The position numbers and the translations under genes are program-made. Of a DNA stretch of 64,000 nucleotides, positions 1 through 64,000 are shown one piece after another (position 1 is the stretch's first letter; every line of letters begins with the position of its first letter). The notes beneath the pieces are model-generated. The model worked only from the letters and a program-made list of their open reading frames with translations, ran no database searches and was not told the origin of the DNA. Source of the DNA: Halomarina ordinaria. Lineage in GTDB: Archaea > Halobacteriota > Halobacteria > Halobacteriales > Haloarculaceae. The DNA lies in NCBI RefSeq assembly GCF_030553305.1, contig NZ_JARRAH010000001.1:124001-188000 (forward strand), written 5' to 3'.

Positions 1-1
1 G

Positions 2-364
2 GTCGCGCTGGTCGAGTTCATGCTGACGCCGCGCGACGAGGACACCCACCAGGAGTTCCAGACCGCCATCCTCGAGATCAAGGCGCAGGGTCCCTACGAC
101 GAGACGTTCCGGGAACACCTCACGCGCTTCGACCGGCGCATCCACGACCGGTTCGAGGCGGTCGTGGAGGCCGGGGTCGAGCGCGGCGTCTTCCGCTCCG
201 ACGTCGACCCCGACGCCACCGCCGACTTCTTCGTCACGGTCATCAACGGCGCCCGGAGTCGCTACGTCGCCGTCGAGTACCCCTTCGAGAACACCCGGCG
301 GTCGCTGCTCGGGTACGTCGAATCGTCGCTGCTCGCGGACGGTGCGGGGGTCGTCGTGGAGTGA
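2..364 (+). CDS. TetR/AcrR-type repressor, C-terminal part (5' end outside window)
   Basis: Partial gene whose start lies before the window. The visible 120 residues look like the helical ligand-binding and dimerisation part of a TetR-family repressor, with a tail typical of that family (FFVTVINGARSRYVAVEYPF). The DNA-binding helix-turn-helix is not in view, so the call rests on this tail and on context. Its TGA overlaps the GTG of the following MATE exporter by four bases, so both are probably translated from one message. A repressor controlling its own efflux pump is the common arrangement for such pairs; that role is inferred. Confidence 0.6.
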   Translation, partial: VALVEFMLTPRDEDTHQEFQTAILEIKAQGPYDETFREHLTRFDRRIHDRFEAVVEAGVERGVFRSDVDPDATADFFVTVINGARSRYVAVEYPFENTRRSLLGYVESSLLADGAGVVVE

Positions 365-1848
365 GCATCCGCGACCACCTCCGAGCGATCTTCGACGGGC
401 GCGAGGAACTCGACCTCACCTCGGGGAGCATCGCGAGACCGTTGCTCTACCTCTCGGTCCCGATCGTCATCACCAACCTGCTCCAGACGGCGTACAACCT
501 CGCGGACACCTTCTGGCTCGGACAGTACAGCACGAACGCCCTGGCGGCCATCACGTTCGCGTTCCCGATGGTGTTCCTGCTCATCGCGCTCGCGCTCGGC
601 CTCTCGGTGGCCGGGAGCGTCCTCGTCGCCCAGCACACCGGCGCCGGCGAGGACCGGAAGGCCGAGTACGCCGCCTCCCAGACCATCGGGTTCACCGTCG
701 TCGTCTCGCTCGTTCTCGGCGGTATCGGCTTCTTCCTCGTCGAGGACTTCCTGCGCGTCCTCGGCGCCGCTCCCGAGGTCGTCCCCCTCGCCACGCGCTA
801 CATGCAGGTGTACTGTTACGGCCTGCTCTCGGTGTTCGGCTTCGCCGTCTTCATCTCGCTGATGCGCGGCTACGGCGACACCGTGACGCCGATGCTCGTC
901 ATGTTCGGGTCGGTCGTCCTCAACATCGCGCTCGACCCGATTCTCATCTTCGGGTTCGAGAACAACCCCCTGTTCGGCTACCTCGGTCTCAGAGGCCTGG
1001 AGTCGACGCTGTTCGCCCTCACCGGCTACGCCGGGTCGGGTATCGCCGGGGCCTCCATCGCGACGGTGTTCTCGCGGTCGCTCGCGTTCCTCGTCGGCCT
1101 CGCCATCCTCTTTCAGGGGACCCGGGGGGTGCGGATTCGCGTCCGCGACCTGGTCCCCGAACGCCGGTACGCCCGCCGCCTCGTCGACATCGGCCTGCCC
1201 GCTTCCATCGAGGGGACCGGCCGCGCGCTGTCGGTGAACCTCCTGCTGTTCATCATCGCGGCGTTCCCCACCACCGTCGTCGCCGCCTACGGCATCGGGA
1301 CCCGCGTGTTCTCGGTCATCTTCCTCCCGGCCATCGCGTTCTCGCAGGGCGTCGAGACGATGACCGGACAGAACATCGGGGCGAAGGAACCCGACCGCGC
1401 CGCGCGCGCGAACGACTACGGAGCGAAGGTGATGCTCGTGACGCTCACGGCGCTCGGCGTCCTCATCTTCCTCGGTGCCGGCCCCATCTCGGCGGTGTTC
1501 ACCGACGACCCGGCCGTCGTGGACGCGAGCGCCGAGTTCCTGCGCGTGGTCGCCCCCACCTTCGGCTTCATCGGTGTCATGCGCTCGTACAGCGGCGGGT
1601 TCCGTGGCGCCGGCAAGACGCTCATCGCTGCCGGCGTCTCCATAGCGATGCTCGCCGGCATCCGCCTCCCCCTCGCGTGGGTGGCGACCGGGTGGCTCGG
1701 CGAGTTCGGCCTGTGGGTCGCGTTCGCCGTCTCGAACGTCGCCGGCGGCCTCCTCGCCTATCTCTGGTTCCGGCGCGGGACGTGGCGCGACGTGGACCTC
1801 ACCTCGCGCAGTCCCGGTCCCCGCGCCGACCCGGCCGGCGACGACTGA
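361..1848 (+). CDS. MATE family efflux transporter
   Basis: Membrane exporter of the multidrug and toxic compound extrusion type (NorM/DinF group), probably driven by an ion gradient. The 495 residues are normal for the family and show about twelve hydrophobic segments. Family-like stretches include SIARPLLYLSVPIVITN at residues 21-37, followed by the YNLADTFWLGQY segment, and a second-half repeat around SFSQGVETMTGQNIGA-type residues near 330-345. The start is GTG, overlapping the upstream regulator by four bases. Substrate cannot be told from sequence; sodium or proton coupling is also unknown. The two-gene unit ends here, since the next gene is on the other strand. Confidence 0.9.
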   Translation: MSIRDHLRAIFDGREELDLTSGSIARPLLYLSVPIVITNLLQTAYNLADTFWLGQYSTNALAAITFAFPMVFLLIALALGLSVAGSVLVAQHTGAGEDRKAEYAASQTIGFTVVVSLVLGGIGFFLVEDFLRVLGAAPEVVPLATRYMQVYCYGLLSVFGFAVFISLMRGYGDTVTPMLVMFGSVVLNIALDPILIFGFENNPLFGYLGLRGLESTLFALTGYAGSGIAGASIATVFSRSLAFLVGLAILFQGTRGVRIRVRDLVPERRYARRLVDIGLPASIEGTGRALSVNLLLFIIAAFPTTVVAAYGIGTRVFSVIFLPAIAFSQGVETMTGQNIGAKEPDRAARANDYGAKVMLVTLTALGVLIFLGAGPISAVFTDDPAVVDASAEFLRVVAPTFGFIGVMRSYSGGFRGAGKTLIAAGVSIAMLAGIRLPLAWVATGWLGEFGLWVAFAVSNVAGGLLAYLWFRRGTWRDVDLTSRSPGPRADPAGDD

Positions 1849-1854
1849 CCCGGG

Positions 1855-2982
1855 TCAGGCCGTCGCGTTGTCGTCGTCGGTCCCGTTCTCGTCGTCGGTC
1901 CCGTTGAGCAGGTCCGCGGTCTCGTTGACGAGTTCCGCCACGACACCGCCGTCGGTCTCGTTCTCCCCGCCGTCGCTTCCGTTCTCGGTCTCGTTCGTGG
2001 TTCCCGCGTCACTCCCGCCCCCCGAACCCGACGTGTTCTCCCCGGTATCGGTCGATTCCTCCGTGTCGTCCGACTCTCCGCCGGCACCGTCCTCGGTTCC
2101 GTTCTGGTCGACGGACCCGTTACTGCCCGTTGATCCCTGCGTCTCGTTCGACTCGTCGGTGCCCCCGTCGTCGGAACCGTTGTTGTCCGTTGACCCGTCG
2201 GAACCGTCACCGCCTGTTGATCCCTGCGTCTCGTTCGACCCGTCGTCAGTCTCGTTTCCGTCACCGCCCGTTGATCCCTGCGTCTCGTTCGTCGACCCCT
2301 CGTCCGTGTCGTCACCGCCGTCGGTTTCGTTCCCGTCACCGTCCGACCCGTCATCGCCGTCGTCGGTTTCGTTCCCGTCGTCAGTGCCGTCGTCGTCGGT
2401 GTCGTTGTCGTCTCCGGCGTCGTCACCGTCGTCGGTGTCCCCATCGTCGGCACCTCCGTCGTCAGAGTCGGCGTCGTCGTCCGACCCGTCGGTGTCGTCG
2501 CCGTCGTCTCCATCGTCACCGGCACCGTCGTCGGTATCTCCGCCGTCGTCACCTGCATCACCGTCGTTGCCACCGCTGTCGCCGCTGTCGCCGCTCCCCG
2601 CCCCGTCGTCACCGTTACCCGACTCGTCCGCTCCGTCACCGCCGTCGTCGGCCGCGTCGCTCCCGGCCTGGTCGTCGCTCGCACCGTCGGCGGTGTCGTT
2701 CGACGCGGTTTCGTTCCCGTCGGTCAGCCCGAAGTCGGAGTCGTTGGTGTCGTTGGTCGCGTTGTCGGCGGGTCCGGCGCCGCCGAACAGCGACGGGACG
2801 ACCCACAGCCCGATGGCTGCGAGGCCGAGCAGGAGGACGATGACACCCCCCGCGACGACGGCGATGCCGCCGATGTTCTCCAGTATCGTCGTGTCCTCGG
2901 AACCGCTGCCGCCGCCCCGCGACGACCCGCGCGACGGGCGTGAGGTACGCGCCGGCCGTCGGCGCGACCTATCGGAATCCAT
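1855..2982 (-). CDS. membrane-anchored low-complexity acidic surface protein
   Basis: Not a family I recognise. Residues 1-28 are basic and Ser/Arg-rich, residues 37-62 form one strong transmembrane segment, and residues 70-375 are almost entirely Asp, Gly, Asn, Thr, Ser and Glu. The tail holds dozens of N-x-S/T sequons (NET, NGT, NGS, NDT), the acceptor for archaeal N-glycosylation, and a repeated SNETQGSTG unit. This suits a glycosylated stalk or spacer outside the membrane, with the basic end in the cytoplasm. A TATA-like GTATACC lies directly before the ATG. An open reading frame on the opposite strand is a shadow of the repetitive codons. Confidence 0.65.
   Translation of the reverse strand: MDSDRSRRRPARTSRPSRGSSRGGGSGSEDTTILENIGGIAVVAGGVIVLLLGLAAIGLWVVPSLFGGAGPADNATNDTNDSDFGLTDGNETASNDTADGASDDQAGSDAADDGGDGADESGNGDDGAGSGDSGDSGGNDGDAGDDGGDTDDGAGDDGDDGDDTDGSDDDADSDDGGADDGDTDDGDDAGDDNDTDDDGTDDGNETDDGDDGSDGDGNETDGGDDTDEGSTNETQGSTGGDGNETDDGSNETQGSTGGDGSDGSTDNNGSDDGGTDESNETQGSTGSNGSVDQNGTEDGAGGESDDTEESTDTGENTSGSGGGSDAGTTNETENGSDGGENETDGGVVAELVNETADLLNGTDDENGTDDDNATA
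2129..2291. repeat. three copies of a 22-bp direct repeat inside the acidic surface protein gene
   Basis: Identical 22-base units occur at 2129-2150, 2216-2237 and 2270-2291, with a decayed copy near 2189. On the minus strand they encode the repeated SNETQGSTG-type unit, each carrying an N-x-T sequon. The exact identity of the DNA, in a gene otherwise built from variable GAC/GGC codons, suggests recent duplication or gene conversion. Confidence 0.75.
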
Positions 2983-3384
2983 GGTATACTTTTCGTCGGC
3001 TGATAGATAACAGTTCTTGCCATTTCCGTGCCACTTCGCGTGGGAGTCTCTCGCAGCATCGTCCGAGCGGCGCGGTTCGTCGCCACGCTGGGACGGTCGG
3101 GTCGTCCTGTTCCTCGCGAAAACGCCCGCTGCGCGGCTCGTCGCGTGTTCTGTTTCCCTGCAACTGGACGACGCGAGTCCCGAGGACGGGACGGGTGTTG
3201 TCTCTACACGGTGGAGTTGAACCCGTCTCGGAGTGACGATAGGCGTCCGTTCGCCGACGACCTGTCAGCCGCCGGACGAGCGACCGCCGAGCGCACCGCC
3301 GTCGGGGCGACGAACCGAGCGTCATGGACGACGGTTCGGTCACTCGGTCGGTCGTGTCCTTTCGCGTCGAAGGGCGCGGCGTCC
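2983..3384. other. 402-base gap without a supportable gene
   Basis: Lies downstream of carB and upstream of the surface protein gene, both on the minus strand. Several short open frames exist on both strands but none resembles a protein, and the longest is an extension of the frame antisense to carB. The end nearest 2983 holds the presumed promoter of the surface protein gene. I see no RNA gene or repeat here. Confidence 0.5.
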
Positions 3385-6300
3385 CTACTCCGACTTCGGT
3401 TCGCCCCACTGCTCGCGGCGCGTCGGGCGCTCGGAGACGGCGAGCACGTCGAGCGGGTCGTCACGAGCGCGAATCGCGTCGAGCGCCGCCTCGGCGCTCG
3501 CCTCCGTCGAGAAGTAGGTGACGTCCTCCTCGACACAGACCTCCAGGGTGGGCCGCTCGCGCGAGACGACGAGGTCGATAGCCCCCTCGCGGAGCAGGTC
3601 GCGGCGGGTCTCGACGTCGTCCGCCTCCGCGATGTCGAAGAACTCCTCGAACCCGTTGACGGGGAGGTCGACGAGTGCCGTCCCCTCCGTTGGGACCGGT
3701 TTGCCGGTCGCGTCCTGGGCCTTTCCGTAGGCCTTGCCGAACGACCGCGCGGTGCCCATCACCTCGCCGGTGGACTTCATCTCGGGGCCGAGGCGCGGGT
3801 CCGAACCGGGGAGGCGGTCGAACGGCAGGACGACCTCCTTGACGCTCATGTGCTCGGGCACCCGCTCGGTCGCGTCGAGGTCGGCGAGCGACGCGCCGGC
3901 CATCACCTTCGCCGCGAGTTTGCCGATGGGGACGCCCGTCGCCTTCGAGACGAACGGGACCGTCCGGGAGGCCCGCGGGTTCGCCTCCAGGACGTACACC
4001 TCCTCGTCCTTGACGGCCAGCTGGACGTTCAGCAGGCCGACGGTGTCGAGCGCGCGGGCGATCTTCTCGGTCACCTCGCGCACCTCGCGGTTCACCTCGC
4101 GCCCGAGCGAGCGCGGCGGGATGGTGCAGGCGGAGTCACCGGAGTGGACGCCCGCACTCTCGACGTGCTCCATGATGCCGCCGATGAGGACGTCCTCGCC
4201 GTCGCTGACGGCGTCGACGTCGAGTTCGACCGCCCCGTCGAGGAACTCGTCGACGAGGATGGGCTTCTCGGGACTGACCCGGACCGCCTCCTCGATGTAC
4301 GTCGTGAGTTCCTCGTCGTCGTAGACGACGTCCATCGCGCGCCCGCCGAGGACGTAGGAGGGGCGCACGAGCACGGGGTAGCCGATGTCGTGGGCGAGCG
4401 TGAGCGCCTCCGACTCGCTGGTGGCGGTCCCGCCGCGGGGCTGGCGCACGCCCATCTCGCCCATCAGGCGGTTGAACCGGTCGCGGTCCTCCGCGAGGTC
4501 CATCGCGTCGACGCTCGTTCCCAGCACCGAGCAGTCGAGGCCGCGGCGCTCCAGTTCGTCCTCCAGCGGTTCGCCGATGTTGACGCTCGTCTGTCCCCCG
4601 AACTGGACCATCACGCCGTCGGCACCGGTCGCCTCGACCACGTCGGCCACCTCCTCGGCCGTGATGGGTTCGAAGAAGAGGCCGTCGGAGGTGTCGTAGT
4701 CCGTCGAGACGGTCTCGGGGTTGTTGTTCACGACGTGGGCGTCGATGCCCATCTCGCGGAGCGCGCGCACCGCGTGGACGGCGCAGTAGTCGAACTCGAC
4801 GCCCTGACCGATGCGGATGGGGCCGCCGCCGACCACGACGACGCTCTCGACGTCGCGGTCGACGCGCAGTTCGCCCGCCGCGGCGTCACCCTCGTAGGGA
4901 CCGCTGAAGAACTCCGGCTGGCGCGAGGAGTAGTAGTACGGCGTCTGGGCCGCGAACTCGCCGGCGCAGGTGTCGACCTGTTTGTAGGTACGGCCGGGCA
5001 CCTGCGTCTCGACAGCCCCCACGTCGCTGCCCGTCGCGGTGGCGATCTCGGCGTTCGTGTGGCCCGCCGTCGCGGCGGCGGTGAAGTCGCCCGCCTCGGC
5101 GGCGGCGACGGAGTCGGTGACGCGCTTGAACCGCTCGACGTACCACGTGTAGATGCCGGTCAGGTCGACGACGTCCTCGACGGTGTAGCCGCGCTCGAAC
5201 GCCTCGAACATCGCGTAGGGGCGGTCCGGCGTCGGCGTCGTCAGGTAGTCGGCCTCCAGCGTCTCGTCGTCCACCTCGGCCCAGTCGACGCTCGGGTCGT
5301 ACTCGGTCGACCGGAGCGCCTTCAGCAGCGACTCCTCGAACGTGCGACCGATGGCCATCGCCTCCCCGGTGGACTTCATGGCCGTCCCGAGTTCGAAGTC
5401 CACGTCGCCGAACTTGTCCTTCGGCCAGCGCGGCACCTTCGTCACGACGTAGTCGATGGCCGGTTCGAAGGCGGCCGTCGTCTCGCCGGTGATCTCGTTC
5501 TCTATCTCGTGGAGGCGCTTGCCGAGGGCGACCTTCGCCGTCACGCGGGCGATGGGGTAGCCCGTCGCCTTCGAGGCGAGCGCGGAGGAGCGCGACACGC
5601 GGGGGTTCACCTCCACCACCCGGTACTCGCCGCCGGGCGTCCCGTCGTCGCGCCAGGCGAACTGGATGTTACAGCCGCCCTGGATGCCCAGTTCGCGGAT
5701 GACGTCGAGCGCCGCGGTGCGCATCTCCTGGTGGCCGTCGTCGGGGATGACCTGCGAGGGGGTCACGACCATCGACTCGCCCGTGTGGATACCCATCGGG
5801 TCGAGGTTCTCCATGTTGCAGATGATGATGCAGGAGTCGTCGGCGTCGCGCATCACCTCGTACTCCAGTTCGACCCACCCCGCGATGGACTCCGTGATGA
5901 GCACCTCGCTGTTGCGCGAGAGGCGCAGGCCCTTCCGGACGCGCTCGTACAGTTCCTCGATGTCCTCGACGACGCCCGACCCGCTCCCGCCGAGCGTGTA
6001 GGTGGTCCGCGAGATGACCGGCAGGCCGCCGACCGCCTCGACCGCGTCGTCGACCCGGTCGCGCAGCGCGTCCTCGTCGAGGTTCGTCACCGACTCGCCC
6101 TCGTCGAGCGTGATGGTCGTCGAGCGGGGGACCGGCTGGCCGATGTCCTCCATGCGCTTGCGAAAGAGGTCGCGGTCCTCCGTCGCGTAGATGGTGTCGA
6201 GCGGCGTCCCCATTATCTCGACGTCGTACTCCTCCAGAATGCCCTGTTCCGCGAGTTCGGCGGTGACGTTCAGCCCCGTCTGTCCGCCCAGCCCCGCGAT

Positions 6301-6585
6301 GACGCCGTCGGGGCGCTCCTTCCGGATGATCTCCGCGATGGCCTCGGGGGTGATGGGTTCGATGTACACCTTGTCGGCCATCTCCGGGTCCGTCATGATG
6401 GTCGCGGGGTTGGAGTTGACGAGGACGACTCGGGCGCCCTCCTCCTCGAGGGCTCGACACGCCTGCGCGCCGGAGTAGTCGAATTCGGCCGCCTGGCCTA
6501 TCTGAATCGGCCCGCTGCCGATGAGCAGGATCGTCCGTTCGTCGGATGCCGACTCGGCATCGCGCGAGGTCTCCTCGTCGCTCAT
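3385..6585 (-). CDS. carB: carbamoyl-phosphate synthase large subunit
   Basis: Makes carbamoyl phosphate from bicarbonate, ammonia from the small subunit, and two ATP, feeding pyrimidine and arginine synthesis. At 1066 residues it is close to the usual length. Two ATP-grasp halves are plain: the first opens with GSGPIQIGQAAEFDYSG near residue 23, the second with GGGPIRIGQGVEFDY near 583. The C-terminal MGS-like regulatory domain (from about 950) starts with GTALVDL but appears to lack the central Thr-rich phosphate loop of the bacterial domain. carA is not adjacent in this window, and carB has its own promoter with a TATA box 27 bases before the ATG. Confidence 0.97.
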   Translation of the reverse strand: MSDEETSRDAESASDERTILLIGSGPIQIGQAAEFDYSGAQACRALEEEGARVVLVNSNPATIMTDPEMADKVYIEPITPEAIAEIIRKERPDGVIAGLGGQTGLNVTAELAEQGILEEYDVEIMGTPLDTIYATEDRDLFRKRMEDIGQPVPRSTTITLDEGESVTNLDEDALRDRVDDAVEAVGGLPVISRTTYTLGGSGSGVVEDIEELYERVRKGLRLSRNSEVLITESIAGWVELEYEVMRDADDSCIIICNMENLDPMGIHTGESMVVTPSQVIPDDGHQEMRTAALDVIRELGIQGGCNIQFAWRDDGTPGGEYRVVEVNPRVSRSSALASKATGYPIARVTAKVALGKRLHEIENEITGETTAAFEPAIDYVVTKVPRWPKDKFGDVDFELGTAMKSTGEAMAIGRTFEESLLKALRSTEYDPSVDWAEVDDETLEADYLTTPTPDRPYAMFEAFERGYTVEDVVDLTGIYTWYVERFKRVTDSVAAAEAGDFTAAATAGHTNAEIATATGSDVGAVETQVPGRTYKQVDTCAGEFAAQTPYYYSSRQPEFFSGPYEGDAAAGELRVDRDVESVVVVGGGPIRIGQGVEFDYCAVHAVRALREMGIDAHVVNNNPETVSTDYDTSDGLFFEPITAEEVADVVEATGADGVMVQFGGQTSVNIGEPLEDELERRGLDCSVLGTSVDAMDLAEDRDRFNRLMGEMGVRQPRGGTATSESEALTLAHDIGYPVLVRPSYVLGGRAMDVVYDDEELTTYIEEAVRVSPEKPILVDEFLDGAVELDVDAVSDGEDVLIGGIMEHVESAGVHSGDSACTIPPRSLGREVNREVREVTEKIARALDTVGLLNVQLAVKDEEVYVLEANPRASRTVPFVSKATGVPIGKLAAKVMAGASLADLDATERVPEHMSVKEVVLPFDRLPGSDPRLGPEMKSTGEVMGTARSFGKAYGKAQDATGKPVPTEGTALVDLPVNGFEEFFDIAEADDVETRRDLLREGAIDLVVSRERPTLEVCVEEDVTYFSTEASAEAALDAIRARDDPLDVLAVSERPTRREQWGEPKSE

Positions 6586-6607
6586 TACCCTGCTGGAATC
6601 GTCACAT

Positions 6608-6617
6608 CGTAATAAGT
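6608..6617 (-). promoter_or_regulatory. TATA box of carB
   Basis: Minus-strand ACTTATTACG, centred about 27 bases upstream of the carB ATG, so the transcript should begin at or next to the start codon (leaderless). Confidence 0.55.
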
Positions 6618-6638
6618 CCGGCGAATAGCTACGAATAA

Positions 6639-6660
6639 CGAAATCGGATTACGAATTTCG
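6639..6660. repeat. 6-10-6 inverted repeat upstream of carB
   Basis: CGAAAT and ATTTCG arms separated by 10 bases, about 55-75 bases upstream of the carB start in an AT-rich patch. It could be a regulator site for carB, but arms this short also arise by chance. Confidence 0.3.
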
Positions 6661-6779
6661 GAACGCGCGAGGGCAGCGTGCCGAACTCGCCGTCCGTCCA
6701 CTCCATCGGACGAGGTACGACGGATACCGCACGAACGGTCGGAGAAGGCGTCGAGCGTACAGAAGCCGAGGAGAGAGGT

Positions 6780-7310
6780 TCACGCCGGGCGGTCGAACTC
6801 GTCGTCGAAGTCGCGCTGGGCACGGTACTGCTCGACGAACGCCCCCACGTCGAACTCGAGCATCTGCCGTTCGAACTCGGTCATCGCGCTCTCGTCGCTC
6901 GCGTGGCTCACGGCGTGTTCCATCAGTTCGACCAGCAACTCGACGACCACCTCGTGGAGGCGCCGCGAGTCGAAGTCCGTCACCCAGACGAGCGCGAAGC
7001 CGACGTGGCCGTCCTCGCTCGTGTCCTCGCTGGCGACGGCCTCGGGGAACTCCTCCAGAACCATCCCCATGACGTGGACGGTGTCGAACGACTCGCCGGT
7101 CGTGGTGCCCACCGTCTCGCGCAACACGGCGACGAGGTCCTCGGGGACCCAGCGGCTGAGCGGGTGCATGTCCATCACGACGGCGTGGGTCCCGCCGCAG
7201 GGACACGCGAACTCCCGCATCCCCATGTCGAGGTCGTGGACGCTGACGGAGCGACCGCAGGGGAGCGACAGCTCGCCACCTCGGCCACCCGGCACGCGGG
7301 GTTCAGACAT
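6780..7310 (-). CDS. conserved haloarchaeal protein, DUF5815-like
   Basis: 176-residue acidic protein that I recall as the DUF5815 family; function unknown. A cysteine at residue 18 and a CPC pair near residue 36, followed by GGTHAVVMDMHPLSRWVP, suggest a small metal-binding N-terminal part. The rest is helical and acidic (residues 90-176), typical of a soluble haloarchaeal protein. It stands alone: carB upstream on the same strand has its own promoter, and the next gene starts 50 bases away. No signal peptide or membrane segment is visible. Confidence 0.7.
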   Translation of the reverse strand: MSEPRVPGGRGGELSLPCGRSVSVHDLDMGMREFACPCGGTHAVVMDMHPLSRWVPEDLVAVLRETVGTTTGESFDTVHVMGMVLEEFPEAVASEDTSEDGHVGFALVWVTDFDSRRLHEVVVELLVELMEHAVSHASDESAMTEFERQMLEFDVGAFVEQYRAQRDFDDEFDRPA

Positions 7311-7360
7311 GGCCGACCGTTACGGCGTCTCGCTGTTAAGTATCGCGTTTGCCGGACGGC

Positions 7361-7579
7361 TCAGTCCTCGTCGTCTTCTTGTTCGTCGTCCCCTTCTTCG
7401 TCTTCTTCGTCTTCCTCCCCATCATCTTCCTCGACCGCAATCGACACCTCCACCTCGATGGTGAGGCCGTCGACCTCCAGCTCAGCCTCCGCGCTCCGGG
7501 TCTCGCCGACCTCTATCTCCAGTTCCTGCTCGTCCACTTCGACGTCGACTTCGACGTCGACGTTCGTCCGGTCTGCCAT
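7361..7579 (-). CDS. small highly acidic protein of unknown function
   Basis: 72 residues. The first 50 alternate acidic and aliphatic residues (VDVEVDVEVDEQELEIEVG), a pattern that favours beta strands, followed by an unbroken Asp/Glu tail of about 20 residues. No known domain is recognisable. It sits between DUF5815-like and DUF7847-like genes on the same strand with gaps of about 50 bases, so it may be co-transcribed. The biased composition makes a chance frame possible, but the ATG and codon use fit its neighbours. Confidence 0.5.
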   Translation of the reverse strand: MADRTNVDVEVDVEVDEQELEIEVGETRSAEAELEVDGLTIEVEVSIAVEEDDGEEDEEDEEGDDEQEDDED

Positions 7580-7622
7580 GGCAGGTGATACGTCTGCCGC
7601 CGAGTAAGGCGTTGCGCTCGTC

Positions 7623-8489
7623 TCACCAGGCCGGGTCGTTCCACTCGTCGGCGTCGTCCAGCCGTTCGGCGGACGCCGGGGTGCGTTTGGCCGCGACGAG
7701 TTGGCGGTAGGCGTCGGCCGCGACGGCGCTCGCGAAGACGGCGACGGCGGCGGTGACCACCGAGTTCACGACGAGACCGGCGACGCCGGGGATGACGCCC
7801 GTGACGAGTCCGAGAACTTGGTTGAACAGCACGCCGACGATGAACAGCACGAGCGCCAGGACGAACAGCTGGAGTCGGTCGCCCTTCGCCAGCGACCAGC
7901 TCCCGAGCAGCGCGTCGACGAAGTTCTCGTCCTCGACGGCGATCTCCTGGCGAACGAAGAAGAAACTCATCGCGAGGAACGACGCGAGGATGGGACCGCC
8001 CACGAAGAGTCCGACGAGGCCGACGAGGAAGCCGACGCCGACGACGACGCCGACGACGATGGCGGCGACGATGCTGTTGACGAGCGCGAGCGGGAGGTTG
8101 CGGGTGGGTTCGTACAGCCCCTCCGTTTCGTCGCTGACGAACGTCCGGTCGGCGACGATGCGGACCGCCTCGGTGAGGAGGAGCGCGAGGAGCCCGAGTG
8201 CCACCGCGACGCCGTACGGTATCGGCACCAGCGGTTCGGCGTCCTCCGTCTCGGCGGAGATGCCCTCGTACTGCTCGGCGAGTTCGGGGTCGCCCTGCTG
8301 CTGGGCGGTCTCGACGAGCGTCCGTTCGAACTGTTCGACGAACTGGGGGAGCAACTCGGCGACCACGGCCGACGTCGCCAGTCCACTGACGACGCTCAGT
8401 AGCGCGAACAGTCCGAGGAGGAGGAGTCCGTTCCGGTTCGTGGCGCGACTCACGCCCGCCGAGAGGGCCGCACCGATATCGAGGACCAT
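7623..8489 (-). CDS. multi-pass membrane protein, DUF7847-like
   Basis: 288 residues with about six transmembrane segments, beginning MVLDIGAALSAGVSRATNRN, which matches my memory of the haloarchaeal DUF7847 family. A polar loop between residues 60 and 85 separates the first two segments, and glycine- and valine-rich segments around residues 135-175 follow. The C-terminal 30 residues are charged. Function is unknown; the family is often described only as a membrane protein. Neighbours give no functional clue. Confidence 0.75.
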   Translation of the reverse strand: MVLDIGAALSAGVSRATNRNGLLLLGLFALLSVVSGLATSAVVAELLPQFVEQFERTLVETAQQQGDPELAEQYEGISAETEDAEPLVPIPYGVAVALGLLALLLTEAVRIVADRTFVSDETEGLYEPTRNLPLALVNSIVAAIVVGVVVGVGFLVGLVGLFVGGPILASFLAMSFFFVRQEIAVEDENFVDALLGSWSLAKGDRLQLFVLALVLFIVGVLFNQVLGLVTGVIPGVAGLVVNSVVTAAVAVFASAVAADAYRQLVAAKRTPASAERLDDADEWNDPAW

Positions 8490-8538
8490 ACGCGAGAGTC
8501 GCTCGCGCCGACGGATAAATATTCAGGTGTTTCGACCG

Positions 8539-8952
8539 TTACGGCCAGTCGTCGCGCTCCTCGCCGCTCGCCGTCGTCGGCGGGTCGGGGTCGCCGAGCG
8601 TCCACCCGGCGGCCTCGGCGGCCGCCTCCAGCGGGAGGAACTCCCAGTCGACCTCCTCGGCCAGCGCCTCGTCGGCCTCGTCGGTGCCGACGAAGACGTG
8701 CCGGTCGGTGTCGAACTGGCGTTTCACGTTCTCCAGGCTCTCTCTCTTCCCTCGCGGGCCGGAGAAGAAGTCCTGACGGATGCGGTTCTTCCGGGTGAAG
8801 TTCGTCACCACGTAGGTCGGTTTCTCGCTGACGACGCCGAGGTACTTCGTCCACGTCCGCGCGTCGGTGAACACCGCCTCGGGGTCGGCGAATCGCTTCA
8901 GCGCGTCCAGTTCGAAGGCCAACGTCATGTCCGAAGAGCCACCGCCGTTCAT
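8539..8952 (-). CDS. conserved haloarchaeal protein, DUF7124-like
   Basis: 137-residue soluble protein. The core MTLAFELDALKRFADPEAVF followed by a conserved Trp-rich stretch is what I recall as the DUF7124 family, function unknown. The frame opens at 8952 but a second ATG at 8928 gives the MTLAF start that the family usually shows; both are possible. The C-terminal 30 residues are Pro/Thr/acidic and look disordered. Confidence 0.65.
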   Translation of the reverse strand: MNGGGSSDMTLAFELDALKRFADPEAVFTDARTWTKYLGVVSEKPTYVVTNFTRKNRIRQDFFSGPRGKRESLENVKRQFDTDRHVFVGTDEADEALAEEVDWEFLPLEAAAEAAGWTLGDPDPPTTASGEERDDWP

Positions 8953-9050
8953 GTCTCGACGTTACCCGCCGGCCGCAAAATCACTTCGGTCGTCGGTCGT
9001 GAACCGTCGCCTCGCCGACCGGCCGACCGGTCGGGTCCCGACTCGCGCCC

Positions 9051-10310
9051 TCAGCTCGAGGCTTCCGGCGCCTCGAACTTCTCGAGGTCGATGGTCTCCT
9101 CCAGCAGGAGCTCTTTGCTCTCGCTCACGTCGACGCGGTCGCGTGCGAGTTTCTTCAGCTTCGACTGCGGCGCGAGGTCGCCGATGAGGACGCCGCCGAC
9201 GACCTTGCCGTCCTTGATGGCGACGCGGCGCCACTCGGTGTCGGAGTACTTGCGCTCGACGCTGTCGTCGCCGATGGTCGGGTGGCCGAACGAGAGGAAG
9301 GGGAAGTCGAAGTGGGTGATGGAGTACGAGGAGACCCACTCGAAGGTGGCCTCCTCGGCGTCGCCACCTTGGTCGTGGACCATGTTCGCGCCCGCGATGG
9401 AGCCCTGCTCCTTGGCGCTGCCCCACGCGCCGTTCTGCGCCATCTCCTCGATGAGTACGTCGTAGAAGTACGTCAGGTCGCCCGCCGCGTAGACGTCGTC
9501 GACGTTCGTCCGCATCTGTTCGTCGACGACGATGGAGCCGTTGTCGGTGCGCTCGATGCCGCTGTCCTGCAGGTACTCGGTGTTGTAGTTCAGACCGATG
9601 GCGACACCGACGAAGTCGGCGTCGAAGTGCTCGCCGTTGGGGTCGACGACGCCGGTGACGCGGCCGTCGTCGACCTCGAAGTGGTCGACGCCGCTGCCGA
9701 AGACGGGCGTGACGTCGTTCTCGCGGAGCGCCTCGTGGATGATTTCGGCGCCCTCCTCGCTCAGCGCGTAGCGCCACCAGGCGTTGCCGCGCATGAGGTA
9801 GTTCGCGTGCACGTCCTGCGCGCCGCAGATGGCCGCGAGGTCGATACCGAGCAGGCCCGCGCCGATGACCGCGCCCGTCTCGGCGCGCTCGGCGTGGTCC
9901 TTGATGGCGCGGGCGTCCTCGAACGTCCAGAAGTGGTGGACGCCGTCGGCGTCGCTGCCGGGGACGGGCAGTTGCGTCGGCGTCCCGCCCGTGGCGATGA
10001 GCAGCGTGTCGTAGTCGACGACGTCGCCGCGGTGAGTGTGAATCTCGTGGGCGTCGGTGTCGACCTCGGTGACGTGGGTGTTGAGTTGCAGGTCGATGTC
10101 CCGTTCGGTATACCACGACTCGTCGTGGATGGAGATGGGGCCGGCGGGCATCTTGCCCTTCGCGAACTCTTTGATGAGGATACGATTGTAGAGTGCCTCC
10201 CCCTCGTCGGTGATGACGGTTACGTCGGCCTCGGGGTCCGACTCGCGGATGGTCTCCGCGGCGGAACTCCCCGCGATTCCGTCACCGATAATGACATGCG
10301 ACGTACTCAT
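9051..10310 (-). CDS. NAD(P)/FAD-dependent oxidoreductase (pyridine nucleotide-disulphide class)
   Basis: 419-residue flavoprotein. An FAD-binding GDGIAG motif begins at residue 9, and a second dinucleotide motif, GAGLLG, for NAD(P)H lies near residue 150. The FAD-closing VYAAGDLTYFYD stretch follows near residue 290. The layout matches nitrite-reductase-like or rubredoxin-reductase-like NADH:acceptor oxidoreductases; no redox-active CxxxxC disulphide is visible, so it is not a classical disulphide reductase. The electron acceptor is not evident from neighbours. A TATA-like ACATTAAGG lies about 27 bases before the ATG. Confidence 0.85.
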   Translation of the reverse strand: MSTSHVIIGDGIAGSSAAETIRESDPEADVTVITDEGEALYNRILIKEFAKGKMPAGPISIHDESWYTERDIDLQLNTHVTEVDTDAHEIHTHRGDVVDYDTLLIATGGTPTQLPVPGSDADGVHHFWTFEDARAIKDHAERAETGAVIGAGLLGIDLAAICGAQDVHANYLMRGNAWWRYALSEEGAEIIHEALRENDVTPVFGSGVDHFEVDDGRVTGVVDPNGEHFDADFVGVAIGLNYNTEYLQDSGIERTDNGSIVVDEQMRTNVDDVYAAGDLTYFYDVLIEEMAQNGAWGSAKEQGSIAGANMVHDQGGDAEEATFEWVSSYSITHFDFPFLSFGHPTIGDDSVERKYSDTEWRRVAIKDGKVVGGVLIGDLAPQSKLKKLARDRVDVSESKELLLEETIDLEKFEAPEASS

Positions 10311-10440
10311 GCGCCCCGGTTAGTCTGCCCCCTTAATGTGGGTTGCTATCTGCCGGATTCTCGCGCCCGAAACCGTCACACTCGGCCACCACGGCCGCCT
10401 CGCCCAACATTCATGCCCGGTGCGTCCCTACGGAAACGCG

Positions 10441-11058
10441 ATGAAGATACGTCAGAACCCGCGCCACTGGGCCGCGAAGAAGGCGCTGACGACGCCGGGG
10501 GTCAGCACCGTCGCCAACTACGGGCTGGTGAAACTCCACACCCGCATCTTCCTCGGGAAGGCCGACGAGGCGCGCCGCGAGGAGCGCCGTGACCACCTCG
10601 ACGGGTTCTTCGACGCCACGATGGACGCCTACGTGGCCGCGCTCTCCGCGGGCTACTCGGAGGCCGAGGCCCGCGAGATAACCCACCTCCAGGCCAACTT
10701 CGACTTCTTCAACCACGGCTGGACGGAGATGATGGAGATTCCGGCCGAGGAGTTCGAGGAGCACTACCGGCGGTACGACGCGTTCTTCAAGCGCCACGGG
10801 GTGACCATCGACGACCCGCTCGGCGAGTTCCACCCCGCCGGCGGCGTCCCCGAGGCGCCCGCCACCCACGAGAAACTCGACGAGGCGACCTACGAGAACG
10901 CCGTCGAGGGCTTCTCCGACGACGTGTACGTCGAGGACGAGACGGGCGCGCTGAACGTCGGCGGTGGCGAGGAACCCGAGGACGTGAGCCTCGGCGACGC
11001 CCCCGGCGTCCGCGACGCCGACGCCGACGCCGACGAGGACGAGGCGAACGCCGACTGA
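10441..11058 (+). CDS. conserved haloarchaeal protein, DUF6149-like
   Basis: 205 residues starting MKIRQNPRHWAAKKALTTPG, which I recall as the haloarchaeal DUF6149 family. A helical core (residues 30-120) contains the motif HLQANFDFFNHGWTEMMEIP; the last 60 residues are Asp/Ala-rich and probably disordered. The frame is open 35 codons further upstream, but the ATG at 10441 fits the family start and a TATA-like ACATTCATG lies about 28 bases before it. Function unknown. Confidence 0.75.
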   Translation: MKIRQNPRHWAAKKALTTPGVSTVANYGLVKLHTRIFLGKADEARREERRDHLDGFFDATMDAYVAALSAGYSEAEAREITHLQANFDFFNHGWTEMMEIPAEEFEEHYRRYDAFFKRHGVTIDDPLGEFHPAGGVPEAPATHEKLDEATYENAVEGFSDDVYVEDETGALNVGGGEEPEDVSLGDAPGVRDADADADEDEANAD

Positions 11059-11385
11059 CTACCCTTCGAGGACGCGGTCCGCACACTCGTCGCCGGCCCG
11101 CACCGCCCCGTCGAGCGACCGTTCGGGGTACTGCGCCCGACTCGCCATGGTCGCCGTAGGCGTCGAACCGGGGGCACCCCCCACGGACCCCGACGCCGAG
11201 GGTGAGCAGGCCTAGGCCGAGCTCGTCCGGTGGCTCAGGTGCGGGTAGGCGAGGAGTTCCCACGGGGCGTCGAGCGGGTGGACGGCCCCGTCGACGTAGT
11301 GGGCGTTCTCGCCGACACGCCACTCGATGCACTCGCCGACACGCCACTCGATGCACTCGCCGAGGCCGCCGACGATACCGGTCAT
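11059..11385 (-). pseudogene. remnant of an FAD-dependent amine-oxidase/phytoene-desaturase-like flavoprotein
   Basis: Three pieces of one protein lie in order on the minus strand but in different frames. From the ATG at 11385 one reads MTGIVGG, the usual flavoprotein opening, running into a duplicated segment and then ENAHYVDGAVHPLDAPWELL, ending at a stop. A shifted frame continues LGLLTLGVGVRGG and FDAYGD. A third frame gives SRAQYPERSLDGAVRAGD, the typical C-terminus of these enzymes, ending at 11059. Intact relatives are about 430 residues, so most of the gene has been deleted. The remnant abuts the stop codon of the DUF6149-like gene. Family assignment is from memory of motifs. Confidence 0.6.
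11308..11355. repeat. perfect 24-bp tandem duplication inside the flavoprotein remnant
   Basis: Bases 11308-11331 are repeated exactly at 11332-11355. In the remnant's first frame this duplicates the eight residues ECIEWRVG. A length divisible by three kept the frame, but the gene is broken elsewhere. Confidence 0.9.
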
Positions 11386-11426
11386 GGCCGGGGTTCTCGA
11401 CCCGCCGGTACGTGCCCCTCCGTCGC

Positions 11427-12329
11427 TCAGGCCAGCGGGTTCTCGAGAGCCGCCTTCGGGACGGCGCAGCGAACGGTCTTCAGCGGGTCGACCACCTGAC
11501 TGATTTCGAGGTCGGCGACGAGACTCGAGAGCACGTAGGCGTCCGTGAACGACGTGTTGTGTTCGCGAGCGAGTGCCTCGCACGCGTCGCGGACGGCGAG
11601 TTCGCAGGCGGTCTCGAGGTCCTCGGCGCTGGCGAGGAACGTCCAGGCCTCGGTCGTCTCGACCAGCGGACGCGCGAGCGGTGCGTCGGCCACCACGTCG
11701 AGGGTGAGGTCTATCTCGGTCGCCACCTCCGCGCCGGTGCCGCAGTGTTCCCCGTCGGCCATCGCGGCCTTGCAGTCGCCCATCGCGAGCAGCCCGCCGG
11801 GCTGGAAGACGGGGAAGTAGACCGTCGCGCCCGCACGGATAACGGTCGTGTCGAGGTTCCCGCCGTGGTCGTGGGGGACGAGCGTCGAGTACTCCTCCTC
11901 GGCGGTAGCGACCCCGATGGTCCCGATGCAGGGGTCGAGGGGAATCGTAGTATCGCCGACGCGCAGTTCGCCGTCCTCGATGGGGGTGACGCGCGTGAAG
12001 GGGGCCTCGACGTCGGGGTCGTCCTGCAGGAGGCCGAAGCCGGGGATGGTGACGGCCCGGGCGCGGTCCTCCGCCAGGCGGACCTCCTCGATGGCGACCG
12101 AGAGGGCGTCACCCCTCGCCGCACCCTCGACGCCGATGGGACCGGTCGCGGCGTTCACCTCCTCGGGGACGCTCTCGATGCGGTCCTCGTCGCGCTGTAC
12201 CTCGCCTTCGAGGCTGTCGCGCGTCTCGACGGTGAGGGCGTCGCCGGGCGCGACGGTGACGGCCGGTTCGAGGTCGGGCGAGAAGGCGTAGACGACGGAG
12301 TCGTCGTCGACGGTGCGTCGCTGTGGCAT
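11427..12329 (-). CDS. acetamidase/formamidase family amidohydrolase
   Basis: 300-residue cytoplasmic enzyme expected to hydrolyse short amides such as formamide or acetamide to ammonia and the acid. Family features include GDALTVETRDSLEG near residue 30, the PGFGLLQDDPD segment and the metal-site-like GDCKAAMADGEHCGTG near residue 190. The frame is open far upstream, but MPQRRTVDDDSVVYAF, beginning at the ATG at 12329, is the natural start. It is divergent from thrB with an 88-base gap holding both promoters. Exact substrate is not determinable. Confidence 0.85.
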   Translation of the reverse strand: MPQRRTVDDDSVVYAFSPDLEPAVTVAPGDALTVETRDSLEGEVQRDEDRIESVPEEVNAATGPIGVEGAARGDALSVAIEEVRLAEDRARAVTIPGFGLLQDDPDVEAPFTRVTPIEDGELRVGDTTIPLDPCIGTIGVATAEEEYSTLVPHDHGGNLDTTVIRAGATVYFPVFQPGGLLAMGDCKAAMADGEHCGTGAEVATEIDLTLDVVADAPLARPLVETTEAWTFLASAEDLETACELAVRDACEALAREHNTSFTDAYVLSSLVADLEISQVVDPLKTVRCAVPKAALENPLA

Positions 12330-12417
12330 GGCCGAGGTGACGGGGTGCGCCGGCTTAGAACCCCGCGTCGTCGTCCACTCCGCTAGGTTTTTCCGTTCCG
12401 TATCGAAACCGACTGGC

Positions 12418-13296
12418 ATGCTGACCGTCCGGGCCCCCGCGACGAGCGCCAACCTCGGCAGTGGCTTCGACGTCTTCGGCGTGGCGCTCGACCGCCCGGC
12501 GGACATCGTCCGCGTCGAGAAGGCCGAGCGGACGACCATCGAGGTGACCGGCGTCGGGGCGCGCTACATCCCCGAGGACCCCGAGCGCAACACCGTCGGC
12601 GCCGTCGCCGAGGCGCTCGACGCCCCCGCCCACATCCGCATCGACAAGGGCGTCCGCCCCGCCTCGGGGCTGGGGTCGTCGGCCGCGAGCGCGGCCGCCG
12701 CCGCCGTCGCCCTCAACGAACTGTACGACCGGGGCCACACCCGCGAGGAACTCGTCCCGGTCGCCGCCGAGGGCGAGGCCGTCGTCTCCGGCGACGCCCA
12801 CGCCGACAACGTCGCGCCCGCCATCCTCGGGGGGTTCACCGTCGTCACCGACGACGGCGTCACGTCCGTCGACGCGGACCTCCCGCTGGTGGCCTGTCTC
12901 CCCGACATCGTCGTCTCGACGCGCGACGCACGGGGGGTCGTCCCCGAGCGCGTCTCGATGACCGACCTCGTGGCGACGGTGGGGAACGCCGCGACGCTCG
13001 TCGCCGGGATGGCGCGCAACGACGCCCGACTGGTCGGGCGAGGGATGGACGACCCGGTCGTGACGCCCGCCCGCGCGGCCCTCATCGACGGCTACGACGC
13101 GGTGTGCGAGGCGGCCCGCGAGGCGGGCGCTCACGGCGTCACCATCAGCGGGGCCGGCCCCGCCGTCCTCGCGGTCTGTCGCCCCGGCGGGCGTCGCGAC
13201 GTCGCCACCGCGATGGTCGACGCCTTCGAGGCGACCGGCACCGAGGCCGTCGCCTACCTCTCGCGGGTGGGCGAGGGGTCAACGGTGTATCGCTGA
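12418..13296 (+). CDS. thrB: homoserine kinase
   Basis: GHMP-family kinase that phosphorylates homoserine on the route to threonine. 292 residues, usual length. Motif 1 is PATSANLGSGFD at residues 6-17; the ATP-binding Gly/Ser loop GLGSSAASA is near residue 83; motif 3, GVTISGAGPAVLAV, is near residue 240. The ATG at 12418 follows a T-rich AGGTTTTTCC about 27 bases upstream. Other threonine genes are not in this window. The close similarity of motifs 1-3 to ThrB rather than to mevalonate kinase supports the specific call. Confidence 0.93.
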   Translation: MLTVRAPATSANLGSGFDVFGVALDRPADIVRVEKAERTTIEVTGVGARYIPEDPERNTVGAVAEALDAPAHIRIDKGVRPASGLGSSAASAAAAAVALNELYDRGHTREELVPVAAEGEAVVSGDAHADNVAPAILGGFTVVTDDGVTSVDADLPLVACLPDIVVSTRDARGVVPERVSMTDLVATVGNAATLVAGMARNDARLVGRGMDDPVVTPARAALIDGYDAVCEAAREAGAHGVTISGAGPAVLAVCRPGGRRDVATAMVDAFEATGTEAVAYLSRVGEGSTVYR

Positions 13297-13387
13297 CGGC
13301 GGTGGCGGTCCCGCCCCCTCGGCGGGTCAACGTTTATCCGGTACCTGTTCGTTGAGTGGGACGTCGCGCGGGCGACGGACGAGACAC

Positions 13388-13810
13388 ATGGCTCACGAGT
13401 TCCCAAGCGAGGCGTGGATTCGGGCGTGGCAGGCGGCCGTCAACGAGGACGACCGCTACGGTGAACTGAGCGAGGGGTGGGGCGTCGGGTTCGACGGCGA
13501 TATGGTGTTCCACCTCCGGGCCGACGACCGCCTGCCGACCGACCGGTACTTCTTCGTCGGCCTCGAGGACGGCGAGGCGTACGGCTGTCGCGAGGTGGAC
13601 TCCCCCGACGCGGTCGACCACGGGTTCGTCCTGCGTGGGCGCTACGCCGACTGGGTCGCCATGACGCGCGGCGACCTCGGCGCCATCGAGGGGCTGATGG
13701 ACGGGCGACTGGAACTCGACGGCGACCTCCAGCGCGTCCTCGCGTACAGCGCGGCGGCGACGCGACTGGTCGATCTGGCGGCGACCGTCGACACCGAGTA
13801 CGTCTACTGA
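13388..13810 (+). CDS. SCP2-like sterol-carrier-type protein
   Basis: 140 residues resembling the SCP2 lipid-binding fold: an N-terminal WIRAWQAAVNED helix, a beta-rich centre (DMVFHLRADD, FVGLEDGEAYGC) and the helical YADWVAMTRGDLGAIEGLM segment seen in many archaeal SCP2 proteins. It may bind a lipid or acyl ligand, but no substrate is known for the archaeal members. The ATG at 13388 is preferred over the longer open frame because CGTTTATCC lies about 50 bases upstream, giving a short leader. Confidence 0.7.
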   Translation: MAHEFPSEAWIRAWQAAVNEDDRYGELSEGWGVGFDGDMVFHLRADDRLPTDRYFFVGLEDGEAYGCREVDSPDAVDHGFVLRGRYADWVAMTRGDLGAIEGLMDGRLELDGDLQRVLAYSAAATRLVDLAATVDTEYVY

Positions 13811-13890
13811 GTCGTGGCGCCCGCCGCGAACCCGCCCTCGCGGTCGAAAACCGAGACACGCTACCGGGGAGCGCCGACGTCGCCAGCGAT

Positions 13891-13901
13891 AAAAACTTAT
13901 T
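13891..13901 (+). promoter_or_regulatory. TATA box of the GT4 glycosyltransferase gene
   Basis: AAAAACTTATT, the most AT-rich patch between the SCP2 gene and the glycosyltransferase, about 30 bases before the GTG at 13930. It supports GTG rather than the ATG at 13969 as start. Confidence 0.55.
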
Positions 13902-13929
13902 ATCCGGGCTAATCCAGCCACACACGAGA

Positions 13930-15021
13930 GTGTCGGGGGAGAAGACTCCGGAGCAGCAGTTGGTGCTGATGTACCCGGATTACAGCGGGAGCAACTCCTA
14001 CCAGCGACAGCTCCGCGACGGACTGTCGGAGTGCGGCTACGACGTCAGACTCAGCCAGTGTGACCGACCGTTCCCGCTGCTCGAGGCGGTCCGCGAGAAC
14101 GGGCGCCCGGACGTCTTTCACATCCACTGGCTCCACCGCTACTTCGTCACCGAGCGGGCGCCGCTGACGGCGGTACTGGGGCTGCGGCTCCTCGTCGAAC
14201 TGCTCGTGCTCAAGTCGCTCGGCGTCCGGACGGTCTGGACGGTCCACAACCTCGCGGACCACGAGCGTCGCTCGCCGCGGCTGGAGGCCGCGGTACGGAA
14301 CCTGGCGGCACGCCTCTGTGACCGACTCGTCGTCCACTGCGAGAGCGCGCGCGACCTCATCGCCACGGAGTACCATCTCCCCCAGCGCGTCGTCGACCGT
14401 ATCGACGTCGTCCCCCACGGCCACTACATCGACAGCTACGAGAACGAGGTCGACCGCGAGACGGCCCGCGAGCGACTCGGCTTCGACGACGAGCGGGTGT
14501 TCCTCTACTTCGGGCTCATCCGCCCGTACAAGAACGTGGTCGAACTCATCGAGACGTTCGCCGCCGTCGAGGACGCGGACGCCCGGTTGCTCGTCGTCGG
14601 CAGCCCCTGGAACGACACCATCCGCGAGGAGATACTCGGCCTCGCGGCGCGCGACGAGCGCGTCCGGCCGGTCCTCGAGTTCGTCCCCGACGAGGACATC
14701 CAGGTGTACATGAACGCGGCCGACGTCACCGTCTTCCCCTTCGAGGAGGTGCTCACCTCCGGCACCGCGCTGCTGGCGATGTCGTTCGGTCGGCCGGTCG
14801 TCGCCCCGCGACGCGGGTGCGTCGCCGAACTCGTCGACGACGAGGGTGGGTTCGCCTACGACCCGTCGGCCCCGAACGCCCTGCGCGACGCGCTCCGGAC
14901 GGCCGCCGCCGCCGACCTGGCGGGGATGGGAGCGTACAACTACGAGAAGGTGCGCCAGTTCGACTGGGACTCCATCGCGCGCAAGACCGCCCTCGTCTAT
15001 CGCCGCGCGGGCACCGAGTGA
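13930..15021 (+). CDS. glycosyltransferase family 4
   Basis: 363-residue GT-B fold enzyme transferring a sugar from an activated donor. N-terminal half: LMYPDYSGSNSYQRQL and DVFHIHWLHRY; C-terminal donor-binding half: YFGLIRPYKN, the LLVVGSPWND strand, and PFEEVLTSGTALLAMSFG, which carries the family's Glu-containing motif. I chose GTG at 13930 because the TATA box sits 30 bases upstream; ATG at 13969 would remove 13 residues. The next gene, a sugar-type oxidoreductase, begins 70 bases on in the same direction, so both may serve cell-surface glycan or glycolipid synthesis. Donor and acceptor unknown. Confidence 0.88.
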   Translation: MSGEKTPEQQLVLMYPDYSGSNSYQRQLRDGLSECGYDVRLSQCDRPFPLLEAVRENGRPDVFHIHWLHRYFVTERAPLTAVLGLRLLVELLVLKSLGVRTVWTVHNLADHERRSPRLEAAVRNLAARLCDRLVVHCESARDLIATEYHLPQRVVDRIDVVPHGHYIDSYENEVDRETARERLGFDDERVFLYFGLIRPYKNVVELIETFAAVEDADARLLVVGSPWNDTIREEILGLAARDERVRPVLEFVPDEDIQVYMNAADVTVFPFEEVLTSGTALLAMSFGRPVVAPRRGCVAELVDDEGGFAYDPSAPNALRDALRTAAAADLAGMGAYNYEKVRQFDWDSIARKTALVYRRAGTE

Positions 15022-15091
15022 GGGGCTAGTCCGAACCTACCGCCGGTAGTCACGTCATAGTGATAGCGGCGGGGAGGCTGCTCTGGAACGA

Positions 15092-16246
15092 ATGGGATAT
15101 CGTGTTGCGATAATCGGAACCGGGGCGAACCCGGAGAAGAAGGGGCGAACCGGCTACGCGATGGCCTACCGCCACGCGCCGGGCTACCAGCGACTCGACG
15201 ACTGCGAGGTCGTCGCCTGTGCCGACATCGTCCGCGAGAACGCGGAGGCCTTCGCCGAACGCTTCGACATCGACGCCGGCAACGTCTTCGAGGACTACGA
15301 GGAGATGCTCCGCGTCGCCGACCCCGACATCGTGAGCGTCTGCGTCCCGCCCGCCATCCACGCCGACATCGTCGTCGGCTGCGCCGAGAGCGGCGTCCCA
15401 CAGGCCATCCACTGCGAGAAGCCCATGGCGACGACCTGGGGCGACTGCAAGCGCATGGTCGACGCCTGCGACGCCAACGACGTCCAGCTCACTATCGACA
15501 ACCAGCGGCGCTTCGGCGAGCCGTTCCGCAAGGCGAAAGAACTCCTCGACGACGGCACCGTCGGCGACCTGGAGCGCATCGAGTGGGCCGAGGACAACCT
15601 CTTCGACGCCGGCGTCCACGAGTTCGACCTCTGTCGGTACTACACCGACGACGCCGAGGCCGAGTGGCTGCTCGCGGGCATCGACTTCCGCGAGGAGAAC
15701 GTCTGGTTCGGCGCGCACAACGAGAACCACGGCTTCGCCCAGTGGCGCTACGAGAACGGCGTCTACGGCCTCGCCGCCACCGGTGACGGCATGGGCTTCG
15801 TCGGCTGCTACCTCCGACTGGTCGGGACGGACGGCGTCATCGAACTCGGCGTCGAGGACGGTCCCGCCCTGCGCTACCGCGTCGACGGGAAGAACTGGAA
15901 GACCGTCTCGACGGCCGACGACATCCACTCGCCGAACTACGGCACGGTCCGCGCCGGCGTGATGATGGTCTCCGAGCGGCTGCCCGGGTTCTCCTCGCGT
16001 CGCTTCGCCAAGCCCAGTTTCTACGAGCGCGCCATCGAGGAGGTCGTCGAGGCGCTGCGCGAGGGTCGCGAACCGGAGATATCGGGCGCCAACGCCCTCG
16101 CCGGGACGGAACTCGCCTTCGCCGCCTGGGAGTCCTCGCGCCGCCGGGGGCGTGTCGACCTCCCGCTGGACATCGAGGACAACCCGCTGGCCGACCTCAT
16201 CGAGGGGAACGAGGACGAGGGGGAAGCGCAGTCGGCCGACCAGTAG
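15092..16246 (+). CDS. Gfo/Idh/MocA family oxidoreductase
   Basis: 384 residues. The N-terminal Rossmann part opens with YRVAIIGTGANPEKKG (residues 3-18), which carries the glycine loop for NAD(P), followed by the CEKPMATTWGD motif near residue 110 whose Lys is catalytic in the family. The second domain holds DAGVHEFDLCRYY near residue 172, matching the family's Gly-His-Asp site. Members oxidise or reduce sugar and inositol carbons. Its position after a GT4 gene suggests nucleotide-sugar or glycan work, but substrate is unknown. Confidence 0.88.
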   Translation: MGYRVAIIGTGANPEKKGRTGYAMAYRHAPGYQRLDDCEVVACADIVRENAEAFAERFDIDAGNVFEDYEEMLRVADPDIVSVCVPPAIHADIVVGCAESGVPQAIHCEKPMATTWGDCKRMVDACDANDVQLTIDNQRRFGEPFRKAKELLDDGTVGDLERIEWAEDNLFDAGVHEFDLCRYYTDDAEAEWLLAGIDFREENVWFGAHNENHGFAQWRYENGVYGLAATGDGMGFVGCYLRLVGTDGVIELGVEDGPALRYRVDGKNWKTVSTADDIHSPNYGTVRAGVMMVSERLPGFSSRRFAKPSFYERAIEEVVEALREGREPEISGANALAGTELAFAAWESSRRRGRVDLPLDIEDNPLADLIEGNEDEGEAQSADQ

Positions 16247-16366
16247 GTCGTCGGACCCCGGTTCGTCCCGGCCGGCAGCCGTGCGTGCGACCCTCGGCCG
16301 TGGTGGGCACTCCCGAAGCGCCTCGAAGTACGAGGGCCTAACTACCCCCTCGCCGTAGGTGGCTCC

Positions 16367-16813
16367 ATGTCTTCCGCCGACTCCCCCCCGAGAGGGACCT
16401 CTCGCGAGTCGTTCTCCTCGTTGAGCGCCGAGACCGACCGACGCCGTGCCCAGCTCGAAGCCGCGATGGAGGAGCGACGTTTCCGTCTGCTCGAAGCCAT
16501 CGTCGGCCACCCGCGGGGCGCCCCCTCGAAGGCCGAACTGCGCTGGACCTCCGAGCTGAACCCCGCGACGCTCTACCGGCAGCTCTCGCGACTGGAGGAG
16601 GTCGGTCTCGTCGAGCGCGGCGAACTCGCCCCCGGCGAGCGCCACGAGGGCCTGCCCTACGTCTTCTACCGCCCGACCGAGGACGGCCGACGACTGGTCG
16701 AGTCGACGCCCGTGTTCGCCGCCGTCGAGACGCTGGAGGAGCGCTACACCGCGCTAGAGAAACCCGCCGACGTCAGAGAGGCCGAGCGCGCGCCCCGGCC
16801 GTTCGACGCGTAG
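16367..16813 (+). CDS. winged-helix transcriptional regulator
   Basis: 148 residues. After a Ser/Arg-rich N-terminus, residues 40-95 form a winged helix (RFRLLEAIVGHPRGAPSKAEL, then LNPATLYRQLSRLEEVGLVE), with a wing at LPYVFYRPTEDG. This is like haloarchaeal ArsR/MarR-type regulators. TLYRQLSRLEEVGLVERG is the recognition helix. A TATA-like CCTAACTA lies 27 bases before the ATG. Targets are not evident; it is flanked by a divergent-tail stress protein gene. Confidence 0.75.
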   Translation: MSSADSPPRGTSRESFSSLSAETDRRRAQLEAAMEERRFRLLEAIVGHPRGAPSKAELRWTSELNPATLYRQLSRLEEVGLVERGELAPGERHEGLPYVFYRPTEDGRRLVESTPVFAAVETLEERYTALEKPADVREAERAPRPFDA

Positions 16814-16912
16814 GACGGGAACTCCGGCGCGCAAATCGCACCGTCCCCTCGAACTCCACTCTCGTTCGCTCGCCCTCGGTGCGCACGTCGCGACCGACCT
16901 GCGACACCGGGG

Positions 16913-17353
16913 TCAGTCCGCTTCCGTCTCCCCATCGACGACGACGACCGGGACCGACGCCTCCCGGAGGACCGCCGTCGTCGCGCTCCCGAGCAGGGCC
17001 GTCTTGAACGCGGAGCGGCCCGTCGCGCCCAGCACGACGAGGTCCGCGCCCCGGTCGTCGATGGCGGCGAGGATGCGCTCGTGGGGGACGCCCTCCGTCA
17101 CCTGCACCGTGACGGGGACGCCGCGCTCCTCGGCGGCCGCGCGTACCTCGGCGAGGGCGTCCTCCGCTTCCGACCGGAGGTTCTCGCGGACGACCTCGGG
17201 GTCGACGATGGCGTTGTCGTAGGCGGTGCGCGTCTCGACGACGGCGACGGCGTGGAGGTCGGCGCCGACCTGGGCGGCGAGCGACACGGCGTGCGCGACG
17301 GCTCGCCGGGCGCTCTCGCTGCCGTCCGTGGCGACGAGGACTCGCTCGTACAT
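16913..17353 (-). CDS. universal stress protein (UspA family)
   Basis: 146 residues, single UspA domain. Starts YERVLVATDGSESARRAVAH; ends with the nucleotide-binding run GATGRSAFKTALLGSATTAV, matching the G-x2-G-x9-G-S/T signature of ATP-binding members. The protein is soluble and expected to act in stress survival, with no known catalytic role. A TATA-like GAGTTATCTCTAC on the minus strand lies about 27 bases before the ATG. Confidence 0.92.
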   Translation of the reverse strand: MYERVLVATDGSESARRAVAHAVSLAAQVGADLHAVAVVETRTAYDNAIVDPEVVRENLRSEAEDALAEVRAAAEERGVPVTVQVTEGVPHERILAAIDDRGADLVVLGATGRSAFKTALLGSATTAVLREASVPVVVVDGETEAD

Positions 17354-17392
17354 GGGTAGAAACGGGGCGCGGTAGAGATAACTCGGCCGGGT

Positions 17393-18301
17393 TCAGACGC
17401 CGCGGCCCTGGAGTTTCTCCTCCTCGGGCATCGTCTCGTTGGGCTGACCCTTCATCCCCCGGCCGATGCCGGTGGCGATGTCCGCGAGCGTCTCGGGGTC
17501 GTCCCAGTTGTTGACGGCCTCGACGATGGCCTCGCCCATCGAGGCGGGGTCCTCGGCGCCGAAGATGCCGGACCCGACGAAGATGCCGTCACAGCCCAGC
17601 CGCATCATGAGGGCGGCGTCGGCGGGCGTGGCGATGCCGCCGGCGGCGAAGTTGACGACGGGCAGGCGGCCCATCTCGCTCGTCTCGTGGACGAGGTCGG
17701 CGGGCGCCTCGTGGGTCCGGGCCCACTCCTGGCGCTCCTCGTAGTTCATGCCCGAGAGCGTGCGGATGGCGCGCTGGATGGCGCGCTGGTGCTTGACGGC
17801 CTGGTTGACGTCGCCCGTGCCGGCCTCGCCCTTCGTGCGGATCATGGCCGCGCCCTCGTCGATACGCCGGAGCGCCTCGGGGAGGTTGCGCGCGCCGCAG
17901 ACGAACGGGGCGGTGAACTCGCGCTTGTCGATGTGGTACTCGTCGTCGGCGGTCGTGAGCACCTCCGACTCGTCGAGCATGTCGGCGCCCGTCGCTTCGA
18001 GTATCTGCGCCTCGGTGGTGTGGCCGATGCGGCACTTGCCCATGACGGGGATGGACACCTCGTCGATTATCTGGCGGAGGGCGCCGGGGTCGGCCATGCG
18101 CGCGACGCCGCCGCGCTTGCGGATGTCGGCGGGCACGGCTTCGAGAGACATGACGGCCACCGCCCCCGCGTCCTCGGCGATGCGCGCCTGCTCGCGCGTC
18201 ACCACGTCCATGATGACACCCCCCTTCTGCATCTTCGCGAACCCGCGCTTTACGAGGTCCGTGCCGCGCTTCAGTTCCTCAAGGTTCGTCGCGTCGCTCA
18301 T
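17393..18301 (-). CDS. pdxS: pyridoxal 5'-phosphate synthase lyase subunit
   Basis: Condenses ribose 5-phosphate, glyceraldehyde 3-phosphate and ammonia into PLP, with ammonia supplied by PdxT. 302 residues, usual length. The beta-barrel residues are highly conserved: [14 protein letters not shown], the Schiff-base Lys in VMGKCRIGH (residue 89), and [20 protein letters not shown] ahead of [10 protein letters not shown]. The frame extends upstream, but the ATG at 18301 matches the family start and TTAAG lies 27 bases before it. pdxT is not beside it here. The divergent neighbour is a DUF1405 gene. Confidence 0.97.
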
Positions 18302-18395
18302 GGGTGACGGTGAGGACGGAACGCACTTAACGCGTGCCCTTCGGTCGCTCGCGCCGACCGGCAGCGTTTTTCTCCCGTCGTCCACAGACCCGTGC

Positions 18396-19085
18396 ATGTC
18401 GCTCCCCGAGCGAGAAGCGCTCCCCCGCTACGTCGCCCCCCTCCCGGCGTGGGTCGAGGACCTCGGCCTCCGACTCGCCTGGCTCGTCGTCGCCATCAAC
18501 CTCGTCGGGACCGCCTTCGGCTTCTGGTACTACGGGCCGCAGTTCTCGCTCACGCCCGCCGTGATGTGGCCGTTCGTCCCCGACAGCCCGCTGGCGACGC
18601 TGTTCATCGCCTGCTCCATCGGCGCGTGGAAACTCGGCCGCCCCAACGAGGCGCTGAACGCGCTCGCGTTCTTCGGCTGCATCAAACTCGGCCTCTGGAC
18701 GCCCTACGCGCTGGTCGCGTTCTTCCCCGAGTGGGGGTACGTCGCCTGGGACCCGATGTTCCAGTTCCTGTTCTGGAGCCACCTCGCGATGGTACTCCAG
18801 GCGTTCGTCGTCCACCGCTACGCTGACTTCCCCGTGTGGGCCGTCGCCGTCGCCACCCTCTGGTACACCGTCGACCTCGTCGTGGACTACTTTTACCCGG
18901 TCGTCGGCGACCCCCACCACACCCTCATTCCCGTGGCCGACGCGGCACCGTGGGCGGGGGTCACCGCCCTCCAGATAGCCGCGCTCGGTGCCGTCCTATT
19001 CACCGTCCTCCCCCTGTTCCTCGCGCTCTCGACGCGCGTCGAGAAACTCCAACTGCGCCTCGGCGGCCGACTGGGACGGGAGTGA
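18396..19085 (+). CDS. DUF1405 family membrane protein
   Basis: 229 residues, about six transmembrane segments. The pattern [20 protein letters not shown] followed by DSPLATLF and [11 protein letters not shown] matches the archaeal and Bacillus DUF1405 family, whose function is unknown. The frame is open upstream, but the ATG at 18396 places MSLPERE at the start as expected. It is divergent from pdxS with a 94-base shared control region. Confidence 0.82.
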
Positions 19086-19105
19086 TTAGAGGAGCACGTC
19101 CGGTT

Positions 19106-20014
19106 CTACAGCAACGCGTCCGGTTCGTCGTTCGCGTGCGCGCGCACCCAGAGGCTCCCGATGCGCGAGAGGCGCGTCCGGTAGGACTTCCCGTCCTCCT
19201 CCTGTTCGATGTAGCCCTTCCCACCGGGGCCGAGTCGGTCGACGTTGTAGATGACCTTCGAGCGGAAACTGTCGGTGTACTCCTCGCCGAGTTCGCGCGC
19301 CAGCGTCCCCGCGAGTTCGCTCACCGACTCGAACTCGCCGTGTTCGCCCAGTGTGAACAACACGAGTTCCTCGAAGGGCTTGACGGAGGAGAAGGAGGCG
19401 ACGGGCAGTTCGACGATGTGGCGCTCGCCGATGCGCTTGGCGCCGATGGTGGTGCCGCGCTCGTCGAACTCCGAGAGCAGGTCACGGGCGCCCTCGACAC
19501 GCTCCGCGACCCGCTCGTCGTCCGTCTCCAGGTCGGCGAGCAGGTCGACGCTCGCGCGCAGTTCCTCCGCGAGTTCCGTCTCCAGGTACTTCTCCGGGGC
19601 GGTGTAGTACGTGTGGACCCGGTCGCGGTCGGCCTGGCGCTCGACGCCGATGGAGTGGGCGGCGGTGGCGAACGCGAACGACACCGTTCGGGGCATTGAG
19701 GCGATGTTCACCCACACCTCGCCCTCCTCGCGGCCCTCGCGGTCGAGTTCGGCGCTGATGCGGTCGTACGCCTGCTCGAAGGCCGTGTCGTAGTCGTAGA
19801 CGTCCTCGATGCGCAGGCGCTCGGTCTCGGCGCCCAGCAGGTTCGAGAAGTCGCTCTCCAGTTTCGAGGCGAGTTCACGCGAGTACTCGACGTTCGCCTC
19901 GCTCCCCACCGCCCCCTCCAGCAGAATCACGCGGTCCACGTCGAGTCGGTCCCGGACGAGCGGCGCGATGAGCCGGTCGTAATCGAACCCGACCGGGACG
20001 ATGTGGGTCTGCAT
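19106..20014 (-). CDS. HFX_2341-type regulator: CARF-like N-terminus plus winged helix
   Basis: 302 residues. The N-terminal half starts MQTHIVPVGFDYDRLIAPLV and has Rossmann-like strands ending in VWVNIASMPRTVSFAFATAA (about residues 120-140), which resembles the strand-4 motif of CARF nucleotide sensors. The C-terminal half (from about 215) is winged-helix-like: PFEELVLFTLGEHGEFESVS. I recall this as the haloarchaeal HFX_2341 (DUF6293) family of predicted transcription regulators. I chose the ATG at 20014, not 20023 or 20068, because TTTATAAA is centred 26-27 bases upstream. No CRISPR locus is nearby. Confidence 0.78.
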   Translation of the reverse strand: MQTHIVPVGFDYDRLIAPLVRDRLDVDRVILLEGAVGSEANVEYSRELASKLESDFSNLLGAETERLRIEDVYDYDTAFEQAYDRISAELDREGREEGEVWVNIASMPRTVSFAFATAAHSIGVERQADRDRVHTYYTAPEKYLETELAEELRASVDLLADLETDDERVAERVEGARDLLSEFDERGTTIGAKRIGERHIVELPVASFSSVKPFEELVLFTLGEHGEFESVSELAGTLARELGEEYTDSFRSKVIYNVDRLGPGGKGYIEQEEDGKSYRTRLSRIGSLWVRAHANDEPDALL

Positions 20015-20035
20015 ACGGGACATGGCGGCGGGGTG

Positions 20036-20043
20036 TTTATAAA
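20036..20043 (-). promoter_or_regulatory. TATA box of the HFX_2341-type regulator
   Basis: TTTATAAA on the minus strand, 26-27 bases before the ATG at 20014; predicts a leaderless transcript and decides between three candidate starts. Confidence 0.6.
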
Positions 20044-20128
20044 TAATGCCAGCTTCCGTACCGCTCAACTGAGTCGTCGTACGGTTCGTCCCTGCGCCGT
20101 CACGGGACTCGGTACCGTTCCTCGACGT

Positions 20129-20803
20129 CTACCCCTCGACGTCGACGGTGGCGTGGACCAGCGCGTTGATGGCGCGGCGCAGGCGTTCGGAGACCGCCTG
20201 GTGGGAGATGTCCATCCGTTCGGCGAGCGTCGCGAGGTCCGTCCGTCGCGGTATCTCGTAGTAGCCCTCCTCGACGGCGTAGGTCAACATCCGGTACTGT
20301 TTCTCCGTCAACCCCAGTGGCTCCCGGTCCTCGCGCTCGCCGACCTGCTCGAACTTCCGGACGAGTCTGAACCCGAGGTCGTGTTCGGTACAGAACGCGT
20401 GGAAGTGTTCCAGCGCGTCGTGGTCCGGGAACGTGACCTGATAGCTCCACCCGTCCCCCGTTCCGACGCACCGGTGGATGATGCCGCCGACCGCCGCGAT
20501 GGTCGGGTAGATGCTCCGCGCGCGCCCCTCGCCGACCTGCTCGACCTGGTAGAGTCGGCGGTCGCTGAACTCGATGAGACGACGCGGGGCGGTCACCGTC
20601 GGGTCGTCGTACAGCGTCGCCTCGAAGGCGTCGTAGTCGTCCGTCTCGACCCAGCACAGGAGCAGTTGCTCGCCGTTCGGGGTCACGTCGGACTGTTCCC
20701 AGAGGACCTCCGCGGTCGGACACCGGCGCAGGGTCCACAGGAGCGTCGGCTGCTGGAGGGTGAACCTGACGATGACCGGTTCGTTCCCGCCGTCGTCCGC
20801 CAT
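20129..20803 (-). CDS. Bat-type helix-turn-helix regulator (HTH_10)
   Basis: 224 residues. The C-terminal 55 residues form the HTH_10 domain of the bacterio-opsin activator (Bat) family: LGLTEKQYRMLTYAVEEGYY, then TDLATLAERMDISHQAVSER. The N-terminal 160 residues resemble the sensor-like part seen in haloarchaeal relatives. An ATG 12 bases further upstream (20815) is possible, but ATTAAA lies 27-31 bases before 20803. Targets unknown; it is divergent from an acetyltransferase gene 268 bases away. Confidence 0.88.
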   Translation of the reverse strand: MADDGGNEPVIVRFTLQQPTLLWTLRRCPTAEVLWEQSDVTPNGEQLLLCWVETDDYDAFEATLYDDPTVTAPRRLIEFSDRRLYQVEQVGEGRARSIYPTIAAVGGIIHRCVGTGDGWSYQVTFPDHDALEHFHAFCTEHDLGFRLVRKFEQVGEREDREPLGLTEKQYRMLTYAVEEGYYEIPRRTDLATLAERMDISHQAVSERLRRAINALVHATVDVEG

Positions 20804-20829
20804 TGCTAGCTTCATCGGTCCACAAGCCG

Positions 20830-20838
20830 TTTATTAAA
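20830..20838 (-). promoter_or_regulatory. TATA box of the Bat-type regulator
   Basis: Minus-strand TTTAATAAA, about 30 bases before the preferred ATG at 20803. Confidence 0.5.
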
Positions 20839-21070
20839 TGTGACGCCGACCCGAATCCCCCGATGACGACGGTCCGTGGCTCCGCCGCGCGAGGGGTGCC
20901 CGTCGTACGCACTGCCCTCCCACCGTGAGAAGCCCCAACCCTTAAATCGTGGAAGCGAACAGTAGCGACAGAGCTGACCGATGACCCGCTTCTCCCGGTT
21001 CTGAGCCGACTCGCGCGACGTCAGCCGACACGTTCGCCGTACCGCCAGCCGACCGCGTAGCGACCACCAC

Positions 21071-21646
21071 ATGCCAGGACCCACGTTCGTCGAGTGCGAC
21101 CGCATCGACCTCAGAGTACCCGAGGAAGCCGACCGCCCGTTCCTCACAGAGGGGGTGAACCACCCGAAGGTGCGCCGGTACATCACCCACTTCCGGCGTC
21201 CCCACACCGAGGAACGCTACCGCGAGGAGCGCTGGCCCCACGACACCAACGAGGACGGCGTCACCCTGCTGCCCGTCCCGCGGGAGGGCGAGTTCGCGGA
21301 CGAACCGGTCGGGTCCGTGCAGTTGGCGCCCGTCGACGAGTCGCGCGGGTGGGCCAACCTCGGCCTCTGGTTCCACCCCGACGCGTGGGGACGGGGGTAC
21401 GCCCTCGACGCCTGCGCGCACCTCCTCGACTACGGCTTCCGGGAGCTCTCGCTGCACCGCATCTCCGCGACCGTGATGGCCCCGAACGAGGGGTCCAGAA
21501 CGCTCTGTGAGCGCCTCGGGTTCACTCACGAGGGGACCGTCCGCGAGGCGCACGTCTTCGACGGCGAGCGCGTCGACGACGAGAGCTACGGCCTGCTGAC
21601 CCGTGAGTGGGAGGGACCGGGGGCCGTCCTCGACGGGGAGCGATAG
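21071..21646 (+). CDS. GNAT N-acetyltransferase, RimJ/RimL-like
   Basis: 191 residues with the GNAT fold of ribosomal-protein N-terminal acetyltransferases: IDLRVPEEADRPFLTEGVNH at the start, WANLGLWFHPDAWGRGYALD as the acetyl-CoA loop (residues 95-115) and LHRISATVMAPNEGSRTLCE near residue 135. It uses acetyl-CoA to modify an amine on an unknown protein or small molecule. It converges with the methyltransferase gene: the stops are one base apart. The long upstream gap contains no other gene. Confidence 0.85.
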   Translation: MPGPTFVECDRIDLRVPEEADRPFLTEGVNHPKVRRYITHFRRPHTEERYREERWPHDTNEDGVTLLPVPREGEFADEPVGSVQLAPVDESRGWANLGLWFHPDAWGRGYALDACAHLLDYGFRELSLHRISATVMAPNEGSRTLCERLGFTHEGTVREAHVFDGERVDDESYGLLTREWEGPGAVLDGER

Positions 21647-21647
21647 C

Positions 21648-22694
21648 TCACGCCGCGCGCCGCGCCCGGAGCACGCTCACGCCGGGGACCGTCCGCAGGT
21701 CGGTTCGCGCGGGCGGCCCGAACCCCGCGTCCGTCAGCCACTCGCTCACGTCCGCCGCGTCGTGGGTGTGCCCGCCGAGCGTCACGAGGTAGTTGAGGTC
21801 CTCGAAGGCGAGCGCCGTCTGGCCCAGCGAGGTGGGGGCGCTCCCGCCGAACTGATCCAGGACGACCACCTCGCCGTCGAGGGCGATGGCGTCGGCGACC
21901 CGGGCGAGTAATCGGCGGTTCTCGTCGGCAGTGTGCGCGTGCAGCACGTTACAGACGAGCGCCACGTCGTACCCGGACCCCAGGTCGTCACGGAAGTAGT
22001 CGCCCTCACGCGACTGGACCCGGTCGCTCACGCCGACGGCGGCGGCGACCTCGCGCGCGAGGTCGAGCGCCGGCACCCGGTCGAAGACGGTCGCCCGGAG
22101 GCCGGGGTGGGCGCGACAGAACGCGGCCGCGAAGAGGCCGTGACCGCCGCCCACGTCGAGCAGGTGGTGGGCGCTACCGAGGTCGGTTCGGCGGACGAAC
22201 TCGGGGACGACCACACGGGCCGCACCGAGGAATCCCGACTGTGCCGCCCGCCAGCGCTCCGGGTCCTCGTCGAACCACTCGTAGATGGTCTGTGGGGGCG
22301 CTCCCTCCCGAACCGCGGTCTCGAGGTGTGCGTCCCAGAACGCGAAAACGAGGTCGTTCCAGAAGGTGAGCCACGGCCCGACGTCCGTCTCGCCAGCGAC
22401 CAGCCATCGCGTCGTCATCGGCGTGTTCTCGACGAGGTCGCGGTGACGAGTCACGTAGCCGAGGCGGTCGAGGAACCCCACCAGGACGGAGAGGCCGGCC
22501 TCGTCCGTCCCCGTCGCGCGAGCCAGTTCCGGGAGCGACAGTGGACCGTCGCGCAGCGCCTCGAAGACGCCGAGGTCGATGGCCGTCGCGACCGCCCGCG
22601 CCCCGGCCGCGCCGACGAGGTCGAGCGTCGCGCCCGGCCCGCGGTTGAGTCCAAGGAGGACGACCCGTTCGAGCGCGGTCGGGACGACGGGCAC
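21648..22694 (-). CDS. SAM-dependent methyltransferase with winged-helix dimerisation domain
   Basis: 348 residues in the O-methyltransferase family 2 style: residues 30-100 are a winged-helix dimerisation domain (LGVFEALRDGPLSLPELARA), and residues 170-330 a Rossmann methyltransferase with SAM loop LLDVGGGHGLFAAAF and ALVCNVLHAHTADENRRLLA. Likely acts on a hydroxyl or thiol of a small molecule; substrate unknown. Start GTG at 22694 touches the upstream gene's TGA (22695-22697) with no gap, so both are one operon. Confidence 0.85.
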   Translation of the reverse strand: MPVVPTALERVVLLGLNRGPGATLDLVGAAGARAVATAIDLGVFEALRDGPLSLPELARATGTDEAGLSVLVGFLDRLGYVTRHRDLVENTPMTTRWLVAGETDVGPWLTFWNDLVFAFWDAHLETAVREGAPPQTIYEWFDEDPERWRAAQSGFLGAARVVVPEFVRRTDLGSAHHLLDVGGGHGLFAAAFCRAHPGLRATVFDRVPALDLAREVAAAVGVSDRVQSREGDYFRDDLGSGYDVALVCNVLHAHTADENRRLLARVADAIALDGEVVVLDQFGGSAPTSLGQTALAFEDLNYLVTLGGHTHDAADVSEWLTDAGFGPPARTDLRTVPGVSVLRARRAA

Positions 22695-23330
22695 TCAGAC
22701 CTCCACGGGTTCGGCTATCGTCGCGTCGTCACGCCAGAGGGCGTACCCGAGGACGGCCCACGCGAGGCCGAACGGGAGGGTGAACACCAGTTCGACGGTC
22801 GACCCGGCGGCGTCGAGGGCGAGGGCGACGACGACGGCGAGGGGGATACTCGACACGAGTAGCACACCCCCGAGGCGCGAGGGCGTCCCGGCGCGCAGGA
22901 GCGTGACCCCGTAGCCCGTCGCGAACAGGTAGCCGAGCAGCATCGAGAGGAACCAGACGGTCCCTCCGAGAGTCGCCTCCTCGGGGGCGAGCGGGTCGGG
23001 GATGGTCGTCGTCGTGTTCAGGACGAGACCGACGCCGATGCCGACGACCGCGAGTCCCGTCAGCGCGGCGAACGCCGTCCCGGGACGGCCGTACCGGTGG
23101 CCGTAGCGAAGGTGGTAGCCGGCGATACCCAAGAGGAGGAGGACCACGGCGAGGAGGCCGAAGAGACCCCCGAGTGCGGCCGCGACCGTCCTGACCGGCG
23201 TCTCCGGGAGGAGCGTCGAGAACCCGTAGAGCACGCCTCCGACGAGGCCCGCGCTCCCGGCCGTGTGCAGTCGCGTCTCCGTCCAGCGTCCCTGGGGCGC
23301 CTCGAGGGCGACCCGTTCGTACCGAGCCAT
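22695..23330 (-). CDS. six-pass membrane protein of unknown function
   Basis: 211 residues with about six transmembrane segments and a hydrophilic, Arg-containing N-terminus (MARYERVALEAPQGRW). The loops carry a Thr-rich run (NTTTTIPDPLAPEE). No recognised family. It directly precedes a methyltransferase gene whose GTG abuts its stop, so the two proteins may work together. A minus-strand promoter is not obvious in the 150 bases upstream. Confidence 0.6.
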   Translation of the reverse strand: MARYERVALEAPQGRWTETRLHTAGSAGLVGGVLYGFSTLLPETPVRTVAAALGGLFGLLAVVLLLLGIAGYHLRYGHRYGRPGTAFAALTGLAVVGIGVGLVLNTTTTIPDPLAPEEATLGGTVWFLSMLLGYLFATGYGVTLLRAGTPSRLGGVLLVSSIPLAVVVALALDAAGSTVELVFTLPFGLAWAVLGYALWRDDATIAEPVEV

Positions 23331-23483
23331 GTGAGGTCTCCGACTCTCCGGTGCGCTCGATGGCGACCGACAGAATCGGGGAGCGATAGGCGTCGCTCGC
23401 TCATGTCAATTGCGGAAAATTACCTCGAAACTCGGACGTTCGAGGGCCGACGCGCCGCCGTTCCGTCGGCGCTCACAGAGCGT

Positions 23484-24884
23484 TCAGTCGTCGCTCAGTT
23501 GTTCGAGGACCGCCGGCGGCATCCCCTCCCTGACCGGTTCCGGGATGTCGTCGACGGTGACGCCCTCCGGGATGGCGGGTCGACCGTCCTCGCCGCCGAC
23601 CGGGCGGTCGTTGTGCGGGTCGAACAGCTGGATTGCGGTGTTGATGGTGCTCCAGTCGTCCTTCTCGGCGGCGTCCCGGAGGCTCTTGGTGGGGGCGGCG
23701 AGCAGTTGGCCGACGAGCGCGTCGGCGAGCGAGTCGAGGATGTCGTACTGCTCCTCGGTGAGGTCGGGGCCGTCGCTCGCCTCCAGGCGCGAGCGCGCGC
23801 GCTTGACCTCGCGGTGTTTCATCCCCTCGGCGCCCTCGTACATGGCGGCGATGACCTCGTCGGCGCGCTTTCGCTTGTACTGCGAGAGGAGGTTGTCGAA
23901 CTCGCGGTCGATCATCGCCTCGACCTCGCGGGCGGCCGCCTCGCGCTGTTCGGTCGTCTCGTCGGTGACCGACTGGAGCGCGTCGAGGTCGTAGACGGTG
24001 ACGGTCGAGAGGGCGTCGACCGCCGGGTCGACGTCGCGCGGCTGGGCGATGTCGATGACGAGCGTCTCGCCCGCGCCGCGGAGGACGTCGCCGTCGAGGA
24101 CGTGGCGGTCGGCCCCGGTCGCCGTCACGACCACGTCCGCCTCGGCGACGGCCGCGGGGAGCGCCTTCAGGCCGACGGCGCCCGCCTCGACGTCGAGTGT
24201 CCGGGCGACGTACTCGGCGCGGTCGACCGTCCGGTTGGCGACGAGCAGGCGGTCGGCGCGCTTGGCGAACGCGCGGGCGGCGAGCGACCCCATCTCGCCC
24301 GCCCCGACGACGAGCGCGGTGGCGCGAGAGAGGTCGAGTTCCTCGCCGGCGACGCGCGCGGCGGCGCTCCCGAGCGAGACGGCCCCCTCGTTGATGGCCG
24401 TCTCCGTCCGGGCGCGCTCGCCGACGTGGACCGCCTTCATCAGCGCGTCCTCGAGGACGGGCCCGACGCTCCCGAGCGACCGGGCGTCGAGGTAGGCGTC
24501 ACGCAGTTGGCCCAGTATCTGGTCCTCGCCGACGACGAGCGACTCCAGGCCGCAGGCGACGCGCATGAGGTGTCGCAGGCTCTCCTCGTGGCTCAGCTCG
24601 CGGCGGGCGTCGACCGGCACGTCCAGTGTGGTGGTGGCGTCGACCGCGCGCTCGCCGAACAGCCGGTCGAGGGCGGCTCGCCCCGTCTCGGGGGCGTCGG
24701 CGACGACGTACGCCTCGACGCGGTTGCACGTCCGGAGCGCGAACGCCTCGGTGACCCCCGGCGTGGTCAGCAGCGACCGGACGACGTCGTCGCGGTCGAC
24801 GCGGCCGGCGCTCTCGATGGCGTCGAGGTCGGCGGTGCGGTGTGAGACGCTGACACCGGCGATGACGCCGCTCCCGACCGTCAC
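23484..24884 (-). CDS. hemA: glutamyl-tRNA reductase
   Basis: Reduces glutamyl-tRNA(Glu) with NADPH to glutamate 1-semialdehyde, the committed step of tetrapyrrole synthesis. 466 residues, slightly long because of a C-terminal tail (from about 395, with PVGGEDGRPAIPEGV). The catalytic Cys lies at residue 53 in ALRTCNRVEAY. NADPH loop VVGAGEMGSLAARAF is near residue 190, and the dimerisation helices follow. The start is GTG overlapping the previous gene's TGA by four bases: third gene of a siroheme/haem operon. Confidence 0.95.
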   Translation of the reverse strand: MTVGSGVIAGVSVSHRTADLDAIESAGRVDRDDVVRSLLTTPGVTEAFALRTCNRVEAYVVADAPETGRAALDRLFGERAVDATTTLDVPVDARRELSHEESLRHLMRVACGLESLVVGEDQILGQLRDAYLDARSLGSVGPVLEDALMKAVHVGERARTETAINEGAVSLGSAAARVAGEELDLSRATALVVGAGEMGSLAARAFAKRADRLLVANRTVDRAEYVARTLDVEAGAVGLKALPAAVAEADVVVTATGADRHVLDGDVLRGAGETLVIDIAQPRDVDPAVDALSTVTVYDLDALQSVTDETTEQREAAAREVEAMIDREFDNLLSQYKRKRADEVIAAMYEGAEGMKHREVKRARSRLEASDGPDLTEEQYDILDSLADALVGQLLAAPTKSLRDAAEKDDWSTINTAIQLFDPHNDRPVGGEDGRPAIPEGVTVDDIPEPVREGMPPAVLEQLSDD

Positions 24885-25525
24885 GGCGACTCACCCAGTT
24901 GCGCGGAGACGATTTCGTCCACTATCTGTTCTGCCTTACCCGTTCCTGAACCTAAAGTCTTCCAAACGCGGTCGGACTCCGCGACCGCCCGTACGGCCGC
25001 CCGGCGGCGCTCCGGCGGCTGTTCCTCGCGCAACCGCTCGCGGAGGTCGCCGGTCAGTCGCGCCAGTTCGCCCGCCCCCTCGACCTCGCGTTCGATGCGC
25101 CGTCGGAGGACGCGGCTCACCGCCGGACTGCGCCCGCCGGAGGACACCGCAACGACGACGGGGTCGTCGCGGACCGTCGCCGGGACGGCCACGTCGCCCG
25201 CCTCGCGGTCCCCGGAGCGGTCGGCGCGGTTGACGAGACACCCCCGCTCGCGCGCCGCGCGCGCGACGGCGTCGTTCAGGTCCGGGTCGTCCGTCGCCGC
25301 GACGACGAGCGCCGGCGCGACCCGCTCGACCCACGCGTCGGCGTCCACCGGGCGCGGCGCGGCCCGGACCAGCGAGGCGTCGCCGTACGGCCCGCCCTCG
25401 AACGCGGGGCTGACGACGACCACGTCGGCCTCGCGCGCGAACGTCCGCGCTCTGCGCGCGCCGACGCGCCCCCCACCGAAGACGAGCACGCGCCGCCCCG
25501 AGAAGTCGTGCAGGAGCGGTATCAC
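24881..25525 (-). CDS. precorrin-2 dehydrogenase / sirohydrochlorin ferrochelatase-like protein
   Basis: 214 residues. Starts IPLLHDFSGRRVLVFGGGRV, the N-terminal NAD-binding fold of CysG/Met8-type enzymes that oxidise precorrin-2 to sirohydrochlorin, and may also insert iron. SGGRSPAVSRVLRRRIE near residue 125 is the Met8-like second part. The start is GTG at 25525, overlapping the upstream gene's TGA by four bases; the stop overlaps hemA's GTG by four. A methyltransferase half as in CysG is absent, so the uroporphyrinogen methyltransferase must be elsewhere. Confidence 0.88.
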   Translation of the reverse strand: MIPLLHDFSGRRVLVFGGGRVGARRARTFAREADVVVVSPAFEGGPYGDASLVRAAPRPVDADAWVERVAPALVVAATDDPDLNDAVARAARERGCLVNRADRSGDREAGDVAVPATVRDDPVVVAVSSGGRSPAVSRVLRRRIEREVEGAGELARLTGDLRERLREEQPPERRRAAVRAVAESDRVWKTLGSGTGKAEQIVDEIVSAQLGESP

Positions 25526-26628
25526 GGCTGGGTGTTGGCGCTCGCGCGCTCGGCCATGCGGATGCCCGTCTTCTTCAGGATGCGCGTCGAGAACAGGGTG
25601 TCCCAGTCGCCCTCGCCGACGTCGCCGGACTCCGCCCGGCGGGCCGAGGCGGGTTCCGCGTCGACGTCCCAGTACGCCGCCATCACCTCGCGCACCCGCT
25701 CGACGCGCTCCGCGCTCTCGCGCTCGGAGCGGCCGTGGGTCATCGCGAAGAAGTTGTACGGCCAGACGCCCTCGTGGCGCGGCCGCCGGTAACAGTGCGT
25801 GACGAAGTCGAGGGAGGCGACCGCCGGGCCGACCTCGCTCACCACCTCGTCGGGGACGTCCCACACCGTCATCCCGTTCTCCGTGTAGCCGAGGGCGTAG
25901 TGATTCGGGATGACGCCGACGCGCCGGACCTTCCCTTCCCTGTCGAAGCGCTTCAGCGTCCGGACGACCCACCCCGTCTCCTGCCCGATGGCGTCGGCCA
26001 CGTCTGCGTACGGTGTGGCGGTGAGCGGGAGGCCGCCCTGAATCTCCACGACGAGGTCGCGCTCGGCGGGCGTGAGCGTCGTCCGGTCGGTCGGTTCGAC
26101 CGCCGGGCCGAGGTGCGAGAGGTCGACGTCCCCCTCCGGGATGGGCCCGTCGAGGAGGAACTTCGCCTCGACGCGGAACTCCTCGATTTTCGGGAGGTTG
26201 TACGTCGGCTGGCCGGTCTCGGCCTCGATGGCCGCGAGAACGGTCTCGACGCGGTCGGCGTCGGCCACCGAGACGACGAACCAGACGTTGAGGTGGGGGT
26301 GTTCGCGCTCGTAGTTGTGCGCCACCTCCCGGTGGGCGTTCACCGCCTCGACGACCTCGTCGAACTCGTCGTCGGGGGCGTGCATCGCCACGAGCGTCGC
26401 CGTCCCACCGATGGCCTCGGCGTTGACGAGGGCGCCGAAGCGCGTCAGGACGCCCTGCTCGTCGAGGCGCTGCACGCGCGAGAGGAGGTCGTCCGCCGAG
26501 ACGTCGATGCCGCGCTCGCGGAGGGCGGCCGCCGCCGGCTCGAAGGGGCGCTCGACGACCGGGAACCCACCCTGGAAGGCGTTGATGACGGCCCGGTCGA
26601 CGCGGCCCAACTGCTCGGCCGTAGTCAT
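25522..26628 (-). CDS. siroheme decarboxylase-type protein, two AhbA/AhbB-like halves
   Basis: 368 residues in two Lrp/AsnC-like repeats: residues 1-180 (RVDRAVINAFQGGFPVVERP, HNYEREHPHLNVWFVVS) and 190-360 (LTPAERDLVVEIQGGLPLTA, HCYRRPRHEGVWPYNFFA). Each repeat resembles AhbA or AhbB, which together decarboxylate siroheme to 12,18-didecarboxysiroheme in the archaeal haem pathway. The neighbours, precorrin-2 dehydrogenase and hemA, with four-base overlaps, support that role over a transcription-regulator role. The tail from about 330 is Ala/Glu-rich. Leaderless start predicted. Confidence 0.85.
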   Translation of the reverse strand: MTTAEQLGRVDRAVINAFQGGFPVVERPFEPAAAALRERGIDVSADDLLSRVQRLDEQGVLTRFGALVNAEAIGGTATLVAMHAPDDEFDEVVEAVNAHREVAHNYEREHPHLNVWFVVSVADADRVETVLAAIEAETGQPTYNLPKIEEFRVEAKFLLDGPIPEGDVDLSHLGPAVEPTDRTTLTPAERDLVVEIQGGLPLTATPYADVADAIGQETGWVVRTLKRFDREGKVRRVGVIPNHYALGYTENGMTVWDVPDEVVSEVGPAVASLDFVTHCYRRPRHEGVWPYNFFAMTHGRSERESAERVERVREVMAAYWDVDAEPASARRAESGDVGEGDWDTLFSTRILKKTGIRMAERASANTQP

Positions 26629-26650
26629 ACTCGAAACTGGGAGCTACCGG

Positions 26651-26659
26651 GGTATAAGC
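26651..26659 (-). promoter_or_regulatory. TATA box of the haem operon
   Basis: Minus-strand GCTTATACC centred 27 bases before the ATG at 26628, flanked by GGGG and CCCC runs. Likely the sole promoter of the three overlapping genes. Confidence 0.6.
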
Positions 26660-26710
26660 CCCGCGTTCGCCCCCTGCGGTGCCGTCGCGTCGGTCGGCCC
26701 GACGTCGGCG

Positions 26711-27157
26711 TCAGGCGGTCGCGTACAGCCAGAGGTTACTCAGGCCGGGGACCAGCCCGAACGCCCCCGCCGCGAGGAGCGCGAGGCGGTCCGTCGCGCC
26801 GAGGGGACGTCGCGGGTCCGCGAGCAGGGCGACGAGCGCGACGGCGAGGCCGACCTTCAGGCCGACGAACAGCCACGCGCTCCCGAGGAGCGGGGCGGTC
26901 GGTAGCGCCGCCGTCGCGTCGAGAATCGACCGCGAGAGCGGCACCTGCTCGACGAACGACAGCACGTCGACGCCGACGAACGTCGAGACGGCGTCGAGCG
27001 TCTGGCCGAAGACGGCGAACAGGCCGGCGCATCCCGCGGTGGCGGCGACGGCGGGCACGTGGCGCTGGAGCACGAGCCAGGTCCCCCCGGTGAGGACGAG
27101 CGACGCGCAGACGGTGAGGGCGGCCCACCCGACGTTCGACGTGAGCGAAGCGGACAC
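26711..27157 (-). CDS. short DUF63-like membrane protein
   Basis: 148 residues with about four transmembrane segments. The stretch LDAVSTFVGVDVLSFVEQVP, then LSRSILDATAALPTAPLLG and a C-terminal LVPGLSNLWL, matches the second half of archaeal DUF63 proteins, which are usually around 270-290 residues. The N-terminal half is missing. I chose the GTG at 27157; the frame is open further upstream but that stretch overlaps the SHOCT gene and looks non-coding. Function of DUF63 is unknown. Confidence 0.55.
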   Translation of the reverse strand: MSASLTSNVGWAALTVCASLVLTGGTWLVLQRHVPAVAATAGCAGLFAVFGQTLDAVSTFVGVDVLSFVEQVPLSRSILDATAALPTAPLLGSAWLFVGLKVGLAVALVALLADPRRPLGATDRLALLAAGAFGLVPGLSNLWLYATA

Positions 27158-27203
27158 GGTTCGAGGGAGGACCCCCGGGGGCTTGAGTGCACGCCCTAGC
27201 GGG

Positions 27204-27560
27204 TTACCCTCGCTCCTCGCGGGTGAGTCGTTCGCGCCGGCGGTCGTACTCCTCGTCCGAGAGGTCGCCGCGAGCGTACGCGCGCCTGAGTTCCTCGACC
27301 GCGGGGTCGACCCGCGGCCGGGCGACCGTCGCCCGGTAGGCGAGGACGGCGAGCGCGACGAGCAACGACAGGACGAGCAGTTGCGCGCCGACCGCGACGG
27401 CCGACAGCCACCCCGGCGCGGTGCCGTATCCCCCACCCATCATCGGTCCCCCGGCGCTCATCGTGCCGGTCCCCATCATGACCATCGGGAGCACCAGCAA
27501 CGCGCCGAGCGCGACGAACGCCAGCGCGACGATTCCGGCGAGTTCGGTCGTCGTAGCCAT
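27204..27560 (-). CDS. SHOCT-domain membrane protein
   Basis: 118 residues. Two transmembrane segments (about residues 8-28 and 53-77) separated by a Met/Gly-rich loop, MMGTGTMSAGGPMMGGGYG. The last 30 residues, VEELRRAYARGDLSDEEYDR, are the short C-terminal SHOCT domain found in many membrane-anchored proteins; its role is thought to be oligomerisation or tethering. Possibly co-transcribed with the DUF63-like gene 47 bases downstream. Confidence 0.85.
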   Translation of the reverse strand: MATTTELAGIVALAFVALGALLVLPMVMMGTGTMSAGGPMMGGGYGTAPGWLSAVAVGAQLLVLSLLVALAVLAYRATVARPRVDPAVEELRRAYARGDLSDEEYDRRRERLTREERG

Positions 27561-27672
27561 GTCTCGTTACCTCCGAGGACGCCACGTTCGTGGCGACCGC
27601 GAACTCTACGTACGCCGGCGGTAAGCGTCTTGTTTCCCGACCGGCGACGCGGTTCCCGGCGGTGTCGGCTGA

Positions 27673-27680
27673 TTTTTATA
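27673..27680 (+). promoter_or_regulatory. TATA box of the 52-residue zinc-ribbon gene
   Basis: TTTTTATA about 27 bases before the ATG at 27703. It supports a real, leaderless small gene. Confidence 0.6.
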
Positions 27681-27702
27681 CCGAGGTGGGCTATCGTGGC
27701 GC

Positions 27703-27861
27703 ATGAGTGTCTTCGTGGTCTGCGAGAACTGCGGCCGGACGGAGGAGTTCGGCGACGAGCACGCGGCGCGCTCGTCGGGGTGGGCGGAACTCTACATCGA
27801 CGGCGTCGTCGGTCCGGCCAACCAGTCGGAGTGGAACGGCCGCTGTCCCGACTGCGTCTGA
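27703..27861 (+). CDS. 52-residue zinc-ribbon protein
   Basis: A small gene below the usual length cut-off. The protein opens MSVFVVCENCGRTEEFGDE and closes with a CPDC pair; two CxxC pairs about 38 residues apart would form one zinc ribbon. Between them lie SSGWAELYIDGVV and the QSEWNG segment. The TATA box lies 27 bases before the ATG, and codon use is typical. It resembles small haloarchaeal zinc-finger proteins whose role is unknown; binding to nucleic acid or protein cannot be told apart. Confidence 0.7.
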   Translation: MSVFVVCENCGRTEEFGDEHAARSSGWAELYIDGVVGPANQSEWNGRCPDCV

Positions 27862-27884
27862 CCGGCTCTGCCAGGGGTCCGGCG

Positions 27885-28280
27885 TCAGTCGCCCCGGACG
27901 CCCGTCACGCGGTAGCCGAGGTCCGAGACGGCCTCGCACAGTTCCTCCTGTTCGTCGGTCGCCTCGTAGTAGAAGACGACGTCGAAGGTCCCGTCGCGGA
28001 GGAGTTGCTGGCACTCCCAGACGAACTCGTCCTCCGCGATGGTGAGGCCCTGGTGCTGGTTCAGCCCGAAGCGCGGGTCGTCGTTGCCTGAGAAGACGTA
28101 CCAGTCGCCCTTGTCGGCGAACTCGGCGATGACGTCCCCGACTTCGAGGGTGGTCTCGTGGAGGCGCGACTCCGCCTCGCTCGTGTAGTCGGTGTGGAGG
28201 ATGAGGCCGTCGAGCTGGATGTCACCGGGTTCGAGCAGCGCCTTCGCGCGTTCGTACAGGTCGTCGTCGAGCGTCTCCAT
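27885..28280 (-). CDS. conserved haloarchaeal protein, DUF5778-like
   Basis: 131-residue soluble acidic protein. The run GDIQLDGLILHTDYTSEAES followed by a FSGNDDPRFGLNQHQGLTIA stretch is what I recall as DUF5778, function unknown. It converges with the zinc-ribbon gene (stops 23 bases apart). The start MET LDDDLYERAK at 28280 is the only good one. No membrane segment. Confidence 0.68.
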   Translation of the reverse strand: METLDDDLYERAKALLEPGDIQLDGLILHTDYTSEAESRLHETTLEVGDVIAEFADKGDWYVFSGNDDPRFGLNQHQGLTIAEDEFVWECQQLLRDGTFDVVFYYEATDEQEELCEAVSDLGYRVTGVRGD

Positions 28281-28383
28281 GGCCGAGACTCACCGGCGAA
28301 CGGCTTACGCCTCACGGTCGCGGTCGCTCGTCGTGAGAGAAAATCGGGCCAGCGCGGAGCGCGCCGGCGTTGTTACCTCGGAC

Positions 28384-28578
28384 TCAGAGTCGCTGCAGGT
28401 TCGTCGCCCGCGGGCCCTTGTCCGCCTGTTCGATGTCGAACTCCACTTCCTGACCCTCCTCGAGGTCGGGACCGCCGACGTCTTCCATGTGGAAGAACAC
28501 GTCCTCGTCGGACTCGTCGGTAGTGATGAAGCCGTAGCCGCCCGTGTCGTTGAAGAAGTCAACCGTTCCGGTCGCCAT
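28384..28578 (-). CDS. cspA: cold-shock domain protein
   Basis: 64 residues, the standard CspA length. RNP1 is GGYGFITTD and RNP2 is DVFFHMED, the two RNA-binding strands. It acts as a nucleic-acid chaperone. An ATG 12 bases upstream is possible, but a TATA box sits 27 bases before 28578 and MATGTVDFF is the family start. A close copy lies at 62789-62983. Confidence 0.95.
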   Translation of the reverse strand: MATGTVDFFNDTGGYGFITTDESDEDVFFHMEDVGGPDLEEGQEVEFDIEQADKGPRATNLQRL

Positions 28579-28602
28579 TACGTACGGCATCTCGCGGTAC
28601 CG

Positions 28603-28612
28603 ATAGTAAAAG
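28603..28612 (-). promoter_or_regulatory. TATA box of the first cold-shock gene
   Basis: Minus-strand CTTTTACTAT about 28 bases before the ATG at 28578, giving a leaderless transcript and favouring this start over 28590. Confidence 0.55.
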
Positions 28613-28672
28613 CCTGCGGCCGACGGCCGCGTGTCACAAGACTCATCACGCCGGCCGAACAGTGTGGGCCAT

Positions 28673-29590
28673 ATGCTGCGGCGGGTCAGACGACGACTGC
28701 AGGGCCTCTACGGACGACTCCTCGAACGCGAACTCTCGGGGACGCCGACGCACGTCGCCGTCATCCAGGACGGCAACCGCCGGTACGCGGACCGTCAGGG
28801 GAAAGGGACCGCCGCGGGCCACCGTGCGGGCGCCGAGACCACCGAGGCGATGCTCGACTGGTGTTCCGAACTCGGCATCGAGGAACTCACGCTCTACGCC
28901 TTCTCGACGGAGAACTTCGACCGGCCGCCGGCCGAACGCGAGGAACTGTTCGACCTCATCGAACGGAAGCTCTACCAGTTCGCCGACGACTCGAACGTCC
29001 ACGAGGAGCGCGTCCGCATCCGCGCCATCGGACAGCTCTATCGCCTCCCGCCCCGCGTGCGCACGGCTATCGACTACGCCGAGGCGCAGACGGAGAACTA
29101 CGACTCGCAGTACCTGAACGTCGCGCTCGGCTACGGCGGGCGCGCCGAACTGCTCGACGCCGCCCGCGGCATCGCCGGCGCCGTCGAGCGCGGTGAACTC
29201 GCCGCCGCCGACGTGGACGTCGAGGCGGTCGAGGAACGCCTCTCGGGCGGCCCCGCTCGCGCCGTCGACCTCATCATCCGGACCGGCGGCGACGAACGCA
29301 CGAGCAACTTCCTCCCGTGGCACGCCAACGGCAACGAGGCGGCCGTCTTCTTCTGTGCGCCCTACTGGCCGGAGTTCTCCCGCGTCGACTTCCTCCGGGC
29401 CATCCGCACCTACCAGTCGCGCCAGGAGTCCTGGCAGCGTACCCGCACCGAACGCGCGCTCGCGCTGCTCACCGCCGTCGGCAGCGACGAGCGCGCGCGA
29501 CTGCTCGGCCGCCTGCGCACGGAGAACGCCGACATCGACCTGCCCGACGAACGCGTCGAGGAGGTCGACATCGAACTCAAGGCGGACTGA
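28673..29590 (+). CDS. uppS: cis-prenyltransferase, catalytic-type subunit (UppS-like)
   Basis: 305 residues. Builds long cis-polyprenyl diphosphates, in archaea the precursors of dolichol-type glycan carriers. The catalytic Asp is at residue 33 in AVIQDGNRRYADRQG; then ELTLYAFSTENFDRPP near 90 and DLIIRTGGDERTSNF near 200. After that the canonical LYF-type region is replaced by EAAVFFCAPYWPEF, and the usual Arg-x-Gly end is absent; the tail ends with an acidic extension. It converges with a second cis-prenyltransferase gene. The ATG at 28673 fits; frame is open 14 codons upstream. Confidence 0.92.
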   Translation: MLRRVRRRLQGLYGRLLERELSGTPTHVAVIQDGNRRYADRQGKGTAAGHRAGAETTEAMLDWCSELGIEELTLYAFSTENFDRPPAEREELFDLIERKLYQFADDSNVHEERVRIRAIGQLYRLPPRVRTAIDYAEAQTENYDSQYLNVALGYGGRAELLDAARGIAGAVERGELAAADVDVEAVEERLSGGPARAVDLIIRTGGDERTSNFLPWHANGNEAAVFFCAPYWPEFSRVDFLRAIRTYQSRQESWQRTRTERALALLTAVGSDERARLLGRLRTENADIDLPDERVEEVDIELKAD

Positions 29591-29719
29591 GACGCTCGCG
29601 ACGGCGTCCGGGTGCTCCGCTCAGGTGTCGCCCTCCGCCACCACCCCCGTCGAGCGTCCCGCGTTCGCCCGACGGCCGAACGTCCGCGAGACTCGCGTCG
29701 TCTGGACGCTTCGCTTCGC

Positions 29720-30328
29720 TCAGCGTCCATACCGCCGCTGTCGGTCCTGGTAGTCCCGTACGGCGCGGAGGTAGTCGCGCTCGCGGAAGTCACGCCAGTT
29801 GACGTCGGTGAAGTACAGTTCCGAGTAGACCGACTGCCATATCATGAAGTCGGAGAGCCGTTCGGCGCCGGTCTTGATGACGAGGTCCGGGGCCGTCGGG
29901 AAGACGAGCCCGGCCTCGATGTGCTCCTCGTCGATGTCGGCGCTGTCGAGGTCGCCGCGCTCGACGGCGTGCGCGACGTCGCGGACGGCGTTGGCGAACT
30001 CGGCGCGGCCGCCGAGGCCGATGCTCACCTGGATGGGCGCGTCCGCGCGCTCTCCGTCCTCCGGTCCGCGGACGGCGAGGGGTCGGGGGGCGTCGAGGCG
30101 GTCGAACGACCCGCGGAGCGTGGGGACGGCGGCCTCGTCGAGGACGGAGACGTACACCATCACGCGCTCGGCGCCGTAGTCGAACGCCCAGCCGAGGACG
30201 GACTCGAGCGTCTCGTAGGCCCCGGGTTCGAGGAGGTCGCGCTCGGTGATGACGAGCGCGACGGTCCGGGGGTGCCGGGCGCGGCTTCGGCCGATGCGAA
30301 GCGCGAGATAGCGGTCGTAGAGTCCCAC
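29720..30328 (-). CDS. cis-prenyltransferase-like partner lacking the catalytic Asp motif
   Basis: 202 residues. The family's substrate-binding part is well kept: PDLVIKTGAERLSDFMIWQS then ELYFTDVNWRDF, and it ends RQRRYGR, the canonical Arg-x-Gly end. But the catalytic DGNRR motif is replaced by TERDLL near residue 28, so the Asp is Glu or lost. It lies tail to tail with the catalytic-type gene. I infer a heteromeric partner like NUS1/NgBR. Start is GTG at 30328; the longer frame from 30397 is less likely. An alternative is an independent short-chain enzyme with altered chemistry. Confidence 0.75.
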   Translation of the reverse strand: MGLYDRYLALRIGRSRARHPRTVALVITERDLLEPGAYETLESVLGWAFDYGAERVMVYVSVLDEAAVPTLRGSFDRLDAPRPLAVRGPEDGERADAPIQVSIGLGGRAEFANAVRDVAHAVERGDLDSADIDEEHIEAGLVFPTAPDLVIKTGAERLSDFMIWQSVYSELYFTDVNWRDFRERDYLRAVRDYQDRQRRYGR

Positions 30329-30445
30329 GCCCCCCTCTGCACGACGGAGGGACCTAAGCCTCACGGCATGAGGCACGCCTTCGGCGGCCGATGACATTCA
30401 TCGCTACCCGGGAGGGTTAAGTGCGCGTCGGGGGAACCGGGGGGC

Positions 30446-31786
30446 GTGGACTCTACCGTCCGGCGGGCGGGCGCGTTCGCGCTCGTCGGTGCGCTCTCGC
30501 TCGCCGTGCCCGCCCTCGCGGGACGCCTCGACCCTCCGGTCGCGACGGTGACAGCGGTGCTCCCGTTCCTGCTCGTCGCCGTCGCCGCCCTGACCGCGAG
30601 CAAGGGGGGCCGTCTGTTCGACCTGTTCGCCCGCCCCGGGGACCGCGAGGAGGGCCGACTGTACGGCCTCGCCGGGTTCGCGCTCGCGGCGGCCGGTCTC
30701 GCGCTCCTCACCGCCGTCGGCCTCCCGACGGCCGTCGTCGTCGCCACCCTCCTGCTCGTCGTCGTCGGCGCGTTCGCGGAGGCTGGGGTCCGAGGGCTGT
30801 GGGGGGACCCTTTCTACGCGGTGGCGGCCTTCGTCGCCGTGGGGTTCGGCGCGGGCGTCCTCGGTCAACTCGCGGCCGCTGCCCTCGACGTCGCCTCGCG
30901 GTTCGTCCCGCCGGAGGCGCTGTTCCTCGCGGCGACCGGGGCGCTGCTCGCGGCGCTGTTGCGCTCGATGCTCTTCGAGCGCGACGACCCGCTCGTCCTG
31001 CTCACCGTCGCGCTCGTGCTGTGGCTGTTCGACGACCTCGCGCTCGCGCTCACCCCCCAGCAGGTCGTCGTCGGCCTCGCCGTCACCGTCGCCCTCGGGT
31101 ACCTCTCGTACGCGCTGGAGACGGCCTCCATCACCGGGATGCTCGCGGGGGTGTTCCTCGCGTTCCTCACCGTCATGCTGGGGGGATTCGGCTGGCTCGC
31201 GGTGCTCGTCTCCTTCTTCGGCATCGGCGGCCTCTCGACGAAGTTCCGCTACGAGCAGAAGCGCGAACGCGGCCTCGCCGAGGGGAACGACGGCGCGCGC
31301 GGGAGCGGCAACGTCCTCGCCAACTCGGCGGTGGCGCTCGCGGCCGTCCTCGGCGCCGCGACCAGTTCGGTGATCGGCCTCCCTGAGTCGGTGTTCTTCT
31401 TCGCGTTCGCCGGGGCCGTCGCCGCCGCGATGGGCGACACGCTCTCGTCGGAGGTGGGCGGCCTCTACGGCCCCCCGCGGCTCATCACCACCCTCGAACG
31501 CGTCCCTCCCGGCACGGACGGCGGCGTCACCTGGCAGGGCGTCGTCGCGGGACTCGCCGGAACGGCCGTCGTCGCCGGCATCGCCGCCCTCTTCTTCGAC
31601 CTCGGGGTGGTCGCGGCGCTCGTCGTCGTGGTCGCCGGATTCGTCGGGATGACCGCCGACAGCGTCCTCGGCGCGACGGTCGAGGGGGGCGTCGTCGGTA
31701 ACCAGGGCGTGAACTTCCTCGCGACGCTCGTGGCGGCCGTCGTCGCGGGCGCCTGCGCACTCGGTCTCCCCGCGGTGGCGCTCTGA
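30446..31786 (+). CDS. DUF92 (TIGR00297/VTE6-like) membrane protein
   Basis: 446 residues with about twelve transmembrane segments. The second half matches DUF92: FGIGGLSTKFRYEQKRERGL, AAMGDTLSSEVGGL and GMTADSVLGATVEGG. Plant relatives (VTE6) phosphorylate phytyl phosphate using CTP; the archaeal role is unknown but a prenyl-phosphate kinase would suit the neighbouring prenyltransferase genes. The first half is a membrane domain of unclear relation. Start GTG at 30446; its TGA overlaps the next gene's ATG by one base. Confidence 0.88.
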   Translation: MDSTVRRAGAFALVGALSLAVPALAGRLDPPVATVTAVLPFLLVAVAALTASKGGRLFDLFARPGDREEGRLYGLAGFALAAAGLALLTAVGLPTAVVVATLLLVVVGAFAEAGVRGLWGDPFYAVAAFVAVGFGAGVLGQLAAAALDVASRFVPPEALFLAATGALLAALLRSMLFERDDPLVLLTVALVLWLFDDLALALTPQQVVVGLAVTVALGYLSYALETASITGMLAGVFLAFLTVMLGGFGWLAVLVSFFGIGGLSTKFRYEQKRERGLAEGNDGARGSGNVLANSAVALAAVLGAATSSVIGLPESVFFFAFAGAVAAAMGDTLSSEVGGLYGPPRLITTLERVPPGTDGGVTWQGVVAGLAGTAVVAGIAALFFDLGVVAALVVVVAGFVGMTADSVLGATVEGGVVGNQGVNFLATLVAAVVAGACALGLPAVAL

Positions 31787-32232
31787 TGGCGTCCCCGACC
31801 GTCCGGTCGGCGACCCGGAACGACGCGCCCGCGCTGGCGACGCTCCAGGAGGCGACGCTCGCCGAACCGCAACCCGAACTGCTCTCGCTCGGCGCGGAGG
31901 GCGCCCTGCCGTGTCTCGTGGCCGTCGTCGACGACGGGCCGGTCGGTTACGTCCTCGCGGTCCCCGACGACGACGAGTGGTACGTCGCGGAACTCGCCGT
32001 CGCGGCCGACAGCAGGCGCTCGGGAGTCGGCACGCGACTCCTGGAGGCGGTCTGCGACCGGGCCGTCCGGACCGGGACGGGCCGGGTGTCGCTCACCGCC
32101 CGGGCGGACGACGACCGCGCCCGGGCGTTCTACGACGCGGTCGGCTTCTCCGTCGAGCGACGGCTCCCCGACCACTACGGGCCGGACGACGACCCGGTGG
32201 ACGGCCTCCTGTTCGTTCGTCGCGTGGACTGA
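31786..32232 (+). CDS. GNAT N-acetyltransferase
   Basis: 148 residues, compact GNAT fold. ELAVAADSRRSGVGTRLLEA (about residues 66-85) is the acetyl-CoA-binding loop with R/Q-x-x-G-x-G/A, and the C-terminal ARAFYDAVGFSVERRLPDHY is the family end. The ATG overlaps the DUF92 gene's stop by one base, so the two form an operon. The acceptor substrate is unknown. Confidence 0.9.
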   Translation: MASPTVRSATRNDAPALATLQEATLAEPQPELLSLGAEGALPCLVAVVDDGPVGYVLAVPDDDEWYVAELAVAADSRRSGVGTRLLEAVCDRAVRTGTGRVSLTARADDDRARAFYDAVGFSVERRLPDHYGPDDDPVDGLLFVRRVD

Positions 32233-32255
32233 GAGAACCGGAGGGGAACGTGTGG

Positions 32256-33698
32256 TCAGTCCCGCGTTCGGAACTCCTCTGCCGTCCGGACGCGAACGCT
32301 CGTCGGCTGTTTGACGAACGAGCCCCTGCTCCGGCCGACGACCTGCCCGACGCCGCGCTGGGCGCAGACGTCGAGGAGGCGCTGGGTGACCTCCCCGTCG
32401 AGGACGACGGCGTCCGGGACGGCCTCGGCGTCCCGGACGAGGTCGAACGCCTCCTCCGCCTCCCCCTCCGAGAGCGGTTCGCAGTCGGCCGACAGCAGCC
32501 GCGCCCGGCCGCTCTCGCCGCCGACGACTCCCTCGACGTGTTCGGGGAGCGTCTCGGGGGCGACCGCGGCCGCCTCGTCCGCCCCCGAGTCGGGGGCGTC
32601 GTCCTCGACCGATTCGTCCTCCTCTGGTCCGTCCTCGACCGCTTCGGTCTCGGGCTCGGCGCTCTCGGTACTGGAACCGGCCGCCTCGCCGACCGTCGTG
32701 GCGGCGCTCGCGTCGGCCTCCTCGGCCGGTTCGGCCGTCTCGACGTCGGGCGACGGTTCGTCGCCGACCGACGGGGGGGTGGGTTCGGTGGGGGCGTCGA
32801 CGACGGCCTCGCCCTCCGGGTCGGCGGTGGTGACCTCGGGCGGGGCGGGACGGGCGCTCCCGTCCGTGGCGGCGACGACGCTGGTGCCGCCGTCGCCGTC
32901 GAGCGCGTCGAAGGCGACCTTCTCGCGGAGCGCGCGCATGACGTCGCTGCGGTCGAGGTCCTCGACGCTGTGGCCGGCGGGTGCGATGGCGACGTAGTCG
33001 ACGTCGCCGACCTGCGAGAGTTCCTTCAGGATGAGGTCGCCGCCCCGGTCGCCGTCGAGGAAGGCGGTGACGGTGCGCTCCTTGGTGAGGTCGGCCACGG
33101 CGTCGGGGACGTTCGTCCCCTCGACGGCGACGGCGTTCTTGATGCCGTAGCGCAGAAGGGTGAGGACGTCCGCGCGCCCCTCGACGACGATGATGGCGTC
33201 GCTGTCGGCGACGCGCGGGCCGGCGGGGTAGCCCTCGTACTCGGTGATGTCCTCGACGCGGATGGAGCGGCGGACCTCCTCGATGAGTTCCTGGCTGGTG
33301 AGCATCGACCCGTCGAAGGCCTCGCCGAGCAGTTGTTTCGCGCGGTCGACGATGTCGCGGCGCTTCGCGGCCCGGACGTCCTCGATGCGTTCGACTTCGA
33401 GGGTCGCCCGGCAGGGGCCGACGCGCTCGATGGTCTCGAGCGACGCGCCGAGGATGGCGGTCTCGACCTGGTCGAGGCCGCTCGCGATGGTGACGGTCCC
33501 GAACGACTGGCCGTGGCGGGAGTCGATCTCGACGTCTATCCGGCCGACCTTCGAGGAGTCCTGCAGGTCGCGGAGGTCGAGGTCGTCGCCGAGCAGTCCT
33601 TCGGTCTGTCCGAAGATGGCGCCGACGACGTCACTGCGCTCGACCACTCCGTCCGCAGTGATGTTGGCGTGGATGAGGTACTTCGCGGTGTCGTGCAT
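32256..33698 (-). CDS. dnaG: DnaG-type primase (archaeal)
   Basis: 480 residues. The archaeal DnaG-like protein, associated with the exosome and with RNA primer synthesis in some species. The N-terminus [20 protein letters not shown] is typical; the Toprim domain has [20 protein letters not shown] with the key Glu near residue 173 and [14 protein letters not shown] for the metal-binding Asp pair. Between about 256 and 385 lies an acidic low-complexity insert absent from bacterial primases. Starts MHDTAKY at 33698; the leader is about 70 bases. Confidence 0.95.
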
Positions 33699-33788
33699 GG
33701 CGTGATGGGTGTGATGGTGATGTGCGACCGGTCGGTCGCGTCGGTGAGGCGGGCGGTACCCGCGCCGTCCATGCGCGCGTGCATGGCA

Positions 33789-33800
33789 TAGATATAAATT
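33789..33800 (-). promoter_or_regulatory. TATA box upstream of dnaG
   Basis: Minus-strand AATTTATATCTA about 95 bases before the dnaG ATG, so unlike most genes here dnaG would carry a leader near 70 bases. A second TATA-like TTTATAC lies a little further upstream. Confidence 0.45.
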
Positions 33801-33888
33801 GTCACCGAGAGCCGTATAAAGGATGCGACACCGTTAGCCCGCAGTCGCTCCTCGCGGCGGTCGCGCCGTCGGCCCCCTGCTCGGGTGG

Positions 33889-34146
33889 TTACGAGGGTGT
33901 CGGAGCCTCTATCACCTGGAGGTCGGTCGCGGGGACGCACTGGACGCGTCCCCACCGGTCGGCCACCTGCGTCCGCGCGGTCCCGCCGTCGTCCGTCTCC
34001 CAGTCCGGCGGGGAGTCGCCGAGGAACGCCTCGACGAACCGTTCGGCCCGCCAGTGCTCCGTGAAGAACCGCTCCTGCCGTGGGTCGTCGTCGTGGGTTT
34101 CGCCGACCGCGGCTATCCACACGTCGACCATGTCGTCTGCATCCAT
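33889..34146 (-). CDS. small acidic haloarchaeal protein of unknown function
   Basis: 85 residues. Sequence such as DDMVDVWIAAVGETHDDDP and WRAERFVEAFLGDSPPDWET resembles no family I know; composition is haloarchaeal. It is transcribed from an AT-rich promoter at 34197-34204, with a 15-base palindrome directly upstream, which suggests regulation. Leader about 27 bases. dnaG lies downstream on the same strand but has its own promoter. Confidence 0.6.
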   Translation of the reverse strand: MDADDMVDVWIAAVGETHDDDPRQERFFTEHWRAERFVEAFLGDSPPDWETDDGGTARTQVADRWGRVQCVPATDLQVIEAPTPS

Positions 34147-34196
34147 GATAGGTCACGACCCCACCGCCGGGGTCGGACGACCAGATGCGGCCCTCC

Positions 34197-34218
34197 TATA
34201 TAAATAGTGTTACACTAT
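34197..34218 (-). promoter_or_regulatory. TATA box plus 15-bp palindromic operator of the small acidic gene
   Basis: TATATAAA at 34197-34204 is followed (upstream on the minus strand) by a perfect inverted repeat, ATAGTGT at 34204-34210 and ACACTAT at 34212-34218 around a single base. Its position at the BRE/TATA edge is where archaeal regulators act. Confidence 0.55.
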
Positions 34219-34435
34219 AGCACACGGTAGCGGGTGTAATCAGTCGGATAATGAGACTATAACGGGCGTTAAGACCCGTATACCAATCTACCAATGGCGA
34301 GTCGGAATTTACGTGGGACGCTGACAGCGAGGTCTGGTATCACTTCGCCCGCAGCGCGCGACGAGCGGGACGGCGCACTGCCGTCCACCCAAACGTACCT
34401 GTCATGGGATTCACGTCGTGTGTACCCCACTACGC

Positions 34436-34453
34436 CCCCTCCGCCTGGAGGGG
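34436..34453. repeat. perfect 7-bp hairpin in the intergenic gap
   Basis: CCCCTCC, loop GCCT, GGAGGGG. Such strong short hairpins occur at ends of IS200/IS605-type elements in haloarchaea, so this may be a relic end, but no transposase is present and the resemblance is only general. Confidence 0.4.
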
Positions 34454-34692
34454 CTTCTCGCACGCGGAGTGACACGTGGCCGCTCGCTGGGCGGCGTCAG
34501 TTCTCTGGTCGTCGACGACCCCCAGACCGGTCCTACGCGCCCCCGACACGGCCGTCGAGCGCACGCCCCGTCGCTGAGGACGAACGAGAGTAGGACTCCA
34601 ACGACCACTTCCGGTGGAAATATTTCTTCAATACCTCCCTTCGAAGCGCATTAGCAACACTTACGTCAGTCTGTCTACAATCGCTGGTACGA

Positions 34693-34923
34693 ATGGGACT
34701 CGATCGGACCGCGGCGTTCTGGGCGGTGGTACTGTTCGCACTCGTCGCACTCGGGGTGCCGTGGTTCCTCTGGCGCGATAGTACCGTCGTCTACGGCCTC
34801 CCGCTGTGGCTGTGGTGGCACGTCGGCTGGATGGTGCTCGCGGCCGTCGTCTTCCGGACGTTCGCCGCGCGCGCCTGGGGCGTCGGCATCGAGTCCGGAC
34901 CGTCGGGGGGTGACCGCGCGTGA
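34693..34923 (+). CDS. DUF3311 small membrane protein, likely symporter partner
   Basis: 76 residues with two transmembrane segments (about 8-28 and 36-58) and the DUF3311 pattern GVPWFLWRDSTVVYGLPLWL. DUF3311 proteins are usually encoded just before a sodium:solute symporter, as here, and act as its small subunit. The stop overlaps the symporter's GTG by four bases. Similar to YhdT-like partners of pantothenate permease. Confidence 0.88.
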   Translation: MGLDRTAAFWAVVLFALVALGVPWFLWRDSTVVYGLPLWLWWHVGWMVLAAVVFRTFAARAWGVGIESGPSGGDRA

Positions 34924-36380
34924 GCCTCGCGCTCCAGTTGGGTATCGTCGGCGCGTACCTGACCGTCGCGCTCGGCGTCGGCGTCGTCGCCTACCGTCTC
35001 ACCGACGACAGCGCCGAGGACTACTACCTCGCCAGTCGGACGCTCGGGACCGTCGTCCTCCTGTTCACGACGTTCGCGACCCTCCTCTCGGCGTTCACCT
35101 TCTTCGCCGGGCCGAACATCGCCTACGACATCGGCCCGGAGTGGATCCTCATCATGGGCGTGATGGACGGCCTGCTGTTCGCCGTCCTCTGGTACGTCCT
35201 CGGCTACAAGCAGTGGCTCGTCGGGCGCACGCACGGCTACGTCACCCTCGGCGAGATGCTCGGCGACCGCTTCGGGTCGACGGCGCTGCGCGGCCTCGTC
35301 GCCGGCATCAGCCTCTTCTGGCTGTTTCCCTACGTGATGCTCCAGCAGCGCGGCGCGGGCATCGCCCTCTCGGCGTTGACCGACGGCGCGGTCCCCTACT
35401 GGGCCGGCGCGCTGGTCATCACCCTGTTCATGATCCTGTACGTCGCCATCTCGGGGATGCGCGGCGTCGCGTGGACCGACACGCTCCAGGGGGCGTTCAT
35501 GCTCACGGTCGTCTGGGTCGCGGTGGCGTGGGTGCTCGCGGCGGTGGGGGGGCCGACCGCCGCGACGGCACGGGTGGGCGAGACCGCCCCGGAGTTCCTC
35601 GCCCTCGGCGGGGGCGCGTACACGCCCCAGTACGTCATCTCGACGGCGGTGAGCATCGCCTTCGGCGTCACGATGTTCCCCCAGATAAACCAGCGCTTCT
35701 TCGCCGCCGGGTCGAAGGAGACGCTGAAACGGACGTTCACGCTCTGGCCCGTCCTCGTCCTCCTGCTGTTCGTCCCCGCGTTCATGCTCGGGACGTGGGC
35801 GCGCGGCCTCGGCGTCGTCGTCCCCGAGGGGAGCAACGTCCTCCCCATCCTGCTCCAGGAGTACACCGCGCCGTGGTTCGCGGCCGTCGTCATCGCCGGG
35901 GCACTCGCGGCGATGATGTCCTCCTCGGACTCGATGCTCCTCTCGGGGGCGTCGTACCTCACGCGCGACGTCTACCGACCCCTGTTCGGCGCACCCGACC
36001 GGGAGGCACTGGTCGCCCGCCTCGGCGTGGTCGGCTTCGCGCTCGGGGCGTTCGCCCTCAGCCTGACCACGAACGCGACGCTGCTCCAGATCGGCGACAC
36101 CGCATTCGGGGGGTTCGCACAGCTCGCACTTCCGGTCGCCGTCGCGCTCTACTGGACCCGGACGACGCGAGCGGGCATGTTCGCGGGCGTCCTCGGCAGT
36201 CAGGCGTTCTACCTCGCGAGCGTCTTCCTCGCGCAGGTACCCGCGAGCTACGCCGGCTGGAGTGGGTCGCTCGTCGGCATGGCACTCGGCCTCGCGCTCA
36301 CGGTCGGCGTCTCGCTGGTGACGACGCCCGCCGCCGCCGAGGAACGGGCGGTGTACTTCGAGGGACTCCGCGCGGACTAG
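34920..36380 (+). CDS. sodium:solute symporter family transporter
   Basis: 486 residues, about thirteen transmembrane segments, SSS family. Recognisable parts: EDYYLASRTLGTVVLLF near residue 35, the LGEMLGDRFGS region near 110, FPYVMLQQRGAGIALS near 138, and MSSSDSMLLSGASYLTRDVY near 335, the sodium-site segment. Couples Na+ entry to uptake of an unidentified solute (pantothenate, acetate and others occur in the family). Start is GTG overlapping the DUF3311 gene by four bases. Confidence 0.9.
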   Translation: MSLALQLGIVGAYLTVALGVGVVAYRLTDDSAEDYYLASRTLGTVVLLFTTFATLLSAFTFFAGPNIAYDIGPEWILIMGVMDGLLFAVLWYVLGYKQWLVGRTHGYVTLGEMLGDRFGSTALRGLVAGISLFWLFPYVMLQQRGAGIALSALTDGAVPYWAGALVITLFMILYVAISGMRGVAWTDTLQGAFMLTVVWVAVAWVLAAVGGPTAATARVGETAPEFLALGGGAYTPQYVISTAVSIAFGVTMFPQINQRFFAAGSKETLKRTFTLWPVLVLLLFVPAFMLGTWARGLGVVVPEGSNVLPILLQEYTAPWFAAVVIAGALAAMMSSSDSMLLSGASYLTRDVYRPLFGAPDREALVARLGVVGFALGAFALSLTTNATLLQIGDTAFGGFAQLALPVAVALYWTRTTRAGMFAGVLGSQAFYLASVFLAQVPASYAGWSGSLVGMALGLALTVGVSLVTTPAAAEERAVYFEGLRAD

Positions 36381-36542
36381 TCGTTATATACGAGGACGGG
36401 ACCAGCGTCGCTATCGCCTGACCCCCGCCCGCCGGCGGGCCGCGACCGTGCGGCGCACCCGCCTGCGAGACCGACGGCCGCGCCGCCAGTTCGCCCCACG
36501 CGACACCCCACCCTTATCGGCCCGGCGGTCGTACGCCCGCGC

Positions 36543-36818
36543 ATGGCAGACCTGCTGAGCGACGAGGAGATAGCGGAGCGCGCGCCGGACGACTGGGACC
36601 ACGAGGGCGACGAACTCGTCCGTACCTACGAGTTCGACGCCTACCTCGCCGGCGTCGGTTTCGCCGCCGGCATCGCGGGCATCGCCGAGGAGGCGTACCA
36701 CCACCCCGAAATCGTCATCGGGTGGCGCGAGGTGGAGGTCCACCTGACGAGCCACGAAGAGGGCGGCATCACCGAGAAGGACGTCGACCTCGCCGCCCGC
36801 TTCGACGACGTCGCCTGA
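36543..36818 (+). CDS. 4a-hydroxytetrahydrobiopterin dehydratase (PCD/DCoH)
   Basis: 91 residues, usual length. It dehydrates pterin-4a-carbinolamine when a pterin-dependent hydroxylase recycles its cofactor. The active-site signature is AEEAYHHPEIVIGWREVEVH, with His-His-Pro near residue 58 and the later His of LTSHEEGG. No aromatic amino acid hydroxylase is nearby. The next gene begins one base after its stop. Confidence 0.93.
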   Translation: MADLLSDEEIAERAPDDWDHEGDELVRTYEFDAYLAGVGFAAGIAGIAEEAYHHPEIVIGWREVEVHLTSHEEGGITEKDVDLAARFDDVA

Positions 36819-36819
36819 G

Positions 36820-37209
36820 ATGCCCGACGCCGCCTACGTCTTCCGCGTCCGCTTCCGACTCGACCCCGACACCGAGGGTGTCTCGGTCTCCCCCCGGACC
36901 TTCGAGACGACGATGGAGCGCGCGGCCGACCCGCCGGGCCAGGAGGGCTGGTTGTTCTTCCGCGACAACCTCTGGCGCGGACAGGCAAACGCCCCCGGAC
37001 ACCTGCGCGACCTGGCGAGCGACGCCCTCGGCGTCCCCGTCGAGTCGGTGGCGTTCCGCGAACTCCGGACCTCCCCCGGCCACTTCGAGGCGCTGAAGGA
37101 GGCCATCCGCGAGGAACTCTCGGAGGGGACGTTCGGCAACGCGACGACGCCGGCGGACGTCGTCAAGAACTACCTCGGGAGTTCGGTCCACGTCCGGTCG
37201 GAAGGCTGA
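36820..37209 (+). CDS. LWR-salt protein
   Basis: 129 residues. The name comes from the conserved Leu-Trp-Arg motif, seen here in WLFFRDNLWRGQANAPGHLR (residues 45-64). This family is, as far as I know, found only in halophilic archaea and its role is unknown. The first half is beta-rich (YVFRVRFRLDPDTEGVSVSP). It begins one base after the PCD stop, so both are one transcript; a functional link to pterins is possible but unproven. Confidence 0.85.
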   Translation: MPDAAYVFRVRFRLDPDTEGVSVSPRTFETTMERAADPPGQEGWLFFRDNLWRGQANAPGHLRDLASDALGVPVESVAFRELRTSPGHFEALKEAIREELSEGTFGNATTPADVVKNYLGSSVHVRSEG

Positions 37210-37240
37210 TAGCGTCCGATAGGCTATACTAGCCTCCGAG

Positions 37241-37891
37241 ATGTCGGTCCCTCCCTACGACTTCTGGCTGCTCGACCTCGACGGGACGGTCATCGACGTC
37301 GACCCCGCCTACCTCCACGACGTGATGGCCGAGGTGGGTGCGCGCGTCGGCCACGACTTCACCCCGGCCGAGGCGGAGACCGTCTGGTACGGCCTCGGCG
37401 GCCCGCGCCGGGACGCCCTGGCCGCGCTGGGCCTCGACCCCGCCGACTTCTGGTCGGTCTTCCACGAGGTCGAGGACCCCCTCGCGCGCGCCGAACACTC
37501 CTTCCTCTACGACGACGTCGCCTTCGTCGCCGACCTCGACCGGCCGGTCGGTCTGGTCACGCACTCCCAGCAGTGGCTCACGGACGCGGCGCTCTCACAC
37601 CTCGACATCGGCGACTGGTTCGACGCCGTCGTCTGCTGTAGCGACGACCTCGGGTGGAAACCCGACCCGGCACCGGTCCGTCGCGCCGTGTCCGCGCTCG
37701 GCGTCGACACCGACGCGCGAGGCTTCCTCGCCGGCGACGGTCCGCAGGACGTCGGCGCGGCGTGGAACGCCGGCCTCGACGGTATCCACGTCGAACGACA
37801 CGGTCACGACCGGCGTGGGATGTGCGTCCTCGGCGACCGGCGGGTCACGCGCCTCGACGAACTGCTCGCCCCGTCGTCGTCGGGCGACTGA
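37241..37891 (+). CDS. HAD-superfamily phosphatase
   Basis: 216 residues. Motif I is LLDLDGTVIDVD with catalytic Asp near residue 11; motif II is GLVTHSQQWL near 105; motif III Lys is in LGWKPDPAPVRRAV near 142; motif IV is FLAGDGPQDVGAAWNAG. A small cap domain lies between motifs I and II. Typical of phosphoglycolate-phosphatase-like enzymes; the phosphate ester hydrolysed is unknown. It lies 31 bases after the LWR-salt gene. Confidence 0.9.
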   Translation: MSVPPYDFWLLDLDGTVIDVDPAYLHDVMAEVGARVGHDFTPAEAETVWYGLGGPRRDALAALGLDPADFWSVFHEVEDPLARAEHSFLYDDVAFVADLDRPVGLVTHSQQWLTDAALSHLDIGDWFDAVVCCSDDLGWKPDPAPVRRAVSALGVDTDARGFLAGDGPQDVGAAWNAGLDGIHVERHGHDRRGMCVLGDRRVTRLDELLAPSSSGD

Positions 37892-37892
37892 C

Positions 37893-38123
37893 TCAGTCGT
37901 ACTGGTCCTCGCTGTCGTCGAGCGGGACCTCGACGGACGCGGTCGCCGTCCGTTCGACGCGCGTGTCGAGTTCGACCGCCTCGTCGCATTCGGGGCAGGG
38001 GACCGCGAGGCGGACCCGCAGCGTCCCGCTCATCTCGTACAGTTCGAGGACGACGGCGTCGGCCGGATAGAGGTACTCCGCGTCGAGTTCGTGCCCGCAG
38101 CGGGTGATCGTCTCCCCCGTCAT
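37893..38123 (-). CDS. small metal-binding-like haloarchaeal protein
   Basis: 76 residues. One Cys-Gly-His (TRCGHELD, residue 9) and a CPEC pair near residue 43 could form a Cys3His zinc site. The centre is beta-rich (VVLELYEMSGTLRVRLAVPC) and the C-terminus is acidic. I do not recognise the family. Stop lies two bases from the convergent HAD gene's stop. Confidence 0.6.
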   Translation of the reverse strand: MTGETITRCGHELDAEYLYPADAVVLELYEMSGTLRVRLAVPCPECDEAVELDTRVERTATASVEVPLDDSEDQYD

Positions 38124-38165
38124 CGTGTCGGGTGGTTCGTGCTAACGCGTAGTCAACGTGTCGCC

Positions 38166-40049
38166 TCAGCCGTCGTAGCCGGAGAGCGTCTCGAACGGCG
38201 ACCCCTCCGCGATGGCGTCGGCGAGCGCCCGCACTGACGGCTTCTCGGCGCGGGCCGGCGCGGCGAACGCCCGGACCGTCTCGGTGCCGACCGGGACGAA
38301 GCCGAGGTCGAGACGGTCAGCCGTGGCGCGCAGACCGAGACCGGTGTCGGCGCGCCCGGCGAGGACCTTCCGGGCGGGGCTCTCGTGGGCGCGCACGCCC
38401 GCCTCGAACCCGTCGATGGCAGACACGAGGTCGTGGCGGTTCGTCCCGCGCTCCTCGGCGAGTGCCGCCAGCGCGTCGGTCAGCGTCGTCCGCAGTCCGG
38501 ACGCCGACGCGCGGTTCACGAACCGGAGGTCCCGGTCGACGAGCGACGCGAGCCCCTCGACGCCCTCGGGGTTCCCGTTCGGCACGACCAGCCCCCACTC
38601 GCGGGTCCAGGCGCCGAGTTCGACGGCGTCGAACCCGGGGTCGTCGGTGCCCGTCGCGACGGCGACGTCGGGCACGCCGTTCCGCAGGCGGCGCAGACCC
38701 TCCCGACCCCCGAGGGCGAGGAAGCGCGGTCGGTCGACGCCGTCGAGCAGCCGCGAGAGCGCGGGGTCGTCCTCGCCCACGGCGAACAGCGTCGGTGCCC
38801 GGACGTCGGGCGAGAACAGGCGGACGTCGACGGCGTCGCCGGCGTCGAGGTAGCCCGTGTCGGGGTGCATCTCGACGATGCCGTCGGCCTCGACGAGGCT
38901 CGTCGTCGCGCCGCTCCCCTTGTCGACCGGGTAGACGAGCGGGTCGTCGCCCTCCTCGGGTCCCCCCTCGACGAGGCCGACGGGCATCAGGCGCAGGCGA
39001 CCCTCGGCGTAGCGCTCGCTCGTCGCCATCCGCCCCGCGACGGTCGCCGTCCGCGGTTCGGGGACGCCGGCGGCCCGGCGGACGGCCGGCGCGACGAACG
39101 TCCTGAAGATGGTGAGCGCCGAGACGGGGTAGCCCGGCAGACCGACGTACGCGCTCCCCTCCAGTCGACCGACGAGCATCGGCTTGCCCGGTTTGACGGC
39201 CACGCCGTGGAGCAGCAGTTCGCCCTGCTCCTCGATGACCCGGTAGATGACGTCGACGGCGCTCGCGCTCGTCGACCCCGAGGAGAGCACGAGGTCGCAC
39301 TCCTCGGCCGCGCGCACGAGCAGGCGCTCCATCTCGTCGTAGTCGTCGCCCGCGTGGTCGTAGAGGACGGCCTCGCCGCCGGCCTCCTCGACGCCCGTCG
39401 CGACGGTGTAGGAGTTGACGTCGTATATCTGACCGGCGTCGCTGTTCAGGGCGCCGCCGGGGCGGACGAGTTCGTCCCCCGTCGAGATGATGCCGACCGT
39501 CGGGCGCGCGCGGACGGGGACCGAGTCGGCGCCGAGCGCCGACAGCAGGCCGATCTCTCGCGGTGTCAGGCGCGTCCCCGGGCCGAGCGCCCGCTCGCCG
39601 GCGGCGACGTCCGCCCCCGCGAACATGACGCGGTCGCCCGGCGCGACGCCCGTCCGCACCTCGATGCGCCCGTCGCGTTCGGTCGTCCGTTCGACCATCA
39701 CGACGGCGTCGGCTCCCTCGGGAACCACCGCCCCGGTCGATATCTCGGCGCACTCCCCCTCGCCGACGACGAGGTCGGGTTCGGTGCCGGCGTGGACGAC
39801 GCCGGCGAGGTCGAGCACGGCGGGGTCGGCCTCGTCCGCGCCGAAGGTGTCGCGCGCCTTGAGCGCGTAGCCGTCGACGCTGGCGCGGTCGAACCCCGGG
39901 ACGTCGAGGTCGGCGTCCACCCGTTCGGCGAGGACCCGACCGCGGGCCTCCCTGAGGGGGACGCGTTCGACCCCGCCCCCGAGGTCGAGCGACGCGATGG
40001 CGTCGTGGGCCTCCTCGGCGGGCGCGAGGTCGCGGAACTCCTTTCTCAT
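38166..40049 (-). CDS. moeA: MoeA-type molybdotransferase fused to a PBP-like substrate-binding domain
   Basis: 627 residues. Residues 1-400 are MoeA/gephyrin E-domain: FDRASVDGYALKARDTFGAD, EISTGAVVPEGADAVVMVER, and the GIISTGDELVRPGG motif followed by DLVLSSGSTSASAVDV. Residues 420-627 resemble the periplasmic-binding-like domain found after MoeA in many archaea (ALGGREGLRRLRNGVPDVAV, SREWGLVVPNGNPEG-type). MoeA inserts molybdenum or tungsten into molybdopterin; the extra domain may sense oxyanion. Starts ATG overlapping the upstream moeA's stop by four bases. Confidence 0.92.
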   Translation of the reverse strand: MRKEFRDLAPAEEAHDAIASLDLGGGVERVPLREARGRVLAERVDADLDVPGFDRASVDGYALKARDTFGADEADPAVLDLAGVVHAGTEPDLVVGEGECAEISTGAVVPEGADAVVMVERTTERDGRIEVRTGVAPGDRVMFAGADVAAGERALGPGTRLTPREIGLLSALGADSVPVRARPTVGIISTGDELVRPGGALNSDAGQIYDVNSYTVATGVEEAGGEAVLYDHAGDDYDEMERLLVRAAEECDLVLSSGSTSASAVDVIYRVIEEQGELLLHGVAVKPGKPMLVGRLEGSAYVGLPGYPVSALTIFRTFVAPAVRRAAGVPEPRTATVAGRMATSERYAEGRLRLMPVGLVEGGPEEGDDPLVYPVDKGSGATTSLVEADGIVEMHPDTGYLDAGDAVDVRLFSPDVRAPTLFAVGEDDPALSRLLDGVDRPRFLALGGREGLRRLRNGVPDVAVATGTDDPGFDAVELGAWTREWGLVVPNGNPEGVEGLASLVDRDLRFVNRASASGLRTTLTDALAALAEERGTNRHDLVSAIDGFEAGVRAHESPARKVLAGRADTGLGLRATADRLDLGFVPVGTETVRAFAAPARAEKPSVRALADAIAEGSPFETLSGYDG

Positions 40050-41281
40050 GGTCGGTACTCCCAGTCCTCGACGGATACCGTTTCGCCCTCGGGCATCCCC
40101 TCGCGGGACTCGGGGACGACCACCCAGCCGTCGGCCAGCGCGACCGACGAGAGGACGCCCGACCCGCTCGCGCGCGTCGGCGTGGCCCGGAGGCCGTCCT
40201 CCCCCTCGTCGCCCTGGTCGACTTCGACGCGCACGAACGTCCGCACCCCCGGTTCGCTGCGGACCTTCCGCGCGAGCGTCGCCTCCCGGGTCGGGTGCGG
40301 TACGTGCGGGAGGTGCCCGACGTGCTTCAACAGCGGTCGGAGGAACTGGACGGCGTTGACGATGCAGGCGACGGGGTAGCCGGGCAACATGACGACGGGC
40401 GTCTCACGGACGACGCCGAGCGCGCAGGGGTGCCCCGGCTTCAGCGCGACACCGTGGACCAGCACCTCGCCGAGGTCGTCGACGACCTCGGGGATGAGGT
40501 CGCGCGCGCCGACGGACGACCCGCCGGTCGTGACGACGACGTCCTTCGTCAGGTCGCGCTCGATGGCCGCCCGGAGCGCCTCGCGGTCGTCGGTGACGAC
40601 GTCGCGGTAGGTCGCCCGCCCGCCCCACGCCTCGACGTACCGCGAGACGGTGAGGGCGTTCGTCTCGACCACCTCGCCGGGACCGGGGTCGCGCTCGACC
40701 AGTTCCTCGCCGGTCGGAACCACGCCGACGGTCGGGCGCTCGTACACCTCGACCCCCCGGACGCCCGTCGAGCGCAGGAGGCCGAGGTCGGAGGGACGCA
40801 GTCGGTGGCCCGCCTCGTAGAGCGCCTGGCCGGCGTCGACGTCCTCGCCGACGGGGCCGACGTTCTCTCCCTCCGCCAGCGCGTCGAACACCTCGACGTC
40901 GGTCCCCTCTCCCACGGGAACGCGCTCGGTCTGCTCGACCATCACCACCGCGTCCGCGCCGGGCGGCAGGGCGCTCCCCGTGTGTACCCGGACGGCCTCG
41001 CCGTCCGCCACCTCCTCGTCCGCCTCCCGGAGGACGGTCGGCGAGCGGTCGCTCGCCCCGAAGGTGTCGCGCGCGCAGACGGCGTAGCCGTCCATCGCGG
41101 CCCGCGCGTAGTGCGGGACGGCTCGCTCGGCGCTCACGGCCCCCGCGAGCATCCGGCCGTCGGCGTTCGCGACCGGGAGGCGGTCGGTTCGCTCGTGGGG
41201 TGTCGCCACGTCGAGGAGTCGCTCGCGCGCCGCGGCGACCCGCGTGACGGACTTGAACCCCGTCTCGCTCACGTCGGTCAT
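40046..41281 (-). CDS. moeA: MoeA-type molybdopterin molybdotransferase
   Basis: 411 residues, no extra domain. MoeA blocks are clear: HYARAAMDGYAVCARDTFGA, VHTGSALPPGADAVVMVEQT, VGVVPTGEELVERDPGPGEV and VVVTTGGSSVGARDLIPEV; the C-terminal domain IV follows. It performs ligation of molybdate to adenylylated molybdopterin. The frame runs upstream to 41398, but MTDVSETGFKSVTRVAAARE from 41281 is the family start. First gene of an overlapping pair; two MoeA paralogues commonly serve different metals or enzymes. Confidence 0.93.
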   Translation of the reverse strand: MTDVSETGFKSVTRVAAARERLLDVATPHERTDRLPVANADGRMLAGAVSAERAVPHYARAAMDGYAVCARDTFGASDRSPTVLREADEEVADGEAVRVHTGSALPPGADAVVMVEQTERVPVGEGTDVEVFDALAEGENVGPVGEDVDAGQALYEAGHRLRPSDLGLLRSTGVRGVEVYERPTVGVVPTGEELVERDPGPGEVVETNALTVSRYVEAWGGRATYRDVVTDDREALRAAIERDLTKDVVVTTGGSSVGARDLIPEVVDDLGEVLVHGVALKPGHPCALGVVRETPVVMLPGYPVACIVNAVQFLRPLLKHVGHLPHVPHPTREATLARKVRSEPGVRTFVRVEVDQGDEGEDGLRATPTRASGSGVLSSVALADGWVVVPESREGMPEGETVSVEDWEYRP

Positions 41282-41407
41282 GGGTCGTCGTTGGCGCCCG
41301 GGGGCAAAAGCACCCGCGACGCTCCCGCGTGTTCTCGAGGCCCGACCGACGGCAGTCGGTCCGGGGCCGTCAGTAGGTTCATACAGACAGCCTCCCAACC
41401 CCCGACG

Positions 41408-42622
41408 ATGAGTTCTTCGACCCCGCCGTCGTTACTGACCTTCCCCGAGGCGCTCTCCGACCCCGACGCGTGGCTCGACCCCTTCGACTGGTACGCCGCC
41501 CGGCGCGCCGAGGCCCCCGTCCACTACGACGACCACCGGCGCTGCTGGGACGTCCTCGCGTACGAGGAGGTGAAGACCGCCCTCGGCGACGACGAGACGT
41601 TCTCGGTCGACCCGCGCGAGGCGAGCGACTACCGCTCGACCGGGGGCGAACAGGAGTTCCTGCTGGAGACGATGCTGTTCCAGGACCCGCCGAAACACGA
41701 CCGCTCGCGCGAGGTGGTCGAGGAGTTCTTCCGCCCGAGCGCGGTCGCGGCCCTCGAACCCCGTATCGAGGACCTCACCCACGACCTGCTCGACGACGTC
41801 GAGGGCGACCGGATGGACGTCGTCGACGCCCTCGCGTACCCCCTGCCGGTCATCGTCATCGCCGAGCTGCTCGGCGTGCCGAGCGAGGACCGCGACCGGT
41901 TCCGCGAGTGGTCGACGACGATGGTCGCCTCGACGGACGGCGACGGCGAGGGCAACGGCGACCTCCAGCAGCGACAGATGCAGGCCGGGATGGAACTCGC
42001 CAGTTACTTCGGCGAACTCATCGCCGACCGGCGCGAACACCCCCGGGACGACCTCGTCACGCGCCTCGTCGAGTCCGAGGAGGAGGCCGGCTTCGACGAG
42101 ACGGAACTGCTCGGGTTCTGCATGCTGTTGCTCATCGCGGGCAACGTCACCACGACGAACCTCGTCGGGAACGCGGTCCGGTCCTTCGCCGAGGCCGACC
42201 ACCTCTCGGGGTTCGAACCGGACGCGCTCGGGCCCGCCGTCGAGGAGGTCCTGCGCTACCGCGCGCCCGTGCAGGCGATGTCGCGGGTCGCCACCGTCAA
42301 CACGACGCTCGGCGGCGCCGACATCGCGGCCGGCGACCGGGTGGTCTGCTGGCTGGGCGCGGCGAACCGCGACGGCGCGAAATTCGACGCCCCCGACACC
42401 TTCGTCCCCGACCGCACGCCCAACCAGCACCTCGGCTTCGGCTACGGCACGCACTACTGTCTGGGCGCGCCCCTCGCCCGCCTCGAGGCGACCGTCGCCC
42501 TGCGCGTCCTCTTCGAGCGCTTCGACCTCCTCGAGGTAGAGACGGACGACCTGACGCCCGTCCGGAGTTCGTTCATCTACGGCGTCGAGTCGCTCCCCGC
42601 CCGAATCGAGCGCCGGGACTGA
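41408..42622 (+). CDS. cytochrome P450
   Basis: 404 residues, soluble bacterial-type P450. The haem-ligand Cys is near residue 351 in HLGFGYGTHYCLGAPLARLE; the ExxR pair is VEEVLRYRAPVQAMSR near residue 280. The I helix reads LLIAGNVTTTNLVG near 244: the acid normally before the conserved Thr is Val here. It resembles haloarchaeal CYP174 enzymes. Substrate and redox partner unknown; the closest neighbours are moeA genes, divergently transcribed. TATA-like TTCATACAG lies about 28 bases before the ATG. Confidence 0.92.
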   Translation: MSSSTPPSLLTFPEALSDPDAWLDPFDWYAARRAEAPVHYDDHRRCWDVLAYEEVKTALGDDETFSVDPREASDYRSTGGEQEFLLETMLFQDPPKHDRSREVVEEFFRPSAVAALEPRIEDLTHDLLDDVEGDRMDVVDALAYPLPVIVIAELLGVPSEDRDRFREWSTTMVASTDGDGEGNGDLQQRQMQAGMELASYFGELIADRREHPRDDLVTRLVESEEEAGFDETELLGFCMLLLIAGNVTTTNLVGNAVRSFAEADHLSGFEPDALGPAVEEVLRYRAPVQAMSRVATVNTTLGGADIAAGDRVVCWLGAANRDGAKFDAPDTFVPDRTPNQHLGFGYGTHYCLGAPLARLEATVALRVLFERFDLLEVETDDLTPVRSSFIYGVESLPARIERRD

Positions 42623-42674
42623 GTCCCGACCGACGAGGGCGAACCGTTAGGTGACGGCGCTCAGAACGGTCGGT

Positions 42675-43460
42675 ATGGCCCTCCAGACGCTCCCGGAGCC
42701 CTCCCTCGCGCTCCTCGTCGCGGCCGTTCTGGCACTCGTCGGCCTAGCCGTCGCCGCCCTCGCCGGGACGCAGGTGCTCCTCGCGTACCGCCTCGTCGCC
42801 ACCGACCCGACGCCGGTGGTCGACCTCCCGAACACGAGCGGTCCCGTCGAGGTCCGTGGGACGGCCGGCGTCCACGAGGACACCCTCACCGCCCCGTTCT
42901 CCGGAACGCCCTGTCTCGTCTGCGCCTGGACCGTCGAGGAGGAGCGCACCGGCCAGCACGGCACCTACTGGGAGGACGTCGCCGCCGGACGGGAAGCCGT
43001 CCCGTTCCGCGTCGAGGACGACACCGGGAGCGTCCTCGCGTTCCCCGCGGGCCTCGACAGCCGCCTCGAACGCGAGCGCGTGGCGACCGTCCCCGGCGGA
43101 CGGCCGCCGCCCGAGCGCATCCGGCGGTTCGTCGCCGAACGCGAGGACCTCGACGGCGAGGACACCTCGCTGTCGCTCGGTCCGCTCGAGGTCGCGACCG
43201 GGTCGGACCGCCGGTACGTCGAGGCGCGCCTCGACCCCGGCGAGCGGGCGTACGTCTACGGCGAACCCGTCTACGACCGGGGCGTCAGCACGGCGGTCGG
43301 CCAGGTGAACGCACGCCTCGAACCGCACGACGGCTCGCTGCTCGTCTCCGACACCGACGAGCGCGGCGTCGCCCGCCGGGTCGTCCGCGGGGCGCTCGCG
43401 CCCGCCGCCACCGCACTCGCCTTCCTCGCCGGGGCGGGGGTCGTCCTCGTCGCGTTCTGA
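42675..43460 (+). CDS. GIDE/E3-ligase-like membrane protein
   Basis: 261 residues. One transmembrane segment near residues 12-34 and another at the C-terminus (about 240-260), with a soluble part between. PVEVRGTAGVHEDTLTAPFS, then CLVCAWTVEEER and DDTGSVLAFPAG match the archaeal members of the GIDE domain found in mitochondrial E3 ligase MUL1. No RING finger is present, so it is unlikely to be a ligase. I prefer the ATG at 42675 over the GTG at 42651. Confidence 0.7.
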   Translation: MALQTLPEPSLALLVAAVLALVGLAVAALAGTQVLLAYRLVATDPTPVVDLPNTSGPVEVRGTAGVHEDTLTAPFSGTPCLVCAWTVEEERTGQHGTYWEDVAAGREAVPFRVEDDTGSVLAFPAGLDSRLERERVATVPGGRPPPERIRRFVAEREDLDGEDTSLSLGPLEVATGSDRRYVEARLDPGERAYVYGEPVYDRGVSTAVGQVNARLEPHDGSLLVSDTDERGVARRVVRGALAPAATALAFLAGAGVVLVAF

Positions 43461-43563
43461 GCGCTCGCTCGGCCCGGTCGCGGCCGGCGTCGCGTTCCGT
43501 CCCTCCCGCCTCCGACGGGCCGCGACCGGGGGGTTTTTCGCCTTCGCGTGACTATCGTCGGGT

Positions 43564-43920
43564 ATGTCTGCCCTGCGCGATGCGCTGCAGGACCTTCCCG
43601 ACGCGGTGTTCGCAGACCTGCTGGAGTCGGACGACGCCTACCTGGTCGTCGTCGACCTCCCGGGTGCGACCGCCGACACCGTCGACGCCCGCGTCGACGA
43701 GGGGACGCTGCGCCTCGAGGTGCAGCGGGCGAAGGACCTCCCCGACGAGTTCCGCTACCTCAGCGAGGACCGCTCGCTGTTCCTCGACGCCGAGTTGCGC
43801 CTCCCGCCGGACGCGACCGGCAACGGCGCCGAGGCGACCATCGAGCGGGGCGTCCTCGAACTGACGCTGCCGAAGACGTCGGCCGCGCCGGACGAACCGA
43901 TTCCGGTGAGGGATGGGTAG
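43564..43920 (+). CDS. Hsp20/alpha-crystallin small heat-shock protein
   Basis: 118 residues. The alpha-crystallin domain spans about residues 22-105: DAYLVVVDLPGATADTVDAR at the start and ATIERGVLELTLPKT at the end, with the hallmark G-x-L motif in ERGVLELTLP. It holds unfolding proteins in solution. It is one of the shorter members, with little N-terminal arm. Six bases separate it from the downstream ABC1 kinase GTG, so the pair may be co-expressed. Confidence 0.88.
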   Translation: MSALRDALQDLPDAVFADLLESDDAYLVVVDLPGATADTVDARVDEGTLRLEVQRAKDLPDEFRYLSEDRSLFLDAELRLPPDATGNGAEATIERGVLELTLPKTSAAPDEPIPVRDG

Positions 43921-43926
43921 GGCGGC

Positions 43927-45762
43927 GTGACGGCCCGCGCGTACCGGCGCTTCTTCGTCGTCGCGTGGCAGTTCCTGCCCGTCCTGCTCGCGTACGCCCG
44001 CGACCGCCGGCGCTTCTTCCTCTTCGGGAAGGCCCGCGAGGTCACCCCGGAGATGCGTCGCCAGCGCGCGCGGACGCTCCTCGAGTCGATGCTCACGCTC
44101 GGCCCGACGTTCATCAAGCTCGGCCAGTTGCTGTCGACGCGCCCCGACATCCTCCCGCCGGAGTACATCGAGGAGTTCTCGACGCTCCAGGACGAGGTCC
44201 CCGCCGCACCGTGGGCCGAGGCCCGGCAGGTGCTCGAGGCGGAACTCGGTGCCCCCGCGGAGGCGTTCGAGGCGTTCGACACCGAGGCCATCAGCGGCGC
44301 GAGCCTCGGGCAGGTGTACGTCGCACGCCACGAGGGCCAGCAGGTCGCGGTGAAGGTGCGCCGACCGAACATCGAGTCGCTCGTCGAGGCCGACCTCCGC
44401 GTCATCCAGTTCTCGCTGCCCATCCTCATGCGGTTCGTCGGTCAGGCGCAGTCGTTCTCGCTGGAGACGCTCGCCGACGAGTTCGCCACCGTCATCCGCG
44501 AGGAGATGGACTACGGCCGCGAGGCGCGGATGCTCCAGGAGATTCGCTCGAACTTCGCCGACAACGACGCCATCCGTATCCCGGCGGTCGTCGAGGAGCG
44601 CTCGACCGGCCGCGTCCTGACCATGGAGTTCGTCCCCGGAACGAAGATATCGGAGATAGCGGACCTCGACGCGCTCGGGGTCGACCGCACGGGCCTCGCC
44701 GAGACCCTCCAGCGGGTCTACCTCCAGATGATAATCGAGGACGGCGTCTTCCACGCCGACCCGCACCCCGGCAACCTCGCCGTCCAGGACGACGGCACCA
44801 TCGTCTTCTACGACTTCGGCATGAGCGGGCGTGTCCCGCCGTTCATCCAGGAGAAGATCGTCGACTTCTACATCGGCGTCGCCAACCAGGACATCGACGC
44901 CATCCTCGACGCGCTCATCGAGATGGGGACGCTCTCGCCGGAGGCCGACCGCGAGACGATGGGCGACGTGATGGAACTCGCCATCGCGGACGTGCGCGGC
45001 GAGGAGATAGAGCAGTACCGCGTCCAGCAGATCGTCAACCAGGTCGAGGACACCATCTACGAGTTCCCGCTCCGCCTCCCGCCCAACCTCGCGCTCGTCC
45101 TGCGCGTCGCGACGGTCGTCGAGGGGGTCTGCGTCACGCTCGACCCGAAATTCGACTTCATCGACGTGGCGACGACCTACCTCCGCGAACAGGGTTTCCT
45201 CGAGGCGGGCGTCCAGCAGTTCGTCGAGGAGCGCGTCGAGGAGGTCAACCAGGCGACGCAGTCCATCGTCCGCGTCCCGCCGAAACTGGAGCGGACGCTC
45301 GACGACCTCGACCGGGGGAACGTCACCGTCACCGCCGAGTTCGCGGACCCCGACGGCGTGATGGAGGACCTCGCGAAGCGCCTCAGCTACACCTTGCTGC
45401 TCCTGGCGAGCGGCCTCGCGACGGCCATCCTCTACGCCGCCGGCGCGACGCTCGCGACGGCCGTCGCGGGCATCGTCGCGACGACGTTCGCCGTCTTACT
45501 GTTCCTCTCGTTCCGCAAGCAGACGGGCATCCGCGCCCAGCCGCAGTTCACGAGACAGAACCTCCGACAGCGTCAACCGGGCGGCCTCGACGGGACCGGC
45601 GGGCAGAGCGCACCCGGCGGACAGAGCGCGAGAAACGGGCGCGCGCCGGGGGGGAGCGCGAGTTCGGACGCCGGTACGCCGACCGCGAACGGTCACGACC
45701 GGGCCGCCTCCAGCGAGGGGACGAGCACGGCGCGGTCGGACGGTACGTCGCGCGAGCGGTGA
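43927..45762 (+). CDS. ABC1/UbiB (AarF) family protein kinase
   Basis: 611 residues. ABC1 signatures: GPTFIKLGQLLSTRPDILPP (KxGQ-type, near residue 62), the Ala-rich loop SGASLGQVYVARHEG near 123, VAVKVRRPNIES, HADPHPGNLAVQDDG near 275 and FYDFGMSGRVPP near 290. Two transmembrane segments lie near 490-535, then a disordered Gly/Ser tail to 611. Relatives affect isoprenoid quinone synthesis and lipid homeostasis and are atypical kinases. Start GTG, six bases after the Hsp20 stop. Confidence 0.93.
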   Translation: MTARAYRRFFVVAWQFLPVLLAYARDRRRFFLFGKAREVTPEMRRQRARTLLESMLTLGPTFIKLGQLLSTRPDILPPEYIEEFSTLQDEVPAAPWAEARQVLEAELGAPAEAFEAFDTEAISGASLGQVYVARHEGQQVAVKVRRPNIESLVEADLRVIQFSLPILMRFVGQAQSFSLETLADEFATVIREEMDYGREARMLQEIRSNFADNDAIRIPAVVEERSTGRVLTMEFVPGTKISEIADLDALGVDRTGLAETLQRVYLQMIIEDGVFHADPHPGNLAVQDDGTIVFYDFGMSGRVPPFIQEKIVDFYIGVANQDIDAILDALIEMGTLSPEADRETMGDVMELAIADVRGEEIEQYRVQQIVNQVEDTIYEFPLRLPPNLALVLRVATVVEGVCVTLDPKFDFIDVATTYLREQGFLEAGVQQFVEERVEEVNQATQSIVRVPPKLERTLDDLDRGNVTVTAEFADPDGVMEDLAKRLSYTLLLLASGLATAILYAAGATLATAVAGIVATTFAVLLFLSFRKQTGIRAQPQFTRQNLRQRQPGGLDGTGGQSAPGGQSARNGRAPGGSASSDAGTPTANGHDRAASSEGTSTARSDGTSRER

Positions 45763-45804
45763 GGGACCACGTACAGCCTTTAGCTCCTCGCCCGAACGCC
45801 GTCC

Positions 45805-46872
45805 ATGGACGTCGAACCCTTCGCGCTGGAGCGCTGGTTCGCGCGCGTCGAACACGAGGCCGACGTGATGCTCGCCGAGAGCGGCATCCGGAGCCTCCCC
45901 GCCTCCCGTTTCGACACCGACCCGGGCGACCTGGGGTACGTCATCCCGACCAACGGCGACCCCGACTTCCGGGCGGACGTCGCCGCGACGTACGGCCGGG
46001 GTAACGAGGAGGTACTGTTCACCTGTGGCGCCCAGGAGGCGAACCTGCTCGCCGTCCTCTCGCTGGTCGACGAGGGCGACCACGCCGTCGTCGTCACGCC
46101 CACGTACCAGTCGCTCCGGTCGCTCCCCGACGCCGTCGGCGAGGTGACGACGGTCGACCTGGACCCTCCCGGGTGGGACCTTGACGTGGACGCCGTGGCG
46201 GGCGCGATGCGTCCCGAGACGACGCTGGTCGTCCTCAACAACCCGAACAACCCGACCGGCCGCTACCTCGACGAGGGGACGGTCCGTGCCGTCTACGACG
46301 TCGCCGCCGACAACGGCGCCTACCTGCTCTGCGACGAGGTGTACCGTCAGCTAGCCCAGGACCCCCTCCCGCCGGTGGCGAGCATGGGCGAGTTCGGCGT
46401 CAGCACGACGAGCGTCACCAAGGCCTACGGGCTGGCGGGCCTGCGCTTCGGCTGGCTGGCCGGCCCGCCCGAGGTGGTCGAGGCCGCCTGGAACTGGAAG
46501 GACTACACCACCATCTCGCCCTCGGCGTTCGGCCAGCACGTCGCCCGCCAGGCGTTCGACGACCGCGCGACGATTCTCGCCGAGAGCCGACGCCTCGCGC
46601 GCGACCACCGCGACCGGACGCGGGCGTTCGTCGAACGACACGACCTGGCGTGGTACGACCCCGTCGGCGTCAACGGGTTCATCACCGTCCCCGACGGGTT
46701 CGCGACGGGGCAGGCGTTCTGCGAGCGGGTGGTCGAGGAGGAGTCGGTCGTCCTCGCGCCGGGCGATGCCTTCGGCCAGCCCGACTACGTTCGGCTGGGC
46801 TTCGGCCTCCCGACCGCGGAGTTGGAGGAGGGGCTCGCCCGACTCGACGCGTTCCTCTCCCGCCACGGGTAG
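45805..46872 (+). CDS. aminotransferase class I/II (PLP-dependent)
   Basis: 355 residues, fold type I. The PLP Lys is near residue 206 in STTSVTKAYGLAGLRFGWLA; other family parts are VLNNPNNPTGRYLDEGTVRA near 143 and LLCDEVYRQLA near 174, with the substrate-binding Arg in the C-terminal DYVRLGFGLP. It moves amino groups between an amino acid and an oxo acid; the pair of substrates is unknown. Transcribed alone, 42 bases after the ABC1 gene. Confidence 0.9.
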   Translation: MDVEPFALERWFARVEHEADVMLAESGIRSLPASRFDTDPGDLGYVIPTNGDPDFRADVAATYGRGNEEVLFTCGAQEANLLAVLSLVDEGDHAVVVTPTYQSLRSLPDAVGEVTTVDLDPPGWDLDVDAVAGAMRPETTLVVLNNPNNPTGRYLDEGTVRAVYDVAADNGAYLLCDEVYRQLAQDPLPPVASMGEFGVSTTSVTKAYGLAGLRFGWLAGPPEVVEAAWNWKDYTTISPSAFGQHVARQAFDDRATILAESRRLARDHRDRTRAFVERHDLAWYDPVGVNGFITVPDGFATGQAFCERVVEEESVVLAPGDAFGQPDYVRLGFGLPTAELEEGLARLDAFLSRHG

Positions 46873-46983
46873 CGGTTCGGCCCGCGCGACGGTGGGGACG
46901 GGATGCGCTGTTGGCGGCCGTCGGCCCCCTCGGACGTGTGCGCAGGGTGAACGTTTTACTCGGTCGCCCTCGTACCCGCTGTG

Positions 46984-47340
46984 ATGCTCGTCTACCTACA
47001 CCAGTACAAGCACGAGGAGGTCCAGGAGGGGCGCCGCACGTCCGGCGAGTCCCAGACCGAGGACGCGGTCGACAAGGACGCCGAGGAGTACTTCGGCGAG
47101 AACATCTCCGACTTCGACGTCGAGACGTGGGCGACGGTCGAGCACGAGGGCGACCCCGTCCAGCGGCGAACGCTCACCCTCGACGGGGTCGCCGCGGTGT
47201 CGGTCCCGGCGGAACCCGCGGAGGACGACGACCCCGCCCTCCCCGGTCGAACGCTCCAGATACGGACCGGCGGCGGCGAGACGTTCGTCCCACAGGCCGA
47301 AATCGTCGAGGTGCAGGACGCGACGCCCGACGAGAGCTGA
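46984..47340 (+). CDS. conserved haloarchaeal acidic protein of unknown function
   Basis: 118 residues. N-terminus [20 protein letters not shown], centre [21 protein letters not shown]-terminus with many acidic residues. No family is recognised; no membrane segment. It is likely soluble. A TATA-like ACGTTTTACT lies 27 bases upstream of the ATG at 46984 (a GTG three bases earlier is in frame). Followed by two hairpins before eIF5A. Confidence 0.6.
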
Positions 47341-47348
47341 GCCGAGCG

Positions 47349-47368
47349 ACCGGGAGTCGGCTCCCGGT
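47349..47368. repeat. 8-bp-stem hairpin after the acidic protein gene
   Basis: ACCGGGAG, loop TCGG, CTCCCGGT, eight bases past the stop at 47340 and just before a run of five T's at 47385-47389. It may help terminate the upstream transcript. Confidence 0.5.
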
Positions 47369-47386
47369 TCCGAGGCCCCGTCCGTT

Positions 47387-47432
47387 TTTCGAGGGAGGGT
47401 CCGCTCGCTATGCCGCCCACCCTCCCTCGAAA
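47387..47432. repeat. 14-bp perfect inverted repeat before eIF5A
   Basis: Arms at 47387-47400 and 47419-47432 are exact reverse complements (left begins TTTCGAGGGAGGG), with an 18-base loop. The right arm ends 16 bases upstream of the eIF5A TATA box. Chance is unlikely for a 14-bp perfect match; it could be a terminator, a mobile-element end or a regulator site. Confidence 0.8.
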
Positions 47433-47448
47433 GAAGTGGTTCCGTACC

Positions 47449-47456
47449 GCTTATAC
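47449..47456 (+). promoter_or_regulatory. TATA box of eIF5A
   Basis: GCTTATAC centred about 27 bases before the ATG at 47480; leaderless transcript predicted. Confidence 0.6.
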
Positions 47457-47479
47457 CGCCGGCATGGATAGGCGCAGGC

Positions 47480-47854
47480 ATGGCGAAACAACAGAACGAG
47501 GTTCGCGACCTTCAGGAAGGAAGCTACGTGATGATCGAGGACACGCCGTGCGTCATCAACTCGTACAGCACGGCCAAGCCCGGCAAGCACGGAAGCGCGA
47601 AGGCTCGCGTCGAGGGCAAGGGCGTCTTCGACAGCAAGAAGCGCAACTTCACCCAGCCGGTCGACGCGAAGGTGTGGGTCCCGATAATCGACCGCAAGCA
47701 GGGCCAGGTCATCAGCGTCAACGGAAACGACATGCAGGTGATGGACCTCGAGTCCTACGAGACCATCACGATGCGCGTCCCCGAGGGCATCGACCCCGCC
47801 TCGAACGACGAGATCGAGTACCTGCAGTACGAAGACCAGCGAAAGATCGTCTGA
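47480..47854 (+). CDS. eif5a: translation factor aIF5A/eIF5A
   Basis: 124 residues, the two-domain archaeal IF5A. The lysine to be modified to deoxyhypusine/hypusine is residue 36 in [17 protein letters not shown]. It frees ribosomes stalled on difficult peptides. Second domain is the OB-like [20 protein letters not shown]. The ATG at 47480 is followed two bases after the stop by the agmatinase gene, so both are probably one transcript. Deoxyhypusine synthase lies 1.9 kb downstream. Confidence 0.97.
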
Positions 47855-47856
47855 CG

Positions 47857-48687
47857 ATGTTCCCCGGGGCGCTCGCCGAGCGCGAGGCGGCGGCGTACGT
47901 GCTTGTCGGTGCCCCGCTCGACGTTTCGACGACGTTTCAACCAGGGACGAGATTCGGACCCGACCGCGTGCGGACCTTCTCCCGCACGTTCGACGACTTC
48001 GACCACCACACAGCGGCGCACTTCACCGACCTCGGCGTCCACGACGCGGGCGACATCCACGCCTGGGACGACGCCGAGGCCTACCTCACCTTCCTCGAGG
48101 GGACGCTCTCGGACGTGCGCGACGACGGCGCGCTCCCCCTGCTCCTCGGCGGCGAGCACACCGTCTCCCTCGCCGGCGTGCGCGCCTGCGACCCCGCGAC
48201 CGTGGTGGTCCTCGACGCCCACCTCGACCTCAGAGCGGAGTACGACGGCAACCCGCTGAGTCACGCGACGGTCACGCGCCACGCCCTCGACGTCGCCGAC
48301 GAGGCCGTCGTCCTCGGCGCGCGCACCGGGAGCGAGGCCGAGTGGGAACGCGCGAGCGAGGCCGACGTGACCGTCGTCCCGCCAGAGGACGTGGACGAGT
48401 GGGCCGCCGCCCCGGACCTCGCCGGGCCGTGTTACCTCAGCGTCGACATCGACGCCGCGGACCCCGCCTACGCCCCCGGGACGGGGACGATGGAGCCGTT
48501 CGGCCTCGCGCCCCGCGAGATGCACCGCGTCGTCCGGGCGCTCGCGCCCGACTGCGTCGGGTTCGACGTCGTAGAGGTGAACGACCGCGACGACGGCCAG
48601 GCGGCGACGCTGGCGGGGAAACTGCTCCGCGCGTTCGTGTTCGCACACGCACACGGGGACGAGGATGAGGACGGGAACGACCGTTAG
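47857..48687 (+). CDS. speB: agmatinase (SpeB-type ureohydrolase)
   Basis: 276 residues. Ureohydrolase metal motifs: LLLGGEHTVSLAG near residue 92, VVLDAHLDLRAEYDGN near 119 and YLSVDIDAADPAYAPGTGTM near 195. It hydrolyses agmatine to putrescine and urea; in haloarchaea this activity is reported to act on deoxyhypusine-like agmatine-derived intermediate during IF5A modification. Adjacency to eIF5A, with two bases between, supports that special role. Start ATG at 47857; the longer open frame is antisense-like noise. Confidence 0.93.
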   Translation: MFPGALAEREAAAYVLVGAPLDVSTTFQPGTRFGPDRVRTFSRTFDDFDHHTAAHFTDLGVHDAGDIHAWDDAEAYLTFLEGTLSDVRDDGALPLLLGGEHTVSLAGVRACDPATVVVLDAHLDLRAEYDGNPLSHATVTRHALDVADEAVVLGARTGSEAEWERASEADVTVVPPEDVDEWAAAPDLAGPCYLSVDIDAADPAYAPGTGTMEPFGLAPREMHRVVRALAPDCVGFDVVEVNDRDDGQAATLAGKLLRAFVFAHAHGDEDEDGNDR

Positions 48688-48879
48688 TCGACAGAACTGC
48701 CGCTGTTCGAGTTGCGTCTCCAGAATCGAGTCGACGGGGGGCTGCTACGGCGTGACCCGTCGGACGACTCGCCGTGCTGTGCGCGTGATACGCCGTTTCG
48801 CGCTTCGGGGCATCCGTCGCCACACGAAGAAGGCTTTCCTGAATTTACCCATTGGGAAGCACCTCGTTCGCGTCTCGGC

Positions 48880-48895
48880 CCTGCCTGACGGCAGG
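48880..48895. repeat. 6-bp-stem hairpin between agmatinase and Nif3 genes
   Basis: CCTGCC, loop TGAC, GGCAGG, in the 261-base gap after agmatinase. The rest of the gap has no gene. A TATA-like TTCTTAACC at 48921-48929 lies about 27 bases before the Nif3-like ATG. Confidence 0.4.
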
Positions 48896-48948
48896 TACTC
48901 TCACCCGACGCCGGGAGGGTTCTTAACCGTGGCGGCCGACCCGCCGGT

Positions 48949-49710
48949 ATGCGCCTCTCGACACTTCGTGAACGCCTCGACGAGCGCCTCTCGACCGCCG
49001 ACTACGCCGACGTGGACGCCAGCCCCAACGGCCTCCAGGTGGGGCCGGACGAGGCCGAGGTCGACCGCGTCGCGGTCGCCGTCGACGCCGCCGAGGCCAC
49101 TATCGAGGCGGCTACCGAGGCGGACGCGGACCTCCTGCTCACCCACCACGGCCTCGTCTGGGGCGGGCTCGACCGCGTGACGGGCCGCGACTACCGACGC
49201 ATCGCCCCGCTCGCCCGCGAGGACCTCGCGCTCTACGTCTCGCACCTCCCGCTCGACGGCCATCCCGAACTGGGGAACGCGGCCGGTCTCGCCGACCACC
49301 TCGGCCTCGGTGCGCGCGAGGCGTTCGGCGAACTCGGCCCGGTCCACATCGGCCAACGGGGGCGGTTCGAGGATTCCCGCACGGTGGACGACGTGCGCGA
49401 CGCGCTCGACGACCTGGAGGGGAGCGCGGGGACGCAGGTCCTCGACTTCGGACCGGAGCGCATCGAGTCGGTCGCTATCGTCACCGGGAGCGGTGCCGAC
49501 TGGCTCGACGAGGCACGCGAGGCTGGCGTCGACGCGTTCGTCACCGGGGAGGGGAAACAGCAGGTGTACCACGAGGCGCGCGAGGCGGGCGTCACCGTCT
49601 TCCTCGCGGGCCACTACGCGACCGAGACGTTCGGCGTCCGGTCGCTCGCGGGGCTGTGCTCGGAGTGGGGCGTGGAGACGACGTACCTCTCGCACCCGAC
49701 CGGTCTCTGA
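48949..49710 (+). CDS. Nif3-like dinuclear metal centre protein
   Basis: 253 residues, NIF3/YbgI family. Metal ligands are recognisable in LLTHHGLVWGGLDRVT near residue 64 and in GEGKQQVYHEAREAGVTVFL followed by AGHYATETFGV near 220. Members form toroidal hexamers and may act as hydrolases or chaperones; substrate unknown. It sits between agmatinase and deoxyhypusine synthase in the same direction, a position worth noting for IF5A modification. Confidence 0.9.
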   Translation: MRLSTLRERLDERLSTADYADVDASPNGLQVGPDEAEVDRVAVAVDAAEATIEAATEADADLLLTHHGLVWGGLDRVTGRDYRRIAPLAREDLALYVSHLPLDGHPELGNAAGLADHLGLGAREAFGELGPVHIGQRGRFEDSRTVDDVRDALDDLEGSAGTQVLDFGPERIESVAIVTGSGADWLDEAREAGVDAFVTGEGKQQVYHEAREAGVTVFLAGHYATETFGVRSLAGLCSEWGVETTYLSHPTGL

Positions 49711-49754
49711 CCCGTTTCCCAGTATTCAAATCGTCCCCCGGCCCAGTAGCGCCA

Positions 49755-50774
49755 ATGACCGACCACTCCGACTCGGACCGCGAGGAGTTCCAGCACGACC
49801 CGCTCGGGCACGCGCAGGTGCGCGCGGGCATGACCGTCGGTGACCTCGTCGAGGAGTACGGCAGGGCGGGTATCGGCGCGGCGGCGGTCCACGAGGCCGT
49901 CGACGTCACCGCCGAGATGCTCGCCGACGAGGACTGCACCGTCTTCCTCTCGCTCGCGGGCGCGATGGTCCCCACCGGGATGCGCCGGGTCGTCTCGGAC
50001 CTCGTCCGCGACGGCCACGTCGACGCGCTGGTGACGACCGGCGCGAACCTCACCCACGACGCCATCGAGGCCGTCGGCGGCAAGCACCACCACGGCCGCA
50101 CCGGCGCGCCGGAGCGAACCGAGCGCGAACACGACGAGCGCCTCCGCGACGAGGAGGTCGACCGCATCTACAACGTCTACCTCCCCCAGGAGCACTTCGC
50201 GCTGTTCGAGTCGCACCTCCGCGAGGAGGTGTTCCCGCCGCTCGAGGAGGAGGGGAGCGTCTCCATCGCCCGGTTCTGTGCGGAACTCGGGCGGGCGAAC
50301 GCCGAGGTGAACGACCGCGAGGGCGTCGCGGAGGACGCGGGCGTCGCGGCCGCCGCCTTCGACTGCGACGTGCCGGTCTACTGTCCGGCGATTCAGGACT
50401 CGGTGCTCGGCCTGCAGGCGTGGATGTACTCCCAGACGTCCCCGTTCTCGCTCGACGCGCTGCGCGACATGTCGCCGTTGACGGACCTCGCCTACGAGGC
50501 CGACCGCGCGGGCTGTCTGCTCGTCGGCGGCGGCGTCCCGAAGAACTTCACCCTGCAGACGATGCTCGTCACGCCGGGAGCCTACGACTACGCCGTCCAG
50601 ATAACGATGGACGGCGCCGCGACCGGTGGGCTCTCCGGGGCGACCCTCGACGAGGCGCGCTCGTGGGGGAAACTGGAGAAGGACGCCCGCAACGTCACCG
50701 TCCTCGGGGACGCGACGGTCTACCTCCCCCTGCTCGTCGCGGGCGCACGCGAGCGCATGGAAGACGCGGCCTGA
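49755..50774 (+). CDS. dys: deoxyhypusine synthase
   Basis: 339 residues. Transfers an aminobutyl (or in haloarchaea agmatine-derived) group to the IF5A Lys using NAD+. Active-site Lys is near residue 306 in ARSWGKLEKDARNVTV; other parts are VFLSLAGAMVPTGMRRVVSD near 65, ALVTTGANLTHDAIEA, and GGGVPKNFTLQTMLV near 258. The longer open frame before it is in a shadow; ATG at 49755 starts MTDHSDSDREEF. Together with the agmatinase and eIF5A it forms a hypusination cluster. Confidence 0.95.
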   Translation: MTDHSDSDREEFQHDPLGHAQVRAGMTVGDLVEEYGRAGIGAAAVHEAVDVTAEMLADEDCTVFLSLAGAMVPTGMRRVVSDLVRDGHVDALVTTGANLTHDAIEAVGGKHHHGRTGAPERTEREHDERLRDEEVDRIYNVYLPQEHFALFESHLREEVFPPLEEEGSVSIARFCAELGRANAEVNDREGVAEDAGVAAAAFDCDVPVYCPAIQDSVLGLQAWMYSQTSPFSLDALRDMSPLTDLAYEADRAGCLLVGGGVPKNFTLQTMLVTPGAYDYAVQITMDGAATGGLSGATLDEARSWGKLEKDARNVTVLGDATVYLPLLVAGARERMEDAA

Positions 50775-50829
50775 GTCGAGCGCCCGGTCCGTGCCGCCCC
50801 CGCCCCGGCGAATCGCCTCGAACCACCCG

Positions 50830-51897
50830 TTACTCGTCGACTTCGAGGAGTTCCCACCCCTCGTCGGTCCGCCTGATGGTCTCTCCGTCCATGTGCTCAC
50901 CCAGTTCGCCGAGGGTGAGGAACGCGACGTCACCGGACGCCTTCATGTGGCGGATGAGGTCCCTGAGCTGCGTCCGTCTGTCGGCGCTGTCGAAGTCCTG
51001 GTAGTGGAGCATCTGGACGTGAACCTCGTCCGCGGCGGCCGACTCGTCGTATCGACGTTCGAGCGTCTCGCCGTCGTGGAAGTCACCGGTCGTCCAGTTG
51101 GCGACGAACCCGCCGTCGTTCGAGACGTGGCGGAGGCCGCCGTCGGTGAACTCGCCCTCGCTGTCGTAGTACTCCGCGGTGAACCAGCCGCCGCCGGAGA
51201 CGAGTGTGTAGTTCGCCTCCCCGAGCGCCTCGACGGTCGACTCGTCGTAGGTGTCCATCGGCGGGATGAACGTCGTCGGCCGCTCGCCGACGCAGTCGGT
51301 GAGGGCCGTCGTCCCGCGTGCGAGCCGGTCGCGCTGGGCCGCGGGGTCGAGGCCGCCGAACTCGCTGCCGCCGTGGAAGTCGGTCAGGCGCTCGTGGGTG
51401 TAACCGTGGAGGGCGAACTCGAACGTACCGGGATGTGTCGCGGCGTTCTCCCGGAGGTAGGGACAGAGCTCACCCTCGCTCAGGTCGACCCGGTCACCCG
51501 CCCGGGGGACGACGCCGAGCGTCACCGGCACGCCCTCCTCGACGAAGATTCGGTCGACGCTCCGCATCGTCTCGGCGCGGTAGTACGGCTGGATGTCGTC
51601 GTTCCGGAAGACGACGACGGAGTCGTACTCGACCCACGTCTTCGCGCCGGCGTCGGCCGTCGCCTCGCGGTCGCCGGTCGGTTCGCCGTCCCGCGCGTCG
51701 GTCGTGTTCGACCGTCCGTCGTCCGCCTCCCACGGGAGGGTCGCGTCGACGCCGGGGCCGCCGACCAGCGTGGCCGTCAGGAGCACCAGCGCGACGACGC
51801 CCGCGCCGACTGCCCCGATTACTCGACTGCGGCGAGTGCTATCGGCGTTCGGTGACTCGTCCCCACTCGGTCCGTCAGACCGTGTCCCGCTGTCCAT
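50830..51897 (-). CDS. polysaccharide-deacetylase-like secreted or membrane-anchored protein
   Basis: 355 residues. N-terminal hydrophobic segment at about residues 25-45, then an Asp/Glu-rich linker. The catalytic-like part has VVFRNDDIQPYYRAETMRSV (Asp-Asp) near residue 95 and EFALHGYTHERLTDFHGGSE (His-x4-His) near 160, as in NodB-fold deacetylases (DUF2334-like). It probably acts outside the membrane on surface carbohydrate or another substrate. A TATA box lies about 29 bases before the ATG at 51897. Confidence 0.78.
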   Translation of the reverse strand: MDSGTRSDGPSGDESPNADSTRRSRVIGAVGAGVVALVLLTATLVGGPGVDATLPWEADDGRSNTTDARDGEPTGDREATADAGAKTWVEYDSVVVFRNDDIQPYYRAETMRSVDRIFVEEGVPVTLGVVPRAGDRVDLSEGELCPYLRENAATHPGTFEFALHGYTHERLTDFHGGSEFGGLDPAAQRDRLARGTTALTDCVGERPTTFIPPMDTYDESTVEALGEANYTLVSGGGWFTAEYYDSEGEFTDGGLRHVSNDGGFVANWTTGDFHDGETLERRYDESAAADEVHVQMLHYQDFDSADRRTQLRDLIRHMKASGDVAFLTLGELGEHMDGETIRRTDEGWELLEVDE

Positions 51898-51921
51898 ACC
51901 TCCGCGTCGCGAGCGCCGGGG

Positions 51922-51931
51922 ATTGTTATTC
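51922..51931 (-). promoter_or_regulatory. TATA box of the deacetylase-like gene
   Basis: Minus-strand GAATAACAAT about 29 bases before the ATG at 51897. Confidence 0.5.
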
Positions 51932-52220
51932 GTCGGGTAGCGCCCCCGTCTCGCGGACAACGAGCCGTTTCGACGGGTCGAAACTGTCGACGGTTTAACT
52001 GATGGTCTCGTAACAAATTTAATGTCCCTTCACAGACGGTCCTCAAGCGAACTACCGACGCCGGTACGAACATACATGGAGGAAAGAACACACTAACGAT
52101 GGTTATGTATTGTTTGGGAATATCTATGGGGGTGCTGTCCCGTCACGGGCCGGGGGTCCCGTCGGCAGCAGCCACGAGCGCGTTCGAGTGGTCCGGTCGA
52201 ATCAGAGCGTGGAGGACGCG

Positions 52221-53018
52221 ATGATGCAGGGAACGATGGACCTGCTGGTTCCGCTGTTCTTCGTCGGGTTCTTCGCCGCCGCCATCGTCGCCGTCGCGTT
52301 CGCCGGGAACAGGTACATCAGGGGGACGTACCTGGCGGGCTTCTTCACCGTCTTCATCGCGGTGAACCTGTTCGTCTCGGTCATCCCCGCGCCGGTCGTC
52401 CACTGGCACAAGTTCTCCGACGTGCGCGACCAGGACCAGACCCACTACGAACTGCGGGTCGTCGACGCCGAGGGGCGAGAACTGCAGTACGACAACAAGG
52501 CGACGCTCGGGGCGAACGGCGTCGCGATGGCGGACCTCCACCGGGAGATGCGGACGGAACGCACCGCCGAGGGGAATCGGGAGATGGGGCAGTATCTCCT
52601 CGACCGGGCGACGCGCTACCGGTCGTCGGTCGAGGAGGAGCGACCGTGGCGGTTCCTCCGGTTCCCACCCCACAGCACGACCGGTACCTGGACGCCCCAG
52701 CGCCTCTCGAACTACGACGAGTTCGTCGGCGTCCGTCTGTACCGATTCAACGTCTCGACGAGCGAGGACGGCCAGGAGGTGACCGACACCGACGAGACGC
52801 TCCTCCTCTCGTACGACGGACCGAGCGACCGCCTGGCGATTCACGAACCGGGTGCCATCGAGCACACCGAGGGTGCCGACGTCGTCGAGGGGACGAACGC
52901 CGAGGCCGACCGGGAGTCGCGCTCGGACGACGTGCGGACGCCGCGGGCGGGACGGCCCGTCGCCGCCGTCCCCGGTCCGTCCCGTGACGCCCGGTCCGTC
53001 GGGGGTGTCGGCACGTGA
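52221..53018 (+). CDS. membrane protein, putative partner of the HTTM-DCC protein
   Basis: 265 residues. Two transmembrane segments near 8-30 and 35-57, then a soluble region with KFSDVRDQDQTHYELRVVDA and ending in a disordered charged tail. No known family. It precedes the HTTM-DCC gene and overlaps it by four bases (GTGA), so both are one transcript. In other organisms HTTM genes often sit with a small membrane partner (for example DUF5819), to which this may be analogous. Start ATG at 52221; a GTG at 52209 is also possible. Confidence 0.6.
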   Translation: MMQGTMDLLVPLFFVGFFAAAIVAVAFAGNRYIRGTYLAGFFTVFIAVNLFVSVIPAPVVHWHKFSDVRDQDQTHYELRVVDAEGRELQYDNKATLGANGVAMADLHREMRTERTAEGNREMGQYLLDRATRYRSSVEEERPWRFLRFPPHSTTGTWTPQRLSNYDEFVGVRLYRFNVSTSEDGQEVTDTDETLLLSYDGPSDRLAIHEPGAIEHTEGADVVEGTNAEADRESRSDDVRTPRAGRPVAAVPGPSRDARSVGGVGT

Positions 53019-54265
53019 GCTTCGTCAACTACGTCGCCGACCGGACGCGCGACACGCCGGTGAACCTCGCGATGGCGCGCGTCGTCCTCGCGGGCTACCT
53101 CGTCTGGCGGACGTTCTGGTTCGACTGGCACGCACGCATGGAGGTCCCGTACGTCGCCTTCGAGGAGTACGCCTTCGTCCTCCCGCCGAACGCGACGGTG
53201 CTCGTCGTCGAACAGTGGCTCCTCATCGCGACGCTCCTCGCGGTGCTCGTCGGCTACCGCCTCCGGTGGACCGCGACGCTCGCCGCCGTGCTCGTCGGCC
53301 ACCTCGCCACCGTCCGGTTCACCCTCGACGCCCACGGCTCGGTGACCGCCCTCTTCCTCGGCGTCTACTTCCTCGTCTTCTTCGCGCTGTTCGCCGAGCA
53401 GGACGAACTCTCCGCCGACGGCGTCCGGCGCACGGGCGACCGGGAACTGGGGTCGCTCGTCGACCGGCTGAAACGCTCCAGTCGGGGGACCTACCGCGCC
53501 GACGCGCTCACCTACAGCCTGCTCGCGGTCGCCATCCTCTACTTCGGGTCCGGGTTCGACAAACTGGCCGCCGGCGGCCTCGGCTGGGCCGAGGCGAGCA
53601 ACCTCAGTCGCATCCTCTCCGTCCGGAGCGTCATCTACGACCAGCCGATTCCCCTCGGGGTCGAACTGGTGAACTACCCCCTCGCCGTCGAGGCGATGGC
53701 CGTCTCCACGCTCGTGCTCGAACTCGGCCTGCTCGTGGCCGTCCTCGCCAGGCGGTCGGTGACGCTCTTCTTCCTCGGTCTGCTCGCGATGAAGGTCGGC
53801 ATCCTCCTGACGATGGGCATCTTCTTCGGTGACGTCTTCCTCCTGTTCGCGCTCTTCCTCGCGTGGGACCGCCTCTACGAGCGCCTCGTCAGCGACCGAC
53901 CGGTCGACCTCGTCTTCGACGAGCGGTGTTACTTCTGCGCGCGCAGCCTCTACCCCTTCAAACTGCTCGACGTGAACGACACGGTGACGTTCTACTCGCA
54001 GTCGGACGTCCCGAAGCGCTACCGCGAACGGACCGACGTGGACTTCGACGCCGCCATGTTCCTCTTCGACGACGGCGAGGCCCACCGCGGTTACGACGCC
54101 TTTCGCGAGCTGCTCCGGCAGTTCCGCGTCTTCGCCCCCCTCGCGTGGGTGATGGGTCTCACACCCGTCGCCGCCGTCGGCGAGCGCGTCTACGGCTACG
54201 TCGCGGAGAACCGCAACCGTCACTTCACCTGCTCTATCGACCCCGACGGCGACCTCTCGCAGTAG
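53015..54265 (+). CDS. HTTM domain protein fused to a DCC thiol-oxidoreductase-like domain
   Basis: 416 residues. Residues 1-285 form the HTTM membrane domain related to vitamin K-dependent gamma-carboxylase: LAMARVVLAGYLVWRTFWFD, DKLAAGGLGWAEASNLSRIL and GVELVNYPLAVEAMAVST. Residues 300-400 are DCC-like: FDERCYFCARSLYPFK has the CxxC pair that would mark thiol chemistry. Start GTG overlaps the partner gene by four bases. Substrate unknown; the fusion suggests linked oxidation of a membrane substrate. Confidence 0.82.
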   Translation: MSFVNYVADRTRDTPVNLAMARVVLAGYLVWRTFWFDWHARMEVPYVAFEEYAFVLPPNATVLVVEQWLLIATLLAVLVGYRLRWTATLAAVLVGHLATVRFTLDAHGSVTALFLGVYFLVFFALFAEQDELSADGVRRTGDRELGSLVDRLKRSSRGTYRADALTYSLLAVAILYFGSGFDKLAAGGLGWAEASNLSRILSVRSVIYDQPIPLGVELVNYPLAVEAMAVSTLVLELGLLVAVLARRSVTLFFLGLLAMKVGILLTMGIFFGDVFLLFALFLAWDRLYERLVSDRPVDLVFDERCYFCARSLYPFKLLDVNDTVTFYSQSDVPKRYRERTDVDFDAAMFLFDDGEAHRGYDAFRELLRQFRVFAPLAWVMGLTPVAAVGERVYGYVAENRNRHFTCSIDPDGDLSQ

Positions 54266-54493
54266 TCCGACAGGCACTCCTTCGCGTCTCCCACATCTCC
54301 ACTCGGCCGATGACGACGCACTCCACCGAACCGGCATAGGCCCCCGGTGATGACGACCTCTATGAGTGCCGAGGCCAGCACCCGAACCGACAGCGTCGCG
54401 TCCGACATCAGACCAAGAACGTCCGCCACGAGTACCCGAGGCCGTCCCTCTTTCCAGTAACTTTCATGGTGGTTCTCTGACATCGGATGGACA

Positions 54494-55318
54494 ATGGACA
54501 CGGACGTCGAGCCCGGGTCGCGACTCGAAGGGAGTCAGACCGGGAGGCGGACCTATCTCCGGCGGACCGCCGCGGTGTTCGGCCTCGGCCTCCTCGGTGT
54601 CGCGGGAGTAGGCGTCTCGCTGGCGCTGGCTCCGGAGGGACTTCCCACCGTCCCGGACGTCCCGCGGTCCGTCCTCCTCGTCGCGTCGCTGGTCCAGCCG
54701 GCCGTGCTGGTCCTCGTCGCGGCGGCCGTCGGTGCGCGACTCGCGCCGGGCCTCGGCTTTCGGTCGCACGTCGTCGCGCGCGTCGAGGGCGAGTCGCTGC
54801 GACGGCCCCTCCGGAGAGCGGCTCGCACGGCGGTCCCGGTCGGCCTCGCCGTCGGGGGACTCATCGTCGTCCTCGACGCCGGACTCTCGCTCCTCGCGGG
54901 CGCGGAGAGCAGCCTCACCGCCACGGAGGCGACCACCGTGGCGACGGTTCTGGCGTCGATTCCGGCGCGGTTCCTGTACGGCGGCATCGCGGAGGAGGTC
55001 CTCCCCCGGTGGGGGTTCATGACCCTCCTCGTCTGGGTCGGGTGGCGGCTGACGGGCCGGCCCACTCGCCCCTCGGCCCCGGTCGTCTGGGCGGCCATCG
55101 TCGGTGCGGCCGTCGTGTTCGGCGCCGCTCACCTCCCGGCCGCGGCCGCGGAGACGTCACTCACCCCGTCGGCCGTCGCACGAATCGTGGCCCTCAACGC
55201 CGTCGGCGGGGTCGCGTTCGGCTGGGTCTACTGGCGGTACAGCCTCGAAGCCGCCATGCTCGCGCACGCGTCGGCTCACGTCGCGCTGCTCGTCCCGGCG
55301 CTGACCACCGTCCTCTGA
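54494..55318 (+). CDS. CPBP family intramembrane metalloprotease-like protein
   Basis: 274 residues, about seven transmembrane segments. CPBP/Abi motifs: GGIAEEVLPRWGFM near residue 162 (EExxxR), AAVVFGAAHLPAAAAE near 205 and AMLAHASAHVALLV near 253 with paired His. These are related to Rce1-type prenyl-protein proteases. No prenylation CaaX system is nearby, so substrate is unknown. The first motif's spacing is slightly off the usual EExxFRG. Confidence 0.78.
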   Translation: MDTDVEPGSRLEGSQTGRRTYLRRTAAVFGLGLLGVAGVGVSLALAPEGLPTVPDVPRSVLLVASLVQPAVLVLVAAAVGARLAPGLGFRSHVVARVEGESLRRPLRRAARTAVPVGLAVGGLIVVLDAGLSLLAGAESSLTATEATTVATVLASIPARFLYGGIAEEVLPRWGFMTLLVWVGWRLTGRPTRPSAPVVWAAIVGAAVVFGAAHLPAAAAETSLTPSAVARIVALNAVGGVAFGWVYWRYSLEAAMLAHASAHVALLVPALTTVL

Positions 55319-55623
55319 CCGCCACGGCCCCACCGACGTCCCGACCACCGCACGTCCACCGGGGGACCGTGACGGCCGTACCCGACCGCCGACGTGCGAC
55401 GCCACGTGACGGACCGACGCAGGCCGACGGACCCTCCATGCGTTCGTCGTCCAGAGGGCGCCCTCGATTCGGCCGGTTCCCTCGACGCCGGGTATCACCT
55501 CGGCCGAAACGACCGCGCTACGACTGGTACTGGAAGGACGAATTCAGCATTTTCGACCGCTCTGGACGACGTTCGCGCCGTTTTCGTCGTTAGTTTTATC
55601 AAACAGTTGAAAGAACGTCTAGC
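55319..55623. other. 305-base gap before the APC permease
   Basis: No gene is supportable. AT content rises toward the end, where the APC permease TATA box lies. Short frames on both strands are Arg/Pro-rich shadows. Confidence 0.5.
55592..55600 (+). promoter_or_regulatory. TATA box of the APC permease
   Basis: AGTTTTATC centred 27 bases before the ATG at 55624; leaderless transcript predicted. Confidence 0.6.
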
Positions 55624-57054
55624 ATGGCCGAGCAGCCCGTCGACATCGAGCTAGCGGGGCAGAACGTCGCTGGCGAGGCACCGCTGTCGGAGCCGGCGGC
55701 GGTCACCGACGAGGCGACGGTCTACGAGGACGACGTCGAACTCGAACGAACCATCGGCCTCGTCGGCGGCCTGGCCATCGGTATCGGGACGATGATCGGC
55801 GCGGGCATCTTCGTCTTCCCGGGGCTGGCGGCGAACAACGCGGGGCTGGCGGCGACCCTCTCGTTCGCCATCGGCGGGGGTATCGCGCTGCTCGTCGCCC
55901 TCCCGACGTCAGAACTCGCCACCGCGATGCCCCGCAGCGGGGGTGGATACTACTTCGTCTCGCGGGGGATGGGAGCGGGCTACGGGGCGATCGTCGGCCT
56001 CGGCCTGTGGCTCGGGCTGATGTTCGCCTCCGCGTTCTACCTCGTCGGCCTCGGGCACTACGCGAGCGCCGTCCTCGCCGAGGTCGGCGTCGGCCTCGCG
56101 TTCGACCCGGTCGTCGCGACCGGCCTGCTGTTCGGGGGGGCGCTGACCGCGCTGAGCGTCGCCGGCACGGAGAACACGGCGAAGATACAGAACGTGGTCG
56201 TGGGCGTCCTCCTCGTGGTGCTCGCGGGGTTCCTGTCGTACGGCCTCCTCGACACGGTCGGCGTCTTCGGCCCCGGTGGCACCCCCGAGCCGTTCTTCTC
56301 CAGGGAGTACTTCCCCGTCCTGACGACCGCCGCGCTCGTCTTCACCTCGTACCTGGGGTTCGCCCAGGTCGCGACCGTCGCGGGGGAGATCAAACGGCCG
56401 GCGCGGAACCTCCCGCTGGCGATGGTCGGGTCGGTCCTCGTCGTCACCGTCTTCTACGTCGTGACGGTCTTCGTCGCCATCAGCGCCTTCGGGTCGGACC
56501 AGCTCGGTCAGTTCGGCGAGACGGCGATGGTCGAGGTGGCCCGGACCTTCCTCGGCGTCCCCGGTGCCATCGCCATCCTCTGTGCCGGCCTCCTGGCGAC
56601 GTTCTCGAGCGCGAACGCGTCCATCCTCAGCGCCTCCCGGGCGGTGTACGCGCTGAGCCGCGACGCGCTGCTCCCGCGCCGGGCGAGCGAGGTCAACCTC
56701 CGCTACGGTACGCCGCACGTCGCGTTGCTCGCCGCCGGCGGCCCGATACTCGCGCTCGTCGCGACCGGGCGGGTCGAACTGCTCGCGGAGGTCGCCTCCT
56801 TCCTCCACCTCGTCATGTACGGCCTGATGTGCGTCGTGATGATGGTGCTCCGACGGCGGAGTCCGCCGTGGTACTCGCCCAGTTTCCGGGTGCCGGGCTA
56901 CCCGCTGGTACCGGCCGTCGGCGCGCTGGCGAGTTTCGGACTCATCGCGTTCATGCAACCCGTCTCCATCGCCATCGGGTTCGTCGTCATGGCGGTCTCG
57001 TACCTCTGGTACCGGTACTACGCCGGTGCGGTCGTGCTCAGAGGTGACGTGTAG
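55624..57054 (+). CDS. APC-family amino acid permease
   Basis: 476 residues, about twelve transmembrane segments. The N-terminal helix carries [20 protein letters not shown] (residues 48-67), the Gly-rich substrate loop; later [20 protein letters not shown] near 103 and [20 protein letters not shown] near 246 are family-typical. It imports or exchanges an amino acid. A stress-type gene starts two bases after its stop, so they are likely one transcript. Confidence 0.9.
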
Positions 57055-57056
57055 CG

Positions 57057-57791
57057 ATGACGGACCGCACGCCGGTACTCGTCCCCGTTCGCGTCCTCGA
57101 GGGGGAGACGGTCCCGGAAGGCGTCCCCGAACTCCTCGCCGACACCCACGTCGTCCTGCTCGGGTACCACGTCATCCCCGAACAGACCGCCACCGGGCAG
57201 GCGCACCTCCAGTTCGAGGACCGGGCGACACAGCGACTCGACGACTACGAGGCGATATTCGACGAGGCGGGAGCGACCGTCGAGCGGCGACTCGTGTTCA
57301 CGCACGACGGGCAGAAGACCATCGACCGCACGATACGCGAACACGACTGCGCGGCCGTCCTCGTCCCGAACGCGACAGGGCCGGTCGCGGACGTGCTCGT
57401 CCCGGTCGGTGGGACCAGGAGGACCGACCGCCTCGCCGACGTCGTCGCGGGCGTGTTCGCTGGCATCGGTCCCTCCGTGACGGTGTATCACGTGCTCGAA
57501 GCGGGGGAGAGCGAGGCCGACGTCCGGGTGCACCTCGACGCGATGGTCGACCGACTGGGGGCGCTCGGCATGGACCCCTCGGTCATCGAGACGCGCATCG
57601 AGCGCGCCAGCGACCCCCTCGGCGCCATCGTCGAGACGGCCGAGGCGTTCGACGCCGTCGTCATGGGCGAGACCGACCCGTCGCTGGCGACGTTCGTGTT
57701 CGGGATGCCGGCCGACCAGGTCGCGGACCGGTTCCTCGGGCCGGTGTTCGTGGTCCAGTACGACCCGGAACCGGACGGTGCGACCGGCTGA
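57057..57791 (+). CDS. universal stress protein-like protein, permease companion
   Basis: 244 residues, two UspA-like halves (about 1-120 and 130-244). TIREHDCAAVLVPNATGPVA near residue 95 and ETAEAFDAVVMGETDPSLAT near 198, then FVFGMPADQVADRFLGPVFV. The G-x2-G-x9-G nucleotide motif is weak, so nucleotide binding is uncertain. Two bases follow the APC permease stop; regulation of that permease is a plausible but unproven role. Confidence 0.78.
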   Translation: MTDRTPVLVPVRVLEGETVPEGVPELLADTHVVLLGYHVIPEQTATGQAHLQFEDRATQRLDDYEAIFDEAGATVERRLVFTHDGQKTIDRTIREHDCAAVLVPNATGPVADVLVPVGGTRRTDRLADVVAGVFAGIGPSVTVYHVLEAGESEADVRVHLDAMVDRLGALGMDPSVIETRIERASDPLGAIVETAEAFDAVVMGETDPSLATFVFGMPADQVADRFLGPVFVVQYDPEPDGATG

Positions 57792-57874
57792 GGAGCGTCT
57801 CGACGAACGCGCGTCCCCGTTCGGTGAGACGTCCGTGGAGAGCCCGGGGGTCGACGGTTCGGTAGGGGTCGACG
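57792..57874 (-). other. possible remnant of a regulator C-terminus
   Basis: On the minus strand a frame reads YRTVDPRALHGRLTERGRAF then VETLLS, which looks like the end of a small regulator, but it runs into the stress-type gene without its own stop. Weak evidence. Confidence 0.25.
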
Positions 57875-58076
57875 CTCGTCGTGAACCGGGTGGTGACCGA
57901 CGCGGACACGGACTGTGAGCGCTGTCTGTCGAGGGCCGCGGCTCACGAGGAGCAGGTCGACCGGATTCGCGCCCTGTTCGACGACCTTCGCATCGTGACG
58001 GTCCCGGAGGTGCCCCCCGGACGTCGACGGCGAGGCGGTGCTCGACGACCTCGCGCCGTCGCACGTGACGACGTGA
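57875..58076 (+). pseudogene. fragment of an ArsA/GET3-family ATPase C-terminus
   Basis: Reads LVVNRVVTDADTDCERCLSR, then HEEQVDRIRALFDDLRIVTV followed by PEV. After a frameshift the next frame continues DVDGEAVLDDLAPSHVTT to a TGA at 58074. The VVNRV strand and the CxxC pair with a following hydrophobic PEV strand are the C-terminal signature of ArsA-like ATPases. Nothing upstream codes for the P-loop half, so the gene is a remnant. Confidence 0.6.
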
Positions 58077-58179
58077 GGTCGCGGGCCGGTTCCGCGCGCC
58101 GGGTTCGGCCCCCGACGAACCCCCGTGGCATGCGCTCGCGCGTCGGCGTCGCGGAGGGGTGTCGTCCCCGGACGCCCGG

Positions 58180-58995
58180 TCAGGGCTTGTCGGTCTCGTT
58201 CATCCACTCGATGGCGGCGCCGACGCCCTCGCTCTCGCGAATCTCGAAGAACCGCTGGCCGTACTCCGACTGGTGGGAGAGCGTCGCCATGTAGCCGCTG
58301 TTGCGCACCGTGGGGCGGTAGCCCTGCATCTCGACGACGTCGTTGAGCATGTGCTTCGTTATCTGGACGGTGGCCTTCGGCGTCTTCTTGATGGCCTCGA
58401 CCTCCGCCCACGCGGCGTCCATGAGGTCGTCGTCGGGGACGGTCCGGTTGACCATCCCCATCCGCTCGGCCTCCCTCGCGTCGACCGTCTTGCCGGTGTA
58501 CATCAGCTCGCGGGCGTGTTTGATGCCCATGACGAACGGGTAGACGAGCGACAGCGAGAGCCCGCCCATCCTGACGCCGGGGTAGCCGAAGGTGGCCGAC
58601 TCGCCGGCGATGGTGAGGTCGCAGGTGAGCGCGAGGTCGGACCCGCCGGCCAGCGCGTGACCGTTGACCGCCGCGACGACGGGTATCGGGAGGTCGTGAA
58701 TCGTCGTGAACAGCGGGAGGACGTGACGCTGGCGTTCGAGGCCGTCCTCGACGGACGGGACGGTCCCCGAGTCGGGTGTCCCACCCGACTCGGTGAGGTC
58801 GTAGCCGGCGGAGAAGGCGTCGCCGTTGCCGGTGAGGACGACGGCCCGGACGTCGTCGTCGACGGCCCGCTCCATCGCCGTCCGGAGCTCCTCGACGAGC
58901 GGCTCGCTCAGCGCGTTCAGTTTCTCGGGGCGGTCGAGGCGAATCAGCGCCGCGCCGTCTTCGGTTCGGTAGGTGAGTTGCGACGGGTCGAACAT
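58180..58995 (-). CDS. enoyl-CoA hydratase/isomerase
   Basis: 271 residues, crotonase fold. Oxyanion-hole parts: GNGDAFSAGYDLTES near residue 58, and VAAVNGHALAGGSDLALTCD near 105 with GYPGVRMGGLSLSLVYPFVM. It adds water across, or isomerises, an enoyl-CoA in fatty acid or branched-chain degradation; exact substrate unknown. The frame is open 277 codons upstream, but MFDPSQLTYRTEDGAAL from 58995 is the natural start. Neighbours are unrelated. Confidence 0.92.
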   Translation of the reverse strand: MFDPSQLTYRTEDGAALIRLDRPEKLNALSEPLVEELRTAMERAVDDDVRAVVLTGNGDAFSAGYDLTESGGTPDSGTVPSVEDGLERQRHVLPLFTTIHDLPIPVVAAVNGHALAGGSDLALTCDLTIAGESATFGYPGVRMGGLSLSLVYPFVMGIKHARELMYTGKTVDAREAERMGMVNRTVPDDDLMDAAWAEVEAIKKTPKATVQITKHMLNDVVEMQGYRPTVRNSGYMATLSHQSEYGQRFFEIRESEGVGAAIEWMNETDKP

Positions 58996-59181
58996 CACCG
59001 AACGTCCGTCGCAGGGGGTGTTCAAGCTCCCTGCTGGTGTGGGTTCGCCGTCACTACCCGCGCCGTGCTGGGACCTGCCGTCGCGGAAAGCCGCCGTCGT
59101 GGTGAGCGACGGGACCCCCCGGTGCTCGACGCCGGGGTCGCACCGGAGCCCTGAACACCGGCTCGGCCCGTACGCCGTCCC

Positions 59182-59433
59182 GTGACGACCCACGACCGCG
59201 TCCACGCCCGGAAGCCGACGCACGACCTCGACCGGTGGGACCGCGGGACCGTCGAGCGACTCGTCGAGCGCGACGGCCACTGTCTCGTGACGGTCACGAA
59301 CGCGGCCGGCGAGTCGGTCGACCTCCGGGTCACGCTCGCGGTCCGGGACCTGTTCGTCGGGCGTCTCGACCTCCCACCCGGAGCGTCGCCGGTCGGCGAG
59401 ACGGTCTGGTACCGGAAGAAGGGCGGTCGGTGA
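59182..59433 (+). CDS. small haloarchaeal protein of unknown function
   Basis: 83 residues. HDLDRWDRGTVERLVERDGH at the start, DLRVTLAVRDLFVGRLDLPP in the middle and SPVGETVWYRKKGGR at the end look like a compact beta-rich domain. No family is recognised. Start GTG at 59182; no other gene on the strand until 59663. Confidence 0.5.
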   Translation: MTTHDRVHARKPTHDLDRWDRGTVERLVERDGHCLVTVTNAAGESVDLRVTLAVRDLFVGRLDLPPGASPVGETVWYRKKGGR

Positions 59434-59662
59434 GCCGGTCGGCGGACCGTTCGGACCCGTCTCCGTGGAGCCACCTCGTGCGCCGCGCCACTGCGTTAAC
59501 GTCGGTCGGTGACGTTGCCCCTCGTGTGAACGCCACTCGACAGTTCCGCGTCGCCATCCGTCGCGCGTCGGTCGTGCGGTCGCTCGGACGTCGCGAGTGC
59601 CGACGGCTCGACCGCCGGTCGACGGTGCGACCCGTCCGCCGCAGCCCACCGTTCTCCCCGCG

Positions 59663-62011
59663 ATGACGGACTTACCACTGCCTGGCTCGCCCGCCGCGCT
59701 GGTCGCCCGAGCCGAGGCGCCGAGCACCGCGCTCCAGACGGTCGTCGACCCGCTCGGCCACCACGAACTGCTCGTCGTCATCGTCCAGTTGACGCTCCTG
59801 TTGTTCGTCGCGCGGGCGCTCGGCATCGCGTTCAGCCGGGTGGGCCAGCCCGCCGTCGTCGGTGAACTGCTGGCGGGCGTGGTGCTCGGGCCGTCGCTGT
59901 TCGGCGTGCTCCTGCCGGGCGTCTACGACGCCGTCTTCGCCGTCCCCGAGAGCCAGTTCCACCTGCTGGAGGTCATCTCGTGGGTCGGGCTCATCATGCT
60001 CCTCATCGTCACCGGGCTGGAGACCGACGTCGACCTCATCCTCCGGAAGGGTCGCGTGGCCGTCGTGCTCTCGCTGGGCGGCATCCTCCTGCCGTTCGCC
60101 ACCGGGTTCGCGCTCGGCTGGTACCTCCCGAGTGAGTTCATCGCGTCGGCGGACCAGCGACTGGTGTTCAGCCTCTTCATCGCCACGGCGATGAGCATCT
60201 CCGCCATCCCGGTCATCGCGAAGATACTCATCGACCTCGACATCGTCCGGCGGGACTTCGGTCAGCTCATCCTCGCGGCCGGGATGGTCGACGACACCAT
60301 CGGCTGGATACTGCTCGCGACGGTCGCCGGCCTCGCCCAGAGCGGGACCGTCGACGCCGCCTCCGCCCTCCGGACCGTCGTCTCCGTCGTCGTCTTTCTC
60401 GTCGTCGCCTTCACGCTCGGTCGGCGCGCGGTCGACGGCCTCGTCCGCTGGGTCGACGACGTCGTCGGCGGCGAGACGACGATGATAACGCTGCTCGTCG
60501 TGCTGGCGCTCGCCGCCGGCGCGGTCACCCAGTACCTCGGCCTGGAGGCCATCCTCGGCGCGTTCGTCGTCGGCATCCTCGTCGGTCAGGTGAACCGCTT
60601 CGACTACCAGCTCAGACACCTCTTCGAGGTGGTCACGCTCGGCATCTTCGCGCCGGTGTTCTTCGCCATCGCGGGCCTCCGGATGGACGTGGCGGCGCTG
60701 CTCGACCCGACGGTCCTCCTCGTCGGCCTGGTCGTGCTCGCGGTGGCGTGCGTCGGCAAGTTCGGGGGCGTCTTCGTCGCCGGACGGGCGGTCGGCCTGT
60801 CGAACTGGGAGGCCATCGGTATCGGTGGCGGCATGAACGCGCGTGGCGCGATGGAGATCATCGTCGCGACCATCGGCCTCGGGCTGGGTATCCTCACGAC
60901 CGAGATGTACAGCATCATCGTCATGGTCGCGCTCGTCACCTCGCTCATGGCGCCCGCGGTCATCCGGTGGGCGCTCCCGCACATCGAGGTCGGCGAGGCC
61001 GAGCGCACCCGCCTGGAGGCCGAGGACGAGGCGCGCCGGGGGTTCGTCGGCGGCCTCTCCCGCGTCCTGCTCCCGACGCGCTGTAGCGTCGAGTCACAGT
61101 TCGCCGCGCGACTGCTCGGCGACCTCGTCGCCGGCCGCGAGGTCGAGGTGACGACGATGTACGTCAGCGAGGGGGACGACGCCGGGGCGTCGACCTGGAC
61201 GCTCGATTCGCTTCGTGGGCGGGTCGGCCGGCGCGCGGGCCGGGCGGTCCCGTCGTCACCCGAAGACGGCGAGGACCACGGGTCGACCGCCTCGCGCTGT
61301 CTCGACCGTATGCGGTCGCGAATCGCCGCCACGGGGGAGTCGACGGTCCGGGGTATCGTCCGCGCCGGCGGTGACGACGCGACGCGCGCCGTCCTCGACG
61401 AGGCGCGCCGGGGGTACGACCTCCTCGTGCTCGGGACCGGGACGCCCGGGCGTCGGCCCGACGAACCCCTGTTCACGGACGCAGTCGACACCATCATCCG
61501 CGACTCGCCCTGTCCGTTCCTGGTGGTGCGCTCGGACCACGAGCGGTTCGGGGACGGCGAGGGCGTCCGGGACTACCCGGTCGAGCGCATCCTGTTGCCG
61601 ACGACGGGGACGACGCACAACCGCCGGGCGGCCGAGGCGGCCTTCGCCGTCGCACGGGCGCGGGACGCGGTCGTCGAGGTGGTCAACGTCGTCGACCCGC
61701 CGCGGACGACCGACGTCTTCGCCACGCGTCCGGACGTCACCCCGGCGATGGACCTCGGCGCCGACCTCGTCGAGAACGAGGCGGCCGTCGGCCGCCGCAT
61801 GGGTGCCCGCGTGGAGACGCGCGTGGTGGTCGCCGACGGCGACACCGACCCCGAAGCGACGGTCGTCTCGCTCGCCGCCGACACCGGTGCCGACCTCGTC
61901 TTCCTCGGCAGCAGCGTCCGGAACGTCACCCAGCGGGCGTTCCTCGGCCACCGCGTCGACTACATCCTCGAAGAGGCACCCTGTCCGGTCGCGGTCGTCG
62001 GGTCGTCCTGA
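59663..62011 (+). CDS. CPA2 cation:proton antiporter with C-terminal universal-stress domains
   Basis: 782 residues. Residues 30-440 form a CPA2 (KefB/NapA-type) Na+/H+ antiporter: GQPAVVGELLAGVVLGPSLF near 55, AGMVDDTIGWILLATVAGLA near 210 with the ion-site Asp-Asp, and GGGMNARGAMEIIVATIGLG near 392. Residues 470-635 and 645-782 are two UspA-like domains (LVLGTGTPGRRPDEPLFTDA; RILLPTTGTTHNRRAAEAAF; LVFLGSSVRNVTQRAFLGHR). They probably sense nucleotide to gate transport. Start ATG at 59663. Confidence 0.9.
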   Translation: MTDLPLPGSPAALVARAEAPSTALQTVVDPLGHHELLVVIVQLTLLLFVARALGIAFSRVGQPAVVGELLAGVVLGPSLFGVLLPGVYDAVFAVPESQFHLLEVISWVGLIMLLIVTGLETDVDLILRKGRVAVVLSLGGILLPFATGFALGWYLPSEFIASADQRLVFSLFIATAMSISAIPVIAKILIDLDIVRRDFGQLILAAGMVDDTIGWILLATVAGLAQSGTVDAASALRTVVSVVVFLVVAFTLGRRAVDGLVRWVDDVVGGETTMITLLVVLALAAGAVTQYLGLEAILGAFVVGILVGQVNRFDYQLRHLFEVVTLGIFAPVFFAIAGLRMDVAALLDPTVLLVGLVVLAVACVGKFGGVFVAGRAVGLSNWEAIGIGGGMNARGAMEIIVATIGLGLGILTTEMYSIIVMVALVTSLMAPAVIRWALPHIEVGEAERTRLEAEDEARRGFVGGLSRVLLPTRCSVESQFAARLLGDLVAGREVEVTTMYVSEGDDAGASTWTLDSLRGRVGRRAGRAVPSSPEDGEDHGSTASRCLDRMRSRIAATGESTVRGIVRAGGDDATRAVLDEARRGYDLLVLGTGTPGRRPDEPLFTDAVDTIIRDSPCPFLVVRSDHERFGDGEGVRDYPVERILLPTTGTTHNRRAAEAAFAVARARDAVVEVVNVVDPPRTTDVFATRPDVTPAMDLGADLVENEAAVGRRMGARVETRVVVADGDTDPEATVVSLAADTGADLVFLGSSVRNVTQRAFLGHRVDYILEEAPCPVAVVGSS

Positions 62012-62020
62012 CGCGGCGAC

Positions 62021-62626
62021 TCACTCACGTGGCGGACGGAACGCCCGGACGGTGTCCCGTTTCCCCCGTTCGACGGCCACCTCGACGCAGCCCACGTCGG
62101 TGAAGACGCGGTTCCAGTCGCGGTAGTACAGTGGGACGTCGTCGTCGACGTAGTTCACCTCGTGCTCCCCTTCCCCCTCGTTCTCGACGGTGACGAGGAG
62201 GCCGGCCGTGATGCGGGCGAGTTCCGCGTACACCCACTCGGCGTCGGGGTGGAGGTGCTGGAGCGTCTCGACGGAGTAGACCGCGTCGAAGCGGTCGTCC
62301 GCGAAGTCGCCGACGACGTCCTCGATGGCGTCGAGGTAGAACGTCCCGGCGTCGGCGAGGTCGGGGTAGACCTCCTCCATCACGTCGAGGGCGTCGTCGT
62401 TGACCTCGATACCCGACAGGTCCTCGAACCCCTCCTCGTGGAGGTGTGAGAGGTGGCGCCCCGAACTGCAGCCGAGTTCGAGGACGCGCGCGTCGCGCCC
62501 GACGAACCGGTCGAGGAGCGCGTGCACCGTCTCGCTCGTGTCGTCGGGCCCGTAGTAGGCGTAGTACTCCGGGGAGTACTCTCCGGACCGTTCCGCCCAC
62601 TGTCGTCGTACCTCGTGAGAATCCAC
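62021..62626 (-). CDS. class I SAM-dependent methyltransferase
   Basis: 201 residues. SAM loop is ARVLELGCSSGRHLSHLHEE near residue 45; acidic motif II GIEVNDDALDVMEE near 72; FDAVYSVETLQHLHPDAEWV near 113. A small enzyme of the UbiE/UbiG type; substrate unknown. Converges with the antiporter gene (stops 10 bases apart). Confidence 0.9.
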   Translation of the reverse strand: MDSHEVRRQWAERSGEYSPEYYAYYGPDDTSETVHALLDRFVGRDARVLELGCSSGRHLSHLHEEGFEDLSGIEVNDDALDVMEEVYPDLADAGTFYLDAIEDVVGDFADDRFDAVYSVETLQHLHPDAEWVYAELARITAGLLVTVENEGEGEHEVNYVDDDVPLYYRDWNRVFTDVGCVEVAVERGKRDTVRAFRPPRE

Positions 62627-62788
62627 GTTCGAGAACGTGTGCGCGGGCGTAAAGCCCCGTCGGACTCCGACCGGGTGCAGCGGCTCGACGCTCTCGTCGC
62701 GTGTGCGAAGACGTGCGACTCTACGAGGGTGGTCGGTCGTCGCAAAACGGTGTGTCGTTCGCCGCCGGTCAGCGGTGTACTGGACTGA

Positions 62789-62983
62789 TTACAGGCGCGT
62801 CAGGTTCGACGCGCGGGGCCCCTTGGGGGACTGTTCGATGCTGAACTCTACTTCCTGGCCCTCCTCGAGGTCCGCACCGCCGACGTCTTCCATGTGGAAG
62901 AACACGTCGTCGTCCGCGTCGTCCGTCGAGATGAAACCGTAGCCGCCAGTGTCGTTGAAGAAGTCAACGTTTCCTTTCGCCAT
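62789..62983 (-). CDS. cspA: cold-shock domain protein, second copy
   Basis: 64 residues, close match to the first cold-shock protein at 28384-28578. RNP1 GGYGFISTD, RNP2 DVFFHMED. Differences fall mainly in residues 45-60. ATG at 62983 preferred because MAKGNVDFF is the family start and a TATA box lies upstream. Confidence 0.95.
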   Translation of the reverse strand: MAKGNVDFFNDTGGYGFISTDDADDDVFFHMEDVGGADLEEGQEVEFSIEQSPKGPRASNLTRL

Positions 62984-63009
62984 TGCTTCTGAACACACCG
63001 TAGCTCGAC

Positions 63010-63018
63010 GCATAAGAC
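63010..63018 (-). promoter_or_regulatory. TATA box of the second cold-shock gene
   Basis: Minus-strand GTCTTATGC about 31 bases before the ATG at 62983. Confidence 0.5.
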
Positions 63019-63225
63019 TTCCGAGGTTTGTGGTACCACGGGGGTAGTGTTTTGGACGGAATTCTACACCGACCGGAATATTCGAGACAGCCGACCACAG
63101 TGTCGGGTTCGGCGCGGGACGCACGTCGGACCGTCGGTGACCACGTCGGCTTTGGGGGTATCCGTCGTTCGGGTCCGGGCGTACCGGAGACGGCGTGGAC
63201 GGTGCTCGGTGCTCCCGGACGACTC

Positions 63226-63834
63226 TCACCCGGTGACGACGATGACGACGAAGAACGCGAGGACCACCTCGTTGACGAGCCAGGAGTTGGTCTCCATCCA
63301 GTCGCGGACGTCCGGCAGGGCCGCCTCGCCGCGTTCACCGAGCGCGAGCACAGCGAGTGCCGGCAGGGCGAGGAGGAGGGCCGTCAGGGCGACGAATCCG
63401 GCGGCGTCGGTCAGCGGGAGGCCGTGTCCAGCGAGGTACGACCCGACGGCGACCGAGGTGAGGAGGTCGCTCGGGAAGAACCCCAGGAGGAGGAAGCCGA
63501 GCCTGAAGGAGAACCGCGGACTCGCGCTCCCGAGTCTCCCCATCCACGCAGGCGGCTCCGCCTCCTCGCGGCTCCGGTAGGTGTCGACCATGGCCGCGAG
63601 GAGGACCACGACCACCACGGCGTCCAGCAGCGGCCGCGACGCCCCCTGGCTCGCGGCACCGCTCCCGAGCAGGTACGCCAGCGCGACGACGGTGCTGATG
63701 GAGAGGCACGCGCCGAGGACGAACAGCGCGGAGTTGCGCCGCCACCGCTCGCTCGTGGCGAGGAAGACGGCACTGAGTAGCTGTGGCCCGGCGACCATCA
63801 CGATGGCGAGCGGGAGGACGGTCAGGAGGCTCAT
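63226..63834 (-). CDS. GAP (Sap) family membrane protein
   Basis: 202 residues with about six transmembrane segments. LTVLPLAIVMVAGPQLLSAV at the start and SALFVLGACLSISTVVALA resemble the GAP family (Pfam Sap), which relates to glycopeptidolipid or sulfolipid export in mycobacteria and is distantly LysE-like. FRLGFLLLGFFPSDLLTSVA near residue 110 is a family-like stretch. Its role in archaea is unknown. ATG at 63834 gives the normal start; the frame is open upstream with a polar stretch unlikely to be coding. Confidence 0.72.
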   Translation of the reverse strand: MSLLTVLPLAIVMVAGPQLLSAVFLATSERWRRNSALFVLGACLSISTVVALAYLLGSGAASQGASRPLLDAVVVVVLLAAMVDTYRSREEAEPPAWMGRLGSASPRFSFRLGFLLLGFFPSDLLTSVAVGSYLAGHGLPLTDAAGFVALTALLLALPALAVLALGERGEAALPDVRDWMETNSWLVNEVVLAFFVVIVVTG

Positions 63835-64000
63835 CGCCGTCCGTGGACCGTCTGCCCCGCCCCGCCGGTCGACAGCGTGACCCACCCCCTTCGAAGCGGC
63901 TTGCCGATCATGACGAGAGGTGGACAGCAATACGTATCAAATTTGTTTCGTGTGTGGCGGAATATGTGAGTCGGCGTCTCGTCCCCGGGCGGCGCTCACC

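Follow-up and report, generated by a model that had tools for sequence, protein, structure and literature searches.

A candidate heteromeric cis-prenyltransferase encoded by two convergent genes in Halomarina ordinaria

Two cis-prenyltransferase family genes at a convergent locus

The window analysed here, a stretch of 64,000 nucleotides of the Halomarina ordinaria genome, contains two convergent genes whose products, P0001 and P0002, both score above the Pfam cut-off of 27 bits for the family PF01255 (Table 1). These are the sole family members in the genome (3.6 Mb, 99.9% complete), and fold searches with the AlphaFold2 monomer models of both proteins retrieved cis-prenyltransferases exclusively. 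The initial Met is conserved in at least 90% of the sequences in the catalytic and partner alignments alike, which supports both starts. The roles of the human DHDDS residues listed in Table 1 (D34, R37, R38, R205, R211, S213) are those given in PMC7573591.

Table 1. Features of the candidate cis-prenyltransferase locus (positions in the window)
Feature	Position	Strand	Remarks
Putative catalytic subunit gene, DHDDS-like, 305 aa	28673..29590	+	P0001; PF01255 225.7 bits, whole domain
DGNRR block: catalytic Asp33, Arg36, Arg37 (human DHDDS D34, R37, R38)	28769..28783	+	invariant 77/77
R203...R209-x-S211, isopentenyl diphosphate phosphate site (human R205, R211, S213)	29279..29305	+	invariant 77/77
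Helix-turn-helix at the C-terminus (residues 237-266, 271-284) where an RxG tail would be	29381..29524	+	predicted, AlphaFold2
Putative partner subunit gene, NUS1-like role, 202 aa, GTG start	29720..30328	-	P0002; PF01255 93.2 bits, C-terminal half only
TERDLL where the catalytic DGNRR block would be	30230..30247	-	translation; E. coli UppS alignment
C-terminal R199-Y-G201-R202 and stop codon; putative trans-acting RxG, one residue after Gly	29720..29734	-	ends of relatives
DUF92 membrane protein gene (PF01940)	30446..31786	+	187.9 bits; divergent neighbour of the partner gene

Translation of the plus-strand gene yields the block IQDGNRRYAD with Asp33, as the preliminary description had claimed, together with EAAVFFCAPYWPEF, and the C-terminal part reads NGNEAAVFFCAPYWPEF. 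No Arg-x-Gly is present at the site used by homodimeric enzymes, in either the translation or the alignment. The preliminary description was thus right about the presence of EAAVFFCAPYWPEF and the absence of Arg-x-Gly. We rejected the reading of EAAVFFCAPYWPEF as a degenerate C-terminal motif, since in the alignment of relatives this is a conserved signature of the archaeal catalytic subfamily. In the monomer model of P0001 (mean pLDDT 83.7), the family fold is followed by two predicted C-terminal helices.

The minus-strand product begins directly at the domain, with no N-terminal extension or membrane anchor, and Pfam gives no match for its N-terminal half. It contains LVITERDLL, ELYFTDVNWRDF and SELYFTDVNWRDF and ends in RQRRYGR, so that the TERDLL stretch, the canonical ELYFTDVNWRDF and the RRYGR end described for it earlier are all confirmed by translation. 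The P0002 model has a mean pLDDT of 84.4 and is weak at residues 164-171, which form a conserved stretch themselves; DHDDS chains are among its best fold-search matches.

Gene order was read in 80 named haloarchaeal loci (L124-L203), with at most 8 kb of flanking DNA per side. In 66 of these, the catalytic and partner genes converge; in the other 14, the catalytic gene lies beyond the examined DNA. No other orientation was found. The same order recurs outside the haloarchaea, in several distant families of the phylum (G118, G129, G134, G137, G155, G167 and G179, among others), and in Methanosarcina the two genes are far apart. For genes whose products form one enzyme, a convergent, never co-directional order is unusual, and because the genes do not form an operon, co-transcription cannot be used as support. 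One haloarchaeal genus (g12; G006, G011, G065, G072, G097, G103) has the subunit genes far apart, and its partner match is broken in two near query residues 90-100, which suggests an insertion.

On the other side of the partner gene, the divergent DUF92 gene is adjacent in 57 of the 80 loci. Linkage of uppS with DUF92 is known, and a kinase step in isoprenoid metabolism has been proposed for it (PMC5898192). The DUF92 protein probably belongs to the isoprenoid-pathway context of the pair and is not a subunit; the linkage suggests a role in a step of polyprenyl phosphate metabolism.

Complementary active-site residues and joint presence of the two genes

An alignment with E. coli UppS was built from 77 proteins of the catalytic type and 70 of the partner type, taken from haloarchaea and from further families in the phylum. 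In E. coli numbering, Asp26, Gly27, Asn28, Arg30, Ser71, Asn74, Arg77, Arg194, Arg200 and Ser202 are present in all 77 catalytic-type sequences; Glu80, Asn81, Arg84 and Arg36 of P0001, the counterparts of human E81, N82, R85 and R37, which the NUS1 end contacts, are conserved in 76 or 77 of them. Where E. coli UppS has its RxG (Arg242, Gly244), the residues are mixed. At the homologous place, RxG is absent from the catalytic subunits of all 66 named haloarchaea; 73 of the 76 proteins in a wider catalytic set lack it altogether, and the other three have R-x-G strings away from that place.

The partner-type proteins present the mirror image. The commonest residues at the positions of UppS D26-R30 are T/E/R/D/L; at Asp26 itself, Thr, Ser or Ala prevail and Asp occurs in 3 of the 70, and the Arg77 loop is lost in essentially all of them. 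Nevertheless, the partners end in R-x-G-X-stop (68/70) or K-x-G-X-stop (2/70), always with exactly one residue past the Gly, and R-x-G-X-stop is the end of each of the 80 named haloarchaeal partners. In homodimeric enzymes of known structure, the chain ends 1 to 14 residues past the RxG Gly. A one-residue end is therefore found outside heteromers as well; its constancy in the archaeal partners is nevertheless notable. The split of DGN and RxG between the two chains is far beyond chance.

This pattern bears on two other readings of the locus. Both proteins are UppS family members by profile, as would be expected of two separate homodimeric enzymes with differing products. Such an arrangement is next to impossible given that the catalytic Asp block and the Arg77 position are missing in essentially all 70 partners and that Pfam does not recognise the N-terminal half of P0002; with its catalytic block lost, the partner was rejected as a homodimer in its own right. 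The short minus-strand gene that has lost the catalytic block might be taken for a decaying duplicate. This, too, has a negligible probability and was rejected given the universal presence and strong conservation of the partner: it is found in 116 of 116 Halobacteria and 145 of 147 genomes of the phylum, and across 37 haloarchaeal sequences, the mean column identity is 79%, with 58 invariant positions.

The preliminary description had named the occurrence of one gene without the other among relatives as a finding that would speak against a heteromer. Among 147 genomes sampled evenly across the phylum, 145 encode both subunits, two encode neither, and none encodes a single one. The two genomes that lack both subunits belong to the same genus, and three more incomplete genomes of that family are also devoid of any PF01255 member. 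Because the genomes lacking one gene are the same as those lacking the other, and there are no single-gene genomes, the subunit pair is kept or lost together. In a separate survey of 116 Halobacteria genomes that are at least 90% complete, a partner orthologue is present in all 116, and two or more family members in 115; the remaining genome, G072, is a draft in about 120 contigs in which the partner alone was found. The relatives searched for the pair all lie inside the phylum; one scan of contigs returned haloarchaea and archaeal metagenome-assembled genomes only.

Several genomes depart from the simple one-to-one pattern. Loci L246 and L247 (G068, G061), and likewise G098 and G105, encode a second complete catalytic paralogue alongside a single partner gene. 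One haloarchaeal genome of the sample carries a divergent third family member (L245; G002:C1:478925-479599, minus strand) with the block IPDGHRRYAD and the end RRNEGR. Five drafts from two genera, one whole family (G122, G130, G262, G264, G268), contain no cis-prenyltransferase family member.

The P0001 chain contains every residue needed for catalysis, and homodimers of human DHDDS have poor but measurable activity (PMC7573591), so the plus-strand protein might be active alone as a homodimer, the minus-strand protein being a regulator or having an unrelated role. We consider this improbable, given the lack of RxG in 66 of 66 named haloarchaea and 73 of 76 proteins of the wider set, a catalytic subunit that never occurs without its partner in the 145 genomes, and a partner that retains precisely the active-site tail with the fixed one-residue end. 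The weak activity of human DHDDS alone implies by analogy that the catalytic subunit of the proposed heteromer might not absolutely need its partner.

Relationship to archaeal, bacterial and human enzymes

PMC8131916, which cites Emi et al. 2019, describes a heteromeric Methanosarcina mazei enzyme that is formed by the paralogues MM_0618 and MM_1083 and has C45-50 products; MM_0014 is a separate M. mazei enzyme without RxG (PMC8131916). A heteromer of this kind is accordingly already known from archaea as well as from eukaryotes, and the novelty of the locus is less than the preliminary description implied, although its reading as one heteromeric enzyme held up; the haloarchaea are an added member.

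The M. mazei-like genome G241 encodes three members of the family in all, one of which is identical to MM_0014 in the PDB at 199 of 200 positions, so the remaining two correspond, by elimination, to MM_0618 and MM_1083. P0001 and P0002 match this pair one to one, P0001 with 48% identity and P0002 with 39% over its whole length; against MM_0014, P0001 has 23% identity and P0002 merely a 50-residue match. In the maximum-likelihood tree, the partner clade (support 97/99) and the catalytic clade (95/86) each include a Methanosarcina counterpart. Thus, P0001 and P0002 are one-to-one counterparts of MM_0618 and MM_1083, these gene numbers being assigned by elimination. Since each clade contains its own Methanosarcina counterpart, the tree indicates that the split into two subunits probably is older than the divergence of the sampled families. 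In both species, one paralogue has the catalytic residues and the other ends in RxG; unlike the distant Methanosarcina genes, those in the window are adjacent and convergent.

MM_0014 and MA1831 (PDB 7CAQ, 7VQ9) are of the same superfamily and also lack RxG (PMC8131916), but sit on a tree branch separate from that of the window proteins. A family member in G235 is identical at 200 of 200 positions to PDB 7vq9, presumably MA1831 from M. acetivorans, the PDB name being generic. In the same phylum as H. ordinaria, Af1219/Af0707 of Archaeoglobus fulgidus is reportedly another heteromeric cis-prenyltransferase that needs both subunits (J Biochem 2022). The homodimeric UppS of E. coli (IspU) shares the fold and family, and all UppS active-site elements are present across the two archaeal proteins; unlike UppS, which has DGN and RxG in a single chain, the window pair splits them.

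The division of labour resembles that in human DHDDS/NUS1 (NgBR; PDB 6W2L, 6Z1N), where the RxG of NUS1 enters the DHDDS active site, and deletion or extension of the last NUS1 residue lowers the activity of the enzyme (PMC7573591). Human NUS1 (chain 6w2l_B) ends in RLGK, that is, R-x-G and one residue, compared to RYGR in the archaeal partner. At the site of catalytic loss, both human NUS1 and P0002 read LVITE (30230-30259 on the minus strand, followed by the conserved Asp31). The C-terminal helices predicted in P0001 are reminiscent of the DHDDS helix-turn-helix, which is incompatible with the contact made by an RxG-type tail and drives tetramer formation (PMC7573591). Several archaeal catalytic subunits end 20-30 residues past the WPxF motif. 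The helix-turn-helix is thus not general among the archaeal relatives, and a heterotetramer of the human type need not apply. Unlike NUS1, the archaeal partner lacks an N-terminal membrane anchor, and in its C-terminal half it resembles bacterial enzymes much more closely than NUS1 does.

Whether these similarities reflect shared or convergent origin is a question of real interest that the archaeal pair makes testable. Among solved structures, the best match of the catalytic profile is human DHDDS (E 3.5e-70; E. coli UppS, 2.5e-67), and the N-terminal half of the partner matches DHDDS at 6.8e-6, NUS1 at 0.0017 and the best bacterial protein at 0.0033, the others being at about 1 or absent. AU tests rejected neither a tree that joins NUS1 to the partners (p 0.40) nor one that joins DHDDS to the catalytic subunits (p 0.61); each human subunit was represented by a single sequence, the branch of NUS1 is very long, and the archaea came from one phylum. 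The profile matches and AU tests are suggestive only; as hints of a shared archaeal and eukaryotic origin we count the best profile match to DHDDS, the matches of the N-terminal half, LVITE, RxG with one residue after it, and the survival of the shared-origin trees in the AU tests. Descent of the DHDDS/NUS1 heteromer from an archaeal two-subunit enzyme, as opposed to independent origin, is on this basis a tentative and rather doubtful proposition.

Proposed enzyme and its product

Taken together, family membership, complementarity of residues, the NUS1-like geometry of the partner C-terminus, strict co-occurrence and orthology to the M. mazei pair support the earlier proposal of one heteromeric enzyme: the two genes very probably encode two subunits of a single cis-prenyltransferase that makes the N-glycan carrier. 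Counted against the heteromer are the partner-only genome G072, the convergent order without an operon, and the absence of the helix-turn-helix from several relatives.

From the sequences and the human structure, we infer complex formation, completion of the active site in trans, the substrate and the chain length as follows. The plus-strand subunit would bind Mg2+ and the allylic diphosphate via Asp33, Arg36, Arg37 and Arg84 and isopentenyl diphosphate via Arg203, Arg209 and Ser211, and would hold the growing chain. The minus-strand subunit, having no catalytic site of its own, would dimerise with it by way of the conserved C-terminal half; the tail of the minus-strand subunit, R199-Y-G201-R202, would cross the interface and complete the active site, as RLGK of NUS1 does in the human enzyme. 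By the same comparison, the partner Gly and neighbouring backbone would hold the phosphates of isopentenyl diphosphate, and the terminal carboxylate would meet Arg36 and Arg84. From what is known of the pathway, the substrate would be geranylgeranyl diphosphate and the product most likely a polyprenyl diphosphate of C55-60, which would be converted to the dolichyl phosphate carrier for N-glycosylation by AglB.

The genome indeed encodes an AglB-type oligosaccharyltransferase (856 bits), and has no further family member to make the carrier. These observations, and the putative carrier chain length obtained with the M. mazei orthologues according to PMC8131916, make it quite unlikely that the heteromer is real and its product serves another purpose, for example, as a different polyprenyl lipid. 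The neighbouring DUF92 protein, the substrate of which is unassigned, would fit that alternative.

Haloarchaea are a main model for archaeal N-glycosylation. In the literature searched, with most subscription papers outside it, we found no haloarchaeal assay of the enzyme that makes dolichyl phosphate. To the known archaeal heteromer, the present analysis adds a haloarchaeal member, strict pairing throughout the phylum and a fixed terminal geometry. If both genes are needed, the second "UppS", so named by profile, would be a required non-catalytic subunit, and expression of a single gene would fail. A mutation of the RxG motif in the human DHDDS/NUS1 enzyme causes disease, and the near-universal, strict pairing would make haloarchaea, and the phylum at large, a source of a simple soluble model for this enzyme. 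In one of the most stripped-down forms of the partner (L244, in G132; G124 is similar), the protein is only about 165 residues long, with a shortened N-terminal half, and that of L244 still ends in RERRFGR.
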